This document shows, one piece after another, positions 1 through 64,000 of a stretch of DNA of 64,000 bases. The DNA lies in the NCBI GenBank assembly GCA_032358255.1, contig JAULBX010008884.1:49517-113516 (forward strand). Direction: 5' to 3'. Numbering within the stretch: the stretch's first letter is position 1; every line of letters starts with the position of its first letter. Made by a program: the position numbers and the translations under genes. Origin of the DNA: Heterotrichella gracilis. Its lineage: Eukaryota > Sar > Xanthophyceae > Tribonematales > Xanthonemataceae. The notes under the pieces were generated by a model that made no database searches, was not told where the DNA came from, and saw only the letters and a program-made list of their open reading frames with translations.

Positions 1-3000
1 GTGGAGGGATCAGTCCCACAGGGTGTTCAAAATGATGCGCAGCCAAGCTCTCCTGTCCAAGCAGAGCTTCCACCTGGCCTGCATGCTTCAGCCAGCACAG
101 GCTCGCTGGCCCAGCCTCCCCCATACCGACACCTGCTGGTGACAGCTTCCCAGGACACGACCATGAAGGTACTGGATTGCACACGCCTGATCGCTTGGGC
201 AGACGCTCGGGGCGACCCCGTGGCAGTGCCTGATGCTGGTGAAGGGCCATCGGGATCTGGTGCTGGTGTTGATCTTGCCCCAGACGCTGAGGTGAGGGCG
301 GTTGTTGCCCTTCCCAAGCCTCCAGCCTCGTTGAGGGAGGGGCAGCGTGTGAGGTTGTGGATGGTGGCGCGGTGGCCCCTGTTCAAGGAGGCCAGGGATG
401 AGGGGTTTGTGTGGCTCATGTCCAGCGGCTATGCAGGTGAGCTGTCTACAACATGAGCTAATATTGTCACTCCATGTGCCATCACACGCTGGCACTGCCA
501 TGACATACAGTATATACAGTATATCCATTACGTGACTCCATTTGTGTCCTGACAAATCTGCTAGCCAAACCAGGCAAAGTAACACATTATGGTATCAAGC
601 GCTGCATTCAATAATTCATGCGGATAGCATGCGCTGAATGCATTGGCAGCAGCATTGCCATTTGACGCCAGTGTAAACCCGCTTGCAGGTGGCATCCTTG
701 CCTGGCAGGTGCCGATCTTCACTGACAAGAACGTCCAGCCACCCATCCGCATCCCTGGCGGCCACTCGCGCACAGTCTTCTCCATCCACATGCTGCTGCA
801 GCATGGTGTCCTCAAGATGATGTCATCGGCAATGGACAGGACGGTGCTGAGCTGGCAGGTGCCGCTGCCCTCTGGCAAACTAGCGGTGAAGGAGGCAAAG
901 GTGCGTTGCTACTAATGCTCATGCGTTGAGTGTCTGGTGATGACATGCTTGATGATCGACACCTGTTTTGTGGCATTTTGTAACAATGCTGTGGAGGTTG
1001 AAGGGTTCAATTTATAATCTTGGTGAGGGGTCTGTGGCATCTGGCAACATTTCAAATACATTTCTCTAAGATTAGAAAATCAGACGTCAGTTCAAGCAAG
1101 AAATGTTCAACCACATCTGCTGCAACTGTGTCCTGTTTGTGCACTGCAGGTGCAAGCTTCCTTCACAGGCCTTGGAGGGCACGTGTACAGCCTGGACACC
1201 TCCCCTCTGTACGCCTCCCTGACCTCCCCAATGCTGGCCATAGGCTGTGGGGATGTCACTTTGCGCCTCTTGCCTTTGCCAGCATCGGATGTCAGCACCG
1301 CAGGCCCCAAGGCTGTGGTGTATGAGGATAACGAGCTCATCTGGCAGGGTATGAAATCCAAGGTGACGGCTGTGAGCTGGCGAGCTGGCACCAGCGGTGC
1401 TGTGGGGCTGGGCTTTGAAGATGGCAGCGTTGGGGTCCTGAGCTTGGGCGACAGGCAATGTAAAGCTTTCCCTGTGCGGCACAAGGTACAGTCATGGTCT
1501 TCAATTGTTGTTCAAATTTGATGAAGGGTTGCCATGTAAGCCTCATTGGCCTGCATACCAGGCAGGCGCATAATCAACCATGCCGTGCAATTGTGCAATA
1601 GAGTGCGCCATGTCATGGTACCTGCTGGATTGCCACATACAAGGAAGGCTGAACCATTGGGTGGGTGCTGCAGGCGCCTGTGCTTTGCCTGCTGTGGCTG
1701 GGCCCATTGCCCACCATGCACAGCGAACTTCCAACCGGGCAAACAGCAGACAGTGCAGTGTCGCAAGGGGGTGCTTCTGGTTGTGCCAGCCCATCCTCCT
1801 CTCACTCAACGCAGATTTTGCTGGCTCCCTCAACAGAAGGGTCAGCTGCTGCAGGCCTGGATGCCAGGTCTGTGGAGAAAGGCTCCGATGCTGAAAGCCA
1901 GCAAGATGCAACAGTCTCTGGCAGCCACAGCTTGTCCATTGGTCGAGAGGTACTGCCCCGGCTGGTCAGCTTATGCAGTGCTGGCACCATCCTACTGTGG
2001 CCTGCTCAATCAGCCACAGACGTGATTCCATCTGGCAAGTCAAAGTCACCCAGCGCGCCTCCAAAGCCTGTCGACCTTGCCAAGGTCCTAAGTGCTGCGG
2101 GGCAGCTGAGCACTGTTGAATCCACCTCTTGGCAGAAAACGCAGTGGTCAGCCATGCACTACAGCAGCAGCAGCGCTACAGTGGCCCTGGGAGCCACAAA
2201 TGGGTCAGTGGCAGTGTTCACGTTGGTCAACCGCGCGTTGCCTGGCGAGGTGGCCTCCTGGAAGCTGCTGCAGCACAGGAAGGACCATGGCAGGGTAGTG
2301 AACGCTGTTGCTGTGCATCACAACTCCTCAACGGTGGCCTCGGGAGCAGATGATGGCATGCTACATGTGGCAGATGCGGCTGACAGGCACGTTTGCACTG
2401 CCATAGAAGTCTTGTGCAACATGTTTATACTTGCTGCCTGTTGTGCATGCCAAAGGAAGCCATGTTTTTAATATTGGGCAAGCCCGCACCGTCAACTCAG
2501 CATGCTTGCTTTCATGGGCCATCATGTGCGTTAGATTAGCATTGCCGTGCGCACCGGTGGCCACAGGTCAACAGTACAGATATAATGTGCCTTTTGCAGT
2601 TCATCCACCTTTGTGGGCTGCTGCTTGAGTGAGGATGGAGCAGCGGTGCTGTCTGCTGCTTGGAGCCCCCACTTTGATGATGTGATCGCAGCATCAACCT
2701 CCGCGCCAGATGTGCAGGTACACTCACGAAATTTTGTTGCACTTGTTTTTTGTTACACCAGGAAGCACCTGTGTTCATATAGCAAGACAAGCACTGGCAT
2801 CATGTGGATGAAATGCAATCAATGTGGAAGACTTGATCATTTGCCGTACATCATGTTTGTCGTTTGCACTGTTTGACAACTTTGCTCATGTCTTTCATAG
2901 GTGTTGAGGGTTGGAGAGAAGGCAATCACACCGATCTTCTTCATCAGGGGCCACAGCAGCAGAGCCAGGGCCCTGTGCTGGGACCCTCTCAGCATGGGCC

Positions 3001-6000
3001 TCCTGTTCACCGGTTCAGAGGACCAGTCAGTGAGATCCTGGGACTGCTTCGACCACGTCACCCTATCCACGTCCAGAGCAGGCCAGGACACACCCACTGC
3101 ATCACAGACAGACCAGCAACAAGCTGCTGTCGAGAATCCTTCACCCAGCCGAGCTGTTGCCTCCAGCCTGCCCTCGGATGACCTGCTGGATTCAGCTTTT
3201 GGGGATGCGCAGCGGTCCCTGGCGATGCTCATAGGCTCTCCTCAGGCACCCAGGGCAGGTGGCATCACCACCTCAGCACCAGCACCAGCGGCAGTACCCA
3301 CTGCACCCCCAGCCACCACTCCTCCCACACCAGCCACAGCACCAGCACCACCCGTGACCTCCCCTTCTGCGCTCCCTGTCGAACCTCCTGCGGTGCCTGC
3401 GTCAAAGAAGCGAGCTACCAAAAAAGTGGCAAAGTTTGCCCCGCAGTCCCTTCTCGCGGATTCCATGGACCTGCACAGCCCAGCAGTGCAGCAGCAGGCA
3501 TTGGAGGCATGTGCACAGCTGGCTGATAAGCTTCTGCCTGTGGCTGGAGTGACAGAGCCAAGGCCTGCAGCAGGTGAGGTGCTAGAGGCAGCAGCTAACA
3601 TGCGCCATATATAGGTTCTAAACACACACATTAGGCACGAATGGCATGCTTTGATAAAAGGAAAACCCGGTGTATTATGAAAATCCATTGATTGATGAAA
3701 CTTCCTGTTGCTTGGTAGATACACTGCACTCATCCTTCAGTTCCAGAAACATCACCCATTTCTTCAGCATGCATGCTTTGTGTTTCCGCAGGTTCCTCAG
3801 CACCCCTGGGGATTTTCAGCGGCCCACTTGAAGCCTCCATCTACCTTGGCATGGCAGCCAACACGCCCACCTTGACACCGCCCGACCAATCACGCTTTGC
3901 CAGCTCAGCGCAATCTGACGCTGCCCGGGTGGCAGCAGCCCAGCGCAGCGCAGTGCTTCACCTGTGGCGGGGTGATGTGGGCAGTGCCATGGAGCTGGTG
4001 GTCAAGGAGGATATACTCACAGCGGATTTTGTCAGCCTGGCTGCTGCTGCAGGTATGATTAAACTAATATTGGGACTTATAACAGCGCGAACCTGCATTC
4101 CTCTCAAACCCAATCCGGCAATACCAATAGCAATTGGGCCAATCGTTGAGTTGCACCTTGTTTGGCGTGTGGCAGCCCTCTGCCGTAAATCTTTAAAATA
4201 TGGTTATTCTACAAAGGGACAAGATAGCCTCAATACCCTGACCAACCCTGCTCTCGCACAGGGCGCAGTGCATGGGAGGCTGCCTCTAAGCTGTATGCCG
4301 CCAAGCTGGAGGCGGGGGGCGAGTGCCACATGGCGGCGCTGCACCTGCTGGCTGTGGGTGATGTGGCGGGGGCGGTGGGTGTGTACCGGAGGGGAGGGAT
4401 GGTGCGGGAGGCGCTGGTGCTGGCTGCTGCGCGCCTCATGCCATCAGACCCGGTGCTCATGGTGGGGATTGCGCTGGGGATTTGGGGGGGATGGGTATCT
4501 TTCCCGAGGGTTGGGGGTTTGTGCCCAATTAGTGGTGCATGTGGCGCGCAAAGACTGCCTTGCATGATGTTTGCTAGTGGGGATGGGAGATGAATTATGA
4601 TGGGCTGCAAATGAATGGGGTTGGACCATTGACTGCCCGTGAGCTGTCATTCAAAAGAAATATGATGAAAAGAATAACAAATGCCATGTTTGCGGTGAGT
4701 GTATTAATTATCCATATCAACGGGGTTGGACCATACATTGACTGCGTGTGAATCAGACGATCCATTGCGTCCATCAGGGAATCAACTGATGGCTGTGTGC
4801 TTGTGTAGGAGGTCCACCTTTTACATGCTCGCTCTCTTGAAGCCGCCCACCAGTACGAGGCCGCTGCAGCGCACTTTCTGGCTGGCGGCCAACCACTGCC
4901 TGCCACGTCAGCATTGTCACACCGGGGGACAGCGCCCACTGGGGCCCTGGCTGCGCGCATTGCGGCTGGGGCGGGCAGCGATGAGAAGCTGATGGCGCTG
5001 GGTGAGTAAAGCCCTCAGCAAGGGTTTCGTACCTGTCTGTGCATAGAAGGTGGCAAGGTGGCACGTTCCATTGCCATTGTGTAGGAGTAAGGGACCAGAT
5101 ACAGGCTGATAGTGATGTGTCCGCAAGATGATTTCAATTGCCTGTGTGCAAGGCTCTAGGCACTATCTGCTTGATCAGCATGTATCATGGCCATGTGGCC
5201 ATGTGAATGATCTTCTGTATGGGGGTGCTGTTAAGAGCAGCATCGCCCACATTCACTGTGTGTTTGCCCTAAATCAAGCATTATGCAGACCATTGTAAAC
5301 TTTGTACCCCACCAGTTTGTGCCCTGTCATCAGCATCAGCCTGGTGAGCATAAGTGTGCATGTTGCAGGGGAGGAGATGGCCAGTCGAGCGGCGCTGCAG
5401 TATGGTGCGGATGACAGCTGGCAGGAAGTGGCCCAGGTGTGCGCCATGTGGCCCAATAGCGCACTTGTGACTGCCACATCAGCACTGCTGGCAGCTGAGC
5501 AGGGCATTGCTGAGCTGGCAGGCAAGAGGGGAATAGCGTTGGGGACAGACTTTCAGGAGAGCGCAGGAGAGGGTGGGGACGGGGGCCACGAGGGTGCAGA
5601 AAGTGTGTTACAGGCGCTGGATGTGATTCTTACAGATGCACTGAGAGGGAGTCAGCAGAGTGAACCTTCTGGGCATGCAGCAATTGGGGAATCTAGGGCG
5701 CAGGGGTGCTCCGGCCAGCTTGCTGCAGCAATTTTGGCGCCATTGGCACCTGGGCCCAAACCACTGGATGCCGCAGCGGTACTTGAGGCGCTTCCACCCC
5801 TTGCAGACATCGCGCGGGCAAGGGGTGTCAAGCACGCAGAACGGCTGTGGATGGCGCATTGCGTTACCAGGGCGGTGCTGGCACTGCACATTGGGGATGT
5901 GGCAGGGGCCATGTCAGTGCTCCAGGGGCCAGATGCACAGGCAGCATGCTCTGCATTCGCAGCATCAATGGTGCAGCAACCGCGGCGCCTGAGTACATCA

Positions 6001-6249
6001 GAAACAGGGTCGTTGAATGAATCAGCAAGTATAAACAAACCAGCGGCAGTAAGTGCAGGCAATGGCTCAGCAGGTCAACAAATTGAATCTGGGGGGCAAG
6101 AGCCCGCCAAGGGAGGGGCAGTGATGAAGTACAGCAGGGAGCAGCTGTTGGGGCTGAGGGGAGTGAGGGCAGGGGATGGGGATGCGGCAAGAGTGGCGCA
6201 TGCGCTACCGGCAGCAATCAGGACGATACCAAGGGGCAAGACGTGGTGA
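1..6249 (+). CDS. GEMIN5: GEMIN5-like WD40 protein of the SMN complex (5' partial)
   Basis: Gemin5 recognises snRNA precursors (Sm site and cap) and hands them to the SMN complex for Sm-core assembly in the cytoplasm. Exons by phase: <1-436, 689-900, 1150-1485, 1674-2413 (or 2390), 2600-2717, 2901-3573, 3792-4052, 4262-4461, 4809-5001, 5369-6249, giving about 1350 codons. The N-terminus lies outside the window. The front half carries WD40 blades, including family-typical GLGGHVYSL, a W-Q-G-M-K-S-K-V-T-A-like stretch and GSEDQSVRSWD. The back half is the alpha-helical TPR-like region: LHLWRGDVGSAMEL, then ALHLLAVGDVAGAV and AARLMPSDPVL, which parallel the animal Gemin5 helices. An Ala/Pro-rich linker separates the halves. 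The C-terminus is shorter than in animals. The exon 4 donor is uncertain: 2391 (GTTTGC) breaks phase, whereas 2414 keeps it. A TGTAA motif follows at 6439. A generic WD40/TPR protein is the alternative, but the match in both halves favours Gemin5. Confidence 0.85.
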
Positions 6250-7894
6250 TCGCTCGTGCATTGGTGGTGGGGAATGGGCAGCAGCATATGCTCACTCATG
6301 GGAGCGAGCATAACCATGACTCCTTGGCTATTCCATGATATGGTGCTGGTGTGTTGAGTCAGCTTCTTTCAGATTATGTGGGCAACTGTATACCAAGCAA
6401 CAGTACCATTGTGCCTTGGTGTAAACACTTGTTGGTACTGTAACAACAATAAAACAACAAATGTTTTATTGAAGGAACATCACAGTGTGGTGGTTGCAAG
6501 GCCTGCATGCACTTCATGGTAACAGCTGCGGCTGCTTTCAGAATGTTAAATTAACTGCTACAGGACTTCAAGGTTTCACCCTGGCAGGTTAACGGCATCT
6601 AGCTGTCATGCGAGTGTAAGGGATCCTTGAAGGGAGGCGCCTCATCCATTGAGGTCTTTGGATCAGTATCTCCTTCAAGGAGTCAGAATAATTCGTGTGA
6701 CAGTCACTGATCCCTTGTGGGAGTAAGATAAAATGGATCTCCGGACAACTTCAAATTTGACACTCATTGACCATTGAAATGCATGTGTATTCTGTGTATT
6801 ATTGTTCAAGTTATTAATAATTCGAATATTTAATTTCAAATTTGCCAGCATTTCATTCGCCCTCGAGGTGAGGGCCCTAAGGCTTCTTGGAGGCAATTTG
6901 CACAACTCATCATGCTGAGCATATCCTCTTGAGGAGTGCCACATTGGTGTAACAGTTAACAGCTTCGAAAAACTTGCAGTGGTGTCCTAGACCATAGCTA
7001 GAGCCTTTATCCACACATCGAGACGGACTCGCCACAACGTTGAACGACACCAGTGGCAGTTGTAAAACTTGAGCTGAGTGGAAACTTCCCACCCTCAGCT
7101 GTCTACCGTGACAACAAGGCTCCGAGCTCCTTAAGATCGAGACAAACTTCAATAAGTTTCTACCACTCCAGGAGGATCTCTAAAAACTGCGTGACGCAAG
7201 CCTCAGGTGTGTTATGAGCCCATAACAGCTCCTAATAGGCAGAGCAGTTACACTGTGAAAAATGCCTCGTGTGAAACAATGTCATGCCTCGAACATGGCC
7301 ATGGCTTCCAGGCTTTTTCTATTTTACAGTAAAATACACCACCTGGAGCACTAAGCGACCCAGTCTTAGACTATCCGAAATAGGATTTACTCGTGCCACC
7401 TCAGAGGGTGTCATCCACTTCAGAAGCTGTTGAGGCACACCTTGTGTGACACTGCACAGTGTGGCTGGTACTGAGCTCAAGCATACGTGGTCTTAGTCCT
7501 AATGCCACACTGTGCAATGCACGTAGCCTAAACAGGGTAGTCTAGTAGACCAAGTAAAAGGTAGTACCAAGTAAAAGCTACCTTTGGCATTGTAGCCATT
7601 TCACTACCACTGGTTCTGAGACATCAGCTAGAAGCACAATGCTGTTTCTTTTGAAACGTCACACTGTGCAGGGTTTGTGTGCAGGTTTGCAGTGGCACAA
7701 TGGCCAAGTTCACAGTGTCCACATGGCCTGTTTATGGGGCAACGTTATGAGAATCTGGCAGCCTGCAGACCCTGAATACAGTACGTTTCCAAAGTTGCAG
7801 GGGATGCCGCGCAAAACTATTGGCTAACTGCCCAACCTTTCCAGGAATCCTGCAACTTGAAGGCACCTGATCTGTGGTTGACAAGCGCATCATC
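6250..7894. other. intergenic region between GEMIN5-like gene and DMC1
   Basis: I see no supported gene here. The stretch is more AT-rich than the flanking genes. It has only short open frames, mostly minus-strand between 6675 and 7152, without recognisable motifs. Around 7440-7690 a CACTGTGCA-like word recurs several times. This could be the remains of a repetitive element, but no ends or domains are visible. The 3' untranslated region of the upstream gene and the DMC1 promoter should both lie here. Confidence 0.5.
6439..6443 (+). terminator. putative polyadenylation signal TGTAA of the GEMIN5-like gene
   Basis: TGTAA, the usual chlorophyte near-upstream polyadenylation element, lies 190 bases after the stop at 6249. 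A second TGTAA sits about 20 bases earlier. The assignment rests on position and motif only. Confidence 0.4.
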
Positions 7895-8986
7895 ATGTCA
7901 GCCAGTGCACATCACCCCATGCAGGCATCCAGGCAAGTTATAAACTTGACAATCATACATGATTTCTGTTATATCATACTGCCTGCTTTTGCTTACTGTG
8001 TGGTGGCTACAATGCCATGGCATGTTGTAAATCCTGATTGTGACAAAATTCCCAATCATTGACAGTCATTATGATGGGCCGCTGCCATCCAGGGTTCAGG
8101 AGGAAGCCGAGGACTCATGTGAGGACTTCCTTCCAATTGACAATTTGGCAACTCTAGGTGTCAATGTGGGTAAGTGTGTGTACTCTTGCAAATTACATGT
8201 ATTAGATTCATAGACAAGCACCTACAAAATGTCTATAATTGGCATATTGACATTGCGTTGCCTGCAGCTGACATTAAGAAGGCAAAAGAGGGAGGGTTCC
8301 ACACCGTTGCTGCGCTTCTTATGGCCACCCGCAAGCTGCTCTGCAACATAAAGGGGTTGAGTGAAGGCAAGGTCGAGAAAATGGTGGAGGCTGCCAAGAA
8401 AATGTCGCCCCAGTACGGTTGGCAAACTGGTGGCCAAGTCGAGGAGACGGTGCGCGCGCGGTGTAATCAGGAGTTTGTGCCCACTCTGGTCAGACGTTTT
8501 GTTTCTGTCATGCCATGATGCGTATGAATCTGGTTCAGTGTGCTTCTAAATTTTAACCTGGACCACTAACCTTCCCCAATCAATGCAGCGTAACCGGGAA
8601 GTTGTCAAGATCAGCACTGGTTCATCAGCTATCGACGAGCTCCTTGGGGGTGGTATTGAGACCAAGGCCATCACAGAGATATTTGGAGAATGGAGGTAAA
8701 ACAATACTATGCAGGAGTAGCTATAGTATACTTGGGTAAACTGATGTTTGCGTAAACTGTGCAAGTTGTGGAACGATGTTGCGCAAACACGTTGCACATC
8801 TTGCAATGTTTCTCACGTCTCTGTCATATTTTTGCATGCATGCAATGATTCATGTTGTGATGGATCATCAGATACCGAGACACCAAGATCTTCTGATGCT
8901 GGTGACACCACTAGACCTGCCATGCGCATCTTTACAACATTGCGATAATTTTACGTATTTAGCTGCATTACAAATCAACTCCATTA

Positions 8987-9033
<47 letters not shown>

Positions 9034-10522
9034 GTGCAGAACTGGGAAGACCCAACTGTGCCATACCCTATGCGTCACCACTCAACTGGATACTGACTCT
9101 GGGGGTGCCCAGGGAAAGGTGCGTAACCCATGGATAGCACATCAGGCTGATTACCAATGCTTGATGCTGCTCAATTACAAAAACATGCATACTGTGACAA
9201 CTGCATGCAGTGTAAATTCTGTGTGGCCACAGGTGGCATACATTGACACTGAAGGAACCTTCCGCCCTGAGAGAATCAAGGCTATTGCAGCGAGGTTCAA
9301 CTTGGATCAGGAGGCAGTACTGGAAAATGTAAGCCAGGCTGCTCAGGCGCCTCAATATCATATGGGCATGTGCATGCAGTTGACTTTTAATGGATGGCCG
9401 TGCACATGTGTACAGTACTGCATGCAGTCACATTTTTTATTCCCAAACATTTGCTTGCGGAAAGTTTGCGCAATGTTGAACATGCATTGTGGAGAGTTTC
9501 TTCACAGTGACTGAGAGCAGTGTCAATTTGCTGGGTGCTTGACACAATGTGCACATGTTTAGAAGCATCTCGCCGCATGTCCGGATGGCCAAATAGGCTT
9601 GGTTATATCCTATCCGAGATCCAAAATGCAGGCTAAGGTTTTGCTGTTCAGGAGGTTTGACCCAAAACCACTGACCTTGTGCAGGTACTTGTTGGGCGTG
9701 CACACACCCATGAGATGCAGATGGAGCTCATCCCCATGCTGGCAGCCAAGATGGCGGAAGATCCCTTTAAGCTTCTAATCGTGGACAGTATGACAAGCAA
9801 TTTGCGTGTGGACTTCACTGGCAGAGGAGAGCTGGCTGAACGACAAGTGAGACTTGGCCAGATGATGAACCACGTGAAAAAGGTACGAAGCTAACTTCAG
9901 GCATACTGCGCAGCCCTCGTGGCAGTGTCATTGGTACTGATAGCGCTACCCTGCAGTATCGTGTTCACATTACATGTATTTTTTAAGAATTGACATCCAA
10001 AATGGTTTGAATCTGCATTGACAATGGCATTGCGCCACATTGAATCAGCAGCACTTTGTTCCATTTTGCGTGCGCACCCGAGACCTCAAGGCTGAATATT
10101 GCAGAAAAAATATCGAATGAACGCCTTGCCTCAAACGAGTTCAATTGCTGTAATAAAGTTGATACTTCTGGCAGCATTGCAGTTCCAGACCACTCCGCAG
10201 GTTTCAGTAACAGAGTACTGTGTTGTGATCATTAATAAAATCTTATTGTATATTGGTGGTGCAGATGGCCGAGGAGTTCAACGTCGCAGTCTTCATCACA
10301 AACCAGGTCATGTCAGATCCATCTGGTGGAGCCATGTTTGTGGCAGACCCAAAGAAAGCTGTTGGAGGACATGTTATGGCGCATGCCTCCACAGTGCGAC
10401 TGTCAGTGCGCAAGGGCAAGGGCGAGCAGCGAGTCATGAAGGTGGTGGACAGCCCAAACCTGCCTGAAGCCGAAGCCTCGTATGCCATCACCAATGAGGG
10501 AGTCGTGGACTACAAGGACTGA
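7895..10522 (+). CDS. DMC1: DMC1 meiosis-specific RecA/RAD51-family recombinase
   Basis: Dmc1 forms the nucleoprotein filament that carries out strand exchange between homologues in meiosis. Exons: 7895-7932, 8066-8169, 8268-8449, 8589-8695, 9040-9118, 9233-9328, 9685-9882, 10265-10522; 353 aa, against about 340 in animals and plants, with every phase closing. An N-terminal helix-hairpin-helix region ([12 protein letters not shown], about 74-85) precedes the ATPase core. Walker A is GEWRTGKT (141-148) and Walker B is LLIVD (232-236). The stretch [14 protein letters not shown] and the loop ending [10 protein letters not shown] are Dmc1-like: Rad51 has RTDYSGRGELSARQ at the first site. The start ATG is chosen because it splices in phase through a GCAAGT (GC-AG) donor at 7933; no in-frame ATG exists in exon 2. 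Intron 4 contains a (TG)21 tract next to its acceptor. The gene appears intact, implying selection for meiosis. Confidence 0.95.
8988..9029 (+). repeat. (TG)21 dinucleotide microsatellite in DMC1 intron 4
   Basis: A perfect TG/GT tract of 42 bases ends 10 bases before the AG of the acceptor that opens the Walker A exon at 9040. It stands where a polypyrimidine tract is expected. On the other strand it reads as (CA)n. Such tracts can adopt Z-DNA and are prone to length change. Confidence 0.95.
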
Positions 10523-11486
10523 GACCCTCATCAGATCAGTGATACATCATGTAGTGTAAGAAACGCAACCTCAGGCTGGCATGGGCTTCAAGGCCAGACA
10601 AGCATGATGCCACAATTATGAAATGTCCCCTTGAATTGTGAATTAAATTTGCGTGACGTTCATTGACAACACAGTGACTTCTCAACGACTGCAGTGCACT
10701 GCCATACGGCTTTGAATGACCATGATACTTGGCAGTTTACTATGCTCAGATGTTTGCTCCATCAATGCACTCAATTTTAAACCAGTGAATCATTTGACCA
10801 TGATGATGATCCACTGGTTGCTGCCCGACCTGTCTCTGTTTTTCAACATTGCTGGTTGTGGTGTGCCGCCGTGTGTGGGGGCGTTTTGTTTCTTTCTTTC
10901 TTTCTTTGATGGGCCATGCCACTGGATGACAATAGACCCATTGAGTTTGCAGACATGAACAGCAGTACACCAATAATATGTCAACGATTTACAAATAGAC
11001 ACACACGCGTAGCCGCCATTATACAACAGTTGTACCAGTTTCTGCAATGATTATTTGTGCAGCTATGTTCCGTACACGTAATGCCGTCGCGACATGTTTG
11101 GATCCGAGTTACTTGCGCACTTGGTTAATCACAGTGTGCCTGAGGCATGCTCATTTTCTGTCTTTTCTGCTAATTAAGCATTAACTATGATTAATCATAA
11201 CGTTACAGTCGCAACAGTGCAGTGCCACGCCAGGCTATTACATTGTAATAAATATTGGCACCACTTAAAGAGTAAACATGCCTTCAAGTTGGCTTGGCGG
11301 GTGCGCATCCGCCCAATGGCAATAAAGCAATCATCAACAGCAACTTCTAACCTGAAACTGTGAGTAAGTGTCGACCTTCAGCTAATCAGCCAGTGTTGCA
11401 TGTGAAATATCAACCAAGTAGGGAATTGATAAGCACGTGACAAATGCTTCCTGACATATGCGCTGCCTTCAAAGGCTGGTTCTGCT
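10523..11486. other. intergenic region between convergent DMC1 and ADAT1
   Basis: No coding signal was found. The region should hold the 3' ends of both convergent genes. A short (TTTC)n run lies at about 10889-10907. Otherwise it is AT-rich unique sequence. Confidence 0.6.
10555..10559 (+). terminator. DMC1: putative polyadenylation signal TGTAA of DMC1
   Basis: TGTAA begins 33 bases after the DMC1 stop codon, a position compatible with the chlorophyte polyadenylation element. Motif and position only. Confidence 0.4.
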
Positions 11487-14400
11487 TTACTCCTGCTTTG
11501 CGCTGAACTGCAGCAGCTGTTGGGGCTTTGGTAGCCACCCCGCAAACCCCGCCTGCTTTCTCAAGCACTCCCAGGCTTCCATGTACGCACTGCTGCAGCT
11601 GCGCTTCAGCTCAGCATATGGCACCTGCTCCAGTTCCTGGCCTAGTGATGGCACCTGGAGTGCGCAATATGCATCTTCAGAGACAAGACCACCCCTCAGG
11701 GATTGATGATCACAGACAATGCAGTGCCACAGTGAATGCGTCTCGGAGGCTGCCCAGCTCTGAGTTTTCGAGCATTTATATGCTTTTAGCAATCACCAAC
11801 ACCTCCCAGCATGATACAATCTCTACTACCGTACATTGTGATGCGGCATAGGCACCTGGTCCAATGCTGGTCCCGTTAAAGCAGCAGTAGCATCACCAGC
11901 CCACGTGGGTCTGTACCCTTACCGCTTACAACCTACTAAACCCTTACACAACCTAATACACCCGCACTCACCATGACCAGCCCTTGGCATGCCCTCACCA
12001 ACCCACAGTACTCATTCAGGGAGGCTACAGGGCACAGCGGGGAGCGCGTCTTGGGGCACCGATCCCCAGCTGCCTTTTTTGCGGCCCCTGCCTTTCGCCC
12101 TGTGATCCCCGAGATGACATGGAGCTCCCCAGCCGCAGCCCTGATTGGCAGGTGGGGATCCCAGGCGGACGATGGCGGGGCGCTCCACGATATGCTGGTC
12201 CCTGGTGATCCACAGTCCTTACAGTGAGACAGACAAGCATGTTCTGATGCGGCAGGTATTGAAGGCCTGCACATGTATATCATATCACGCCATGTCAGGC
12301 AGACTAGCTGCGCCAGTAACCATAGCAAGTTCCTAGTGGGGTTATGGGTCCTACATGCACAACAAAATGCCTGTGCAGGGCCCTTTGTAAACAGGCCCTG
12401 CTGGATCATGGTGGGTGGAGTGCGTGCTTATTGGGTGGTTGAAAGGGCAGGCAAGCACTGGACAATACGTATGCGTCAGTGCTGCCTACCACACTAAGGC
12501 AACAACACGTTATGGTACACGGTGTCAACCCACAGACAAACACACGGTTGGCAACACGGACAATGGCTAGTCCATCTGCAGGGAACAGGAAAACATATAG
12601 TTGCATAATTTTGAATGATGAATTCCATGGTCCCACAGTTATTTGGGAGATTATTGTGAGTTTTTATGACCCCAGGTTGGCTCCCTATTCATATCTAACA
12701 AAATTCCTATAATTCTCATGTTTTTATTCATTATTTCATAGGCAAGACCTGTAATTACCTGCTTTTGTCTGCCTGGCAGGCGTTTCACACAGGTCTGTGT
12801 GTGCGCCAGGTGGCGCCACCACATGGCACACCGGCGGGTGGTGTTTGAAGGGTGGCGGCAGGCCTCGGCAGCACTCCTTCATGCGGGACCCCACCGCGCG
12901 CTGCAGCGCGGATGCTGTGTTTGCATGGTGTGTGGTGGTGTTGCCTTCGGTGCATGGTGCGGCGACGACCAGGGAAGATACATGGACGGGTGAAGCCAGG
13001 AGGGGGAGCAGCAGTGCACCCTGCATGCTGCAAAATATTAGCACGGGAACAGCAGAAGCAATAATATGCAACAATAATATGCAACCACAGGTCACGCGTT
13101 GAGAAGATTCACCCATGGCGCCTCTCGGTGAACACGAGGATTCCCTGCCAAGAACAGATGCGTGCCACACATGCTAAATTAAATTCATGACACATGTGCC
13201 CACCTGAATCCCCAGCGCCGCCCATTTCGCCAGCTTGTCACTGCAGCTTACAGACAGGGTTGCGTCCCCTTTACCAGGTTTTCGCCGCACCACCCCTGGC
13301 TGCTGCATGGCCTCCACATCAGCAGCACCTGGACGGCGGGCAGTGGAGGGGAGTGGGCAGCATGCACGGGTTGCATTCATGGACACTTGCTGCCCACACT
13401 GTACTGCATCCCGTGCATGCTGGGTCAATGACACTTGCGCCCACGCCATACTGCATCGCAATGTCGGCAAAGATGACGGCATAATTCCGCTGAACGCACC
13501 ACTCTCCCATGCAGCCCTACCCATACGTGCATGCGCAACGCTCACCTGGCACCCGCCACTGCACCTGCCCTTCGCCGCCACTCAACCCCGCCACAATGGC
13601 CTTTGCGCCTGTCCGAAATGTGGCCACCCCCGCGGTTGCTGCCATGGCATTGGCCTCGGTGCCCTGTGCGCCCCCCACCTCATCAATTCCGGCCATGTGG
13701 GCGGTGGTGGTGATAGGCATTGATGCTGCTGCTGCACCACCTGCCCTGCTGGAGCTTGTGTCACACGCCGCAGCTGGTGGATGTCCCCCACGCCCATTGC
13801 TGTTCATGTGCGCAGGCTCACTGTGGCCATGCTGCCCGGGGGTGTCGCCGCTATCGTGGTTGAGGCTGGCACTGGCTTGGGAGGGCAGTGTGGCTTGCTG
13901 GCCCCCATCACCCACTTCTGCTGGTCCCAAGGGGATGATGCTGGCGTCCCCACACGGCGGCTGGCTCACGTACATGTGGAGCGTCACACCATCCACCAGC
14001 CGCACTGCGCCCACACATGGGCAGTAATACAAAACCCTAGACCCTAGTGTAGGGTTTTTGGCCCCCGGTACACGGCACACGCATGTCGCTGGGGCGTGCG
14101 CGGCGCCGCTGGGATGCCTATCAGCTACTGATGTCGTAGGTGCCGCATCCTGGGATGGTGTGCAGGCACCCTCTCCGGCCTCTGTCCCTGGTGTGCTGCT
14201 ACCGCCAGATCGAGTGTCTGTGGCGCCGCCAGCGTCACCACTGCCTTTGTCACGGCGGTGGGCTGCCACTGCTGCGGCCACCTCCCCCCGCAGCCACCCC
14301 ACCAGCCCCCTCCGAGCCACCACCTCTGCATGGCAGTCGTTCAGCACCTCACCCCAGGGGCTGCGCTTGGAGCCACCCAGGCACTTGGTGCCGGTGCCCA

Positions 14401-14991
14401 GGCTGACGGGGACTGGGTGTGGCAGATGGGGACCACATAGGACAAACCCTGGAGTGGAGTAGGGTATTTGTGTATATCTAATTCTGGAGTAGAGTACTTG
14501 GGTATATCCAGGTAGGGTGGGGTGATGCAGCCTTGGCCCACTGTGCCCTCAGAGGCTATTGCGGATGCGATATGAAGATGCACAGCTTGCAACAAGGGGC
14601 TAGTGGGAACCGGTGAGAAGGAAGCTACCTGGTCGTGCGTGACTGGCGCAGGAGTGTGGTATGCATGCATTGTGGTATGTCGGCGGATGGGTAGTGTCAA
14701 GCCCCTCAAAGGTACCGTAGATACAGAGGATTCCAAAACCGCAATATGTCGAAGGCATGGACGCCTGTGCAGCACACTCGCAGTTCGGGGGACTGCCGCA
14801 TGCAGTGCATGCGACCCACCAGCAAGGACGGTCCATTCGTTGGGTTGGGGCTTGCCAGTCTTTGCCAGCTGCGCATACTGGTCCAAAACCACTCGAGCTA
14901 TCTCTTGTGCTCCAACCTTGGGTACAGTATTGATGCAAGAGGCAACAACTTCATCTTCAGTGTCAAGCTTTTGCCGTTTATAGTCGGCCAT
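11487..14991 (-). CDS. ADAT1: ADAT1/TAD1 tRNA-specific adenosine deaminase
   Basis: Deaminates adenosine to inosine, in eukaryotes at position 37 of tRNA-Ala. Exons (minus): 14991-14820, 14412-13546, 13295-13204, 13020-12759, 12201-11999, 11654-11487; 587 aa, phases all closing. The N-terminus has the family stretch [11 protein letters not shown], then GTGTKCLGG. The zinc/catalytic residues are all present: HAE (H85, E87), PPCG (C211) and SCSDK (C364), followed by GALL and the C-terminal [13 protein letters not shown] region. The protein is longer than typical ADAT1 because two Gly/Ser/Ala/His-rich inserts lie between HAE and PCG and between PCG and SCSDK, both inside the single 867-base exon 2. 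The last exon ends with a helical tail ([16 protein letters not shown]) and GWLPKPQ, matching the family C-terminus. The ATG at 14991 opens an ORF aligned with known N-termini. ADAR is excluded because no double-stranded-RNA-binding domain is seen. Confidence 0.92.
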
Positions 14992-16499
14992 CGGCCACTA
15001 GGGCAGGGCCAGGAACTAGGCTCCCACCAAGCATACGTGAAACGAGCACGCCAAGCTTTCCTTCAACAACGATAAGACAATGCTGATAGTATTGGCCAAG
15101 ACCCGTTTAAGTGCCGTGCAGCACGCCCCACTCGTGCCTGACATCGATGACCAATTGCATGTTCAAAGCGCAGCAGGAGGTAAGGCGGCTGGGTAGTGTA
15201 CTTCTCTCCTCCTTTCCCTCGGAAGGCCTACCGTCCGGGTGCAGATGTAAGTCCAGTGACAACGCAATCCCTGAAGTAGCTCGCCAGCCTGGCTAGTACC
15301 AGAGTTGGGGTGAAACTGCAGCAGGCTAAAACTTGTGCCAGGCTGCCGCACGCCAAAGTCTTGCAAATAAACTGGACTTTTCGTTGGGCGAATTGCTTTA
15401 CATCTGAACGGGTCGTTTTGAGAGGCGCAGCCACTGCCTGATTGGGCTGAGCGTTTTGGTACCCGTGGGCTAGGTTTCTTCGTCATCGTTGTGGCCAGTC
15501 GTGCTTGCAAGTCACTTCGACGGTGATATCTGCAAGCTGCCGTGAGGCCAAGCTTGCTGGCTCCAGACGGCTAATTCAGTTGCCACACAAGGTGCTTGCG
15601 CTGTTGTTAGAGGCGGAGCTTACCCAAATACCAGGGTCGTCCACCTCGAGCACCATCAGGTGTGTGCTGACAACGATGCGTGGGCAGTGTTCAGGCACAT
15701 CACCGAGCGTGGGCTAGGGTAGGAGCATCAGCTGTTAACCACGTATCCCTGTTCTGGGTTTTGTGTCACCTATTGGCTGGCAAGGATCTATTGGCGTAGC
15801 ACAAGGGGTGGGTCATGTTGCTGGGCGTTTTGGTCTACTGATTAACCCTTTGGTTGTACTGCTCTTTGTCGTTGGGACGTCCGACCGCGACGGTGATCGG
15901 TTAGCTAACCCAGCCCACTATCTACAGTTATAGGGCTAAGCTTCTCAACCAATTAGCGGTCCGTTTTGGCACGATTGCTGCTTTTAGATCGACAAAACTG
16001 CTGCACGTGCATCCGACGTCGACAGACGCCAGCCAAGAGCAGCAGGCCGTGCTACCCCTAAGTCTTACAACAGACGCACTAGTTTGCCTCTGCTGTGCAC
16101 ACATTACAACAGCCTTCGTAAGATCGGTACCACTAAGTAGGCACCAAGGTACAATACAGACTTCCCTCGTGGGCTCGTGGGCACTCTTGTCTGCCAAGAC
16201 ACTCACAGGTTTGCTTTCACCTTGCCACAGGAACACCCCTCTTCCCGGTTGGGGCACTGGCAGCCACTGCATGTTTAGAACAGCCTCCAAGCGCCATCTG
16301 GGGTAGCAGTGGGCAGCTTACCCTGGGTTGGAGGTTTCAGCTCACCCTCACCCACAGCCCAATCCAGCAGCCATCAGCAGGCCATGTGTGGCTTGCTAAA
16401 CAGCAGCCTGCCACTGGTAGCCTGGGCTGGCTGATCATGCACCCGCCTGGTTGGAGCAAGGAACTTGTTCACAGATAGAGGTCAAATCCCCAACCAGCC
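14992..16499. other. intergenic region between divergent ADAT1 and the RRM gene
   Basis: This should contain two outward promoters. Minus-strand coding-like fragments lie at about 15110-15720 and are annotated separately. The remainder (15720-16499) has open frames but no convincing domain; a minus frame at 15928-16290 gives no recognisable protein. Confidence 0.5.
15110..15720 (-). CDS. possible small unidentified minus-strand gene
   Basis: Two minus-strand segments look coding but I do not recognise the protein. One at about 15717-15632 reads PRIVVSTHLMVLEVDDPG before a GTAAGC donor. The other at about 15531-15240 includes MTKKPSPRVPKRSAQ and SPVYLQDFGVRQPGTSFSLL, ending near a GTAGGC donor. 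A short terminal exon could lie near 15180-15115 (VIDVRHEWGVLHGT then stop). I could not join the first two with a consistent phase using simple GT-AG sites, so the model is incomplete. It may be real with a missed micro-exon, or a decayed gene, or chance. It lies upstream of ADAT1 on the same strand. Confidence 0.3.
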
Positions 16500-17607
16500 A
16501 TGAGCTCCCCCACCGAGCTTGACTTCCCGTTCCCGCTGCAAGACAACCTGAGCGTGTCCATCGGCGGCACCTCCAGCAGCTCCAACAACCACTCCAACCT
16601 GTACGTCAAGAACCTGCCCCTTGAGGTGGATGAGAACACCCTCTACCAGGTGTTCCAGCCCTATGGCGTCATAGAGTCCTGCAGGATCGTGAAGAACCCC
16701 AAGACCCAGACCAGCAAGGGCTATGGCTTTGTCAAGCTCCAAGGCCAGGCCCAGTGCAGTGAAGCCATCAAGGGCTTGAATGGCACCCAGCTGGGCTCCT
16801 CTATCCTGGAGGTCAAGTTTGCAGACGCAGACGCAGGGCCCCCCGCCAGCAGCTCCGGCGCCAACCCCTCAGACAACCTGTATGTGCGCAACCTGCCAAA
16901 CAACTGGCGGGAACAGGACCTGGTCAGCCTGTTCTCCCCTTTTGGCTCCGTCCTTGAGTGCAGGGTCCTGCACTCGGGGGACCTCACCCGGGGCGCGGGC
17001 GCCCTGGTGCGCCTGGTCACCCTGGATGAAGCCACGCGCTCCATAGAGGGGCTGAACAACCGGGTGCCGCCTGGGGGCTCCCAGCCGCTGCTGGTGCGCT
17101 ATGCAGACACCGCTGAGGAGAAGGCGCGCAAACTGGTCAAGAAGGACAAGCTGGCGCCTGTGCTCACGCCGCTCAGTGTCACACCCAGGTGAGGAAGGGG
17201 TGGGGATGGGGGTGGTGGCGCTGGCAGCCGGTGGTGTCTGGTTGGGTGGATGCTGCACACAGAACAGCTGCAGCATCGGAACCTGCATGTCGCACTCCAG
17301 TGGTGGGCCATGCAGCACTTGCATAGGTCACAGTATGTATATTAAAAGCTATGCGCCCATCTGCCCTAATCGCCATCGCCATCCCCATCGCCTTAATTGC
17401 CCATAGCCATGCTCACCTTAAGCCCCATGGTCCCTGTGCAGGCTGAGGGAGCTGGATGTACCCAGCCGCACCCCCCCTTTGGGCCAAGGCCTGCCCAACA
17501 CGCAGCTGTCCATGGGCAACTCTGCGCTCTCGGCTGGCTTCACTGGGTTCCTCAGCAACAACGACGCCGCGCTGCAGCAGCAAGCCGCCCTCGCCGCCCT
17601 GTTCGAA

Positions 17608-17643
<36 letters not shown>

Positions 17644-18234
17644 TTGCAGCAGCAGCAGCAGCAGCAACTGGCGCAGCTGAGCGGGTATGGTCAGTCTCAG
17701 CTAGGGCTGGGCAGCCTGCAGTCCCAGCAGCAGACGCTGTTCAACCTGCAGTCCTCGCTCCAGCCCGGCCTCCAGAACGCCACCCTCAACCAATCCCCGG
17801 GGCTGGGCGGCGGCCTCCTCCCGCAGCCCAACTCGCTCGCGCAGCAGCTGCAGGCGAACCAGAATGTCAACTTGGCGCAGCAGCTGCAGTCCAGCCAGTC
17901 TGGCAACCTGGCGCAGCAGCTGCAGGGAGGGGTGGGGGGCGCATCCGCCGCCGCCGCCGTGGCCGCCAACGCGCTCTCCAGCAGCCTGTATGTGAAGAAC
18001 CTGCCCCCCGAGGCCGACAAGCTGTACCTGTATGAGCGCTTTGCCCCGCACGGGGCGGTGCTGAGCGTCAAGGTGCTGGTGGACGAGCAGAGCGGCAAAT
18101 GCCGGGGCGTGGGGTTCATCAACTACTCGGACCAGGCCGCGGCCCTGCGCGCCATGCAGTCTCTGCACGGCACCAAGGTGGGGGACAAGCTGATGCACGT
18201 GAGCTTGCAGACGCACCGCCCACGCGCCGCGTGA
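16500..18234 (+). CDS. three-RRM RNA-binding protein with polyglutamine linker (ELAV/CELF-like architecture)
   Basis: Likely binds mRNA to control splicing, translation or decay. Exons 16500-17188 and 17442-18234; 493 aa. RRM1 is at about 33-110 (RNP2 LYVKNL at 34-39, RNP1 KGYGFVKL). RRM2 is at about 121-205 (LYVRNL, with a degenerate RNP1 RGAGALVRL). A long linker rich in Gln, Asn, Leu and Ser follows, including CAG-coded Gln runs, and then RRM3 at the C-terminus (LYVKNL, CRGVGFINY). A tandem RRM pair, a long linker and a last RRM at the very C-terminus is the layout of ELAV/Hu and CELF/Bruno proteins. Assignment to either family is inference. RRM2's weak RNP1 suggests reduced RNA contact there. 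The ATG at 16500 is followed directly by a plausible N-terminus, and no upstream in-frame coding is evident. Confidence 0.9.
17608..17673 (+). repeat. CAG-rich polyglutamine-coding repeat
   Basis: A near-pure CAG trinucleotide run, interrupted by CAA, TTG and CTG codons, encodes about 20 glutamines with single Leu breaks. It sits in the linker of the RRM protein. Shorter CAGCAGCTGCAG units recur three times between 17846 and 17925, extending the Gln/Leu-rich zone. Confidence 0.9.
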
Positions 18235-20221
18235 TGCACAGGCAGCCTCCCCTTGCGCAGCTGGGGCAGCGTTTTTTTTTTCATGCACCGTTTGGTATTT
18301 TACCACAATGTGGTTTTCATGTAGCCCTTAGCAACGTTACCACTTATACCTTATTTCTGGCCCAGTTTTCCACCCCTTGGCAGAGCCTGCCCTGCCTACC
18401 CAGCTCCACGTTTCACCCGTATAGTAGGGGCTCATGCCATCGGACCCTGAGTTTGCGCCTTTTGAATGGATGCTTTATTTACCAGTGCCTTAGTACCCGT
18501 ACAGCATAGCACACAGAAATGGAGCTAGTGGTGCAGGGAGAACAATTTCCAAGCAGTACCTGCAGCCCCCTTACAGCTCGCTCCTGCTATCAAGTAAAGC
18601 ACCCTTTTGTTATGACTATGCACTGTAGATAGATTACGGTGTCAAAAATGGCAGCAGCTAGAATTAGCAGCGTCTAGTAACAGCGTCCTAGTAGTGCCAG
18701 GCTGCGTAATTTTCTGGCATAACCTATTACAAAATGCGGTGAGCACTGGCCTATTCTGTTCCATATATACCAAGCAAGGAACTTTTATTTACACTTTTGG
18801 CAAGGAGTTTACGTATACCAACACTGTTAGTGACCTGTCGGTGAGCTGTGTCCTATGTACTGTATGTATGGCAAATACCCAGTCTTTGCAGAAATCTTTT
18901 TATGCCGTACATCTTGTCTTTGTTAGGGTTGAATTTTATACAAGGTCCTACCTGGCTTTGAACCGCAGACTGCTCGTGCTGGCGCCACCAGCCAGCTGCC
19001 CTAACTAATTGTGTTAGGGTCTATCAGTGCCTTGTTTCTTGAGGGAGTTGCACTACTGATACTGTGCCCCCCCCATCAGTTTCTCTCATGACAATCATAG
19101 CTCCCTTCAAAAGTGTCTAAACAATAGCCTTTCATCCTTGTGTGGATCAGTGCCACTTTCAGACCACATACAACCCCTCCGTTGGCTGACCGTTTCACCC
19201 CAGAGTATGTTTTACCTCAGTTAGCCAGGGTTGCACAGTTGCCCCATTTCCCGCCTATTGTGGGTCTGGTGCACTTGCCATAGTACATACCCCGGAGCCC
19301 ACCCAGCCATCCAATTTGGTCACAGACCGTTGTTGTTCACTCATGCTTCAACCCCAATTTGCGCACGTCACGGCCAGTGTTGTGCATATGCCACGGCCGG
19401 CGTCTGATAGTGTAATTAATCCTTCAGTTGCGTTCTCCTGGCCACCTGGGTTCCACTGTGTGTGGTGATGCCGTGCATTGTCTGCTCAGCCTGGGTAGAT
19501 GCCATTTTAATGTCTTGTTGCTAGACATTGCGGTATGGACTCTGGACTCTGGCAAATATGATACATACCCAGGAACACCTGCTGATTTAATTCCTTTGGT
19601 TATTGGGCACCCGCTGTGGAGTATTTGTTGGGTGGCAAACCCACCAAGACGTTCACCTGCCAGAATATGTTGCCATGCAATGCAGAGCACACCGGCGTAA
19701 GCACACATAGACAGAGCTAATGGTGGGTTGGCCAGCAGGGTTGCCTAACCACAGGTGATAAACTAGCCCAGGGTTGAAAGCTTTTGGTGCCTGGCCCTGA
19801 TTGCACTGACCAGCCTCACGCTGGCCACAAAATTTGCCTTGCCTCATGAGCGGCTGCCGAGCTGCGATCTGATTCGTTGCAACGCCTTTCGCATTTCGTG
19901 TGCCACGACACACCCACTGCTCAACGAGCGTGTGACGGCTCAATACAAGTTGGTTTGTTGGCAGTGCTCAGTTGATTATCCACAGAGGAGCGTGACTACG
20001 TCTGCACGTTCATAGATATCCACTTGCACACTCGCCACCCACCACCACCCACCATTGCAGACCTTTCACCGCCCTGGGCCTTGTACAGCTGCATTAGTCG
20101 TTGAGCTTGGAGACGCGACTGGACCCATACACTAGCCACCTTAAGCAAAGTGAAAGCTTACACCTTTGCGTCTAACGGTTTGTACGGCACTCCTAGTTAC
20201 AGACACCAACAGTCGACCATC
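18235..20221. other. intergenic region between the RRM gene and PSB28
   Basis: Two kilobases with no supported gene. Open frames at 18694-19008 and 19424-19708 have no family features and no partner exons. The proximal part is probably 3' untranslated sequence of the RRM gene and the distal part the PSB28 promoter. Confidence 0.55.
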
Positions 20222-21183
20222 ATGAGCTTCGCAGTCAAGCCATTCACAGCAACCCACACCAGACTGTCTGTCCGCAGACCCACGCCAACCTTGCGGATAA
20301 GCAACAACCAGAGGTATGCCTTGGTTGCACTGTTTCTCCCTGTGTGTGAGCTGCATTCCCGGTGTTTGTGTGCCCCGAAATGTGGTGGGGGTCCTGCATG
20401 AGAGGTGGTGGGCGACGGCAACAGGCACGCATTGCTTGGTTTTTCGGCTTCGAAGCGGTATTTGTGGTTGATCTGTGTAATGCGCGTGTCGACACTGACC
20501 TGGGCAGTCACATTGTCGGCTGGCGACGAGATCCACATGTGCATGCATGCACGTTGCACGGCTACGGTTGGCGAGCTAACTCCACACCGTCCCGTGTAAT
20601 ATGATATATGGGTTTTTTCGACCTCCTTGCCTTTGTTATTTTGCTGTGTCCCGGCCTGATCTAAACGCCTGTGCAGGTTGCGAGTGCAATGCATGGCCAC
20701 ACAGCTGGAGTTTGTGAAGGGCATTGCTGAGACCACCGTCCCAAACGTGAGCCTCACCAGGTCCAAGGACGGCTCCCAGGGCGTCGCCACCTTCGTGTTC
20801 CAAAACCCCACAGTCTTTGAGGCTTCATCGGAGCTGGGAGACATCACTGGGCTGTACCTGGTGGACGACGAGGGCACGCTGCAGACTGTGGACGTGCAGG
20901 CCAAGTTTGTCAACGGCAAGCCTGACAAGATCGAGGCCAAGTACGTGATGAGGAGCACGTTCGAGTGGGACCGCTTCATGCGGTTCATGGAGCGCTACGC
21001 AGAAGACCAGGGCCTTGGCTTTAGCAAGGTGGGTACATACTTGTTTCTAGGAGTTGGCTTGCAGCTTGTCCACTGCACACAGCCGTGTTGCACAGCGTCC
21101 TGAGGTTTGTATCATGGTCACCATTGTACGTTGGCAGTCCCTGTGACTGACAGTTTCTGGCTTGCCTGTTGCAGAGCAAGTGA
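20222..21183 (+). CDS. PSB28: Photosystem II assembly factor Psb28, chloroplast-targeted
   Basis: Psb28 binds transiently to photosystem II intermediates at the thylakoid and helps their assembly. Exons 20222-20313, 20677-21028, 21175-21183; 150 aa, phases closing. The last exon encodes only Ser-Lys-stop. The first about 35 residues are rich in Ser, Thr, Arg and Ala with few acidic residues, a chloroplast transit peptide profile. The mature part matches the family throughout: [22 protein letters not shown], then [17 protein letters not shown] and [21 protein letters not shown]. An upstream in-frame ATG at 20150 would add 24 residues; 20222 is preferred because a transit peptide begins there. 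The gene is convergent with the formin gene. Confidence 0.95.
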
Positions 21184-22254
21184 TGGCCTTCATACCAAGG
21201 AGCAAGGAGGGCACCCTATAGCCGGGTATTGAATGGGCGCTGGGCTGTGAATATGCTGGCAACTTGCAGATATTATACTACAGGAGGTCTTCGAGTGCAC
21301 TACCTAGTTTAGAGTGACCTGCAGCCAGGGCCAGCGCGAGTTCTGTGCTGAGGGTGGCAAGTGTTTTTTCTTCAGTGCTTTATGGAACAGCTGCTTTTCT
21401 TGTTGTCCTTATGAGAGATAGTATCATGTCCTGAGAAGCTTTGTGTGTGCATGTAGCACCCTTGCTGAAACTTGCTTGCAACGTTTTGTCAAACGCCACT
21501 GTACGTTGTTTAGGTTTTTATGGATGGGTGGGTGCATAGACCATCGCGCAACCATAGGTGCATCAGTCTTATATTTGAGAGAAGCTTTCCTGTTCATTGC
21601 TGTCGACATTTTGGAATCTTGCTCTGTCAATGTCATCATTTTCACCTTGTTTTCAAGCATATGCTAGCAGATACCACACGACTGCCTTGCGGTCAGTGCA
21701 CTGGGATGGTTACTCAATCTGTCCATCGCTGCACGGCTGTCAGCTGTCTTGTGTAACTTTACTCCAAGGTCAGATTCTGGCATACAGTGTATGGGGACAA
21801 AGCCCCGCCTTGCAAGTACGGTATACACAAGGCAATTTTTTGTCAAGCTTAAAAGATTGGTGTACTGCGCAACCAATATTGCCACGCAGTGGCTCTCAGA
21901 AAACAACAAGATGTGGGACCAGTCACCCAACATGTGGTGTGTGCAACGCTGTTGAATTGTCAGTGCTGCAGTAGAACGGTCAGGTAGAAGCACATTACAA
22001 GTGTCAAGATGTCAAGCAAATTAATGGAACAAGTTCCAGTCAACCAGAAAGACAGTCAACAAGAGTGTACTCATACTCACTCAACAGTCAGAAGAGTGTG
22101 AGACAGTGCTAAGCAAATTGCATGGCATTGCCATAGTAAACGCGCAGGTTTTAAAACAAATAAAGGCAACCAGACACACCCATTGGCTCCCACAGTCGCC
22201 AAAATTATCTCGAAAATGATTATCAACTTCAACATAAGCTGCTTTGCAGACTTG
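21184..22254. other. intergenic region between convergent PSB28 and formin genes
   Basis: About 1.07 kb with no coding evidence. It must hold both 3' untranslated regions. A GTCAAC/AGTCAACA word repeats near 22030-22090, but no structured element is seen. Confidence 0.55.
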
Positions 22255-25200
22255 CTACCAAGGCACCGCCTTCTTTATGCTGGCCAACCCATCCCGCATG
22301 AGCTCCTGCATGGTGGTAGGCCCAGCCGCGCCAGCAGACTTTGGTTGAGGCGCTGGCACAGGGGAAGGCATAGGAGAATTCTCCTCATCCGAATCGAACT
22401 GCGAGAACCCGGGTGAAGATGGCCCGTGGCTGTTGGGGGTGGGCAAGTGCTCCAGCACCTTGACCGCCACTGGCGCAACCTCCAGCGGTGCAGGGACATT
22501 GTGGGACTTGGTGGGTGAGAGGGCGGGGCCCCTTGCTGCACTTTGGGTGGGGCTGGATGGGAGCGAGAGCGGCGCGATGGCTGCAGCAATCTGGCCCGGA
22601 GGGGTGCAGAGCTCCTCTTCTTGAGGCTTGGCCTCTCCGGCCTCCACTGGAGCGTCTGCTGAGGTGGGACCCTCAACTGTCAAGTGGGCGGGCGGTGCAC
22701 CAGTCCCAGACAACACAGCTGTCTCCCCAGCAGCGGGTGTGGATGCCTCCACTGCTTCTGGTGCTGGAGTGTCGTCCAGGCTGACAGCCTCAGCAGCCAC
22801 AGGCGGTGCACTGGACACAGGCAGCGCAATTGGGTCGCCAGCGGCGGGTGTAGATGCCGCCACAGGCTCTGGAGGCACCTCCAGGCCAGTAGCCTCATCA
22901 GGCGCAGGTGCGCTGCTGTCTGCTGGCACCGCCTCGGGCGTGGCGCTCAGCCTGGGGGCGCGGCGGTGCTTTGGCGCTGGCGACCTGCCCGCTGCGCCTG
23001 CCTGCGGCGTGGTCAGCTTCTTGATGCGCGGCTGCTTCTTGGCGGTGGTCATCCGCTCAAGGCGCTTGCGCTCCTGCTCGTCCTTCAGGCGCTGCGCCTG
23101 CAGCAAGAGCACATACCACATAAGCGACAAAGCACGTTGATTAGAGCAGGCTAATAATGCGCGTCATCTGCATGGGGCATGGCCATCTCATGCATCATCT
23201 GTGCTCCAGTACAATGCAAACAAAGGAAAAAAAAACCATTACAAGATAGGCCCCCATGGCAAACACCGGAATTCTCTGTGATCTAGATGCGTATCACATT
23301 GAAAATAACTGACCAATTTTATGAAGCTAAAAAGTTACTTTGTGCCTGACGGCATGCGCGCCCACATCTGCCCCGGGCACTCACCTGTATCTCCGCAATG
23401 ATCTTCTCATACATGACCACAAAGTCGCGGATGGTGCGCAGCAGGCGCGTGGGGTCGTTCTTCTCGTACACCTCGCCAAAGTACCGCGTCAGCTCCTCAA
23501 GCGTGGCGTAGGTGCCGGTCTCGTGCGCCTGTGGGGGAGCAGCGGCATGGCCAAGGTCACAGCCACGCATGGGAAATAATGGCCTTCTTGTAGCATGCAT
23601 GAGAGCACCATGGAGTTTTGTTGGCGCCAGTGATGCAATCCACACAAATCAGAATGCGAATTTCAATTCTCAGCACTCCAACTTCTTATTTTTATTATTT
23701 GAGACAGCGGCCTATTCACACCCCTGTATTTTGCAATGAAACTGAATTTTAATGCAATATTGTTCCCCCACCTCCAGGGCCTTAAAGTTTGCTGTTGCCT
23801 CCTGGTGGAATGCCATCATGACGGCAGAGAACTCCTGGTGCTGGCAGTCGCCCTCACCCTCCATGCCCTCCGCCTTCATGATCTCGCTGTGGATCACAGA
23901 CAGGCCGCTGCGCAGCTCGCCCAGGAGGGTGCTGATGGCGCTCACCTGCGCACAGTGGACAGCGCAACCACCATGTCAGGCACCAGCCTCGGGATGTCAC
24001 CATTTACGCAATGTTAAGCACAAACGCCGGCAGTGGGTGCGCCCTGTAACCCTGCCCCAGAAGGTCCTAGAATCGCGCTAATTAGGTCAACAAAAGGGAT
24101 GAATACTTCCAGGATACAACTGCATTGTACCTGAGCGGCTGTCTGCAGCAATGCATGCAATCACAAAACTACCATTGCTGCAGCACGGTGGGTTTACCTG
24201 CAGGTTTGCCGCTGGCCGCACGTGCCTCAGCTCGGTGCCCATATGCTCCATGCTGGCAGTCTCTGGCAGCAGCTGCGTGACTACAAAGTGCAGCAGCGAG
24301 GTCTTCTTGTCGGTGCCCTTCACGTCGGCCAGCTTGAGCAGCGTGTCAAGCTTGAAGCCCTGGGCGGCACCGCGCATGGTGCCCTGCAGGAGGTGGACAT
24401 GGACAGTCACATGCGTGTGCCCAGGTGGGATGCACCACCAAATAGTACTCACGCGCCATGCACCACCTGTCCTTCACGGGTCTCCACAATATGCCAGCCC
24501 CATAAGTTTTGGTAGAAGCATGGGGTTAAGGTCTAGGCTGTTTGTATGCCATGCATGCCAAGACACATGGTGTGCATGCGATGATGGAATGCCTCTGCAT
24601 GCTTCCCGCTGGCGGCTGCCTCCCCCTGCTGCGCACCTCATTGAGCCTGTTACCCGTGACCAGCACCCCCTTGAGGATCTTCATGAAGTTGTCGCACTGG
24701 GTCAGCTGGGAGCAGGCTGTGCGCAGGAGGTCAAGGTGGTCCTTCACCTGAAGAGGGGGCAGGAGGTGCGGGGTGAGGCACAGGCACCATGTGAGCAGAC
24801 ATGAACACAAAACCATTGATGTCGCACCACCACCGCAAGTATGCCCTGCCTCCACACTGTCTGCAGCACACACCATGCAAAAATCCTGTAGCAGATGGAG
24901 CATTGCAGCCAAATGGTTGCTGGCCAGCGCTCGCCAGCCCCACCCACGCAGGGGTATCAATGCCACCTCAGCCGCCGCACGCACCTTGTCGTGCACGCTG
25001 GCAAAGGAGCGCGTGAAAATGAAGCACTTGATGCGCTGCTGCAGGCGCGGTATGTACATGACCTCAAGGAAGTAGCGCTCAACGGTGCCCAGCAGCTCGG
25101 GGTCGCTCAGCCCCCGGTGCTTGGGGTGCTCCCCCGCCAGGTATGCCTCCAGGTCCTTGCGCTCCTGCTCGTCGGGTATGGCGCGGCTGAGTGCGTCCAG

Positions 25201-28200
25201 CTGCTCAACGCTGAGGTCGCTCGCGTCCATGCTCAGCAGGGATTCCTGGGGCACAGGCAGGGCGGGTCAGCATGGCATGACATCACAAGCATTGGTTTGA
25301 ACGTGTCGACTCCAAGGGGGTTTAAAATCCTCTGAATTATGGCTGTACAATTACCATGATTACTTTCAATTTTAGGATTCCTATCATCACTAGCAGTTTC
25401 TGTTTCGAAAGTGAACTTTCACTGGTCACATGCAATCCCTCGTTCAATTCTGAATCCAAAACTAGTAAATTGTAACCTCGAGGATAAATCCATTTTAAAA
25501 TACAACACGAGTGCAACAGCAGCCAGATATAGGTAGCAGGGACATGCAGCCGCACACTGACCTTGATCTTGTTGAAGGGCATGCGTATGCCCGACAGCTC
25601 GATGCAGATGTTGTGCGCCCGCCTGTGCTCGATGATGCGTATCTGCACCGACTTTGTGGAAATCTTGCCCACCGCCTTGTTCTCCATGATCTGGAACAGC
25701 GACTCAAGCTCGGCAAAGTTGAGGTCGGGCACCTGCACCGATGTGCGCCCCCACACCGTGTTGCTGCCCGCGTTCTTGATCTTGTCCCAGTGCAGCTGCT
25801 TCAGCTTCTTGCGCTGCGTGGAGGTGGGGGTGGCCTGCGGGGAGCAGACAGGGGGTCAGCTTGGGCATATGTCGCATGGCCACGGCATGCTGGAGGGTCC
25901 GGGAAAGCGGTGGGTTGTTTGCCAGGAATCATGCCTGTGGCAACATAGCAGCTGCGCACCCCAGCATCATTGTGTTCACACTATATGGTATACTGCTAGT
26001 CTGGCTGTACACTACGTAAGTGCTGCTAGTCTGGCTGTACACTACTTAAGTGCATTAACCAACAGGTAGGCACTGACTGGTGCTGCAGCACACCACAGCT
26101 CACCTTGCCCAAGCCAGCCGGTGTCTTCCTGAAGGGGGTCTTGCCGCCGGGTGGTGGTGGCGGCGGTGGGGGGCCCTTGCCACCTGGAGGGGGTGGCGGC
26201 GGTGGAGGGGCCTTGCCACCCTTGGGAGGAGGGGGCGGGGGCGGTGGGGGGGCCTTGGCTCCTGGCTTCGGGGGTGGTGGCGGCGGTGGGGCCTGTGCCC
26301 CTGGCTTTGGAGGTGGTGGGGGAGGCGGGGGTGGAGCCTTGGTGGCTGCCTTGGGCTTGGGTGGAGGAGGTGGTGGTGGCGGAGGTGGGGCCGGGGCCTT
26401 GGCAGCTGGTTTGGCAGGCAGGTCTTTGAACATGGGCACCTCAGGCAGGGGCTGCTGCTCGCCGGATGCGCCCACCATACGTGCACGCTGGATGGCCGCT
26501 GCAATGGTTTGCGCGTTGATGGGGACCACATCTGGGTCACTGCCGCCGCGCTGCAGGGCGTTGCGAATGGCGGGAGCCTGCAGAAAGTCCCAGATAGTGC
26601 ATCACGTACAACGCCATGAGCATGTTCTGGGAAGTGGCACTAATCCGTGATGCAGTACCAGTGATCATGAGTGCTACACTTGGCATGCATTTCAGCAGGA
26701 TTTTATGAGATGTATATTAGTACCACCAAAATGACATTTCCTCTGACAAAATAAAAATGTTACACAGCTTCAAGCTACTATTTTTGCACAGCCCTGCCGC
26801 ACGTCCCACATCACCAGGGTAGAGCAGCGCTGCCCTCACCTGCTGCTTGAGGTATTCCGCCAGTTGCAATACGTCCATCTCGCCCATCCCCTCCCCGCTG
26901 CCCTGCCGCTGCTTGGCATGCGACACCGGCAACACCTCCATGCCCATCTCCAGCAGCTGGTCCAGTGACAGGCCATCGGGCACCCACACAGGCACCTCCT
27001 TGTCGTTGATGGTCATGCTGCACACAAGCACAGATGGCAGTGAGCACAACATGTGTGCTCGATGTGTGCGGTGAGGATGGGGAGTTGCTTTATACTATAT
27101 AATGCAATCCACAAAAGATTGATTTAATGCTTTGGTATCACAGGCTTACATATTTTGTAAATTTAGACCGAAGGCTATTTTTCGTTCAGAATTATCTTCT
27201 ATTTGGTACGGTATGACAAATGCATGGCAGCTATCTTTTTATTTCGAAATTAATTCTTATTTTGACAAGAGGCATCGAGTGCACACAGCAAGGCCATGCA
27301 CATCCAGCGCACAAAAGAAAAATTATGCACCACTCACATGAAGGGGGTCTGCATGTCGTACAGCGCAGGGATGAGCGGCCCGGGTGTAGAGTCCCCGCCA
27401 GCGGCTTGGTGCAGGCGCCCCATGACCACGCCCGCCTGCTGCCCCGCCATGTGCTCCGCCCCGCCCTCCTGCTGCTGTTGGTCTGCGTGCGGGTCATACG
27501 GCCCTGCCTCACCCAGCGCAGCCTCCTGGGAGCCCTGCAGCCCTGCAGGGGTATATGGGTACCCCCCAGGCGCCGCCCCTGCCCCAGCGGGGTGCGCGCC
27601 AGGTGTGGCCTCCCAGGACTTGGAGTTGGTGGGGTGGAAGGCAAAGCCCGCCCCGGCTGCTGCATCCCCGCCATGCTCCGCCTCATCCAGGGAGGCGACG
27701 GTGGCCCAGGCAGACAGCGGGGATGCTGCCGCCTCCTCGCCATGCCCATCCCCACCCTCCCCGCTGCTGGTGCGCAGGTGGTGCAGACCCTGCGGGGCCG
27801 CGAACGGCATGCCGCGCGCCTCCTGCCTGCCTGGCGCTGGACCATCCACTGGCGGCAGCTGGTTGATCTGGAGCTCCAGGGAGGCAAAGGTCTGGCGCAG
27901 GCGCGACAGGCTGTCAGACTCCTGGCGGTTGAGCGTGCGCTGGCCCGCGGGCACGGCAGCTGCGCCAAACATGGCCCCCCTGACTGGCGCGCGGGCTGGT
28001 ATCCCGCCACCTGGCGGTGCGGCCGCCCCGCCAATCAGCGGTGAGTGTGCTGAGCCGGGGGTGGCGACGCTCATGCTGGCGGGCGAGAGTGTCCCTGGTG
28101 TGCTGGCGATGGAGGCGGGCCTTGTGCTGGGGAGGGCTATGGACTTTGACATGAGCTCCCCAGCCAGGGTGCGGTGCTTGGGTGCCGACTGGCCCTTGGC

Positions 28201-31200
28201 GATGCGCGCGGACCGCTCCTGCGCGATCCTGGCCACATCGGCGGCCATGGATGACATGTCGGGTCGAGGGCCCCTGCGTGCGCCCGGCTGGCCCCCCTTG
28301 CCCGCCCTGGTCAGCGTCTGACTGCCGGGGGACAGCTGGGAGGATGCCTTGCCAGCCTGTGAGGTGCCCTGCCTGCCCCCTGTGCCCCCACGCCCACCGG
28401 TCCCGCTGCCATATGGTGCCTGCCCACCGTAGCCCGCTCCCGGGGGCTGCATGGCCACCACATGATCCGCATAATCCGGGCTGCTCATGGCGGGCGAAGC
28501 TGGTGCGCCGCCATAGGAGCCACCGCCGCCGCCTTGGTAGCCACCCTTGGTGGGGGTGGCATGGCTGTACCCCTGGCCTGGAGCTGCAGCAAAGCTCACA
28601 CTGCCCTGGTGGGCATAGCTGCCGGGCACAGCACCATCCGCTGCCTGCCCTTGACCACCAACACCATGACCGGCAACGCCAGTACCGTACATGTCATCGC
28701 CATCCAGATCCGGGCTGCCATCCCCACCATAGTAGTCACCTCCCTCATCCTCGCTGCTGCCCATGTCCCCCACCACCCCGCTGCCCCCGCCCCCATGCTT
28801 GGCCCCTGCCTGACCATACCGCTTGTCAGCCCCGTATGGATGGACATGTGGGGTGAACTGAAGCTTGCGCGTGAGGCCCGGGGGTGAGGGTGTTGGCTCG
28901 GTACCCACGCTGCCTGCTGCCCCAGAGCCTGCGAATCCAGACGCCCCGCTGCCGGCAGGTGGATACCGCATCGCCCCGCCAGCTGGGCGCGCACCATACC
29001 TGCCAGAGGGCTGTCCAGGGAAGCCGCCCGCAGGCACTGGCAGCCCAAGCTGATGCCGCCCCGCAGTGTGGGCTGACTGCACTGACTGCCACGCAAGCGG
29101 TGCCGCCCCCGCAACGGGCGCTGCCCCTGCCATAGGCGCTGCGCCTTGCGCCGGGCCGGCGCTGGGCTGTGCAGCTGCTGAGCGGGGGTGGAAGGGGAGC
29201 TCCACCATGTGGTGGTCTGCAGAGCCGGGGGTGTCGGCGGTGGCCACCACCAGCTTGGTGGGAGGGGATGACTCCAGGTCAGTTGCATCGGGGGTGTCGA
29301 TGTGCAAGGCTGGGATCCTGAAGGCGGCTTTGGCGCCTGGCTGTGGCACTGGTGTGTCGCAGTTGTTGCGCAGCTTGGCAGCAAGGTTGTGCAGCTTGGC
29401 CCCGCTGCTGGATGGAGGCTGCATGGACACATGTGCACCACGTTAGGGGAGCACTGAGGCAACAACCAATGCATGCATATCGCTAGGGCACGTATACACC
29501 ACAGGTCTGAGCATGTGCCAGACATGCACCAGTAATACGCAAAGAATTTGGGATACGCTCAGCCATAACTAGTACTACTGGTGCAAATGGATGGGATACA
29601 ACTGACAATGATGACTATTTACATATAACATAAATAGTTATATTTGTTAATGTTTACACAAAATAAGATAAATAATGATTTATTTTAAGTTTAGCGTGAT
29701 ATTTGTAGCTTGCTGCTACAGACGGGTAGGCATAGATGCTGACTTCCTGATGGGCAACAGCAGCATCTTGGGTTCCACTTACCGCTGTTTCAACGGCAGG
29801 CACCCCGTCAAATGAAGGAAGCCCCCGCTTGGCTTTCTTGGTTGGGCTGCATGGAATGGACGAGCTGCTTGGCTTGGCAGGCGACAGCATGCTCTTGGTC
29901 CTGGTCATCAGGCCCTTGGCCAGGGAGAAGGCCTTCTTCATGGGGCTGCCACCGCTCTTCACGCTGCTCTGTGATGCAACTACAGGGCCCGCATCGCCTG
30001 CAGGTAAAAGCAACATTGGGCTGTCAAGAAACCTGCTCCTGATCATTCACCCATGATGAATCATCATCCCACATGTGATTCACTACAGATGGTTGCAGCA
30101 TTTGGGATGTTTGGGCACACATAAACTGGTCGAGCTTTCACCATTCCCGCAGCTCCCGCCCCTCACCTGCTTCCTGGTTCGTGGGTGCCAGGGGTGGAAA
30201 GGCCAGGGGAGGGAACACCAGTTCCAGCTGCGACAGCGTGCTAGGCGTGTCCTTGAAGGGCGACTGGATCTCAGCCCAGCCCTGGTGGAAGGCGCGGCGC
30301 CCACCCGGCCCCAGCCGCAGCCCTGCAAGCCCGTCCTCCAGGGGCCCAGAGGCCTTGCTCACAGCATGTGGCTCTGACAGCCGCTCACTCTCCTTGCCCC
30401 CCACCACCGCACGCACCACATCCACTGGGATGCTGCTAGGGTCATGGCCTGCCCCCAGATGCCCCTTGCTGGCAGCCTCATGGTACACATCCAACGGGCT
30501 GCCATCCTGGCCAGGGCTCTGGATGTCAATGGTCGGAATGCCGCTGACTGACAGGTTGTGGTTCTGAGGAAGTAGCGCGTACCCCGCCCGCCCATTCAGC
30601 TTGTTCATCCGCCCAATGGCGGTGGCCATGGTGAGGGCCTTGACTTCAGCACTGGAGGAGGGAGGCGGGTGCACAGGGACAATGGCTGTCGCATCAGGGG
30701 CTGGGCCACTCACGGGCTGCGCCACGTAGAGCTGACCGTTGCGCCCCTTGGCCGCTTGCTGGTGCACTGCACAGTCTGAGCTGGTCTCAGTTGCCCCTGA
30801 CGGGCTGCGTGGGCGCTGCAGGTCGGGCCCATAGCTGGCCTGCTGCCCCACATCCGCCTGGTCGGCTGGATCCAGCCTGTGTGCAAAGCATGGCATCAGC
30901 ATGGAGAAAATGCTGATAATGGTAGCATAATGGTCACTATGAGTGCATTCACAACGGCACTACAGCAGTGCTTACCACCTCCGCTTCTGCCCTGCTATCT
31001 GGGGGCTGCTCCCACCGATGGCCCGTGGAACAAAGTCTTCCTCTGAGGACCTGCAAACACCACATATGATCCTGGTCAACATATCACCAAAACGGTTTAT
31101 AGAAACCCACAATAACTCATAAATAATGAGTCACAGCAAAAGGTTCATACCTGTGTGCTTCCCTGTCGCAGCTTGCGTCGTCTGGACTCCATAGCCCCTG

Positions 31201-32805
31201 GTAGCACAGGTCCAGGTTGTGAAAGAGAAATTCAAGTGAGAAAGGAAGGGGGAAGACGGGGGAAATAACTGGAAATGTATGTGGACAGCAGGCAGCCTTA
31301 CCGAGCTTGGCCTGCCATTCTCAAAGAGGCGAGAGCTGTACTCCTGGCGCCGAGTTGCAGTGTTGGCTCCTGCGTGGTGAATTGGGCCACCTGTAATACA
31401 CAAGTTCAGCTGACTATTTAAAAAAACATCCAGTTGACCCACCAACAGACAGCTTCAAAGGATTGACATACCTGGTGGCTTCCAAGGCCTGAGCTCCACG
31501 GCATGGCCAGCTTTGTTTTTTACTGCCACATCCGGCTGTGGGGGGACGATTCTGGTGGAGGGGCCAGCTCTGCCTTTGCCCAAGGCTGCATGGCTGCTTG
31601 CACCCAGGCGGGACGCTGCTCTGGAGGAGCCACTCCTGGCAGCCTGTGCTCTTGATACAGGCTGATCGAATGTGGTGGTCACTGTGACGAGCGGCTTGGG
31701 CTTGAAGGACTGTTTGGGAGGGAGCTGTTTAGGGTTTAGGGTCTGCGCTGTGCCTGCTGTGGCCCTTGCTGCCGTCAGGGACTGCACAGCTTTTGGCTTG
31801 GCTTGCTGCTTTGCCAGTCCCAAAGACCCAGCATTGCTGCGAGAACAGAAAATCGTGTCAACAACCATCCCAGGTACCAGACATAAAAGGTTTGGAGCGC
31901 TCAGAGCATAGAGCTGTTGTTACCTGAAGAAAAACTCTGTGAGGTAGATAATGGCTTCCACCTTAGACCGCACTGCTTCAACGTTTTCCAATTCTGTTGA
32001 AGTCCGCTCAGGTCTGAAGATAAGTGGGCCAAACACCTGGGCATACTGCCTGCCGGGGTTGCCAACTCGCCTCACCAGCGCGCACACCAGCTCCACCAAG
32101 GCTTCCAGTAGCGCTGCAACCATAAAAAATGGGTCAGTAACCCATATTTCAAGCCTGGACTAAGAGTACCTGAAGCTTCAGCGCATACCTCTGTTGTTGG
32201 CAGGCAAGCGGTCCAGCAGCATGTTGATGAATGGCTCAGTCTTGACGGGGTCCTTCTGCAGTTTCTCTTGGAAGCCAAGCAGTTGCAGGCACAGTGCTGA
32301 GGGTATGACGGGCTCACTTAGCTCTGCTAGCATGTCAGTGACTGCTGCCCCTAGGGCCACATACTCGCCAACGCCCACACCACCTGCACACCGGGAGATA
32401 ACACCAGGGGGGTGGGCAAGTGCAGGCAACGTCAGCCCTGAAACATCCACGGTTTCTACCATCTGGTCACTTGCCTGGGCCCACTGTTTGCAGGGTTAAC
32501 CTTATGCGCAGAACCTCATCAGAAACGACCTTTGGGAGGAAGATCATCCGCGGAAACCCAGGTTCGTTTGCTGCATGGCATAGTTGCGCGTTAGGCAAGT
32601 TTAGGAGCATACACACAAGCAGGGTGTTCGGTTCCCCACCTCTGGAGTGCAGCCATCGCAAGGACTCTGTTACTTGCTGCTGAGTTTGCCTGCTCCGCTC
32701 CAAGCGTTGCTCCTTGTTCCGCCTGTCGTCGAGCTTGCCTCGCAGCTCGTGGTTCAGTGCGTTTTCAGGGTGGGAGGTCAACATCCTTGCAATGCTCGCT
32801 GAGTG
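22255..32805 (-). CDS. RhoGAP-like domain / FH1-FH2 formin, very large
   Basis: Formins nucleate and elongate unbranched actin filaments. Minus exons: 32805(ATG 32784)-32475, 32383-32189, 32113-31924, 31836-31472, 31390-31302, 31197-31151, 31050-30976, 30876-30167, 29997-29783, 29418-27338, 27017-26840, 26577-26104, 25834-25562, 25245-24985, 24747-24637, 24383-24198, 23945-23772, 23528-23385, 23097-22255. They give 2306 aa from the 32784 ATG and every phase closes, so this is one gene. The N-terminus is RhoGAP-like ([37 protein letters not shown]), followed by a disordered linker of about 1100 residues. FH1 is Pro runs coded at about 26400-26130. FH2 runs from [10 protein letters not shown] through GNRLNE and [17 protein letters not shown] to a basic coiled tail ([14 protein letters not shown]). 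The last exon adds a Pro/Ala-rich tail. An extra 5' exon is possible because 32805 follows a good acceptor. One intron has a GC donor at 32474. Confidence 0.9.
25993..26052 (+). repeat. two-copy 30-base tandem repeat in a formin intron
   Basis: A 30-base unit beginning CTGCTAGTCTGGC occurs twice head to tail with one mismatch, inside the intron between 25834 and 26104. No function is evident. Confidence 0.85.
26130..26420 (-). repeat. FH1 polyproline tandem repeats (G-rich on + strand)
   Basis: About six imperfect units of roughly 40-60 bases encode runs of 6-11 prolines separated by Gly-Lys-Ala or Lys-Pro-Gly-Ala linkers. This is the profilin-binding FH1 segment of the formin. The plus strand is a near-continuous GGTGG/GGCGG tract, prone to secondary structure. 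Confidence 0.9.
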
Positions 32806-33343
32806 CTACAACAAACGGACAGTACTAGGCTACAATGTGCAGAAGTATGAGCTAATGGTCACAATGCAAGGCCGTCCTACACGCCCCGAGGTGGCGCATC
32901 CTGTCAAAGGCGCCAGGTCAATGTGTGTTTGACCCCAGTCATGGCAGTGATGACCCCAAGCAAAATAACATACTGCTGTGCGACATCAAACGAAAACTTC
33001 CTTTGCACAGATATTGCAATCAGCAGCCCTGAACAACTGTTTGTATCCCATTAGGTTGCAGCATCTTGGCTGATATTTCAAACAATTCCTGTCGTAAACG
33101 TTTTGTGTTGACTTTTTGCCTGGAAACGATCTGAACGACGGGGAGGTCAACAATACATGCATATCCAATATATGAGAGCAACGATGCAGGTAGCGAAGGC
33201 TACGTAGTTGCGAAGGGTGATACGTTTCGGAGTGTTGGAATGAGAATCGACAGTTTACAAAACGGAGTTTTGCACAACCGATTAGACAACCTCTGGCAGG
33301 TTGTTGGTGCCGAGAGCTAGCTATCGGATACAGAGACGCCCCG
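32806..33343. promoter_or_regulatory. bidirectional intergenic region between formin and SAMTL genes
   Basis: The two genes are transcribed outward from this stretch of about 540 bases (up to 790 if SAMTL starts at 33593), so it should hold both promoters. A further short 5' exon of the formin could lie here. No core promoter motif is clear. Confidence 0.45.
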
Positions 33344-36300
33344 TTGAAGCGTGCTAGTGTAGACACGTTTTTATACATCAACGGACGTCTCCAAGGCAAC
33401 CCCAATCTGGGTAATCACCGCAAGTTGTGGGCTCCTCTTCCCTGGCATGCGCATGCGTCAGTGGGGTGTGATGTGCAAGAATATAATAGCATCGTCACAG
33501 TCAGCTATACTCCACACCTTGTGCAGAAACCATATTCAGACGTGATCACTGTAGTATTTGTAAAGACACATCATCAGCCACCCTCTGGTCCCATGCCACG
33601 ACTCACTCGGCCTCGCCCACCAGGGCACAAGCTGGGATACCACACTTGCACCAGCGACAGTGTCACCCAGTCCCAACACCCACAAACCTCCTCAGCCAGC
33701 TCACCAGAAGCCACGTGCAGCAGCAGCAGCCCCTTGACAGCCTTGCTGCGGCCCCATGCCCACACGCGGCAACCCCCCCACACCCCCTCCTCACAAGTCA
33801 GTCCTGGCTCGTCAAGGCATGGCAACCAGCATCAGGAACCTGACCAGCACCAAACCCTGCTACCAGCCCTATGGTCCAAGTTTGCGTCCCTGTCTGTGGA
33901 CAACTGGCAGCCTCCCAAGCTGCAGTGGCCAAAGTGGCAGGCGCCCAAGTTCCCGCAGTTCCCCACCCCCCTGTGGGTGGTGCTGTCCCCCCCTGGCCAC
34001 CCCACCAAGCGCAGGCTGATCACGGTGCAGGACTTCTTCAAGTACACAGAGGAGGAAGGTGAGCAGAAGCACCTGTTTAGGGTTTAAGGTTTGCACCTGT
34101 CACCTGGACCAACCACACTTCCCGCACGTACCTATGCTACTGCACGCCCTTCCCGTGCCTTACTGCATTAATTTACAAGCGCCCCACACAATCAGCCATC
34201 TGCACTCACCGGTGTACCAATGGACTGGGAGCACCACCTCACTGCCCCGGGCACCATTTACCCAACACATGCCGCCCTCCTACCCAGGCCGCAACTTCTT
34301 CAACTCCCTTGACCGGAACGGCGACGGGCGCATCAGCGTGGAAGACCTGCGCGCGGCCATGCGGCGACGCAACCTGCCTGAGGGCTACGCGCAGGAGTTC
34401 ATCAAGACGGCGCGCCAGGCGCGCTGGTGGGCCAACTCAATCACGTGCGTGCGCCCTAGGGTGCCATACATGCGTAGGGTTCAGTGTGCAATGTAGGGTT
34501 TGGTATACGCTTTAGGGTTTGGTGCGTGGGCTAGGGCTTGCTGCTCGCTTTAGGGTTTAATGTTTGCCCTGGATTCGAGGGATGTAGGGCGCCGGGTACA
34601 GGACACTGCTGGGTACAGGGCACTGCATGATGAGCAAGCCCTTGGTCTCAACCTCCTCTCTAAACCAAAAACCCGCAACCCTTAACCTTAGACCCTCCGC
34701 CGCCCTGCAGGTGGGAGGAGTTCCAGGGCGTGATGGACGAGCGGGAGCCCAAGATGCTGCGCGCATTCACATCCATGGGCCTCAACTCTGCTGGGCGCCT
34801 GGGCCTGGCAGACATCAAGTCCAGCCTGGAGAAGCTTGGCCTGCCTGCCACAGACAGCAATGCACGGGCAATGCTCAAGTGAGGGGTAGTGGTGGGGGTG
34901 GGCCGGGGGAACTGGTTGGGATTGTTGGGCTTGCGTTTGTGCATGGGACGGGTTGTGTGCATGGGCTGCATGGGCTGTGCCATTTGAGTGCTGGGTGCAC
35001 CCGCTCCGGTTCTGATAGGCACATCATCTCCCAACGCCATTGGTCTGCACCCCACGCATCCCCCTATGATTGAGCCCGTCTGCGTGCATGGGCAAGACTC
35101 CCACATGTACATGCTGCGCTCTCTATTCACCACACCTGCATGCATGAGCATGTATGTGTACCTTCAGCTTGTCAAGTTGGCGGCACTGCAAAAAATGCAT
35201 GAGGCAAGTAAATTATGAAAATCCTGCTTTGACCGCACGTTTGGCTGACCCCCCCCCCTCCTGGGCTGCGCCTGCAGGGCCATAGGCGGCGAGGACGACG
35301 GGTTTGTGTCCTACGGCAAGTTCCGCAACTTTGCCATCCTGCTGCCGCAGAGGGAACTGAGACTGGCCGAGCGCAGCCTTGCCTGGTTTGAGTCAGCAAC
35401 CATGGTGCCGCTAGGTAGGGGGTGCGGTGGTGGGGTGTGACGCCGGCTGCAAGGGTGCTGTGCGTAAGCGCTGCGTGAAATGCTTACTACTGTCCTTTAA
35501 GATTTTAAGGAAATTTACATTTTAACACCTTACCCGTAATCAATTACAGGCTGATTACGCAGCCTGTTTTTGAAGTTGTACCTATGACCAAATGATACAA
35601 CTTTATCTGGTCATAGGTACACAGATGGTACAATGTGTGCTAACGCAGAGGCAGGTGGTGCACTTAGTGTCAGTGCAAGGCTGGCTGCTTGTTTTGGAAG
35701 TAGTGCTAGAGCGTATGCAGCAAATCTTAAATAAAGTAATTTGCCTGGTCCACAGGCCCTGTGCTGGACGAGTCTGGTGCCACGGGCAAGATGCTGGTCA
35801 CGGCAGCGCTGGCGGGGGGCATCGCCTCCTGCTGCTCCACCCTGCTGCTGCACCCCATCGACACCCTCAAGACCCGCATCCAGATCAGCGCCGGCACCTC
35901 CATAGGCCAGCTGCTGGCCACCGTACCCTCCATAGGGGCCCGGGGGCTGTACCGCGGCATCGTGCCGGCTGCCACGGGGTCGTTTGTGAGCCACGGGACC
36001 CGCACGCTGGCATACGAGGCGGTGCTCAAGTTGCTGACTGCGGCCACGGGGGGCGTAGGAGAGCTGCAGGTAGGGTGGGAAAGGGGAGGGAGGCAGGGTA
36101 GATGCAGGGGGTATAGATTAGGGGATATTCTAGTTCCTCTGGTACTGGCAGGGGGGGCATAATGGTGTGATGTAAAATCCCTGGCATGGGGTGTGGGTGT
36201 CCTAGTTTTGGAAGGGGCAGTAGTATGCCAGATGTGTGCATTAAGTGGGATTTGTGTGTCATGATCCGCCACCCTGCTGAGCACAAATGTTGTTGTCATG

Positions 36301-38171
36301 ACCCTAACCTAGGGTTTGACAACCCAATCCTCCTTGTGTTTGCTCTCTGCTCTCCAATGCAATTAGCATAGACTGCCATGCACACCCAAACCCCCGCTGA
36401 ATGTTCCCCTCTCCCTCGCGTGCAGCTCCAGGGCCTAGCATCAGGCGCCGGCACCCTGCTGGGCACATCCATCCGCATACCCTGTGAGGTGCTCAAGCAG
36501 CGGCTGCAGGTGGGGACATAACCCTAATTCCCTAACCCTAAACACTAAACCCCACCTGCAGCCGCTGTCTGAGCATACCCTGTGAGGTGCTCAAGCAGCG
36601 GCTGCAGGTGAGGCCACAACCCTAAACCCTAAACCCCACATCCATACGTATACCCTGTGAGGTGCTCAAGCAGCGGCTGCAGGTGGGGACACAACCCTAA
36701 ACCATAAACCCCACATCCATCCGCATACCCTGTGAGGTGCGCAAGCAGCGGCCTCAGGTGGGGAGACAAGGGCATGGCGGTGCAATTTTGTTGGCTGATA
36801 CCTGGCTTGTTGTTTCCACATGACCACCAAATGCTTCAAATAGCAAGCTGATGCAGTACATCATGTGCTGCATTATGTCTGTTACTCTACAGGCAAACAA
36901 AAGAAGAAAAATCAAATCCAGATTAATCATATCTGTGCATCTGCTGTGTTTCCTTGTACACCTGGAGGTCGCCGCTTCAATCCGCCGCGGACCGCCTGTC
37001 ACAGGTTGGTCGCCATGCAAATGCTGCCGACGCCATTCGTGCGGCAGTGGCAGTCGACGGCGTGCGCGGCCTGTTCCGAGGCACGGCAGTGACCCTGGCG
37101 CGGGAGGTTCCCTTCTATGCCTTTGGGATGGTGGGGTACCAACAGCTGAAGAAGGCGCTGCGAGGTGGGTGGGTGGGGAAGGTGGTGGTGGGTGAGGACA
37201 AAAATGCTTTTTGTGGGTGGAAGCAAAAACCCTGAATGTGAGACCCACGCTGCAACCCACAACCCTTTTACCCCCTGCAGGCGAGCTGTGGGGGGGCCGC
37301 GTGAGGGAGCTGGAGCCATGGGAGACCATCGCCCTGGGTGCACTGGCAGGCGCCATCGCCGCGGTGCTGACCACACCCGGGGATGTGCTCAAGACGCGCA
37401 TCATGACCGCGCCGGCAGGGTCCAAGCTGACGGTCCCCGGGATTGTGATGGACATTATGAAAACTGACGGTCCCAAGGGGCTGCTGCGGGGGGCGGTGCC
37501 GCGCATGCTGTGGACCGCGCCGCAGGTGGGTGGGTGGGGCCGGAAAGCGTTTCACATTTTTTATTTTATTTTACATAGATGCGTCTAGTGGTAACCTGTA
37601 TCAGGAGAGCCTGTGTTGAATGAAATCAAGTGTCGAATTTTGGTATGATGTCCATGAATTGTGCACAAGGCACGTTTGCAGCGGGGTACGCAATGAGATG
37701 CATGAGCAGGGTGAAACAATGCATTGCTGTGGTTGCCGCGCCCATGATTTTGCACCAGGGCCAGGACATTTGAACCACGCCACGTGTACCTCACCGAAAC
37801 TCCTTGCCTTCCCTCAGCACTGTGCCTTGGCGTTGGCTACGTTGCAGATAATCAGCAAAAAACAGTACTATAGTATCATTTTCAATCCCTTTTCCGCCCG
37901 TGTACCTCACCTGGGCGCCTCCCCTTCCCTGAGCACTGTGCCTTGCCATGGGTTGCAGGGCGCCATGAACTTTGCCGGCTACGAGCTCGCCAAGAAGGCG
38001 CTGTCATCATCCTCCGCAGCACCTGCCAGCGCCAGTGGGGCGGGTGACAGTAGTGGGGCAAGTGGGGGGCCCAGTGGTGGGGCAAATGGGGGGGGGACGA
38101 GCAAGAGCAGCAGTACCAAGGAGGGAGAGCCAGTCCAGGTGAAGCAGCCAGCTGCCAGCCCCGCCACGTGA
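33344..38171 (+). CDS. SAMTL: SAMTL-type mitochondrial carrier family protein with EF-hand-like N-terminus
   Basis: Membrane carrier of the SLC25 family. It is most like the plant S-adenosylmethionine-carrier-like protein (SAMTL), which pairs calcium-binding-like motifs with three carrier repeats. Exons: 33344-34058, 34288-34444, 34711-34878, 35278-35414, 35756-36069, 36426-36509, 37005-37164, 37281-37525, 37959-38171; phases close. It is 730 aa from the 33344 ATG or 647 aa from 33593, and the start is uncertain. One clear EF-hand loop (DRNGDGRISVED) is followed by degenerate ones. The three carrier signatures are HPIDTLK, IPCEVLK and TPGDVLK, with RGLYRG, RGLFRG and KGLLRGAVPR, and a family-specific GAMNFAGYELAKKAL end. 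A Ser/Gly-rich tail of about 55 residues follows. Intron 36510-37004 holds extra copies of the preceding exon end. The substrate is inferred from family only. Confidence 0.9.
35577..35621 (+). repeat. 14-base inverted repeat in a SAMTL intron
   Basis: Arms 35577-35590 (TGTACCTATGACCA) and 35608-35621 are perfect reverse complements with a 17-base loop. They lie in the intron before exon 35756. No flanking duplication marks it as a mobile element. Confidence 0.85.
36475..36757 (+). repeat. four tandem copies of an exon-end/splice-donor segment in SAMTL
   Basis: A 35-base segment coding IRIPCEVLKQRLQ and ending in CAG before a GT donor occurs at 36475-36509 (the real exon end), 36573-36607, 36648-36682 and 36723-36757. 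Spacing is 98, 75 and 75 bases. Each copy is followed by a GTGAGG- or GTGGGGA-type donor; the first three are then followed by telomere-like AACCCTAA words. Copy 4 has two or three substitutions. Copies 2-4 are intronic in the model. Confidence 0.95.
36553..36610 (+). repeat. 15-base inverted repeat around SAMTL exon copy 2
   Basis: 36553-36567 (CACCTGCAGCCGCTG) is the exact reverse complement of 36596-36610, the end of duplicated segment 2 plus its donor. The transcript could fold into a hairpin that buries this extra donor. Confidence 0.9.
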
Positions 38172-40381
38172 CTTGGGGCTATCACATGGGAGCAACGGTG
38201 ACGGGCACCTGTGCGACCAGACCGCATGTGGACGGGGGCGATGTGGCTGAGGCTCATGCGATCGGGCCCCATTTGATCTGGAGCTATGTGACTAGCACAG
38301 GGCCTGTTTCGACCTGGGTCCATGCCCCTGTGAGCGGAGGTCATGTGACATCCAAGCAGTGAAACATACGCACAAATGGGTGGGTGTTCCCAAACTGGTG
38401 TGTTGTCAGATTTGGGGAAATGTGGGGTTGGGGACTCAATAAGCAGCGCCCTTTGTGACGTTGGAGCCAAATGTGGAAGCGCCATGATGGGTACCAGGAC
38501 AGGTGCAGCATACAAAACAGGTGTGGCATATAGGCAGGCAATGGGGAGTTGGAGGTGTGAGCATCGTTGTGCACTTCACAAGGTATTGGGCAAACGCAGT
38601 CTGACAGTGGTTGAGTCTGACCGGTTCATGCCAACTGCAATAGCAATCTGAGTGGGTTGACAATTTTTTGGTGGTGGTTTTTGTACTCTATCATTCACTT
38701 CTGGATACCAGACCAATTTTGGGCGAGTGCCGTTTCTGAGTTCCTTGTAGCAGGGTCACATGGGGTCACTGACCGCCTCAGGGTATGTCCACACAGGCGA
38801 GCAGTGACCTGCAGCCAGCCCACGTTTTTCCGCTGTTGCATGCCTGCACACAGGCTTTGCACAGTTTCCAAGCGATTCAAGCGATTCAGCATGGACACAG
38901 CTGTTCCACAAAGGTTTACCTTGTATCTGATACTCAGCAGTGTGCAAAACTTGTGTGGCAGCCAATCCCCAGTGGCCCCTCTATGCGTTCCCTTTCTTTC
39001 TCTCTTCTGGCGGGTTAATATTACAGTCAGATGGGACGGGGTAAGAGGGCCTACTTACAAATCGATCTCCGCTATGTGTTCACCCTTCAGAGACTTTGCA
39101 TCCCTCAACCTTCTAGTCCACCAAACAGTGGTGCCAACGGTTGTCCAAAGCAAGGTCTTGTAAGGTGCACCACTTTACACTGTCCTAGTGCTCGGTGATT
39201 ACACTTCAGGTTGACTTCCACGGTGGCCGCATATACCGAAGCGAGGTACGCGCTGACCGCACGGCTGCCCATTGACATACGTGCGTTGTTCGACAAGGCC
39301 CATTGCTGACAACCTCCCTGCGCGGTTTTGTTGTGTCCTAAATACACACACGTTGGGAGGCATTGCCAGTACGGAGTGTGTTTATCAGCCAGCCATGCAC
39401 GATCGTAGTAATATAACGTTTCGTGTAGCGCGGCTTGTCGTCCTCGCAATTGCGGGGAAGGGAAAGCTGCCATCTTTTGAACATCCATATGCATGCATTA
39501 CCACGCATATGCATGCATGCGTGCACTTGACCTCCTCCGCAAGCAAACGAAGAAAACGTACACCATGGTCTGGGTATCTTTTACGTATATGTTACTTGGG
39601 TCGTCTCCGTTCGTACTTTAGTGAGCGCAATCCTGTGGGTTACTACGTTAGCCAGGAGCTAGGCAGTTTCAAACCACGGCTAGCGCGAGAAGCTGCCGAG
39701 ACAGTTTGCACCGCTGTTTGTTTCTGGGGTAGTATGCAGTACGTATTTGCACAGACTATCTGTTACCTGCCACAGTGGCTTTGCTGGAATACTGTGCATG
39801 CTACAGGCGCTGCGAGTTCTCCTCGAGCATATACACATGCCGCAGGCAACTCCTCCACCTTCCCACGCTGTGTGGCACACACCACTCAGCTGTATCACGC
39901 ACCCCACCCATGGGCAGATCTAGCACAGGTGCTTGCCCACAACTGTGGGCAAGTGTGCACGCCCACCACCCCTCACGTACCAAACCCTGCCTGCAGGTAC
40001 GCACAGCTGTCGCCTCCCCACCACCCCTCTCTACACCCACAGCACCACAAGGGGCTACACCAGTGTGGAATAACCACGCCAAGGCAACGTGGCGGCAGGC
40101 CATACTTGCCGTCTGAGCACATTCAGCGCCACACCATGGCGTGCACATGCTGATACACCTGTGTTTGGGGGCGACGCTCGCCATGCAACTGACCGCACAA
40201 ACCTGAAACCCAGCTAGCGTTTTTACATTCCAGCAGCAACTGCAGCAGCCCTACCGCCCAACCCGCAGAAACCCTACAGAAACCCTACAGGGCGGTCACC
40301 ACCACACTTTGGATCGCCACCTGCCGAGAGGGGCACCTCTTTTCCCCACCAGAGTCCTCCTCCTTCCCTCTGTCCCCTACC
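38172..40381. other. intergenic region between SAMTL and the cupin-like gene
   Basis: 2.2 kb with no supported gene. The longest open frame, 39272-40153 (+, 293 codons), has no domain, low complexity near its end and no partner exons, so I do not call it. ATGCATGCAT words are dense near 39486-39520. Confidence 0.5.
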
Positions 40382-42785
40382 ATGCAGCGCTACCCCGCCT
40401 CCCCTAGCGCGGCCCTGGCAGGGCGGGCGCGCGGTGGCCGCCTGTGGCGCTTCATCTTGCAGCACCCCATCACCCTGTTGGAGCACATCACCCTCATGAT
40501 GGTGGTGCTGTTGTACCTGTCAAAGCACAAGAACCAGGCGGACAACGCAAAGAAGGTGGGTGGGTCCTGCTAGGGAGATGGAGAGCCTTCGGGGCTAAGT
40601 GAGTGGAAATATGGGTGTCGTTCCGGCAAGCCTAACCAGCATTGTATGGTCTGGACAAACTTTAGGTTTCACATGTATTCTGGAATGCTGGGTGGCCTGC
40701 AGGGCGGCAGCCAGTCAGGGGTCGCTGCGTGCCCAGGTGGAATTGCAGGCAAAGTGCACACAGTGTGCCCAGATACACTGCATCGCACCGCTTGGCATGC
40801 TGATCTGGCTGCAGTGCTGAGTATACATGCAATTGGCAAAGTAGCTCTGTATTTGGCAAAGCAGTTCTCCTCCTGATACGCTTGCACCCCCCTCGCAGTT
40901 GCGCAGCAGCGACGTGCTGTGCGGCAGCAGCCAGCGCCTGTGCTGCTGCCCAGATGACACCCCCGGGCCAGCGGATGCGTTTACCATCAAGGGGGTGGTG
41001 CCTGCGCCCCCTCCCTCCATGGATGTGGGGGCGCTGCCCCAGGGCAAGGTGGGTGGGGTGGAGGATGCGTGCGGGGAGGGGCCAGCATGTGTTAGTGACC
41101 AGGTGATGGGCACAAGGGGGTGTGGGGGAGGGGGTGGCAGTGCGCATAAAGATGGGCACACAGAAAGGAGTGTATGTGACTTGGCAATACTTTGGTGTTC
41201 AAATGGGCGGTGGAATTTGACCCCATGGGCCCAATCTGCGGCTGGGATTGCGGCGTCTTGACCCCTGGAATTGCGCCTGCAGGTTGTTGACCACCACGAC
41301 TTCAGGGGGGATATCTTCAGGTTTGCAATGGGAGGGGAAGTCGTGCCCAACCTCATGCGCACCGCAGCAGGTGAGCAGCCACTGCCCCGGCTACCAGGGT
41401 TTGGTTTAGGGTCTAGCCTCCAGTGGATGCAAGCACATAATCGATGCATGGTGGAGCGTGCTGATTACCCGTGCTCTCAAGTAGTTCATTTGTGGGTACT
41501 GCCTCTGATGCAGGTCGGTAGTTTCACCTCCCCCTCTGCTGCATGTCAGTAAGTTGTATCCCCCTCTTTGTTTTCTAGCCTCTCCCTTCTGCCCCGTCTG
41601 CTGCAAGTCAGTAGTTTCACTACCTCCCTTGCGTTGCCGCACAGGGTCCATGCGCAGCGGCGACCTGCACAACTGCACACAGTATGACGTCATCCTCAAG
41701 GGGAGGGCAAGGCTGCGAACAAAGGTGAGAGGGAGGGAGCCACACCCATGTGGCATGGTGGCCGATCAAGCGCAGGCATGAGGGCTAGGGTGGCTGCAAT
41801 TCTGCTGGTTTAGGCGGCGTGGAGTGTGCCAACGACGCCTGTCTCCCTCGAGGGGGGTCTTTCCCACATGTCGGGCGGTGTGCACAATGTGGGGGGCAGT
41901 GATTGTGCCCCAACCACTGCATGTGCGCCACGCCAGCAGGCCACTGCCTCGCCTGGAGTGCATTAGTTCCTGCAACACACACACGTACAGGTATTAGCAG
42001 CTTACCATGACGCCATCCCCACCTAAACCCTTGATTGACACCCTAGTGCTGGCATCCCGATGATGCTCATGCGAATCCTGGCGGTGGAATGCGTGCAGGA
42101 TTTATCCACTAGCGACGAGGTGGTTCAGGAGTACGGGCCCAACGAGCTCATCGCCATTCCTCCCCGAGTACCGCACCTGTTTGAGTTCCCTGAGGAGAAT
42201 TACATGATCGAGTGGTGGTCGTGCGACTTCCAGGCGTGGTATGTGGCACTGCAAAATGGTTGCACGGCTGTGATTCCATTGCACTTAAATTGAGAGCACT
42301 GCTATCATTCCAGGATTGCCACACACGCTGCGTCTATCAATGATTGTACTTGGTAATTTTGATGCATGAATGCGTTTTATTCAAAGACAGGCCCAAGTAT
42401 CGCATTCCATTGTGGTTAACTACGATCATGGTTTAGATTGAGATAGCAGAAACGCGTTTGGGCAACAAATGGAAATTTGCAACAACTCCATTGCTGGACC
42501 GGAACTCGAGGAACTGATTCTTTGTTCCTTGTATTGTGCAGGTATTATGAGCCCTACAGGCAGCTGATAGCAGCGGAGTTCAAGGCGCATGCATCAGCCA
42601 CCCAGGAGGGGGGGAAGCCAAGCACGGGGGGTGGCGGGGAAAAGAAAGGGGGGCAAGTGGGGAAGGCAAAAGGGGAGGACAAGGCACAGAAGGTATCTGA
42701 TGGGGCAAGGGGCAAGAAAGGCGAGGAGGGGAAATCCGGCAAGGGCAAGGGGAAAAAGAAGATACAAGTGGAGCTCAAAACATAG
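40382..42785 (+). CDS. membrane-anchored cupin-like protein, function unknown
   Basis: I do not recognise a named family. Exons: 40382-40555, 40899-41048, 41283-41370, 41645-41724, 42099-42238, 42542-42785; 291 aa, all phases closing. A basic N-terminus is followed by one predicted membrane helix (about 22-45, ITLMMVVLLYLS). Next come a Cys-rich stretch (SSQRLCCCPDD), then a beta-rich core with cupin-like features: SGDLHNCTQYDVILKGRA as a candidate first motif and YGPNELIAIPPRVPHLFEF as a candidate second motif. WWSCDFQAWYYEPYR closes the core. The last about 70 residues are Lys/Gly/Glu-rich. A metal site is possible (H in DLHN, H in VPHLF) but the classic H-x-H is not seen. The fifth exon start at 42099 is the choice that keeps phase. 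The topology suggests a cupin held at a membrane surface, but substrate and organelle are unknown. Confidence 0.75.
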
Positions 42786-44369
42786 GAGGTAGCAGCAGCG
42801 TGGTGAGAGCCTGTTGTGATTGGGTGGAGTTGCCTCCACAGGCAGGCACCAGCTGGCCACATGGTCTGTGGGGTACGTAAACCCTAAACCAAAAACCCCG
42901 GCACGCCAGCAACGTGCCACGGGAGTGGGAGGCTGTTTTGCTGTCCATACAGAAAGGCAGGCAGGCAGGGGCCGCACAAAGGCAGACACACATACCTGCG
43001 TAGGTATACATGCTCGATCTATTGCAATTACTGTAACTCGTATCACATGCAGTGCAATGAGGTGTTTGAATAACTTCTTCTTATTGAAGAAGAACTCTGG
43101 GCAGAGTGCTGGTAGGTGCAGCACCTAGTCACTGACAGAAACTTCGGATTGTGATGTCAGCAAAATTTGATGCTAGAAGTGTTTCCTTTTGAGCCCCACA
43201 GTGCCAACTGTTACAGGGACTATAGGGTGGGGAAAATCCGGAAAACATGGCCAGCTTTAGACCTAGGTATCTCCGGATATAAGCTTATATCCGGAGATAT
43301 CATCATATGTGCATATACCGCATACTATACAGCCCCCAGTAGTACTGCATCATTGGATCGGATCCAAGACCGCGATACTATCATGCGGCATCGGATGCAC
43401 GCAACAGACTCACGAATTGTCATAAATATGTTGCATCGATGCCATCCTCATGACATGTATGATTGCCTCCTTGGGTACGCCAAAACTCCGCAATTCCACC
43501 GTGGTAGTACAGGTTTAAAAATTTTCAGAAGTCCATTTTATTAGTTATTGTATTTATTTACAGCTGTCAGCTCAACGAGCACGACGATCCACTGGCTTGT
43601 TACAGCGAGCTCAGCCTAGGCACGTTCTGCAGACTTGTTGTACATTCCTAAAACATGTAGTCATTGCGATACCATGATCCATGTCTTGAACCGGGCCGTG
43701 ACCCACAGTGTCACTAGTGGTGTCGAGCCAAGACCCACATGATACCCCACCTGGCAGGAATCTATAAAACTCAAAAAATGATGGGGAAGGCCCTTAAGGT
43801 AGGCTACAGCTTTGTACTTTGGGGGAAAGGGCTTCACACACACTCTAATATAAATTTTATCCTCAGCCTCCCACATTTGTTCAAGGCGATTTGGATGACC
43901 AAAAGTGGATGCCATTGGTTTCGTCCTGCTAGTAGCCTAATGAATCTCGATTGTGTGCAAGCTGCCCGCATAAAAAGAAAACGAGGAACATTAAGAACTT
44001 GAAGCCAAGAGGCATAGCTAGAGACACCTGTGCTTTCCCACAAAACGCAATTTCATTGACAAGCAAAAACAGGTACGGTATTACTCAAGGACGAGTGTCA
44101 CTCGCGTGGGCCTCCTGTACACACGCTGAAATCGAGGCAAGACCCAGTGGCAGTGTGGTGGTGGACAAAGCGCATATTTGGGATTGACTGCCTGCAGCGC
44201 TTGTTATGTAGCAATGGCCACCAAGGTTGGGATGATCTCCTCGAATGTGAGCGGGCATAAATAGGTGGTTTGCCCCCTTGCAGCCGTGGTGCGTGCCTCA
44301 ACTGGCTGATGGCTGTACGTGTATGCGTGTGGGTCCCATGCCCTGTGCACGGCATCATTTCCCTCTGAT
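42786..44369. other. intergenic region between convergent cupin-like and phytocyanin genes
   Basis: 1.58 kb without coding evidence. It contains a 32-base perfect palindrome at 43268-43299 and a telomere-like AAACCCTAAACC word near 42879. Open frames at 43167-43544 and 43661-43915 show no family features. Confidence 0.55.
43268..43299. repeat. 32-base perfect palindrome centred on an AAGCTT site
   Basis: Each half is 16 bases, TATCTCCGGATATAAG followed by its exact reverse complement, with no spacer. It lies about 480 bases after the stop of the cupin-like gene. Possible roles are a dimeric protein-binding site or a cruciform; a transposon relic is also possible. Confidence 0.95.
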
Positions 44370-45579
44370 TCAGCACGGCACAGCTGTCACCGTCGTAATT
44401 TGACCTGCGGGGTACATGCCAGCGCTGGGTCAGGTCAAGGTTGGGTTGCGCAAATTGTGGGCAAGACCAGCTATAAACATGATGCCCACATGATCAGCCA
44501 TGCACATGATCACAGCTGGTGAGGTGCAGAGTTGACAACAATGAGGCTGCCAGTGCCTGGGGCATATACAACTTGCAACACTCCGGTTTGGGCAAAGTCC
44601 GTGCAATATTACGAAAGAGTGCAAATTGTGTCAAAATTGTGTACACCCACCTAAGCGACAGTGCCCAATGACTTGGCACGAGTATGTGACCTGCGGGAGG
44701 GATGGAAGGGGGTCAAGTGAGGCTGGGGAGAGGGAAAGAGTTACAGCTGGGTGTGTGCACAAGGCAAGGAAAGCAAAAATTGCTGCTCTAATACACCTCC
44801 CTTGGCACTCGATCTACCCCTTGCGCACTAGATACCCGCAGTGGGTGTCACGTATACAAGCACTGTGTTACCCACCTTGCCTGCCTTGTTGACCTTCACT
44901 AGTGTGTTCCCCCGGGAGGTGGAGGCTGTGATTATGCTCTTGGCAGGCCACTTGGCCAGCGTGGCTGGGCACTGGGCACTGGGCAGAGTGGCAAGGCCAT
45001 GGGTGCCAAACCAGGAGAACTTGAGGGTGTCGCCCACGCACACAGTCAGGGTTTTGAGTGGCGTAGCCCTGCCTGCTAGCACGAGCTTTGGGGCGAGGCT
45101 CCAGTTGATGTTGTAGATGGTGGGCACGTGCTTGGCCTTCTTGACCTTGCCCCACTTGGGAAGTGGGCCGGCTGCGGGGGTGGGGCGAGGGTTGGGTGGG
45201 GGTGGGCGCCAAGGACAAGAGGCAGTGGGTTTGTGGGCGGTGTATGGGTGGGGCGGTGGCGGGTGGTATCATACTGGTACATTGCAAAAACAAGAAAGGA
45301 ATACTAATACCCTAGCCAAGGGCCTTTTGAGGGCAAGTGGCATGCCACTGCAAGGGCAAGTGGCATGCAGGGCTAGGTGTGCGTGTGTTTGTACACTGTA
45401 TTTATATGGTTTGTACACTGTAGTAGCTGCAGAGTGTGGGCGGTGAGAAGCAGGCGACTGGGCGTGCATGAGTGGCTGGTAACAGAGCGTGGCCACCTGC
45501 CATTGCCACCATGCCTACCTGCACAGGACGCAACCAGCAGCAGCAGCAGTGCTGCACAGGCGAGGATGGGAGACCGCAT
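44370..45579 (-). CDS. small secreted phytocyanin (stellacyanin-like blue copper protein)
   Basis: Phytocyanins are extracellular single-copper electron-transfer proteins. Minus exons: 45579-45519, 45171-44876, 44690-44651, 44404-44370; 143 aa, phases closing. The first exon encodes a signal peptide (MRSPILACAALLLLLVASCA). The cupredoxin core has YNINWSLAP, LTVCVGDTLKFSW, then GTHGLA as the first His ligand. The copper loop is split over the two short last exons: YSCQVIGHCRLGQ, with Cys, His five residues on and Gln five further on. That C-x4-H-x4-[M/Q] spacing is the phytocyanin pattern, and Gln at the last position is the stellacyanin type. Cysteines in QCPATL and GHC could form the usual disulfide. 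There is no GPI-anchor tail or Pro-rich extension, so the protein is short and soluble. The two last exons (40 and 35 bases) were found by phase and motif. Confidence 0.85.
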
Positions 45580-47472
45580 GGCGAGGCGTGGGCTGCTTGG
45601 GACCTGCGGCGGCAGACAGGGTGGTTTCAGGCGCAGACCGGGCTGGCAGGTGGCTTTGCTTTCATCGACCAACGATCCAACTGCGACTGTTGCTAGCCAG
45701 TGGACAGTGACCGTCTGCTGAGCACGGGGGGTATCAATAACCCGAGACCTGGCCTAGGTCGAAAACGCAAACCGACACCTGGAGCTTTGTAGCCCCGCCG
45801 CTGACTCATCGCATTCAAGGACAGATGCTGCTCAGCGCACGGCGATGGGTGATACGAGATCTCGCGACACACGGTGACTAAACGTACTGGTTCGTGTTAT
45901 ACAGGTGCATAGAGGTTGTGCGTGACGTGTGGAGCTGCCAATTGCTGACCACGAGTTGCAAACCCAAACGTGGAGAGTGGTGCCCATGCACTAAATGCAT
46001 GCATTGTACCCCAGCGTGCAGCAACGTGTCACCAAATGTGGCACGAGCATCGCCAGCTGGATGAGTGTTGCAGTTACAGTTGCACTTTCTCGGGTCGGCA
46101 ACCTCGACAACGTTTAAAAGCGCGAGTGTAGTGCAGGTGACGCGTGCAAGAGGCAAAGAAATGACCGCACATGGCCCCACAACCGGATGCACGACTGCCA
46201 CAAGGAAGCAGGATGAGGGTTGCGTTTGAGGGCAAAACGAAGGCAAAGTGCACAATAATTGCAAAGAACGCCGCTGGTGTCAATTAGACACAAAGCCAGC
46301 TTCCATGCAGGAGGCAGAGGGCTAGATGGACACCGGTTGCGCCCACCTGAATTGTGCTTCACGCCCTACGGGTTGCACATGCTACCGTACCAGCTGCAGC
46401 AAAGACACGACACCTGTGCAAACGAAACGTCTCTAAACCTTGGTGCATATGAGTGCAGTGCAGTGGGATGCACACTTTCCATACCTGGAATGTGTTATGC
46501 GGTGTGGAAAGGGACGACGACTCTTCAGCAGAATAGATACATGAGGAGCTTCACTATATTTGATATGTAGAGCACCCGCAACGCCAGAAGAAGAAAGCTG
46601 ACGTTTACAAGGCTGCTCGGCTGTTAACCTGGCGCTACGTCCTTGGGTCACAAGCTGACAAGTGACGGAGGCGTCCGGAGTTGTTGCCACCTCGCCTCTG
46701 TCTGGCTCCACCTGTCGCTCAGTACACGTGCAACTGAGTGGGCACACCTTCTGGATGGCGACTGGGCTTGCAACCCACACACGAGTCCTGACGGGATAGC
46801 TGGATGGAATCCTTGCACTGCCGCAATGACATACGACTGCTGCGTCTCCACCCTCAACTACGAACTCTTGTAGGGTTCAAGACGTTTGAGAAACACCCCG
46901 CTGCCCAATGTGCCGTTGCTGGTGCAGCCCCCACATGGATGTAAATGCGAGGTATTTAAACGAGGTCGCAATCACGATGGAGATGTTTGAGGCCGTGGGC
47001 ACCCTTTATTGCACTACAATAATTAAGGGTCAAAATCCTGTCAATATACACGTGGGCGTGTCATGTTTGGTAGCGGAGCACGTCTCTCAGTGACTGAAGC
47101 TGAGCACGAAGCTTGTTTTACTTTATTGCAGGTACATGCTGCTGACACACCAAAAGGGTGCATATCATACGTTCTCGCCTCGGTGCACAGTAACAATTGC
47201 TTACCGTACTTCCCTTTGACACTTACCTTCGCAGAAAACACGGCACTTACCTTTGCCAGTGCCACTGAACTGTTCAGTGAGTTACAAGACTCATCCTATT
47301 CCTCAGTATTTCAAACCCAGTACTGTTGGCAAGCAGGACGCTGGGTAGTATCGGCTTGAACCTATGACCCATATGCATGCATTGGTCGGGTGCATGAATG
47401 TGCGCATGCATACGCAATCCCAGTAGGGTCTGAACCTCAGTAGGTATAAACGTGGCTCAAGACACTTAAAAG
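45580..47472. promoter_or_regulatory. intergenic region between divergent phytocyanin and GLCAK genes
   Basis: 1.9 kb between outward genes, so promoters of both should be here. I see no gene: open frames at 45878-46264 (-), 46259-46570 (+) and 47063-47359 (+) lack domains. ATGCATGCAT-type palindromic words occur near 46000 and 47375. Confidence 0.45.
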
Positions 47473-49738
47473 ATGGAGGTAACCAGCAGCCTATCAGGCA
47501 CTATCACCGAGCGGGTATACGCTCGCATCGGGCTGCTGGGGAACCCTTCAGACGGGTATTTTGGCAAGACGATATCCCTGTCCCTCCGAAACTTCTACGC
47601 TGAGGCAAGTATGCATAGCGTGCCGGTGTTCTCACTTGCACTTGCACTTGCTGAAGCTGTAACCTCCAGAACACCTGATGTTGACCTTGCTCACTCGACA
47701 CCCACCCACCCTCACCCACCCACCGTGCAGGTCACCCTCACACCGTCAGACTCAGTGCAATTCCTCCCCCACCCAGTGCATGACGCCACCACCTTTGCCT
47801 CCCTGGCTGCACTGGCGGAGCGGGTCGCGGGCCAGGGCTACTATGGAGGCATACGCCTGCTCATGGTGCGGGGACCCGGTGGCACCAGGAGCGGCACACA
47901 CACAAGCCTGTGTTGGCACCCAGCTGCAGAACCACCTGGGACTGTGCCAAACCCCACTAGCCATCATCCCTCGCACTTGGGGGACCATGGATATGCATGC
48001 ATTGCATCAACGTGTGTCACCACGGCTTGCTCTCGGCTGAAATAGGGCCAGCCCGTGCTCAAGTCGGGCAGCCCACCACCGACGTTAAACCCGCCACCGC
48101 CCCTCCCCAGGCCACCTGCAAGCGCTTCTTTGAGTACTGCCGGGACCACGCCATCCACATCCCTGAGCACCGCAACTTCACCCTGTCCTACCACTCCACC
48201 ATACCCCGCCAGGCGGGCCTGTCTGGCTCCTCCAGCATAGTGTGCGCCGCACTCATCTGCCTGCTGCGCCACTACGGCGTGGAGGGCCGGGTGCCGGTGC
48301 ATGATAGGCCGGGGCTGGTGCTGAGCGCAGAGAATGAGCTGGGGATCACTGCGGGGCTGCAGGACCGAGTCATCCAGGTGCGTATGAAAAGGGCAGGTTT
48401 GTCAATGATAGGGGGGTTGTGGCAGGCAACATGGTGTGGTTCATGAACTCCATTGGAAGTGTGTAAGTGATGGGTTGACAGTTGACAGGGCGTGGCTTGG
48501 AGACAGTGCTGCCCACGCGGCTTTGCAGAAGCAGACGCCAGGCACCACAGGCCGCCAGCACAGTTGGTCCGCATATTGCATGCTATTTCCACTACTGGCA
48601 ACACCGATTCTTAAGGAGCTCTCTGCGCGTGGCCCAGGTGTATGGTGGACTGGTGTACATGGATTTTGACCAGCAGCACATGGCGCAGCAGGGCAGGGGC
48701 CGCTACCAAAGCCTGGACCCTGCCATGCTGCCGCCGCTGTTCCTTGTGTACGCCACCGAGCTGCCTGGCAAGGACAGCGGCCAGGTGCATAGCGATGTGA
48801 AGAAGCGGTGGCAGGAGGGGGATGCTGAAGTGCGGGCGTTGATGAAGCAAGTGGCAGGCCTGGCTGAAAAGGGCAGGTAATGTGCATACCAACGCTGGAT
48901 GTTGACAACAATTGCGCAGGGATTGCCCGGTAATGTAAATTTATATTTAGTACGTTTTTAAAAAGATAGAAATAAAAGGAGATCAACAATAAATGAGAAA
49001 AGCAAAATAATTTACATGTACACAGTCGTGGTTGGGTTTGGTCCATGCCTGGCAATGTGAGAGATGCACCCCAATCTGCAGGGAAGTGCTGCGGGTGGGG
49101 GACACGCCGCTGCTTGCATTGCTCATGCAGGCAAACTTTGCCGTACGGCGCAGCATGTTTGGTGATGCCGCGCTGGGCGAGTCCAACCTGCGCATGGTTG
49201 CGGCGGCGGAGCGGGTTGGTGCAGTCGGAAAGTTCACTGGCAGTGGGGGCGCCATTGTTGTGCTGTGCCCAGATGGTGCAAGCCAAGTGGAGCGGCTAAA
49301 GGGTGGGTCATGCATTTGGTGCAGTAGGGTTGTTTTCCAAGCGGCAATCACAGTGTCATTGGCAATTAATCTGCAGTGTGACCTTGATATTGCCTGCATT
49401 TTGCTGCAGCATTTTGATGTTGTGTTATCGAGGGCATTTACAACTTGCTGTACCACATGGCATGCCTGGCACGTTGCACTTGTTGGCAAAGGATGGCGGC
49501 ATGTTGAGCTGAAATTTCTGCCTGTCCACTGCCTGTGAATGCTGCAAAATTGCAAACAAGGGTATGCATGCACACATGCGGTACAAGCTACTGCATTACA
49601 GCATGTGTAACATGTGCAGGGGAGTGTGCTGCGGAGGGATTCACCGTGGTTCAAGTGTCTGTGGGGCCACAGCTCCACATGGTCGATGATTTTGCAGGGA
49701 GCATTGACGCTGCTTGCTCAGATCAGCAGTGTTTATGA
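47473..49738 (+). CDS. GLCAK: glucuronokinase (GHMP kinase family)
   Basis: Phosphorylates D-glucuronic acid to glucuronic acid 1-phosphate, the salvage step that feeds UDP-glucuronate for cell-wall sugars in the inositol oxygenation route. Exons: 47473-47604, 47731-47865, 48111-48377, 48638-48876, 49082-49302, 49620-49738; 370 aa, close to the Arabidopsis enzymes (about 360). Motif 1 is ARIGLLGNPSDGYFGKT. The ATP loop is PRQAGLSGSSSIV (about 121-133). Next comes ENELGITAGLQDRVIQVYGG and VYMDF, and the C-terminal GHMP motif KFTGSGGAIVV. The first intron has a GCAAGT (GC) donor at 47605, required to keep phase. The ATG at 47473 leads straight into conserved sequence, so no targeting peptide is present and the enzyme is likely cytosolic. 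The gene is convergent with DPCD. Confidence 0.95.
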
Positions 49739-49958
49739 GTGGCTGCCAAAAGCCAGGGCCAATTCATCTATGGATAGCATCGTCCATTCCACTACAGTAT
49801 TTTTTACTTATTTCAGCCACCGTGCAGACAGTTTATTTATTTATTGTAGCCACTGTGCAGCTTAGCAGGGTGGCCCAACACAGGTGTCGCAAAGGATCAG
49901 CGATGTTTCGGAGCACCACTTTTGACAGCCGGCAGTCCCCTGCCACAGCCACAGACGA

Positions 49959-51255
49959 TCATTGCTGCCGGCATCCGGTTTCCAGGGCGCTCATCTCTTG
50001 GTGCTGGTTGAGGTCTGTTCCCACCTGCTGTGAACACATCACCTTGGCTTGCTCCCTCTCTGCCCTCTCCTGCAACCAGTGCCAGCAGCATTCAGTTAGG
50101 AATGCCATCAGTGGCAGGCAAGCATGCCCAGCCAGAGCATGCAAACGCAAAGGTTGCAGAGTACTCGTATGCGTCAGCGCAGAAAACACTGCGTGCACTT
50201 TCAGCCAGAGTCTGTGCTTCAGCCAGTGCTTCAGCCCAGCTGCACACTTACTGCTGCAATTACTGGATCGGGCTTGGTATACGTCACCACCAGCGTGTTT
50301 GATGCGTGCGTCCATGACAGCGCTGATGCATCCAGTGGAAGCTTCAGCGCATCCAGCTCAGGAATGGTGAAGCGCTTCAAGTACCTGCAAGGCGTTGTTG
50401 CAAGGACAGCGGTAACGATTATCCGGGTGAGGGAAGTGTGGTTGCCATGGGTTATACCTCAAAAGGTAGTGGCTTTGTTTGCAGTTGCAGTGCATGGCTT
50501 ACTTTTTGTTGGTGGTTCGTATGACTATTCTGGGCTCCTCTTGCTCCAGTGACACTGAATACACTTCTGGCGGGTACGGCAAGTTCCTCACCCGCCACTG
50601 AAAGGCGCGCGGAGTGTCCTTGCGGGTAAACAGCGGCTGCAGTGTGCACTCAAGCACGATCAGGCGTGCTCTGTGGACCATTATAACTGGCAGCCACCAA
50701 CAATGAGGTGCAGCCTAGTAGCTATGGGAGTGGTGGGGCAGTGGTGCACTCTGGGTTGGGTTGAGCAGGGCGCAGGGGTCGCAAAGAGATACTCACATTC
50801 AGCGAGCTTTCTGCAAGGCTTTCTCCGTCAGGGTTGAAGCTTCTGGGAGCATCTCCAACTATGTATTCCCATGCCCCATCTACCCCAAAAGTGGACCTTT
50901 GTTTCCGCTTTCGCACTGAGTTTGTCAATAAGGGCAGTCAGGGGCTTGGGCGCATAGGCAGTCACAGTGAAGCCAAAAGTAAAACAACAAAAAGTACTGT
51001 ACCAAGTAGCTCGGAGGTTTTCGTGTCATATGCCTCCACCAGCTCTGTTCCATCTGCATGGGGACCCAGGAAGTCATGACACTTAGGGTTTTGCAAGCAT
51101 GCATGCAAGCTTTGCCGTTCGAAGCCAACCAGCTGCTGCTTTTTTGGCCCCGGCTATCTATGGAAACCCTTAAGGCTTTTACCTTCGAAGGTCGTGTGCA
51201 GTACCCTTCTGTTCCCTTGAGAAGTGGCCACTGTCTTGCCACCCTGGCGGAGCAT
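49959..51255 (-). CDS. DPCD: DPCD family protein (ciliary assembly-associated)
   Basis: DPCD is named from a primary ciliary dyskinesia mouse. It is linked to motile cilia and to RUVBL1/2 (R2TP-like) assembly of dynein arms. Minus exons: 51255-51183, 51053-51003, 50915-50750 (or to 50797), 50670-50503, 50384-50252, 50069-49959; 233 aa, against about 200 in animals. Matches span the family: DGTELVEAYDTKTSELL, then WEYIVGD, FTRKDTPRAFQWRVRNLPYP, VYSVSLEQEE, RTTNKKYLKRFTIPELD and LSWTHASNTLVVTY. The exon 3 end is uncertain. The strong GTGAGT at 50796 breaks phase with the next exon; a weaker GTGCAC at 50749 keeps it and adds about 16 residues. A missed micro-exon is the alternative. The ATG at 51255 is the first plausible one and starts inside the family N-terminus. 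The gene is divergent from MCM10. Confidence 0.88.
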
Positions 51256-51817
51256 GGTTTCGATGCCACACGACCGAGCAAAAGATGCCGACAAACTAGC
51301 ACAGCAGTGGACAGCAGAAGCGGTACAAATTCTTGGGTGACAGCGTATGTTTGTGGGTCGTTTGAGTACTTGCTACCCCCGTAACTCCGAGTTCGGGTGC
51401 TTGCATGCCGTGAACATGCAGAATACTGGGCTGATAAGATGATGTGTCCGATGACTGACCTAGCTCGACACCCCTTGAACGGTCTTGGGACACTGATTGA
51501 AAGTGCCGACACACTGACATAGTATCGTAAACAGACAGGGGGGACTTCAAAGGGCAACTTCGCGGGGATAGGGGACACCGTATTTGAAGACGCCATATTT
51601 GAAATTCAAACCAGTCAGATTGCCTGGGCACCTGGGATTTGCTACAATTGAAGACGAACCGAGGAAATATGGAGCTCAGCTGTCACAAAGCTCAAATTCC
51701 TGTTCGATCGAAGGCTTAAAGCCCTCCAGCACGAACACCCGCGTTGTATTCTGAGCCCACATCTTGGAAGTCCTACCTGCAAGTACTCAGAGCGAAAGGT
51801 TTCTGTGTAGTTGAACG
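51256..51817. promoter_or_regulatory. bidirectional promoter region of DPCD and MCM10
   Basis: About 560 bases separate the two outward start codons. No separate gene is supported. Shared regulation of the pair is possible but not shown by the sequence. Confidence 0.45.
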
Positions 51818-54800
51818 ATGGACGAGGACGACGATTTTAACCTGCTGCTCGCCCTGGCAGAAGAGGCAGACGACGAGTGGCAAGAGGAAGCCCCAACGGG
51901 GCCCACAGCGATACAAACAAACCGCATCAGCTGCAGCCTAAGTAGTTCTGGCGAAGGGAATGTCGGCGGCAGCCCTGCACAGCCCTGTACCCATCCAGAT
52001 GGAAGCCTCGCCCAACCAGGGCCAGCGCCCATCTCGCAAACTCAACCCGCCAGGGAAGGGACAGTTGGACCAGTTGCTTTCTTGAGTAGGCCTCCTGCTG
52101 TGGTAGCCCAGGCCTTCAACGACGATGACCTGCTGCCATCCAAGCGCTCTGAGTTGCTGCAAGGAGGGTACAAACCACCTCCTGCAAAAGCAAGAGGTGG
52201 GTTACTGTAACCCACAACAGAGGAAGGGTTTGCTTTGCATATAGTACCTCCAAGACAGGATGCAGGCAACCCATAGGACAGGATGCACCTGGTTCATTGG
52301 CAGGTTGATTACTGTACAGAGACTCTCAACTGGTATGGTCCCCTTACCTGAGGCTTGTGTTGTTGCAGGTCTGCTCCAACCCGGCAGCAAACAACCTGTG
52401 CAGCAGCCTGGGACAATCGTGGAGAAGCTTTCAGGCATCAGGGTATGTAGTAGGGAGCAGCATATAGTGGGCACAGTGTCACCTGCTAGCAGTGCAAAAG
52501 TAAGCTATCTAACACAACAACTGAAACAGTGGCCATACAGCCCCAAGCCCCATGCATGCGTGCCTTTCCCTTTTGTGATGTAGTCACACCAACGTCACCA
52601 AGGCCACTGCCACCACCCGCAGATCAAGAACCCCGTGTTCCCCCAAGTTGTGCTGCGCGAGAAGCTGTCCAACACCTGCTACGTCAAGCTGGGCAGGCTG
52701 GCGCTCCAGATGCAGGGCGTTGGCTTCGACCAGGGGTGGGCCACCATCGTGGTGGTGGCAGAGAAGCTGCCCCCCAAGGAGAGCGCCAAGGGGACAAAGT
52801 ACGCGATTTGGAAGGTCACCGACCTGGATGGCGCCACGCAGAGCCTGTTCCTGTTTGGGGACGCATACCAGGTACCACACCCAGCATGGTGTAGTTGCAA
52901 GCATAAAGGCATAGAACACTCCTGGTCCCTCTGGACCACACCACCTTCAAGCACTCACAGCATTGCCAGCAATGCCATGCAGATGCCATGCTTCCTTGGT
53001 AGGAAGTTTGGGGGGATCTCTGTACCTAACATATCCATCCATTGAGTACCCTTTGCACCGTGAGCATGCAACAAGCTTGTCCAACCCTTGCTTTGCCCCC
53101 AGGACCACTGGAAGGAGGTCCCCGGCAGCGTGTTTGCGCTCTTTGACGCCAAGGTGCGGCGTGAGGAGGGGGCGCGATTCTCCCTGAGCGCTGCAGCCGC
53201 CCCACAGCTGCTGCGCCTAGGCACCTGCCCGGACTTTGGTCGCTGCAAGTCAAGCAAAAAGGTGCTGGTCACATGTCATGCAGGCCACATACAATGCAAT
53301 GGCTCCTCCCGGGTCTGCATTTGGCCACCCAAGTATCATCACGGTGCCAGTCAGGATCACGAGGTTGGGTAGACTGCATAGGATGCAATCATGTGCCCGG
53401 ATGCATATCTACGCTGGCAACTTGCCACCCTTGTGGTACGTGGGCCACCTGCATGCAGCCCATGGCCACATCATCCAGCACCACATGGGCACGCAGCATG
53501 CTGGCTAGCCGGTGCACCACATGTGCCTATTCACGGCGCTGAACCCCACATGTCCCTGCCACACCCCTGATCCTGTGGATCTCGCTCCCGTCAATGTAGC
53601 CATGATTTGCGCTCACCACAGCTTTGACCCCCACATCCCCCGCCACACCCCTGAACCCCCCTCCCACCCCCACACAGGACGGCCAGCCCTGCACCGCCTA
53701 CGTCAACCTGGCCCGCTGCCAGTACTGCGAGTACCACGTGCAGAGCGAGTTCCGCCGCGCCCAGGCCGCCCGCCCCCAGCTCATGGAGGGGAACATGCAC
53801 GTGTCGGTGGTGCGCAAGCGGGGGGGGCCCGCGCTGGCCCCCCAGCGCACTGTGAAGGCGGCGGTGGCTGCCGCTGCCGCGTGGAGTGAGCCTGGTAGCC
53901 GGATGGGCCTGCGCAGCCTGGAGGAGCTGCGTGAGATGGCGTCCAAGGAGGAGTACACCTCCTATGGGGCAAAGTGAGAATTGGCGTGGGGGGGGAGTAC
54001 CCTACATGTGGTATTTGCATGTGTTCGAGCGGGTGAATTGCAGGGCTGTGCAAGGCGGGTCATTATGTGATTAATTTCCATACATGCTAGGCATTAAACA
54101 TAAAATGGAATTTCTATTTATAAGGTTGCGGCAGAAATCATCTCAATTACAAAAGGAAGCATTGCATGTAGCAGCGCACTGGGAGACACTGGTGATACTG
54201 CATCACAGTGCGCCGTGCCATAGCCCTTCTGTGGGTGAACATGCGCTGTGCATGCACTCCTTGCTGCACATACCATCTGGCCAGGCATGCACCCCATGGC
54301 CAACCTGCGGGTGCCCCATGTGCAGGATGATCTCCAAGATGCAGGACCCCAAGAAGCCCACCCCCCAACCAGATGCCATGGCGTCCGCCCTACTGCCAAC
54401 CACCTCCTCAAGCGCTGCGCCACCTATCGCCAGCACCAGCCAACCCAGCACCAGCAACAGGCTTCCCCAGCGGCCCCCGCAGGCTCGCCAACCCCTAACC
54501 AGCGCGCCCCCCCCGCGCACCCAACCCACAGCCCGCACCCCCTCCACCAGCGGCCGCGCCCCTGCCAGCAGCCACCAGCCTGCTGGGTCAGGCCCCAAGG
54601 CCCATGTGAGCGGTGTGAATGTGCCCTCCCCTGCCCGCTTTGTGTCCCTTGAAGACGATGGGCTGGTGACCATGGGGGGCTTCACCGACCTGTTCAAGGG
54701 GGATGCCAAGGCCAGGGCTATTGCCAAGATCAGGGAGCAAGGTGCGGGGCGTGGCAAGGGCCATAGGGACGGCGATTCACCATCTGCTGCTTGTGAATTT

Positions 54801-57179
54801 GCTTTGGAATGGGCCTGTTCGGGTGTGGAGGAGAAGGTTTGCAGGCAGTGGCGCGAATACTACTAATGCATGCATATGCATCACCCTACTTGACCGACAA
54901 GGGCAGACTAAGCAGCTGCTCACACGTTCGCCAAGGACTCCTCCCCAGTGCATCCACTACTCAAACTCTGAAACCGCTCCTCAGCCCCTGCGCTGTTCAA
55001 CCCTGTTGCCATGTGTGCAGGGGGGATAAGCACCCCAAACCCCAACGACACCTTTGCCAAGCTCACCGCCAACCTGTCCAAGGTCAAGCACATACCCCTG
55101 CCACAACCACGTGCGCAGCCACACCCCACGCTAGGGTCAAGGGGGGAAGCTGACGGGAATGAAAACGGTGGTGACGGTGCATCGCAGCAAGGCATGGAAG
55201 GCGGTGCGTGCAAGCGAGGGAGGCACGATGAGGGGTGTCAGCCTGTGGCAGACCGCATTGGTGGCGGGGCGGCCCCCTCATGCAGCAACAGCAGGGGTTT
55301 AGGAGGGGGAAGCGATACTGTGCTCCATAGGGGAGGACCATCAGCTGCTGTGGCTGGCAAGGTACGGCGACATGACACAAGTACATTGCCTGCTGCTGTA
55401 TCCACCCGGACTTCGGTGAATGTGTCCCATCTGCATGTCCCTTTATGAAAAAGCACATTATGTCATGCACCGTTCTCAAGTACTGTGTCCAATGATGAGC
55501 ACATAGCTGGGCAAAGGCTATACATGGGGTATGGGTACACGTTGGCTGGGTCAACCTCTGAGCAAGGCATGTGTGCCTGCAGGCCAAGGCGCCTGCTGGC
55601 GCCCGCAGCAGCATCATGTCCAAGCTGGGCTTGGGTGGGAAACGAGGTGGTGCAGGCGCTGCCAGTGCGCCACGTGGCAACGCCCCTGTTGCACAGCCCA
55701 CATCCGGTGAGCATGAGCATGGGCAGATATTATGCACCCCCTGCAGTTGAAACCTGCTGTCGAGGTTTTATGTGCATTCCCTTGCATGTGGGTATCTTGC
55801 GCACCAGCTGACCGCTCTCTGGTTTGTTGTCATGCAGACTTTGCGGCTGCCTTTGGCGGCGTCATCGGCAAGTTGGAGCCCACCATTGATGCCCAATCGT
55901 CAAGGTACACCCCCTTGCATGGCCTGTGCCGCTGACCACATGCGCTGCCATGTGGCAGCTCGCATCACATGCGGTGCCATGTTGGTCAGCTTGCAACCCC
56001 CGCATGTTCCTTGCATAGGGCAGGAGGTTACCTGTGCATGGACTGCTGCAATCACTTGGTGCACCCTGATCCATCACCGCTGCTGTTGCAAACCCGCACT
56101 GGCACCACCAGCATGCGCACATGTGCCTGCATCGCCTCAAATGCCTGTCGCCAACCGCCACCACATCCATTGCCATCCGTCCACCAACCCCACCCGTCGT
56201 CCCGCACCCCACCATCCCCCCCTTTTCCCCCTTGTAGGTACCGCGAGGCTGTTGAGTGCGAGGCTGACTCCGCCCTGTTCAAGGTGATGGACCAGCTGGG
56301 GGCGCGTGACGAGATGGCCCAGCGCATGCAGGAGGTGACCAAGCAGGAGGTCAGCGCGTGGTTCTGCTCAACCTGCGACAGGACATTCGGTGGGTGGCGG
56401 GGCTGGTGGCGGGCTGGGCACATGCTGTGTTGAGGCGGTTGCCGCTGGTGGGGCGGTGGCCGGCGGTGGGCGCCCGTCAACAATTGTGGGAATGTTTGCC
56501 TAGAATACCTGGTCATTTGTACTGTCTCCCCCCCCACACACACCTCGCCCTCGCCTTGCTGTCTGGCCCTCTGAGCTCCATCAATTGGTGTGCATATCCA
56601 CCCCGCCCCCCCACACACACTCACCCGCCTGCCGCGCCGCCCCTGCAGAGTTCAAGCGCCCCGAGTGCAGCGGTCACCAGGTGCGCAAGGTGCGCGCGGC
56701 CAAGCGCTGGTGGAAGTGTGACGAGTGCGGGTACCACTTCCACACCGTGGGGGTCAGGTACCCCACCAAGCGATGTAAAAAGTGAGGGGACCCTAAAACC
56801 CTTACACACCCTCCCATACCCTTGCCTCACCGGCAGCTTTACAGCTTACAGTCCCTGTGGTGGCACCTTGACCACTGCATGTATCCCCCGTGCAACTTTG
56901 CTGTGTGCCACCATGCGCCATGCCCATGCCTGCATGCCCATGCCATTACACTTCCTTACTCATATGCGTTCCAGCGAAATGCCATTGCACTACTCCCACC
57001 AGCTTGCACTGTGCACTGACTCTGCACCGTTGCCCCTCAGGTGCAAGAAGCCTGAGGGCACCTTCACCTCCAGCAGCATGTGGAAAGGTATCACCAAGCC
57101 CAACGATGCCTCGACAGTGGCGATGCGGGACCAATTCCACGCCAGGGGGGTGGAGCACCGCTTTGCACTCAACACGTGA
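51818..57179 (+). CDS. MCM10: MCM10 DNA replication initiation factor
   Basis: Mcm10 binds the CMG helicase and single-stranded DNA and is needed to activate replication origins. Exons: 51818-52196, 52369-52442, 52623-52871, 53103-53261, 53678-53973, 54326-54741, 55021-55361, 55583-55706, 55838-55904, 56238-56389, 56649-56781, 57041-57179; 842 aa, all phases closing. An acidic N-terminus (MDEDDDFNLLLAL) precedes an OB-fold at about 150-270 (IKNPVFPQVVLREKLSN, AEKLPPKESAKGTKYAIWKVTDLDG, SLFLFGDAY). The adjoining CCCH zinc finger has C292, C301, C304 and H307 (DGQPC, ARCQYCEYH). A disordered Pro/Ser/Thr-rich middle follows, then the C-terminal domain with EADSALFKVMDQ, FCSTC, KCDECGYHFHT and RCKKC zinc pairs, and the family end GVEHRFALNT. 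The full C-terminal zinc domain is present; fungal homologues lack it. The gene is divergent from DPCD. Confidence 0.93.
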
Positions 57180-58114
57180 AGCGCTGTGGCCTTGCCTGCT
57201 AATGCATGATGCGGGAGGGATGCGGGTGTTATTGGGGCAGCAGCAGCAGCAACACATGAAGTGCATGATAAGAGTTTTCTGTGCACACCTTTCAGCAAAT
57301 TGACGTGCGCACGTGCGATATTAGGCATGAGATAGCAAGGGACCAGATGCTGGCTTTGAGCAAAGACTTGGTGTGAACATGCCTGGCGATGCCAGTGAGC
57401 CTCTTGACCTCTTTACTGTGGTGAGTGGGCGCCACTCCTGGCCGCTGAGACCTCCTTCAGAATAAGAACAGTTTATTGCCATTCTATGATATGTGACCGC
57501 CAGCGCACGTCAGCAGAGTACCTGTCATTGCCAAGCAGGGCTTGGCACTCAAAATAAAGTAACTCTTATATTCAGGGTGCCATGCTTCTGCGTTTCCGCT
57601 TCTTTGCGAACAACGTTCCATTTTTTTACAAAGAAAATGGGGAAAATCCTTTTGAAAATCAATTCCTTTTCTATATGCATGCATAGGCAATTGGAATTAA
57701 TACTTCTATGTGACACAAAGTTGCTGGTGCGACGTTTCTCAAACCTTGTTATTCGCACACTCTTCCTCTTTGCCAGTGCTTTACACCTAGGTTGCCAAGA
57801 GCTGCTCGTACAACGGTGGCAGTGCAAGGCTAGAAGACCTGCCATAGGGCCTCGCCAGATTGGGGTTGAGACAAGGTACTGCATTTACCTTCGCTTGGTA
57901 CACGTTATACGGAAGGGAAGCAACTCTTACTTAAACGGTGGTTAAACTTAGTAGACGTGCCAGTACCCACTGCCCTTACGAAGCCTTCTGTGCTAGACAA
58001 GGTGCTGCTTCAACGAGGTTTGGCGAGCCACCTCACTCCCTTCAGCGTAACTTTGCCCCTCCTTTTGCATAGACTCCAGCAGCAGTTGGGTGGGTTGGAT
58101 CCACCAGTGACACG
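57180..58114. other. intergenic region between MCM10 and the Ariadne gene
   Basis: 935 bases holding the 3' region of MCM10 and the promoter of the next gene, both on the plus strand. A short CAG run lies at 57239-57251. Open frames at 57493-57945 have no family features. Confidence 0.55.
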
Positions 58115-61100
58115 ATGGACGACTCCGATTATTACGGTAGTGACTATGAAGACGCTGACCCTTCTGACGCGTCTCAAAGCATGGGTGATTCTGGCTCGGA
58201 GTATGGCTTTGATGCCCATGCTGAGGTTGACACCGTTCAAAGAAGCAAGGTAGACAGTTTTCTTTGGCTTTGTTTTCAACCTGTTCTCTCCAGTAGGTGG
58301 TTTTCAACTTCCCTTGTGGGTTACCATTTTTGTATCTACTCCCATCTGGGCCTTGGTCAGCTGCTGACACTCAGCTACCCAACTCCACAAAAAGTTCCAC
58401 GCCTTTTGCTTTTGCTGCTTGCCTTGTTCTCTAGTGACCTACATCCAGTGCATAGCCCCAACTCCCTGTCACACTCCTGCCACAGGCGCAGTTTGTCGTG
58501 TACACCCCCCCAGCCCTAAAGGAGAAGCAGCAGGAGGCTGTGGACTCGGTGTGCTCGGTCCTTGGGACCACACCTGCAGAGTCTGAGCGTGTCCTGCGGC
58601 AATACAAGTGGTGCGTGCATACCAACACGTGTCACCTGTACCCTCACTCTGTGGCCTCCTGCACCAACTGGGGACCAGTGCTGTGCTCGATACCTGCATC
58701 ACTGCAACCCCACAGTGAGTTGCTGCCTGTCCTTGTCTTACTCGAGTAATAGTGCACACCATTTCAAATTCTTGCTGGTGGTTGTGGACCTTGAACCCAT
58801 GCACCTCCTGCACCACACAACTGGTTGCCGCACCCTGCTGTGGGTATCCTAGCACCACCCCAACCTGGCCCTTCAGCACGCGTTTGGACATTGCAGGGAC
58901 GTGAACCGCGTGAACGAGGAGTGGTTCAACGACGTGGACAGGGTGAAGGACAAAGTGGGCCTGTTGGATGGGGGGGCAGACCCCGAGCCAGACGCAAAGG
59001 TGTGTGTGAAGTGCTGGGTGCATGTTGCAGCTTGTGTTAATAGGCTGTGCATCTGGGTGAGCCATGCATATAGCTCCTTGTACCAGGCCAAAAAGTGGGC
59101 CCTGCACGGCAGTGTGCAGTTGTGTAATGTGGCATGTCAACAAGCTGGAGTTGGGTGAACTCAGTTGATGCTGACATGTGTCGCACATCCCACTGCACTG
59201 CGCGCCCCCATACCTCTTGAACCCCATGCAGGCCACCTGCAACATCTGCTTTGACGCCTTCGCCAAGTCAGACATGCGCTGCTCGCGCTGCCGCCACTAC
59301 TTCTGCAAGGACTGCTGGGCGGGCTACGTGGCAGCAGCCATAGCAGGCGGGCCAGCGGTGCTCAACCTGCGCTGCCCGCTGCCGGACTGCAGTGCAGCGG
59401 TGGGTGTGGGATTTGGATTGTGTGGGGTGCATGGGCAGGGCGGGGTGGCCTTTGCATCTGCCACGGCATCTGATGGGGGTGGTAGGCAATGCCATGAGCC
59501 CTGGGTCTCGAGCTGTCATACGGAGTTGCTAGTGACGATGGAATGGATACTGAGATGACACACTAGGGCATGCCGCCTTGTGCATTCCCGTTCTTCAGCG
59601 GCAACATTTGCAACGTGTACTGCGGGAGTTGTCACCAGTTCTGCCCCTCCCCAGGTCCCCCGCAGCATCGTCCAGGAGGTTGCCACCCCCCACGACCGCT
59701 GCCGCTACGAGCGCTACGCGCTGCGCTCCTTTGTCGAGGACTGCCCCGCCATGGCCTGGTGCCCTGCGCCCGGCTGCGAGGCAGCGGTGGAGTGCATGGT
59801 GGAGCGCCAGGGCCAGGCGCTGGATGTGCAGTGCGGCTGCGGGGCGACGTTCTGCTTCAGCTGCAAGCAGGAGGCGCACAGGCCGGTGGGTGGGGGATGG
59901 TGGCGGCAGGGTTGGTGTTGGGGGAGCAGTGTGCATGGACGTGGGTGAGCACAGGCTAGTGTGACACTGCAGTGTACATGCGGTGCATGGTTCTGATTAC
60001 TGATTTGGAATCAAGGTGGGAGGTGTAATGAGGGTGTGGGTGGGGGTGGGAGGATATGCAGCAGGCTGGCCAAAGGGCAAAGCCTCATCGGGGCTTGAGG
60101 TGTGCGGATGAGGGGAGGGGTGTCGATGTGCAAATGGGTGTGTATGGTATATGGTATATGGAGGGACGGACCTGCACCTGACCTATCCATGTATCGACAG
60201 GGGCGCTGTTGTTAGAGCATGGGATCCGCTCTCCATGGTAAAGCAAGGCGTTCATGATTGTCGTTCGCCGGAGGGACCGTAACTGGTATATTGTGCTGCT
60301 GGCCACCTACCCTCCCACCGTCCTAGTCCCTCTTGCCTTCTCAGCCCCCCAACCTTTCCCCCTCCCCTCCAGGTTGACTGCGCCACCGTGGAGAAGTGGA
60401 TGATCAAGAACAGCGCGGAGAGCGAGAACCTCAACTGGATCCTGGCCAACACCAAGCCATGCCCCAAGTGCCGGCGGCCCATCGAGAAGAACCAGGGCTG
60501 CATGCACATGACGTGCTCGCAGTGCAAGTTTGATTTTTGCTGGCTGTGCCTGGCGGACTGGAAGGAGCATGGGGAGAGGACGGGCGGCTTTTATGCGTGC
60601 AACAGGTGGGTGGGGAGGGGGGTGGCATACAATAGGAGGGGCTTGCAGGAGGCATTTGTCTGTGGGGTGTCTGGCAGTGAAGCCTATCATCCTATGGTTA
60701 GGATAAAATCCCCGTGGTCAGTAATGATTATCCTTGCCTGCGCACAACCCTTTGTTGCTGGGTGTGCAACAAGTGCAGGCTACACTGTTTGCACACATCC
60801 CCTACCTTGTGGTCATCATGTCCCTGCTTCCCGTTTTGGCGCCATCACTTCATGCCAGGATTCCTCCCACCCACTTGGATCCGCCATCATGTTCCCCCCA
60901 CCCACCCTCTGCCCCACTCCATTTCCCCAGGTACGAGGTCGCCAAGCAGCAGGGCGACTACGACGAGGAAACCCAGAAGAGGGAGCATGCACGCCAGTCG
61001 CTGGAGAGGTACATGCACTACTACCAGCGCTGGGCGGAGAACGACAAGGCGCGCGTGCAGGTGGGTGCGGAGGCGAGATGGGGGGGGCAATGGGGAGGGG

Positions 61101-62986
61101 TGGGCGTGCGGTGAGCTCATGGGGCTACTGGGCCTGTGTGTGCATGGGTTGGCGCTGTGTGCATGTGGCACGGATGTGGCGTTCCTGGTCGCAGATGCTT
61201 GGGGGGTGTGGTGGCTGTTATTCATTCGCTTACCATCTGATGTGATGGGTGGGGGGTGCGGGGTAATGGTGGGGTAGGTCACATGTTTTTTTAGTGTGTG
61301 GGGTGAACAGACTTGCGTGCTACCCGATTATCGAATTTGTGTCTGGGACCGTATGGTGTGTACACGTCTGGGCGCACCCACACTGGGCAGGTGCTGCCTT
61401 GTGCCTGCTGCGCAACACATGGTGCAATTGTACTCCACCTGGGTGTCTCACAAGGAGTCCTGTGCCTAGCCGCGCTGCATGGTATACAACATTTAGTTGC
61501 ATTCCATCTCCAAATGCTTGCTCATGTGCAACCTACCCCTTTCCCAGGCTCTGGCCAAGACGAAGTCTGTGACCGAGGAGACCCTGGAGCGGCTGAGTGA
61601 GATTGTGGCCACACCCACGTCGCAGCTGCGGTTTGTGGTGGACGCGTGGATGCAGGTGCGGGCTTGGGGGGGGTATGATGTGGTTGGGGGTGGTTAGTGG
61701 TGGGCGCCTGGATCCAGGAGGGGAGTGAGGGGCAGCAGGGTGGGTATGGGTGGGAGTACAGCATTACGGGTACAGTGTGCTCCATCATACAGTGTTCTCA
61801 TCCGCTGTCTGACATGCGCTGTGGATCATAATGCAGCGTTCATTCACCTGCTTGCGTGCCACCTCCCACCCCCACCCCACCCAACCAGGTTGTTCAGTGC
61901 CGGCGCATTCTCAAGTGGACCTATGCCTTTGGCTACTACCGGTTCGCGATGGACCCAAACACCGCCAAGGCCAACAAGCAGCACCAGGAATTCTTCGAGT
62001 TCAACCAGGTAGGGGCCGCTGGGGTGCGCTGTAGAGCTGGGACTAGGCTTGGTGCATGCTTCAGGGTTGCGGTTCTGGTTTGGGCGCGCTCCAGGCGGTT
62101 TATGGCGCTTGCGACGTGCTGCTCACCTGTCATGGCAGGGCAGGGCATGCGCTGCGGGTGGACTGCTGATACACATAGGTGGGCATATGCTTGCGCAAGC
62201 TGCACCCTCACCATAACCCTCTATGTCTCCTCCCACCTTCACCAACCCCGCCCCGCGCATCCCTGCCCCAGGGCCAGGCTGAGATGTACCTGGAGAAGCT
62301 GCACTCACTGGTTGAGAAGCAGCTCGAGGCGCTGATCGACGAGGGCTACAGCGAGACGCAGCGCAAGGACACCTGGGGCAGGTTCAGGGAGCAGCTCATC
62401 GGGCTGACGGACGTGACCAAGGCGCACTTTGACAAGCTGGTGTCGGAGCTGGAGCGCGGGATCGATGTCATGATGGCAGATTACCAGACAGGTGGGTGGG
62501 GGGTGCGAGTTGGGGATGCAGGCAATGGTATAGTGGAGACTTGTGGCGTGGCATGTGCATTGGCAGACAGTTTACGTGCAGTTGTGGGTGTGAGTCAGGC
62601 AAGCAGCATTGCGTTATAATACATACCTTTGGAACCCCTCCGATTCCCCTCCACTACCACCACCTGCAGGACCCAGCGAAGACGAAGCTGCCGCCAAGGC
62701 CGCCGCCAGTCGTGATGCAGGGGGCGCCGGCAGCAGCAAGGGGGCGGGCGCCTCGTCCTCCACACGTGGGCGCGCCAACAAGCGCACGCGAGCAGCAAAC
62801 GGGCGGGGGGCGGAGCCTGTGGAGGAGCAGGGCGCTGGGGCTGAGGGCGCAGAGGTGGCGGCCAGCGCCAGCGAAATCGAGAGGCTGGCGGGCCACTGGA
62901 TGTGCCACCAATGCACTTTCGCAAATACGGACCTGTCCGCCACTGTCTGTGAAATCTGCGAGCAGCCGCGGCATGCGCCCAGTTGA
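58115..62986 (+). CDS. ARI: Ariadne-type RBR E3 ubiquitin ligase with C-terminal RanBP2 zinc finger
   Basis: RBR ligases take ubiquitin from an E2 onto a RING2 cysteine and then to substrate. Exons: 58115-58249, 58486-58610, 58897-58999, 59232-59399, 59655-59885, 60373-60605, 60931-61060, 61548-61655, 61889-62008, 62272-62491, 62670-62986; 629 aa, phases closing. The acidic N-terminus ([14 protein letters not shown]) is typical of ARI. RING1 starts at CNICFDAF (C124, C127). The IBR contains CPAPGC and [15 protein letters not shown]2 is CPKC (284-287), then GCMHMTC with the presumed catalytic C297 and FCWLC. The Ariadne domain follows: [37 protein letters not shown] and the helix [21 protein letters not shown] (joined). 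A Ser/Gly/Arg-rich linker leads to a RanBP2-type finger ([14 protein letters not shown]), as in plant ARI proteins. Confidence 0.95.
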
Positions 62987-64000
62987 CGGGGCCCTGGGGC
63001 GGGGATTGGCCTGGAAATGAGGTGCAGCGGTGGGGCAGGACAAGGGGGGGGGGTGCTGAGTGGCGTGTGGTTATGAATCACTGGATTGCTCAAAGGGTGG
63101 CGGAGCGATGGGGCACTGACAGGAGGGGGGATGCAGGGGCGGGTGGCTCCTGTATGCAGGCCGGGCGCAGCTGGTGTGCCATGTATGGAGGGTAGGTGAA
63201 ATATAGGGCAGGCATGTACATTGGGTGGGGGTATCAGCTGTGGTTCAATGTGCATGTGATTGCAAGCAGCGCACGTGTATAGTGAGGTAAGCATGGTACG
63301 TCATGTGTACAAATGAACCATGCAGCCATGCTAGTGAGTGAGCAGCACGACAGTAGCAAGTGCGTGTGGCACATAAAATTTACTTCAGCATGGTATGATA
63401 GCCGCCTCGGCTAGGTGCACCTGTGTTCAGTTGCTGTGGTGTGGTGTTTCGCCAGTCAGGTTTTGTTCGTAAAGGGCAGTGGCCAACACCAGCACTGAAC
63501 TTGCTGCAGAATCAGATTATCTATCATAGGCTCCTTTCTGTCGTGGCTGAGACAACGGATGTCTGCTCCCCGCCGGCGGACACATGTGCATTTGCAAAGG
63601 AATGCAAGACCCAATGGGCATCAATACGATGATCGTGTTAAACTTGACAGTGTATGTACAGTACATTATAGACTGAGATTTACAGTGCTGTAACAGATGA
63701 GCTGTCAACTTTGACTCAATGAGTCGCCATGACATCATTGATCTGGTTCAGCGGCCCAAGTTCGTTTGAGATCCTTTTGTACTTCAAGTTGTGGCACAGA
63801 CAAAATGTTGAATACTAGTTATCGCCCACTGGCGCCATGGCCTAAACGCGTGACGGTGCCACAATGTGGCAATCATTATCATAATGTGGCCTTCAGGGCC
63901 AGCCTGAGGCCCTTTCAATTTATTGTTACACCGTATGGTCTGGGTCCTTGATATCAAGCAGGGATGCGAGACTACATAAGCCTACTTGGGTTGACTGGTA
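62987..64000. other. region downstream of the Ariadne gene to window end
   Basis: G-rich 3' flank (62990-63200), then unique sequence with no supported gene. The last about 150 bases may hold a retroelement fragment, annotated separately. Confidence 0.5.
63840..64000 (+). pseudogene. possible decayed retrotransposon reverse-transcriptase fragment
   Basis: The plus frame reads VAFRASLRPFQFIVTPYGLGP, an in-frame stop, then YQAGMRDYI. This resembles the Ty3/gypsy reverse-transcriptase stretch that runs from an A-F-R block to a P-[FY]-G-L block and then a F-Q-x-x-M block. It is short, carries a stop, lacks the catalytic aspartates within the window and is cut by the window end. Chance similarity is possible. 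Confidence 0.35.

Follow-up and report, generated by a model that had tools for sequence, protein, structure and literature searches.

Does one algal gene join a RhoGAP-like domain to an FH1-FH2 formin and, if so, does its product bear on how Rho signalling came to be coupled to actin? The question was raised by a sequence-only reading of the stretch of DNA analysed here (64,000 nucleotides, hereafter the window). Based on gene modelling, profile searches and genome-wide searches, we consider it probable that the locus is a single gene for a formin of Class III architecture, in which a degenerate RhoGAP-like domain devoid of GAP activity has been kept as a Rho-independent binding or positioning module.

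One open frame across the locus

Joining the minus-strand exons gave one frame that remains open up to its only stop codon (Table 1); it comprises 19 or 20 exons and codes for 2277 to 2306 aa depending on the splice reading. All readings share eighteen introns, 17 of them GT-AG and one GC-AG, and all junctions are in phase. The readings differ in exon 1, in which nine frame-keeping introns are possible under the search rules used; we weighed three of them, plus the reading without an intron. The latter, with 19 exons and 2306 aa, corresponds to the model first proposed for the locus (19 exons, about 2300 residues and no phase break). One extra intron of 42, 69 or 87 bp also leaves the frame open and gives products of 2292, 2283 and 2277 aa, respectively.

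Table 1. Features of the formin locus in window coordinates; exons are numbered according to the 20-exon reading.
Feature	Position	Strand	Characteristics
Whole gene	22255..32784	minus	ATG (32784) to stop (22255), joined open frame, 19 or 20 exons
Exons 1-4, RhoGAP-like domain	31924..32784	minus	Pfam RhoGAP and small profile
Exon 1/2 junction, alternative introns	32639-32571 (69 bp), 32616-32530 (87 bp), 32612-32571 (42 bp), or none	minus	within 32639-32530
Intron 2	32474-32384	minus	GC-AG, donor CAG/GCAAGT
Exons 5-11 with introns, linker of ~1,200 residues	27338..31836	minus	Ala/Gly/Pro/Ser rich, no Pfam domain
Intron 10, the longest	29419..29782	minus	two TGTAA words; in-frame ATG 6 bases before exon 11
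Exon 12, short pre-FH1 stretch	26840..27017	minus	no Pfam match
Exon 13, FH1	26104..26577	minus	six poly-proline runs of 7-10
Exons 14-19 with introns, FH2	23385..25834	minus	Pfam FH2 287.4 bits; PDB Daam1 E 5.4e-30
Exon 20, C-terminal tail of 280 residues	22255..23097	minus	mostly low complexity

Splice-site scores, trained on the 18 other introns of the same gene, favour the 69-bp intron (donor 7.2, acceptor 7.1) over those of 87 and 42 bp. A profile built from three RhoGAP sequences favours the 87-bp reading, which scores 24.4 bits and aligns to profile positions 9-156 of 160; the other three readings score 20.0, 19.5 and 19.3 bits and align in their C-terminal halves only. Nevertheless, the sites of the 87-bp intron (donor 3.8, acceptor 4.3) are both below those of all 18 other introns, whose minima are 6.5 and 6.7. 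Thus, the two lines of evidence favour different readings of the exon 1/2 junction. The 42-bp intron was dropped as the preferred reading, as its donor scores -0.5 (acceptor 7.1), compared with at least 6.5 in the 18 others.

It is unlikely that the open frame covers two neighbouring genes, the first for a RhoGAP-like protein with its end in exon 10 or close to it and the second for an FH1-FH2 formin starting at the in-frame ATG before exon 11. The two parts do differ in composition, with introns 1-8 of 42-104 bp (by reading) vs 237-364 bp for introns 10-19, and with third-position GC of 0.50-0.73 in exons 1-8 vs 0.85-0.92 in exons 14-19. However, third-position GC does not change abruptly at the proposed gene border (0.71-0.74 in exons 9, 10 and 11), and mixed intron lengths are also found in other genes of this genome. 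Seven small-GTPase genes, counted by hand, have at least two gaps separating their profile matches; the last gap is longer than the first in five of them, and in three the difference is clear (under 90 vs at least 178). TGTAA is the polyadenylation signal of chlorophycean algae, and the presence of two such words in intron 10 would suit a gene end at that position. Nevertheless, exon 10 ends with a GTAAGT donor and is joined in phase to exon 11, and the first stop met when the frame is read on from exon 10 overlaps the first of the two TGTAA words. Furthermore, both domains are found in one protein in the Class III formins.

The formin core and the RhoGAP-like domain

The FH2 domain is complete, matching positions 4-371 of the 372-position Pfam profile (E 2.3e-85), and it contains GNRLNEG followed by GFKL. 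Its nearest PDB sequences are those of Diaphanous-related formins, Daam1 being the best and mDia1 another, and no plant formin is named among the 19 PDB matches. The predicted protein shares the FH2 domain with these formins but has a RhoGAP-like domain instead of GBD/FH3, for which the Pfam scans of all exons gave no match. No FH2 relatives were found in the viral_contigs collection, searched with FH2 alone and with an alignment including Daam1, or in genome_contigs, searched with the alignment. Elsewhere in the same genome, FH2 matches are above the cut-off on two contigs (C673 and C897) and below it on a third (C24).

Pfam scans of pieces covering all exons detected only FH2 and, near the cut-off, RhoGAP, beside weak sub-threshold rows for DUF4351 (17 bits), Beta-lactamase (11.7) and S100PBPR (12.5). 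There is thus no PTEN domain, the hallmark of Class II plant formins. Hydropathy peaks at a 19-residue Kyte-Doolittle mean of 1.27 (2277-aa reading) inside the RhoGAP-like domain, so that the membrane helix that, with a secretion signal, typifies Class I is not apparent either. The earlier claims that the model has neither of these hallmarks, and that it holds RhoGAP-like, FH1 and FH2 regions in one open frame, were borne out by these analyses, FH2 being strong and RhoGAP around the cut-off in the Pfam HMM search. In the 87-bp reading, the low-complexity linker spans residues 203-1396. We take the last residues of the protein (window 22258-22311) to resemble, loosely, DAD/WH2 tails.

The RhoGAP-like N-terminus is real but weak, as judged from several comparisons. 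Its Pfam RhoGAP matches have E values of 2e-5 to 1e-4 across pieces and readings. The first 267 aa score 22.7 bits, below the cut-off of 24.5, and exons 3-4 alone score 24.9 bits (E 2.1e-5). Six splice variants score 23.2-24.1 bits, the highest being the variant without the finger region. In all six the alignment begins downstream of the finger region, at profile position 62, and never includes the N-terminal half; exons 1-2 alone have no Pfam match. A phmmer search of the PDB with the domain found no sequence, and no second copy of it was detected in the genome, as the three matches obtained with an E limit of 1 all correspond to the window.

Controls indicated that the similarity exceeds that of shuffled sequences. 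With the three-sequence profile, which scores the readings at 19.3-24.4 bits, 1000 shuffles of the 87-bp reading gave at most 9.2 bits. Pairwise comparisons of the 42-bp reading gave a mixed outcome, the real score being reached by 15 of 500 shuffles against the RhoGAP protein encoded on contig C420, by one of 500 against p50 and by none of 500 against ARHGAP15. We also ranked 3345 six-frame ORFs from the window and the loci, with overlapping loci counted repeatedly. Exons 3 and 4 of the window gene (7.2 and 5.4 bits) came directly behind the C420 exons, which had helped to build the profile, and the next ORF scored 4.3. Individually, both exons are weak with the RhoGAP profile (E 0.69 and 2.5).

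The C420 gene (L048, C420:147000-156900, minus strand) is the only other RhoGAP gene found in the genome. It codes for a clear RhoGAP domain, with a Pfam score of 69.6 bits after exon joining. Unlike the window formin, it is much closer to canonical RhoGAPs and has no FH2 match on its contig. Its C-terminus, which has no Pfam match, is presumably reminiscent of FAM13 proteins.

Class III formins, the host and its small GTPases

Plant Class III formins were defined by Grunt et al. in 2008 (PMC2386819). The members given there are Ostta1 and Ostlu1 of two Ostreococcus species, Phypa7 of the moss Physcomitrella and Selmo2 of the lycophyte Selaginella, with Micromonas added on brief inspection. 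RhoGAP-type N-termini had been mentioned for moss and lycophyte formins in the sequence-only reading, and that paper confirms it. An algal example had been considered informative on Rho-actin coupling before land plants; an alga does harbour such a formin here, but algal cases had already been reported in 2008. Like the described members, the window gene codes for an N-terminal, diverged RhoGAP-like domain and an FH2 domain in one protein, with no PTEN domain or membrane helix. The predicted protein therefore has the architecture of plant Class III formins and, by this architecture, represents a known kind.

The same authors mark Chlorophyta as lacking Class III (their Table 2), suggest that the absence from volvocine algae is derived and tied to the loss of Rho, and place the origin of the class before the split between prasinophytes and chlorophytes. 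Reviews of 2012, 2013 and 2024 repeat the association of Class III with a RhoGAP-like domain, and that of 2024 mentions one expression report and otherwise knows of no functional study for the clade. Among the papers listed in our literature searches, none dealt with Class III formins of core chlorophytes.

The known hosts are prasinophytes and land plants, in apparent contrast with that of the window formin. Its assembly comprises 68.5 Mb in 903 contigs and codes for a large light-harvesting family (43 matches). The CP26 protein of this genome matched the PDB sequences 6kac (392.8 bits), 7pi0 (390.4), 9is4 (383.0) and 8bd3 (351.8), and 12 sequences passed 1e-60. We take 6KAC to stem from work on Chlamydomonas, 7PI0 from Dunaliella and 8BD3 from Chlorella ohadii. 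As CP26 is nearest to the Chlamydomonas and Dunaliella proteins, the host is probably a core chlorophyte, and probably a member of the Chlorophyceae, judging from this one protein. Plastid rbcL had no match in the assembly, and the plastid genome is thus probably missing from it.

Exon-by-exon searches of the 903 contigs recovered Rab, Ran, Arf and Miro GTPases but none of the Rho/ROP type. A ROP1 query gave five matches (11 candidates scored). The best, at 32% identity, is a protein that we take to be the Miro GTPase by sequence likeness, and the other four (37-42% identity) have the Rab-like motifs DTAGQER or DTAGAER. The Ras family search gave 44 matches, of which 30 were at loci examined and the other 14 scored 30.6 bits or less. 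No Rho-type G3 motif occurs in 47 examined loci, including the formin and RhoGAP loci, in which Rab and Ran types are present. Two degenerate Rho motif patterns had no match in the genome. RhoGDI, PRONE and DHR-2 had none either, with queries that were also silent in every control genome. The RhoGAP family search of the genome detected the C420 gene, as its single match and below the cut-off, but not the window's own exons, which limits such negatives.

Grunt et al. (PMC2386819) proposed for Class III formins in general that they keep the link from Rho to actin, with the inactive RhoGAP-like domain binding GTP-loaded Rho and tying the formin to membranes. For the window formin, such a role as Rho effector appears quite improbable, given the lack of detected Rho/ROP, RhoGDI, PRONE and DHR-2 in the genome. 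Furthermore, according to a 2025 review (PMC12445832), the loss of RHO took place at some point prior to the divergence of core chlorophytes from prasinophytes. This wording could include prasinophytes with Class III formins among the Rho-less lineages, in which case the window genome would not be the first such case.

Catalytic residues, possible role and neighbouring features

The arginine-finger motif GxFR, searched as G-[ILVMF]-[FYL]-R in the first 110 residues, is absent from all four readings, as it is from the described Class III formins. The finger column holds Val in the 87-bp reading, whose N-terminal half aligns gap-free through the finger. In the other readings, Lys or Arg (GFPR, then a 7-residue insert) can be placed there; the Lys placement, by eye, sets LPKVVSD against LFKVRGD of the C420 protein, whose finger column also holds Lys. 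Both RhoGAP genes found in this genome possibly have a finger residue other than Arg. Lys and Asn are contact residues of p50rhoGAP; in the window formin, the Lys column is occupied by Thr or a gap and the Asn column by Gln. In the four described Class III formins, the downstream Lys is instead Leu. The lack of GxFR and the replacement of both other contact residues make it likely that the domain has lost GAP activity. It is very improbable that the formin is fused to a domain with GAP activity, towards Rho or towards another small GTPase, even though readings other than that of 87 bp allow an Arg or Lys to be aligned close to the finger.

The protein had been considered to bear on the coupling of Rho signalling to actin. 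With no Rho/ROP found and a host resembling a group reported to be devoid of RHO, and with the GxFR motif missing and the two other contact residues replaced, the window formin does not support that coupling. By analogy with the formin family, an FH2 dimer would nucleate and processively cap actin, and FH1 would feed profilin-actin to it. The RhoGAP-like domain would not act as a GAP but would bind or position the protein via a non-Rho partner, for instance a different small GTPase, a partner in the membrane, an adaptor or the tail of the formin itself. We hold it possible, if short of probable, that the module outlived Rho, a core chlorophyte without Rho GTPases keeping it on an FH1-FH2 formin for a conserved, Rho-independent job (another GTPase, a membrane partner or autoinhibition).

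In the scenario of Grunt et al., a Class III member is to be expected in a core chlorophyte. One without detectable Rho is not, and it tests the Rho-actin link directly. The value of the finding lies in the apparent survival of a RhoGAP-like module in a Rho-less lineage, which reverses the earlier interpretation. Given the sparse functional study of the clade, a tractable alga carrying such a formin would also be useful.

A divergent neighbour lies on the plus strand (window 33594-37600), with exons that match the mitochondrial carrier family (Pfam Mito_carr) and an EF-hand-like exon near 34320, identified by eye. This gene would share an upstream region of ~800 bp with the formin gene, provided that its start is near 33.6 kb. 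Between two of its carrier exons is a 75-bp tandem repeat (window 36573-36769; 2.6 copies, 91% matches), the unit of which contains CCCTAAACC words. Short stretches of telomere-like CCCTAAA/TTTAGGG words are present at window positions 31725-31745 and 34490-34560, and a double unit lies inside exon 5 of the formin gene.
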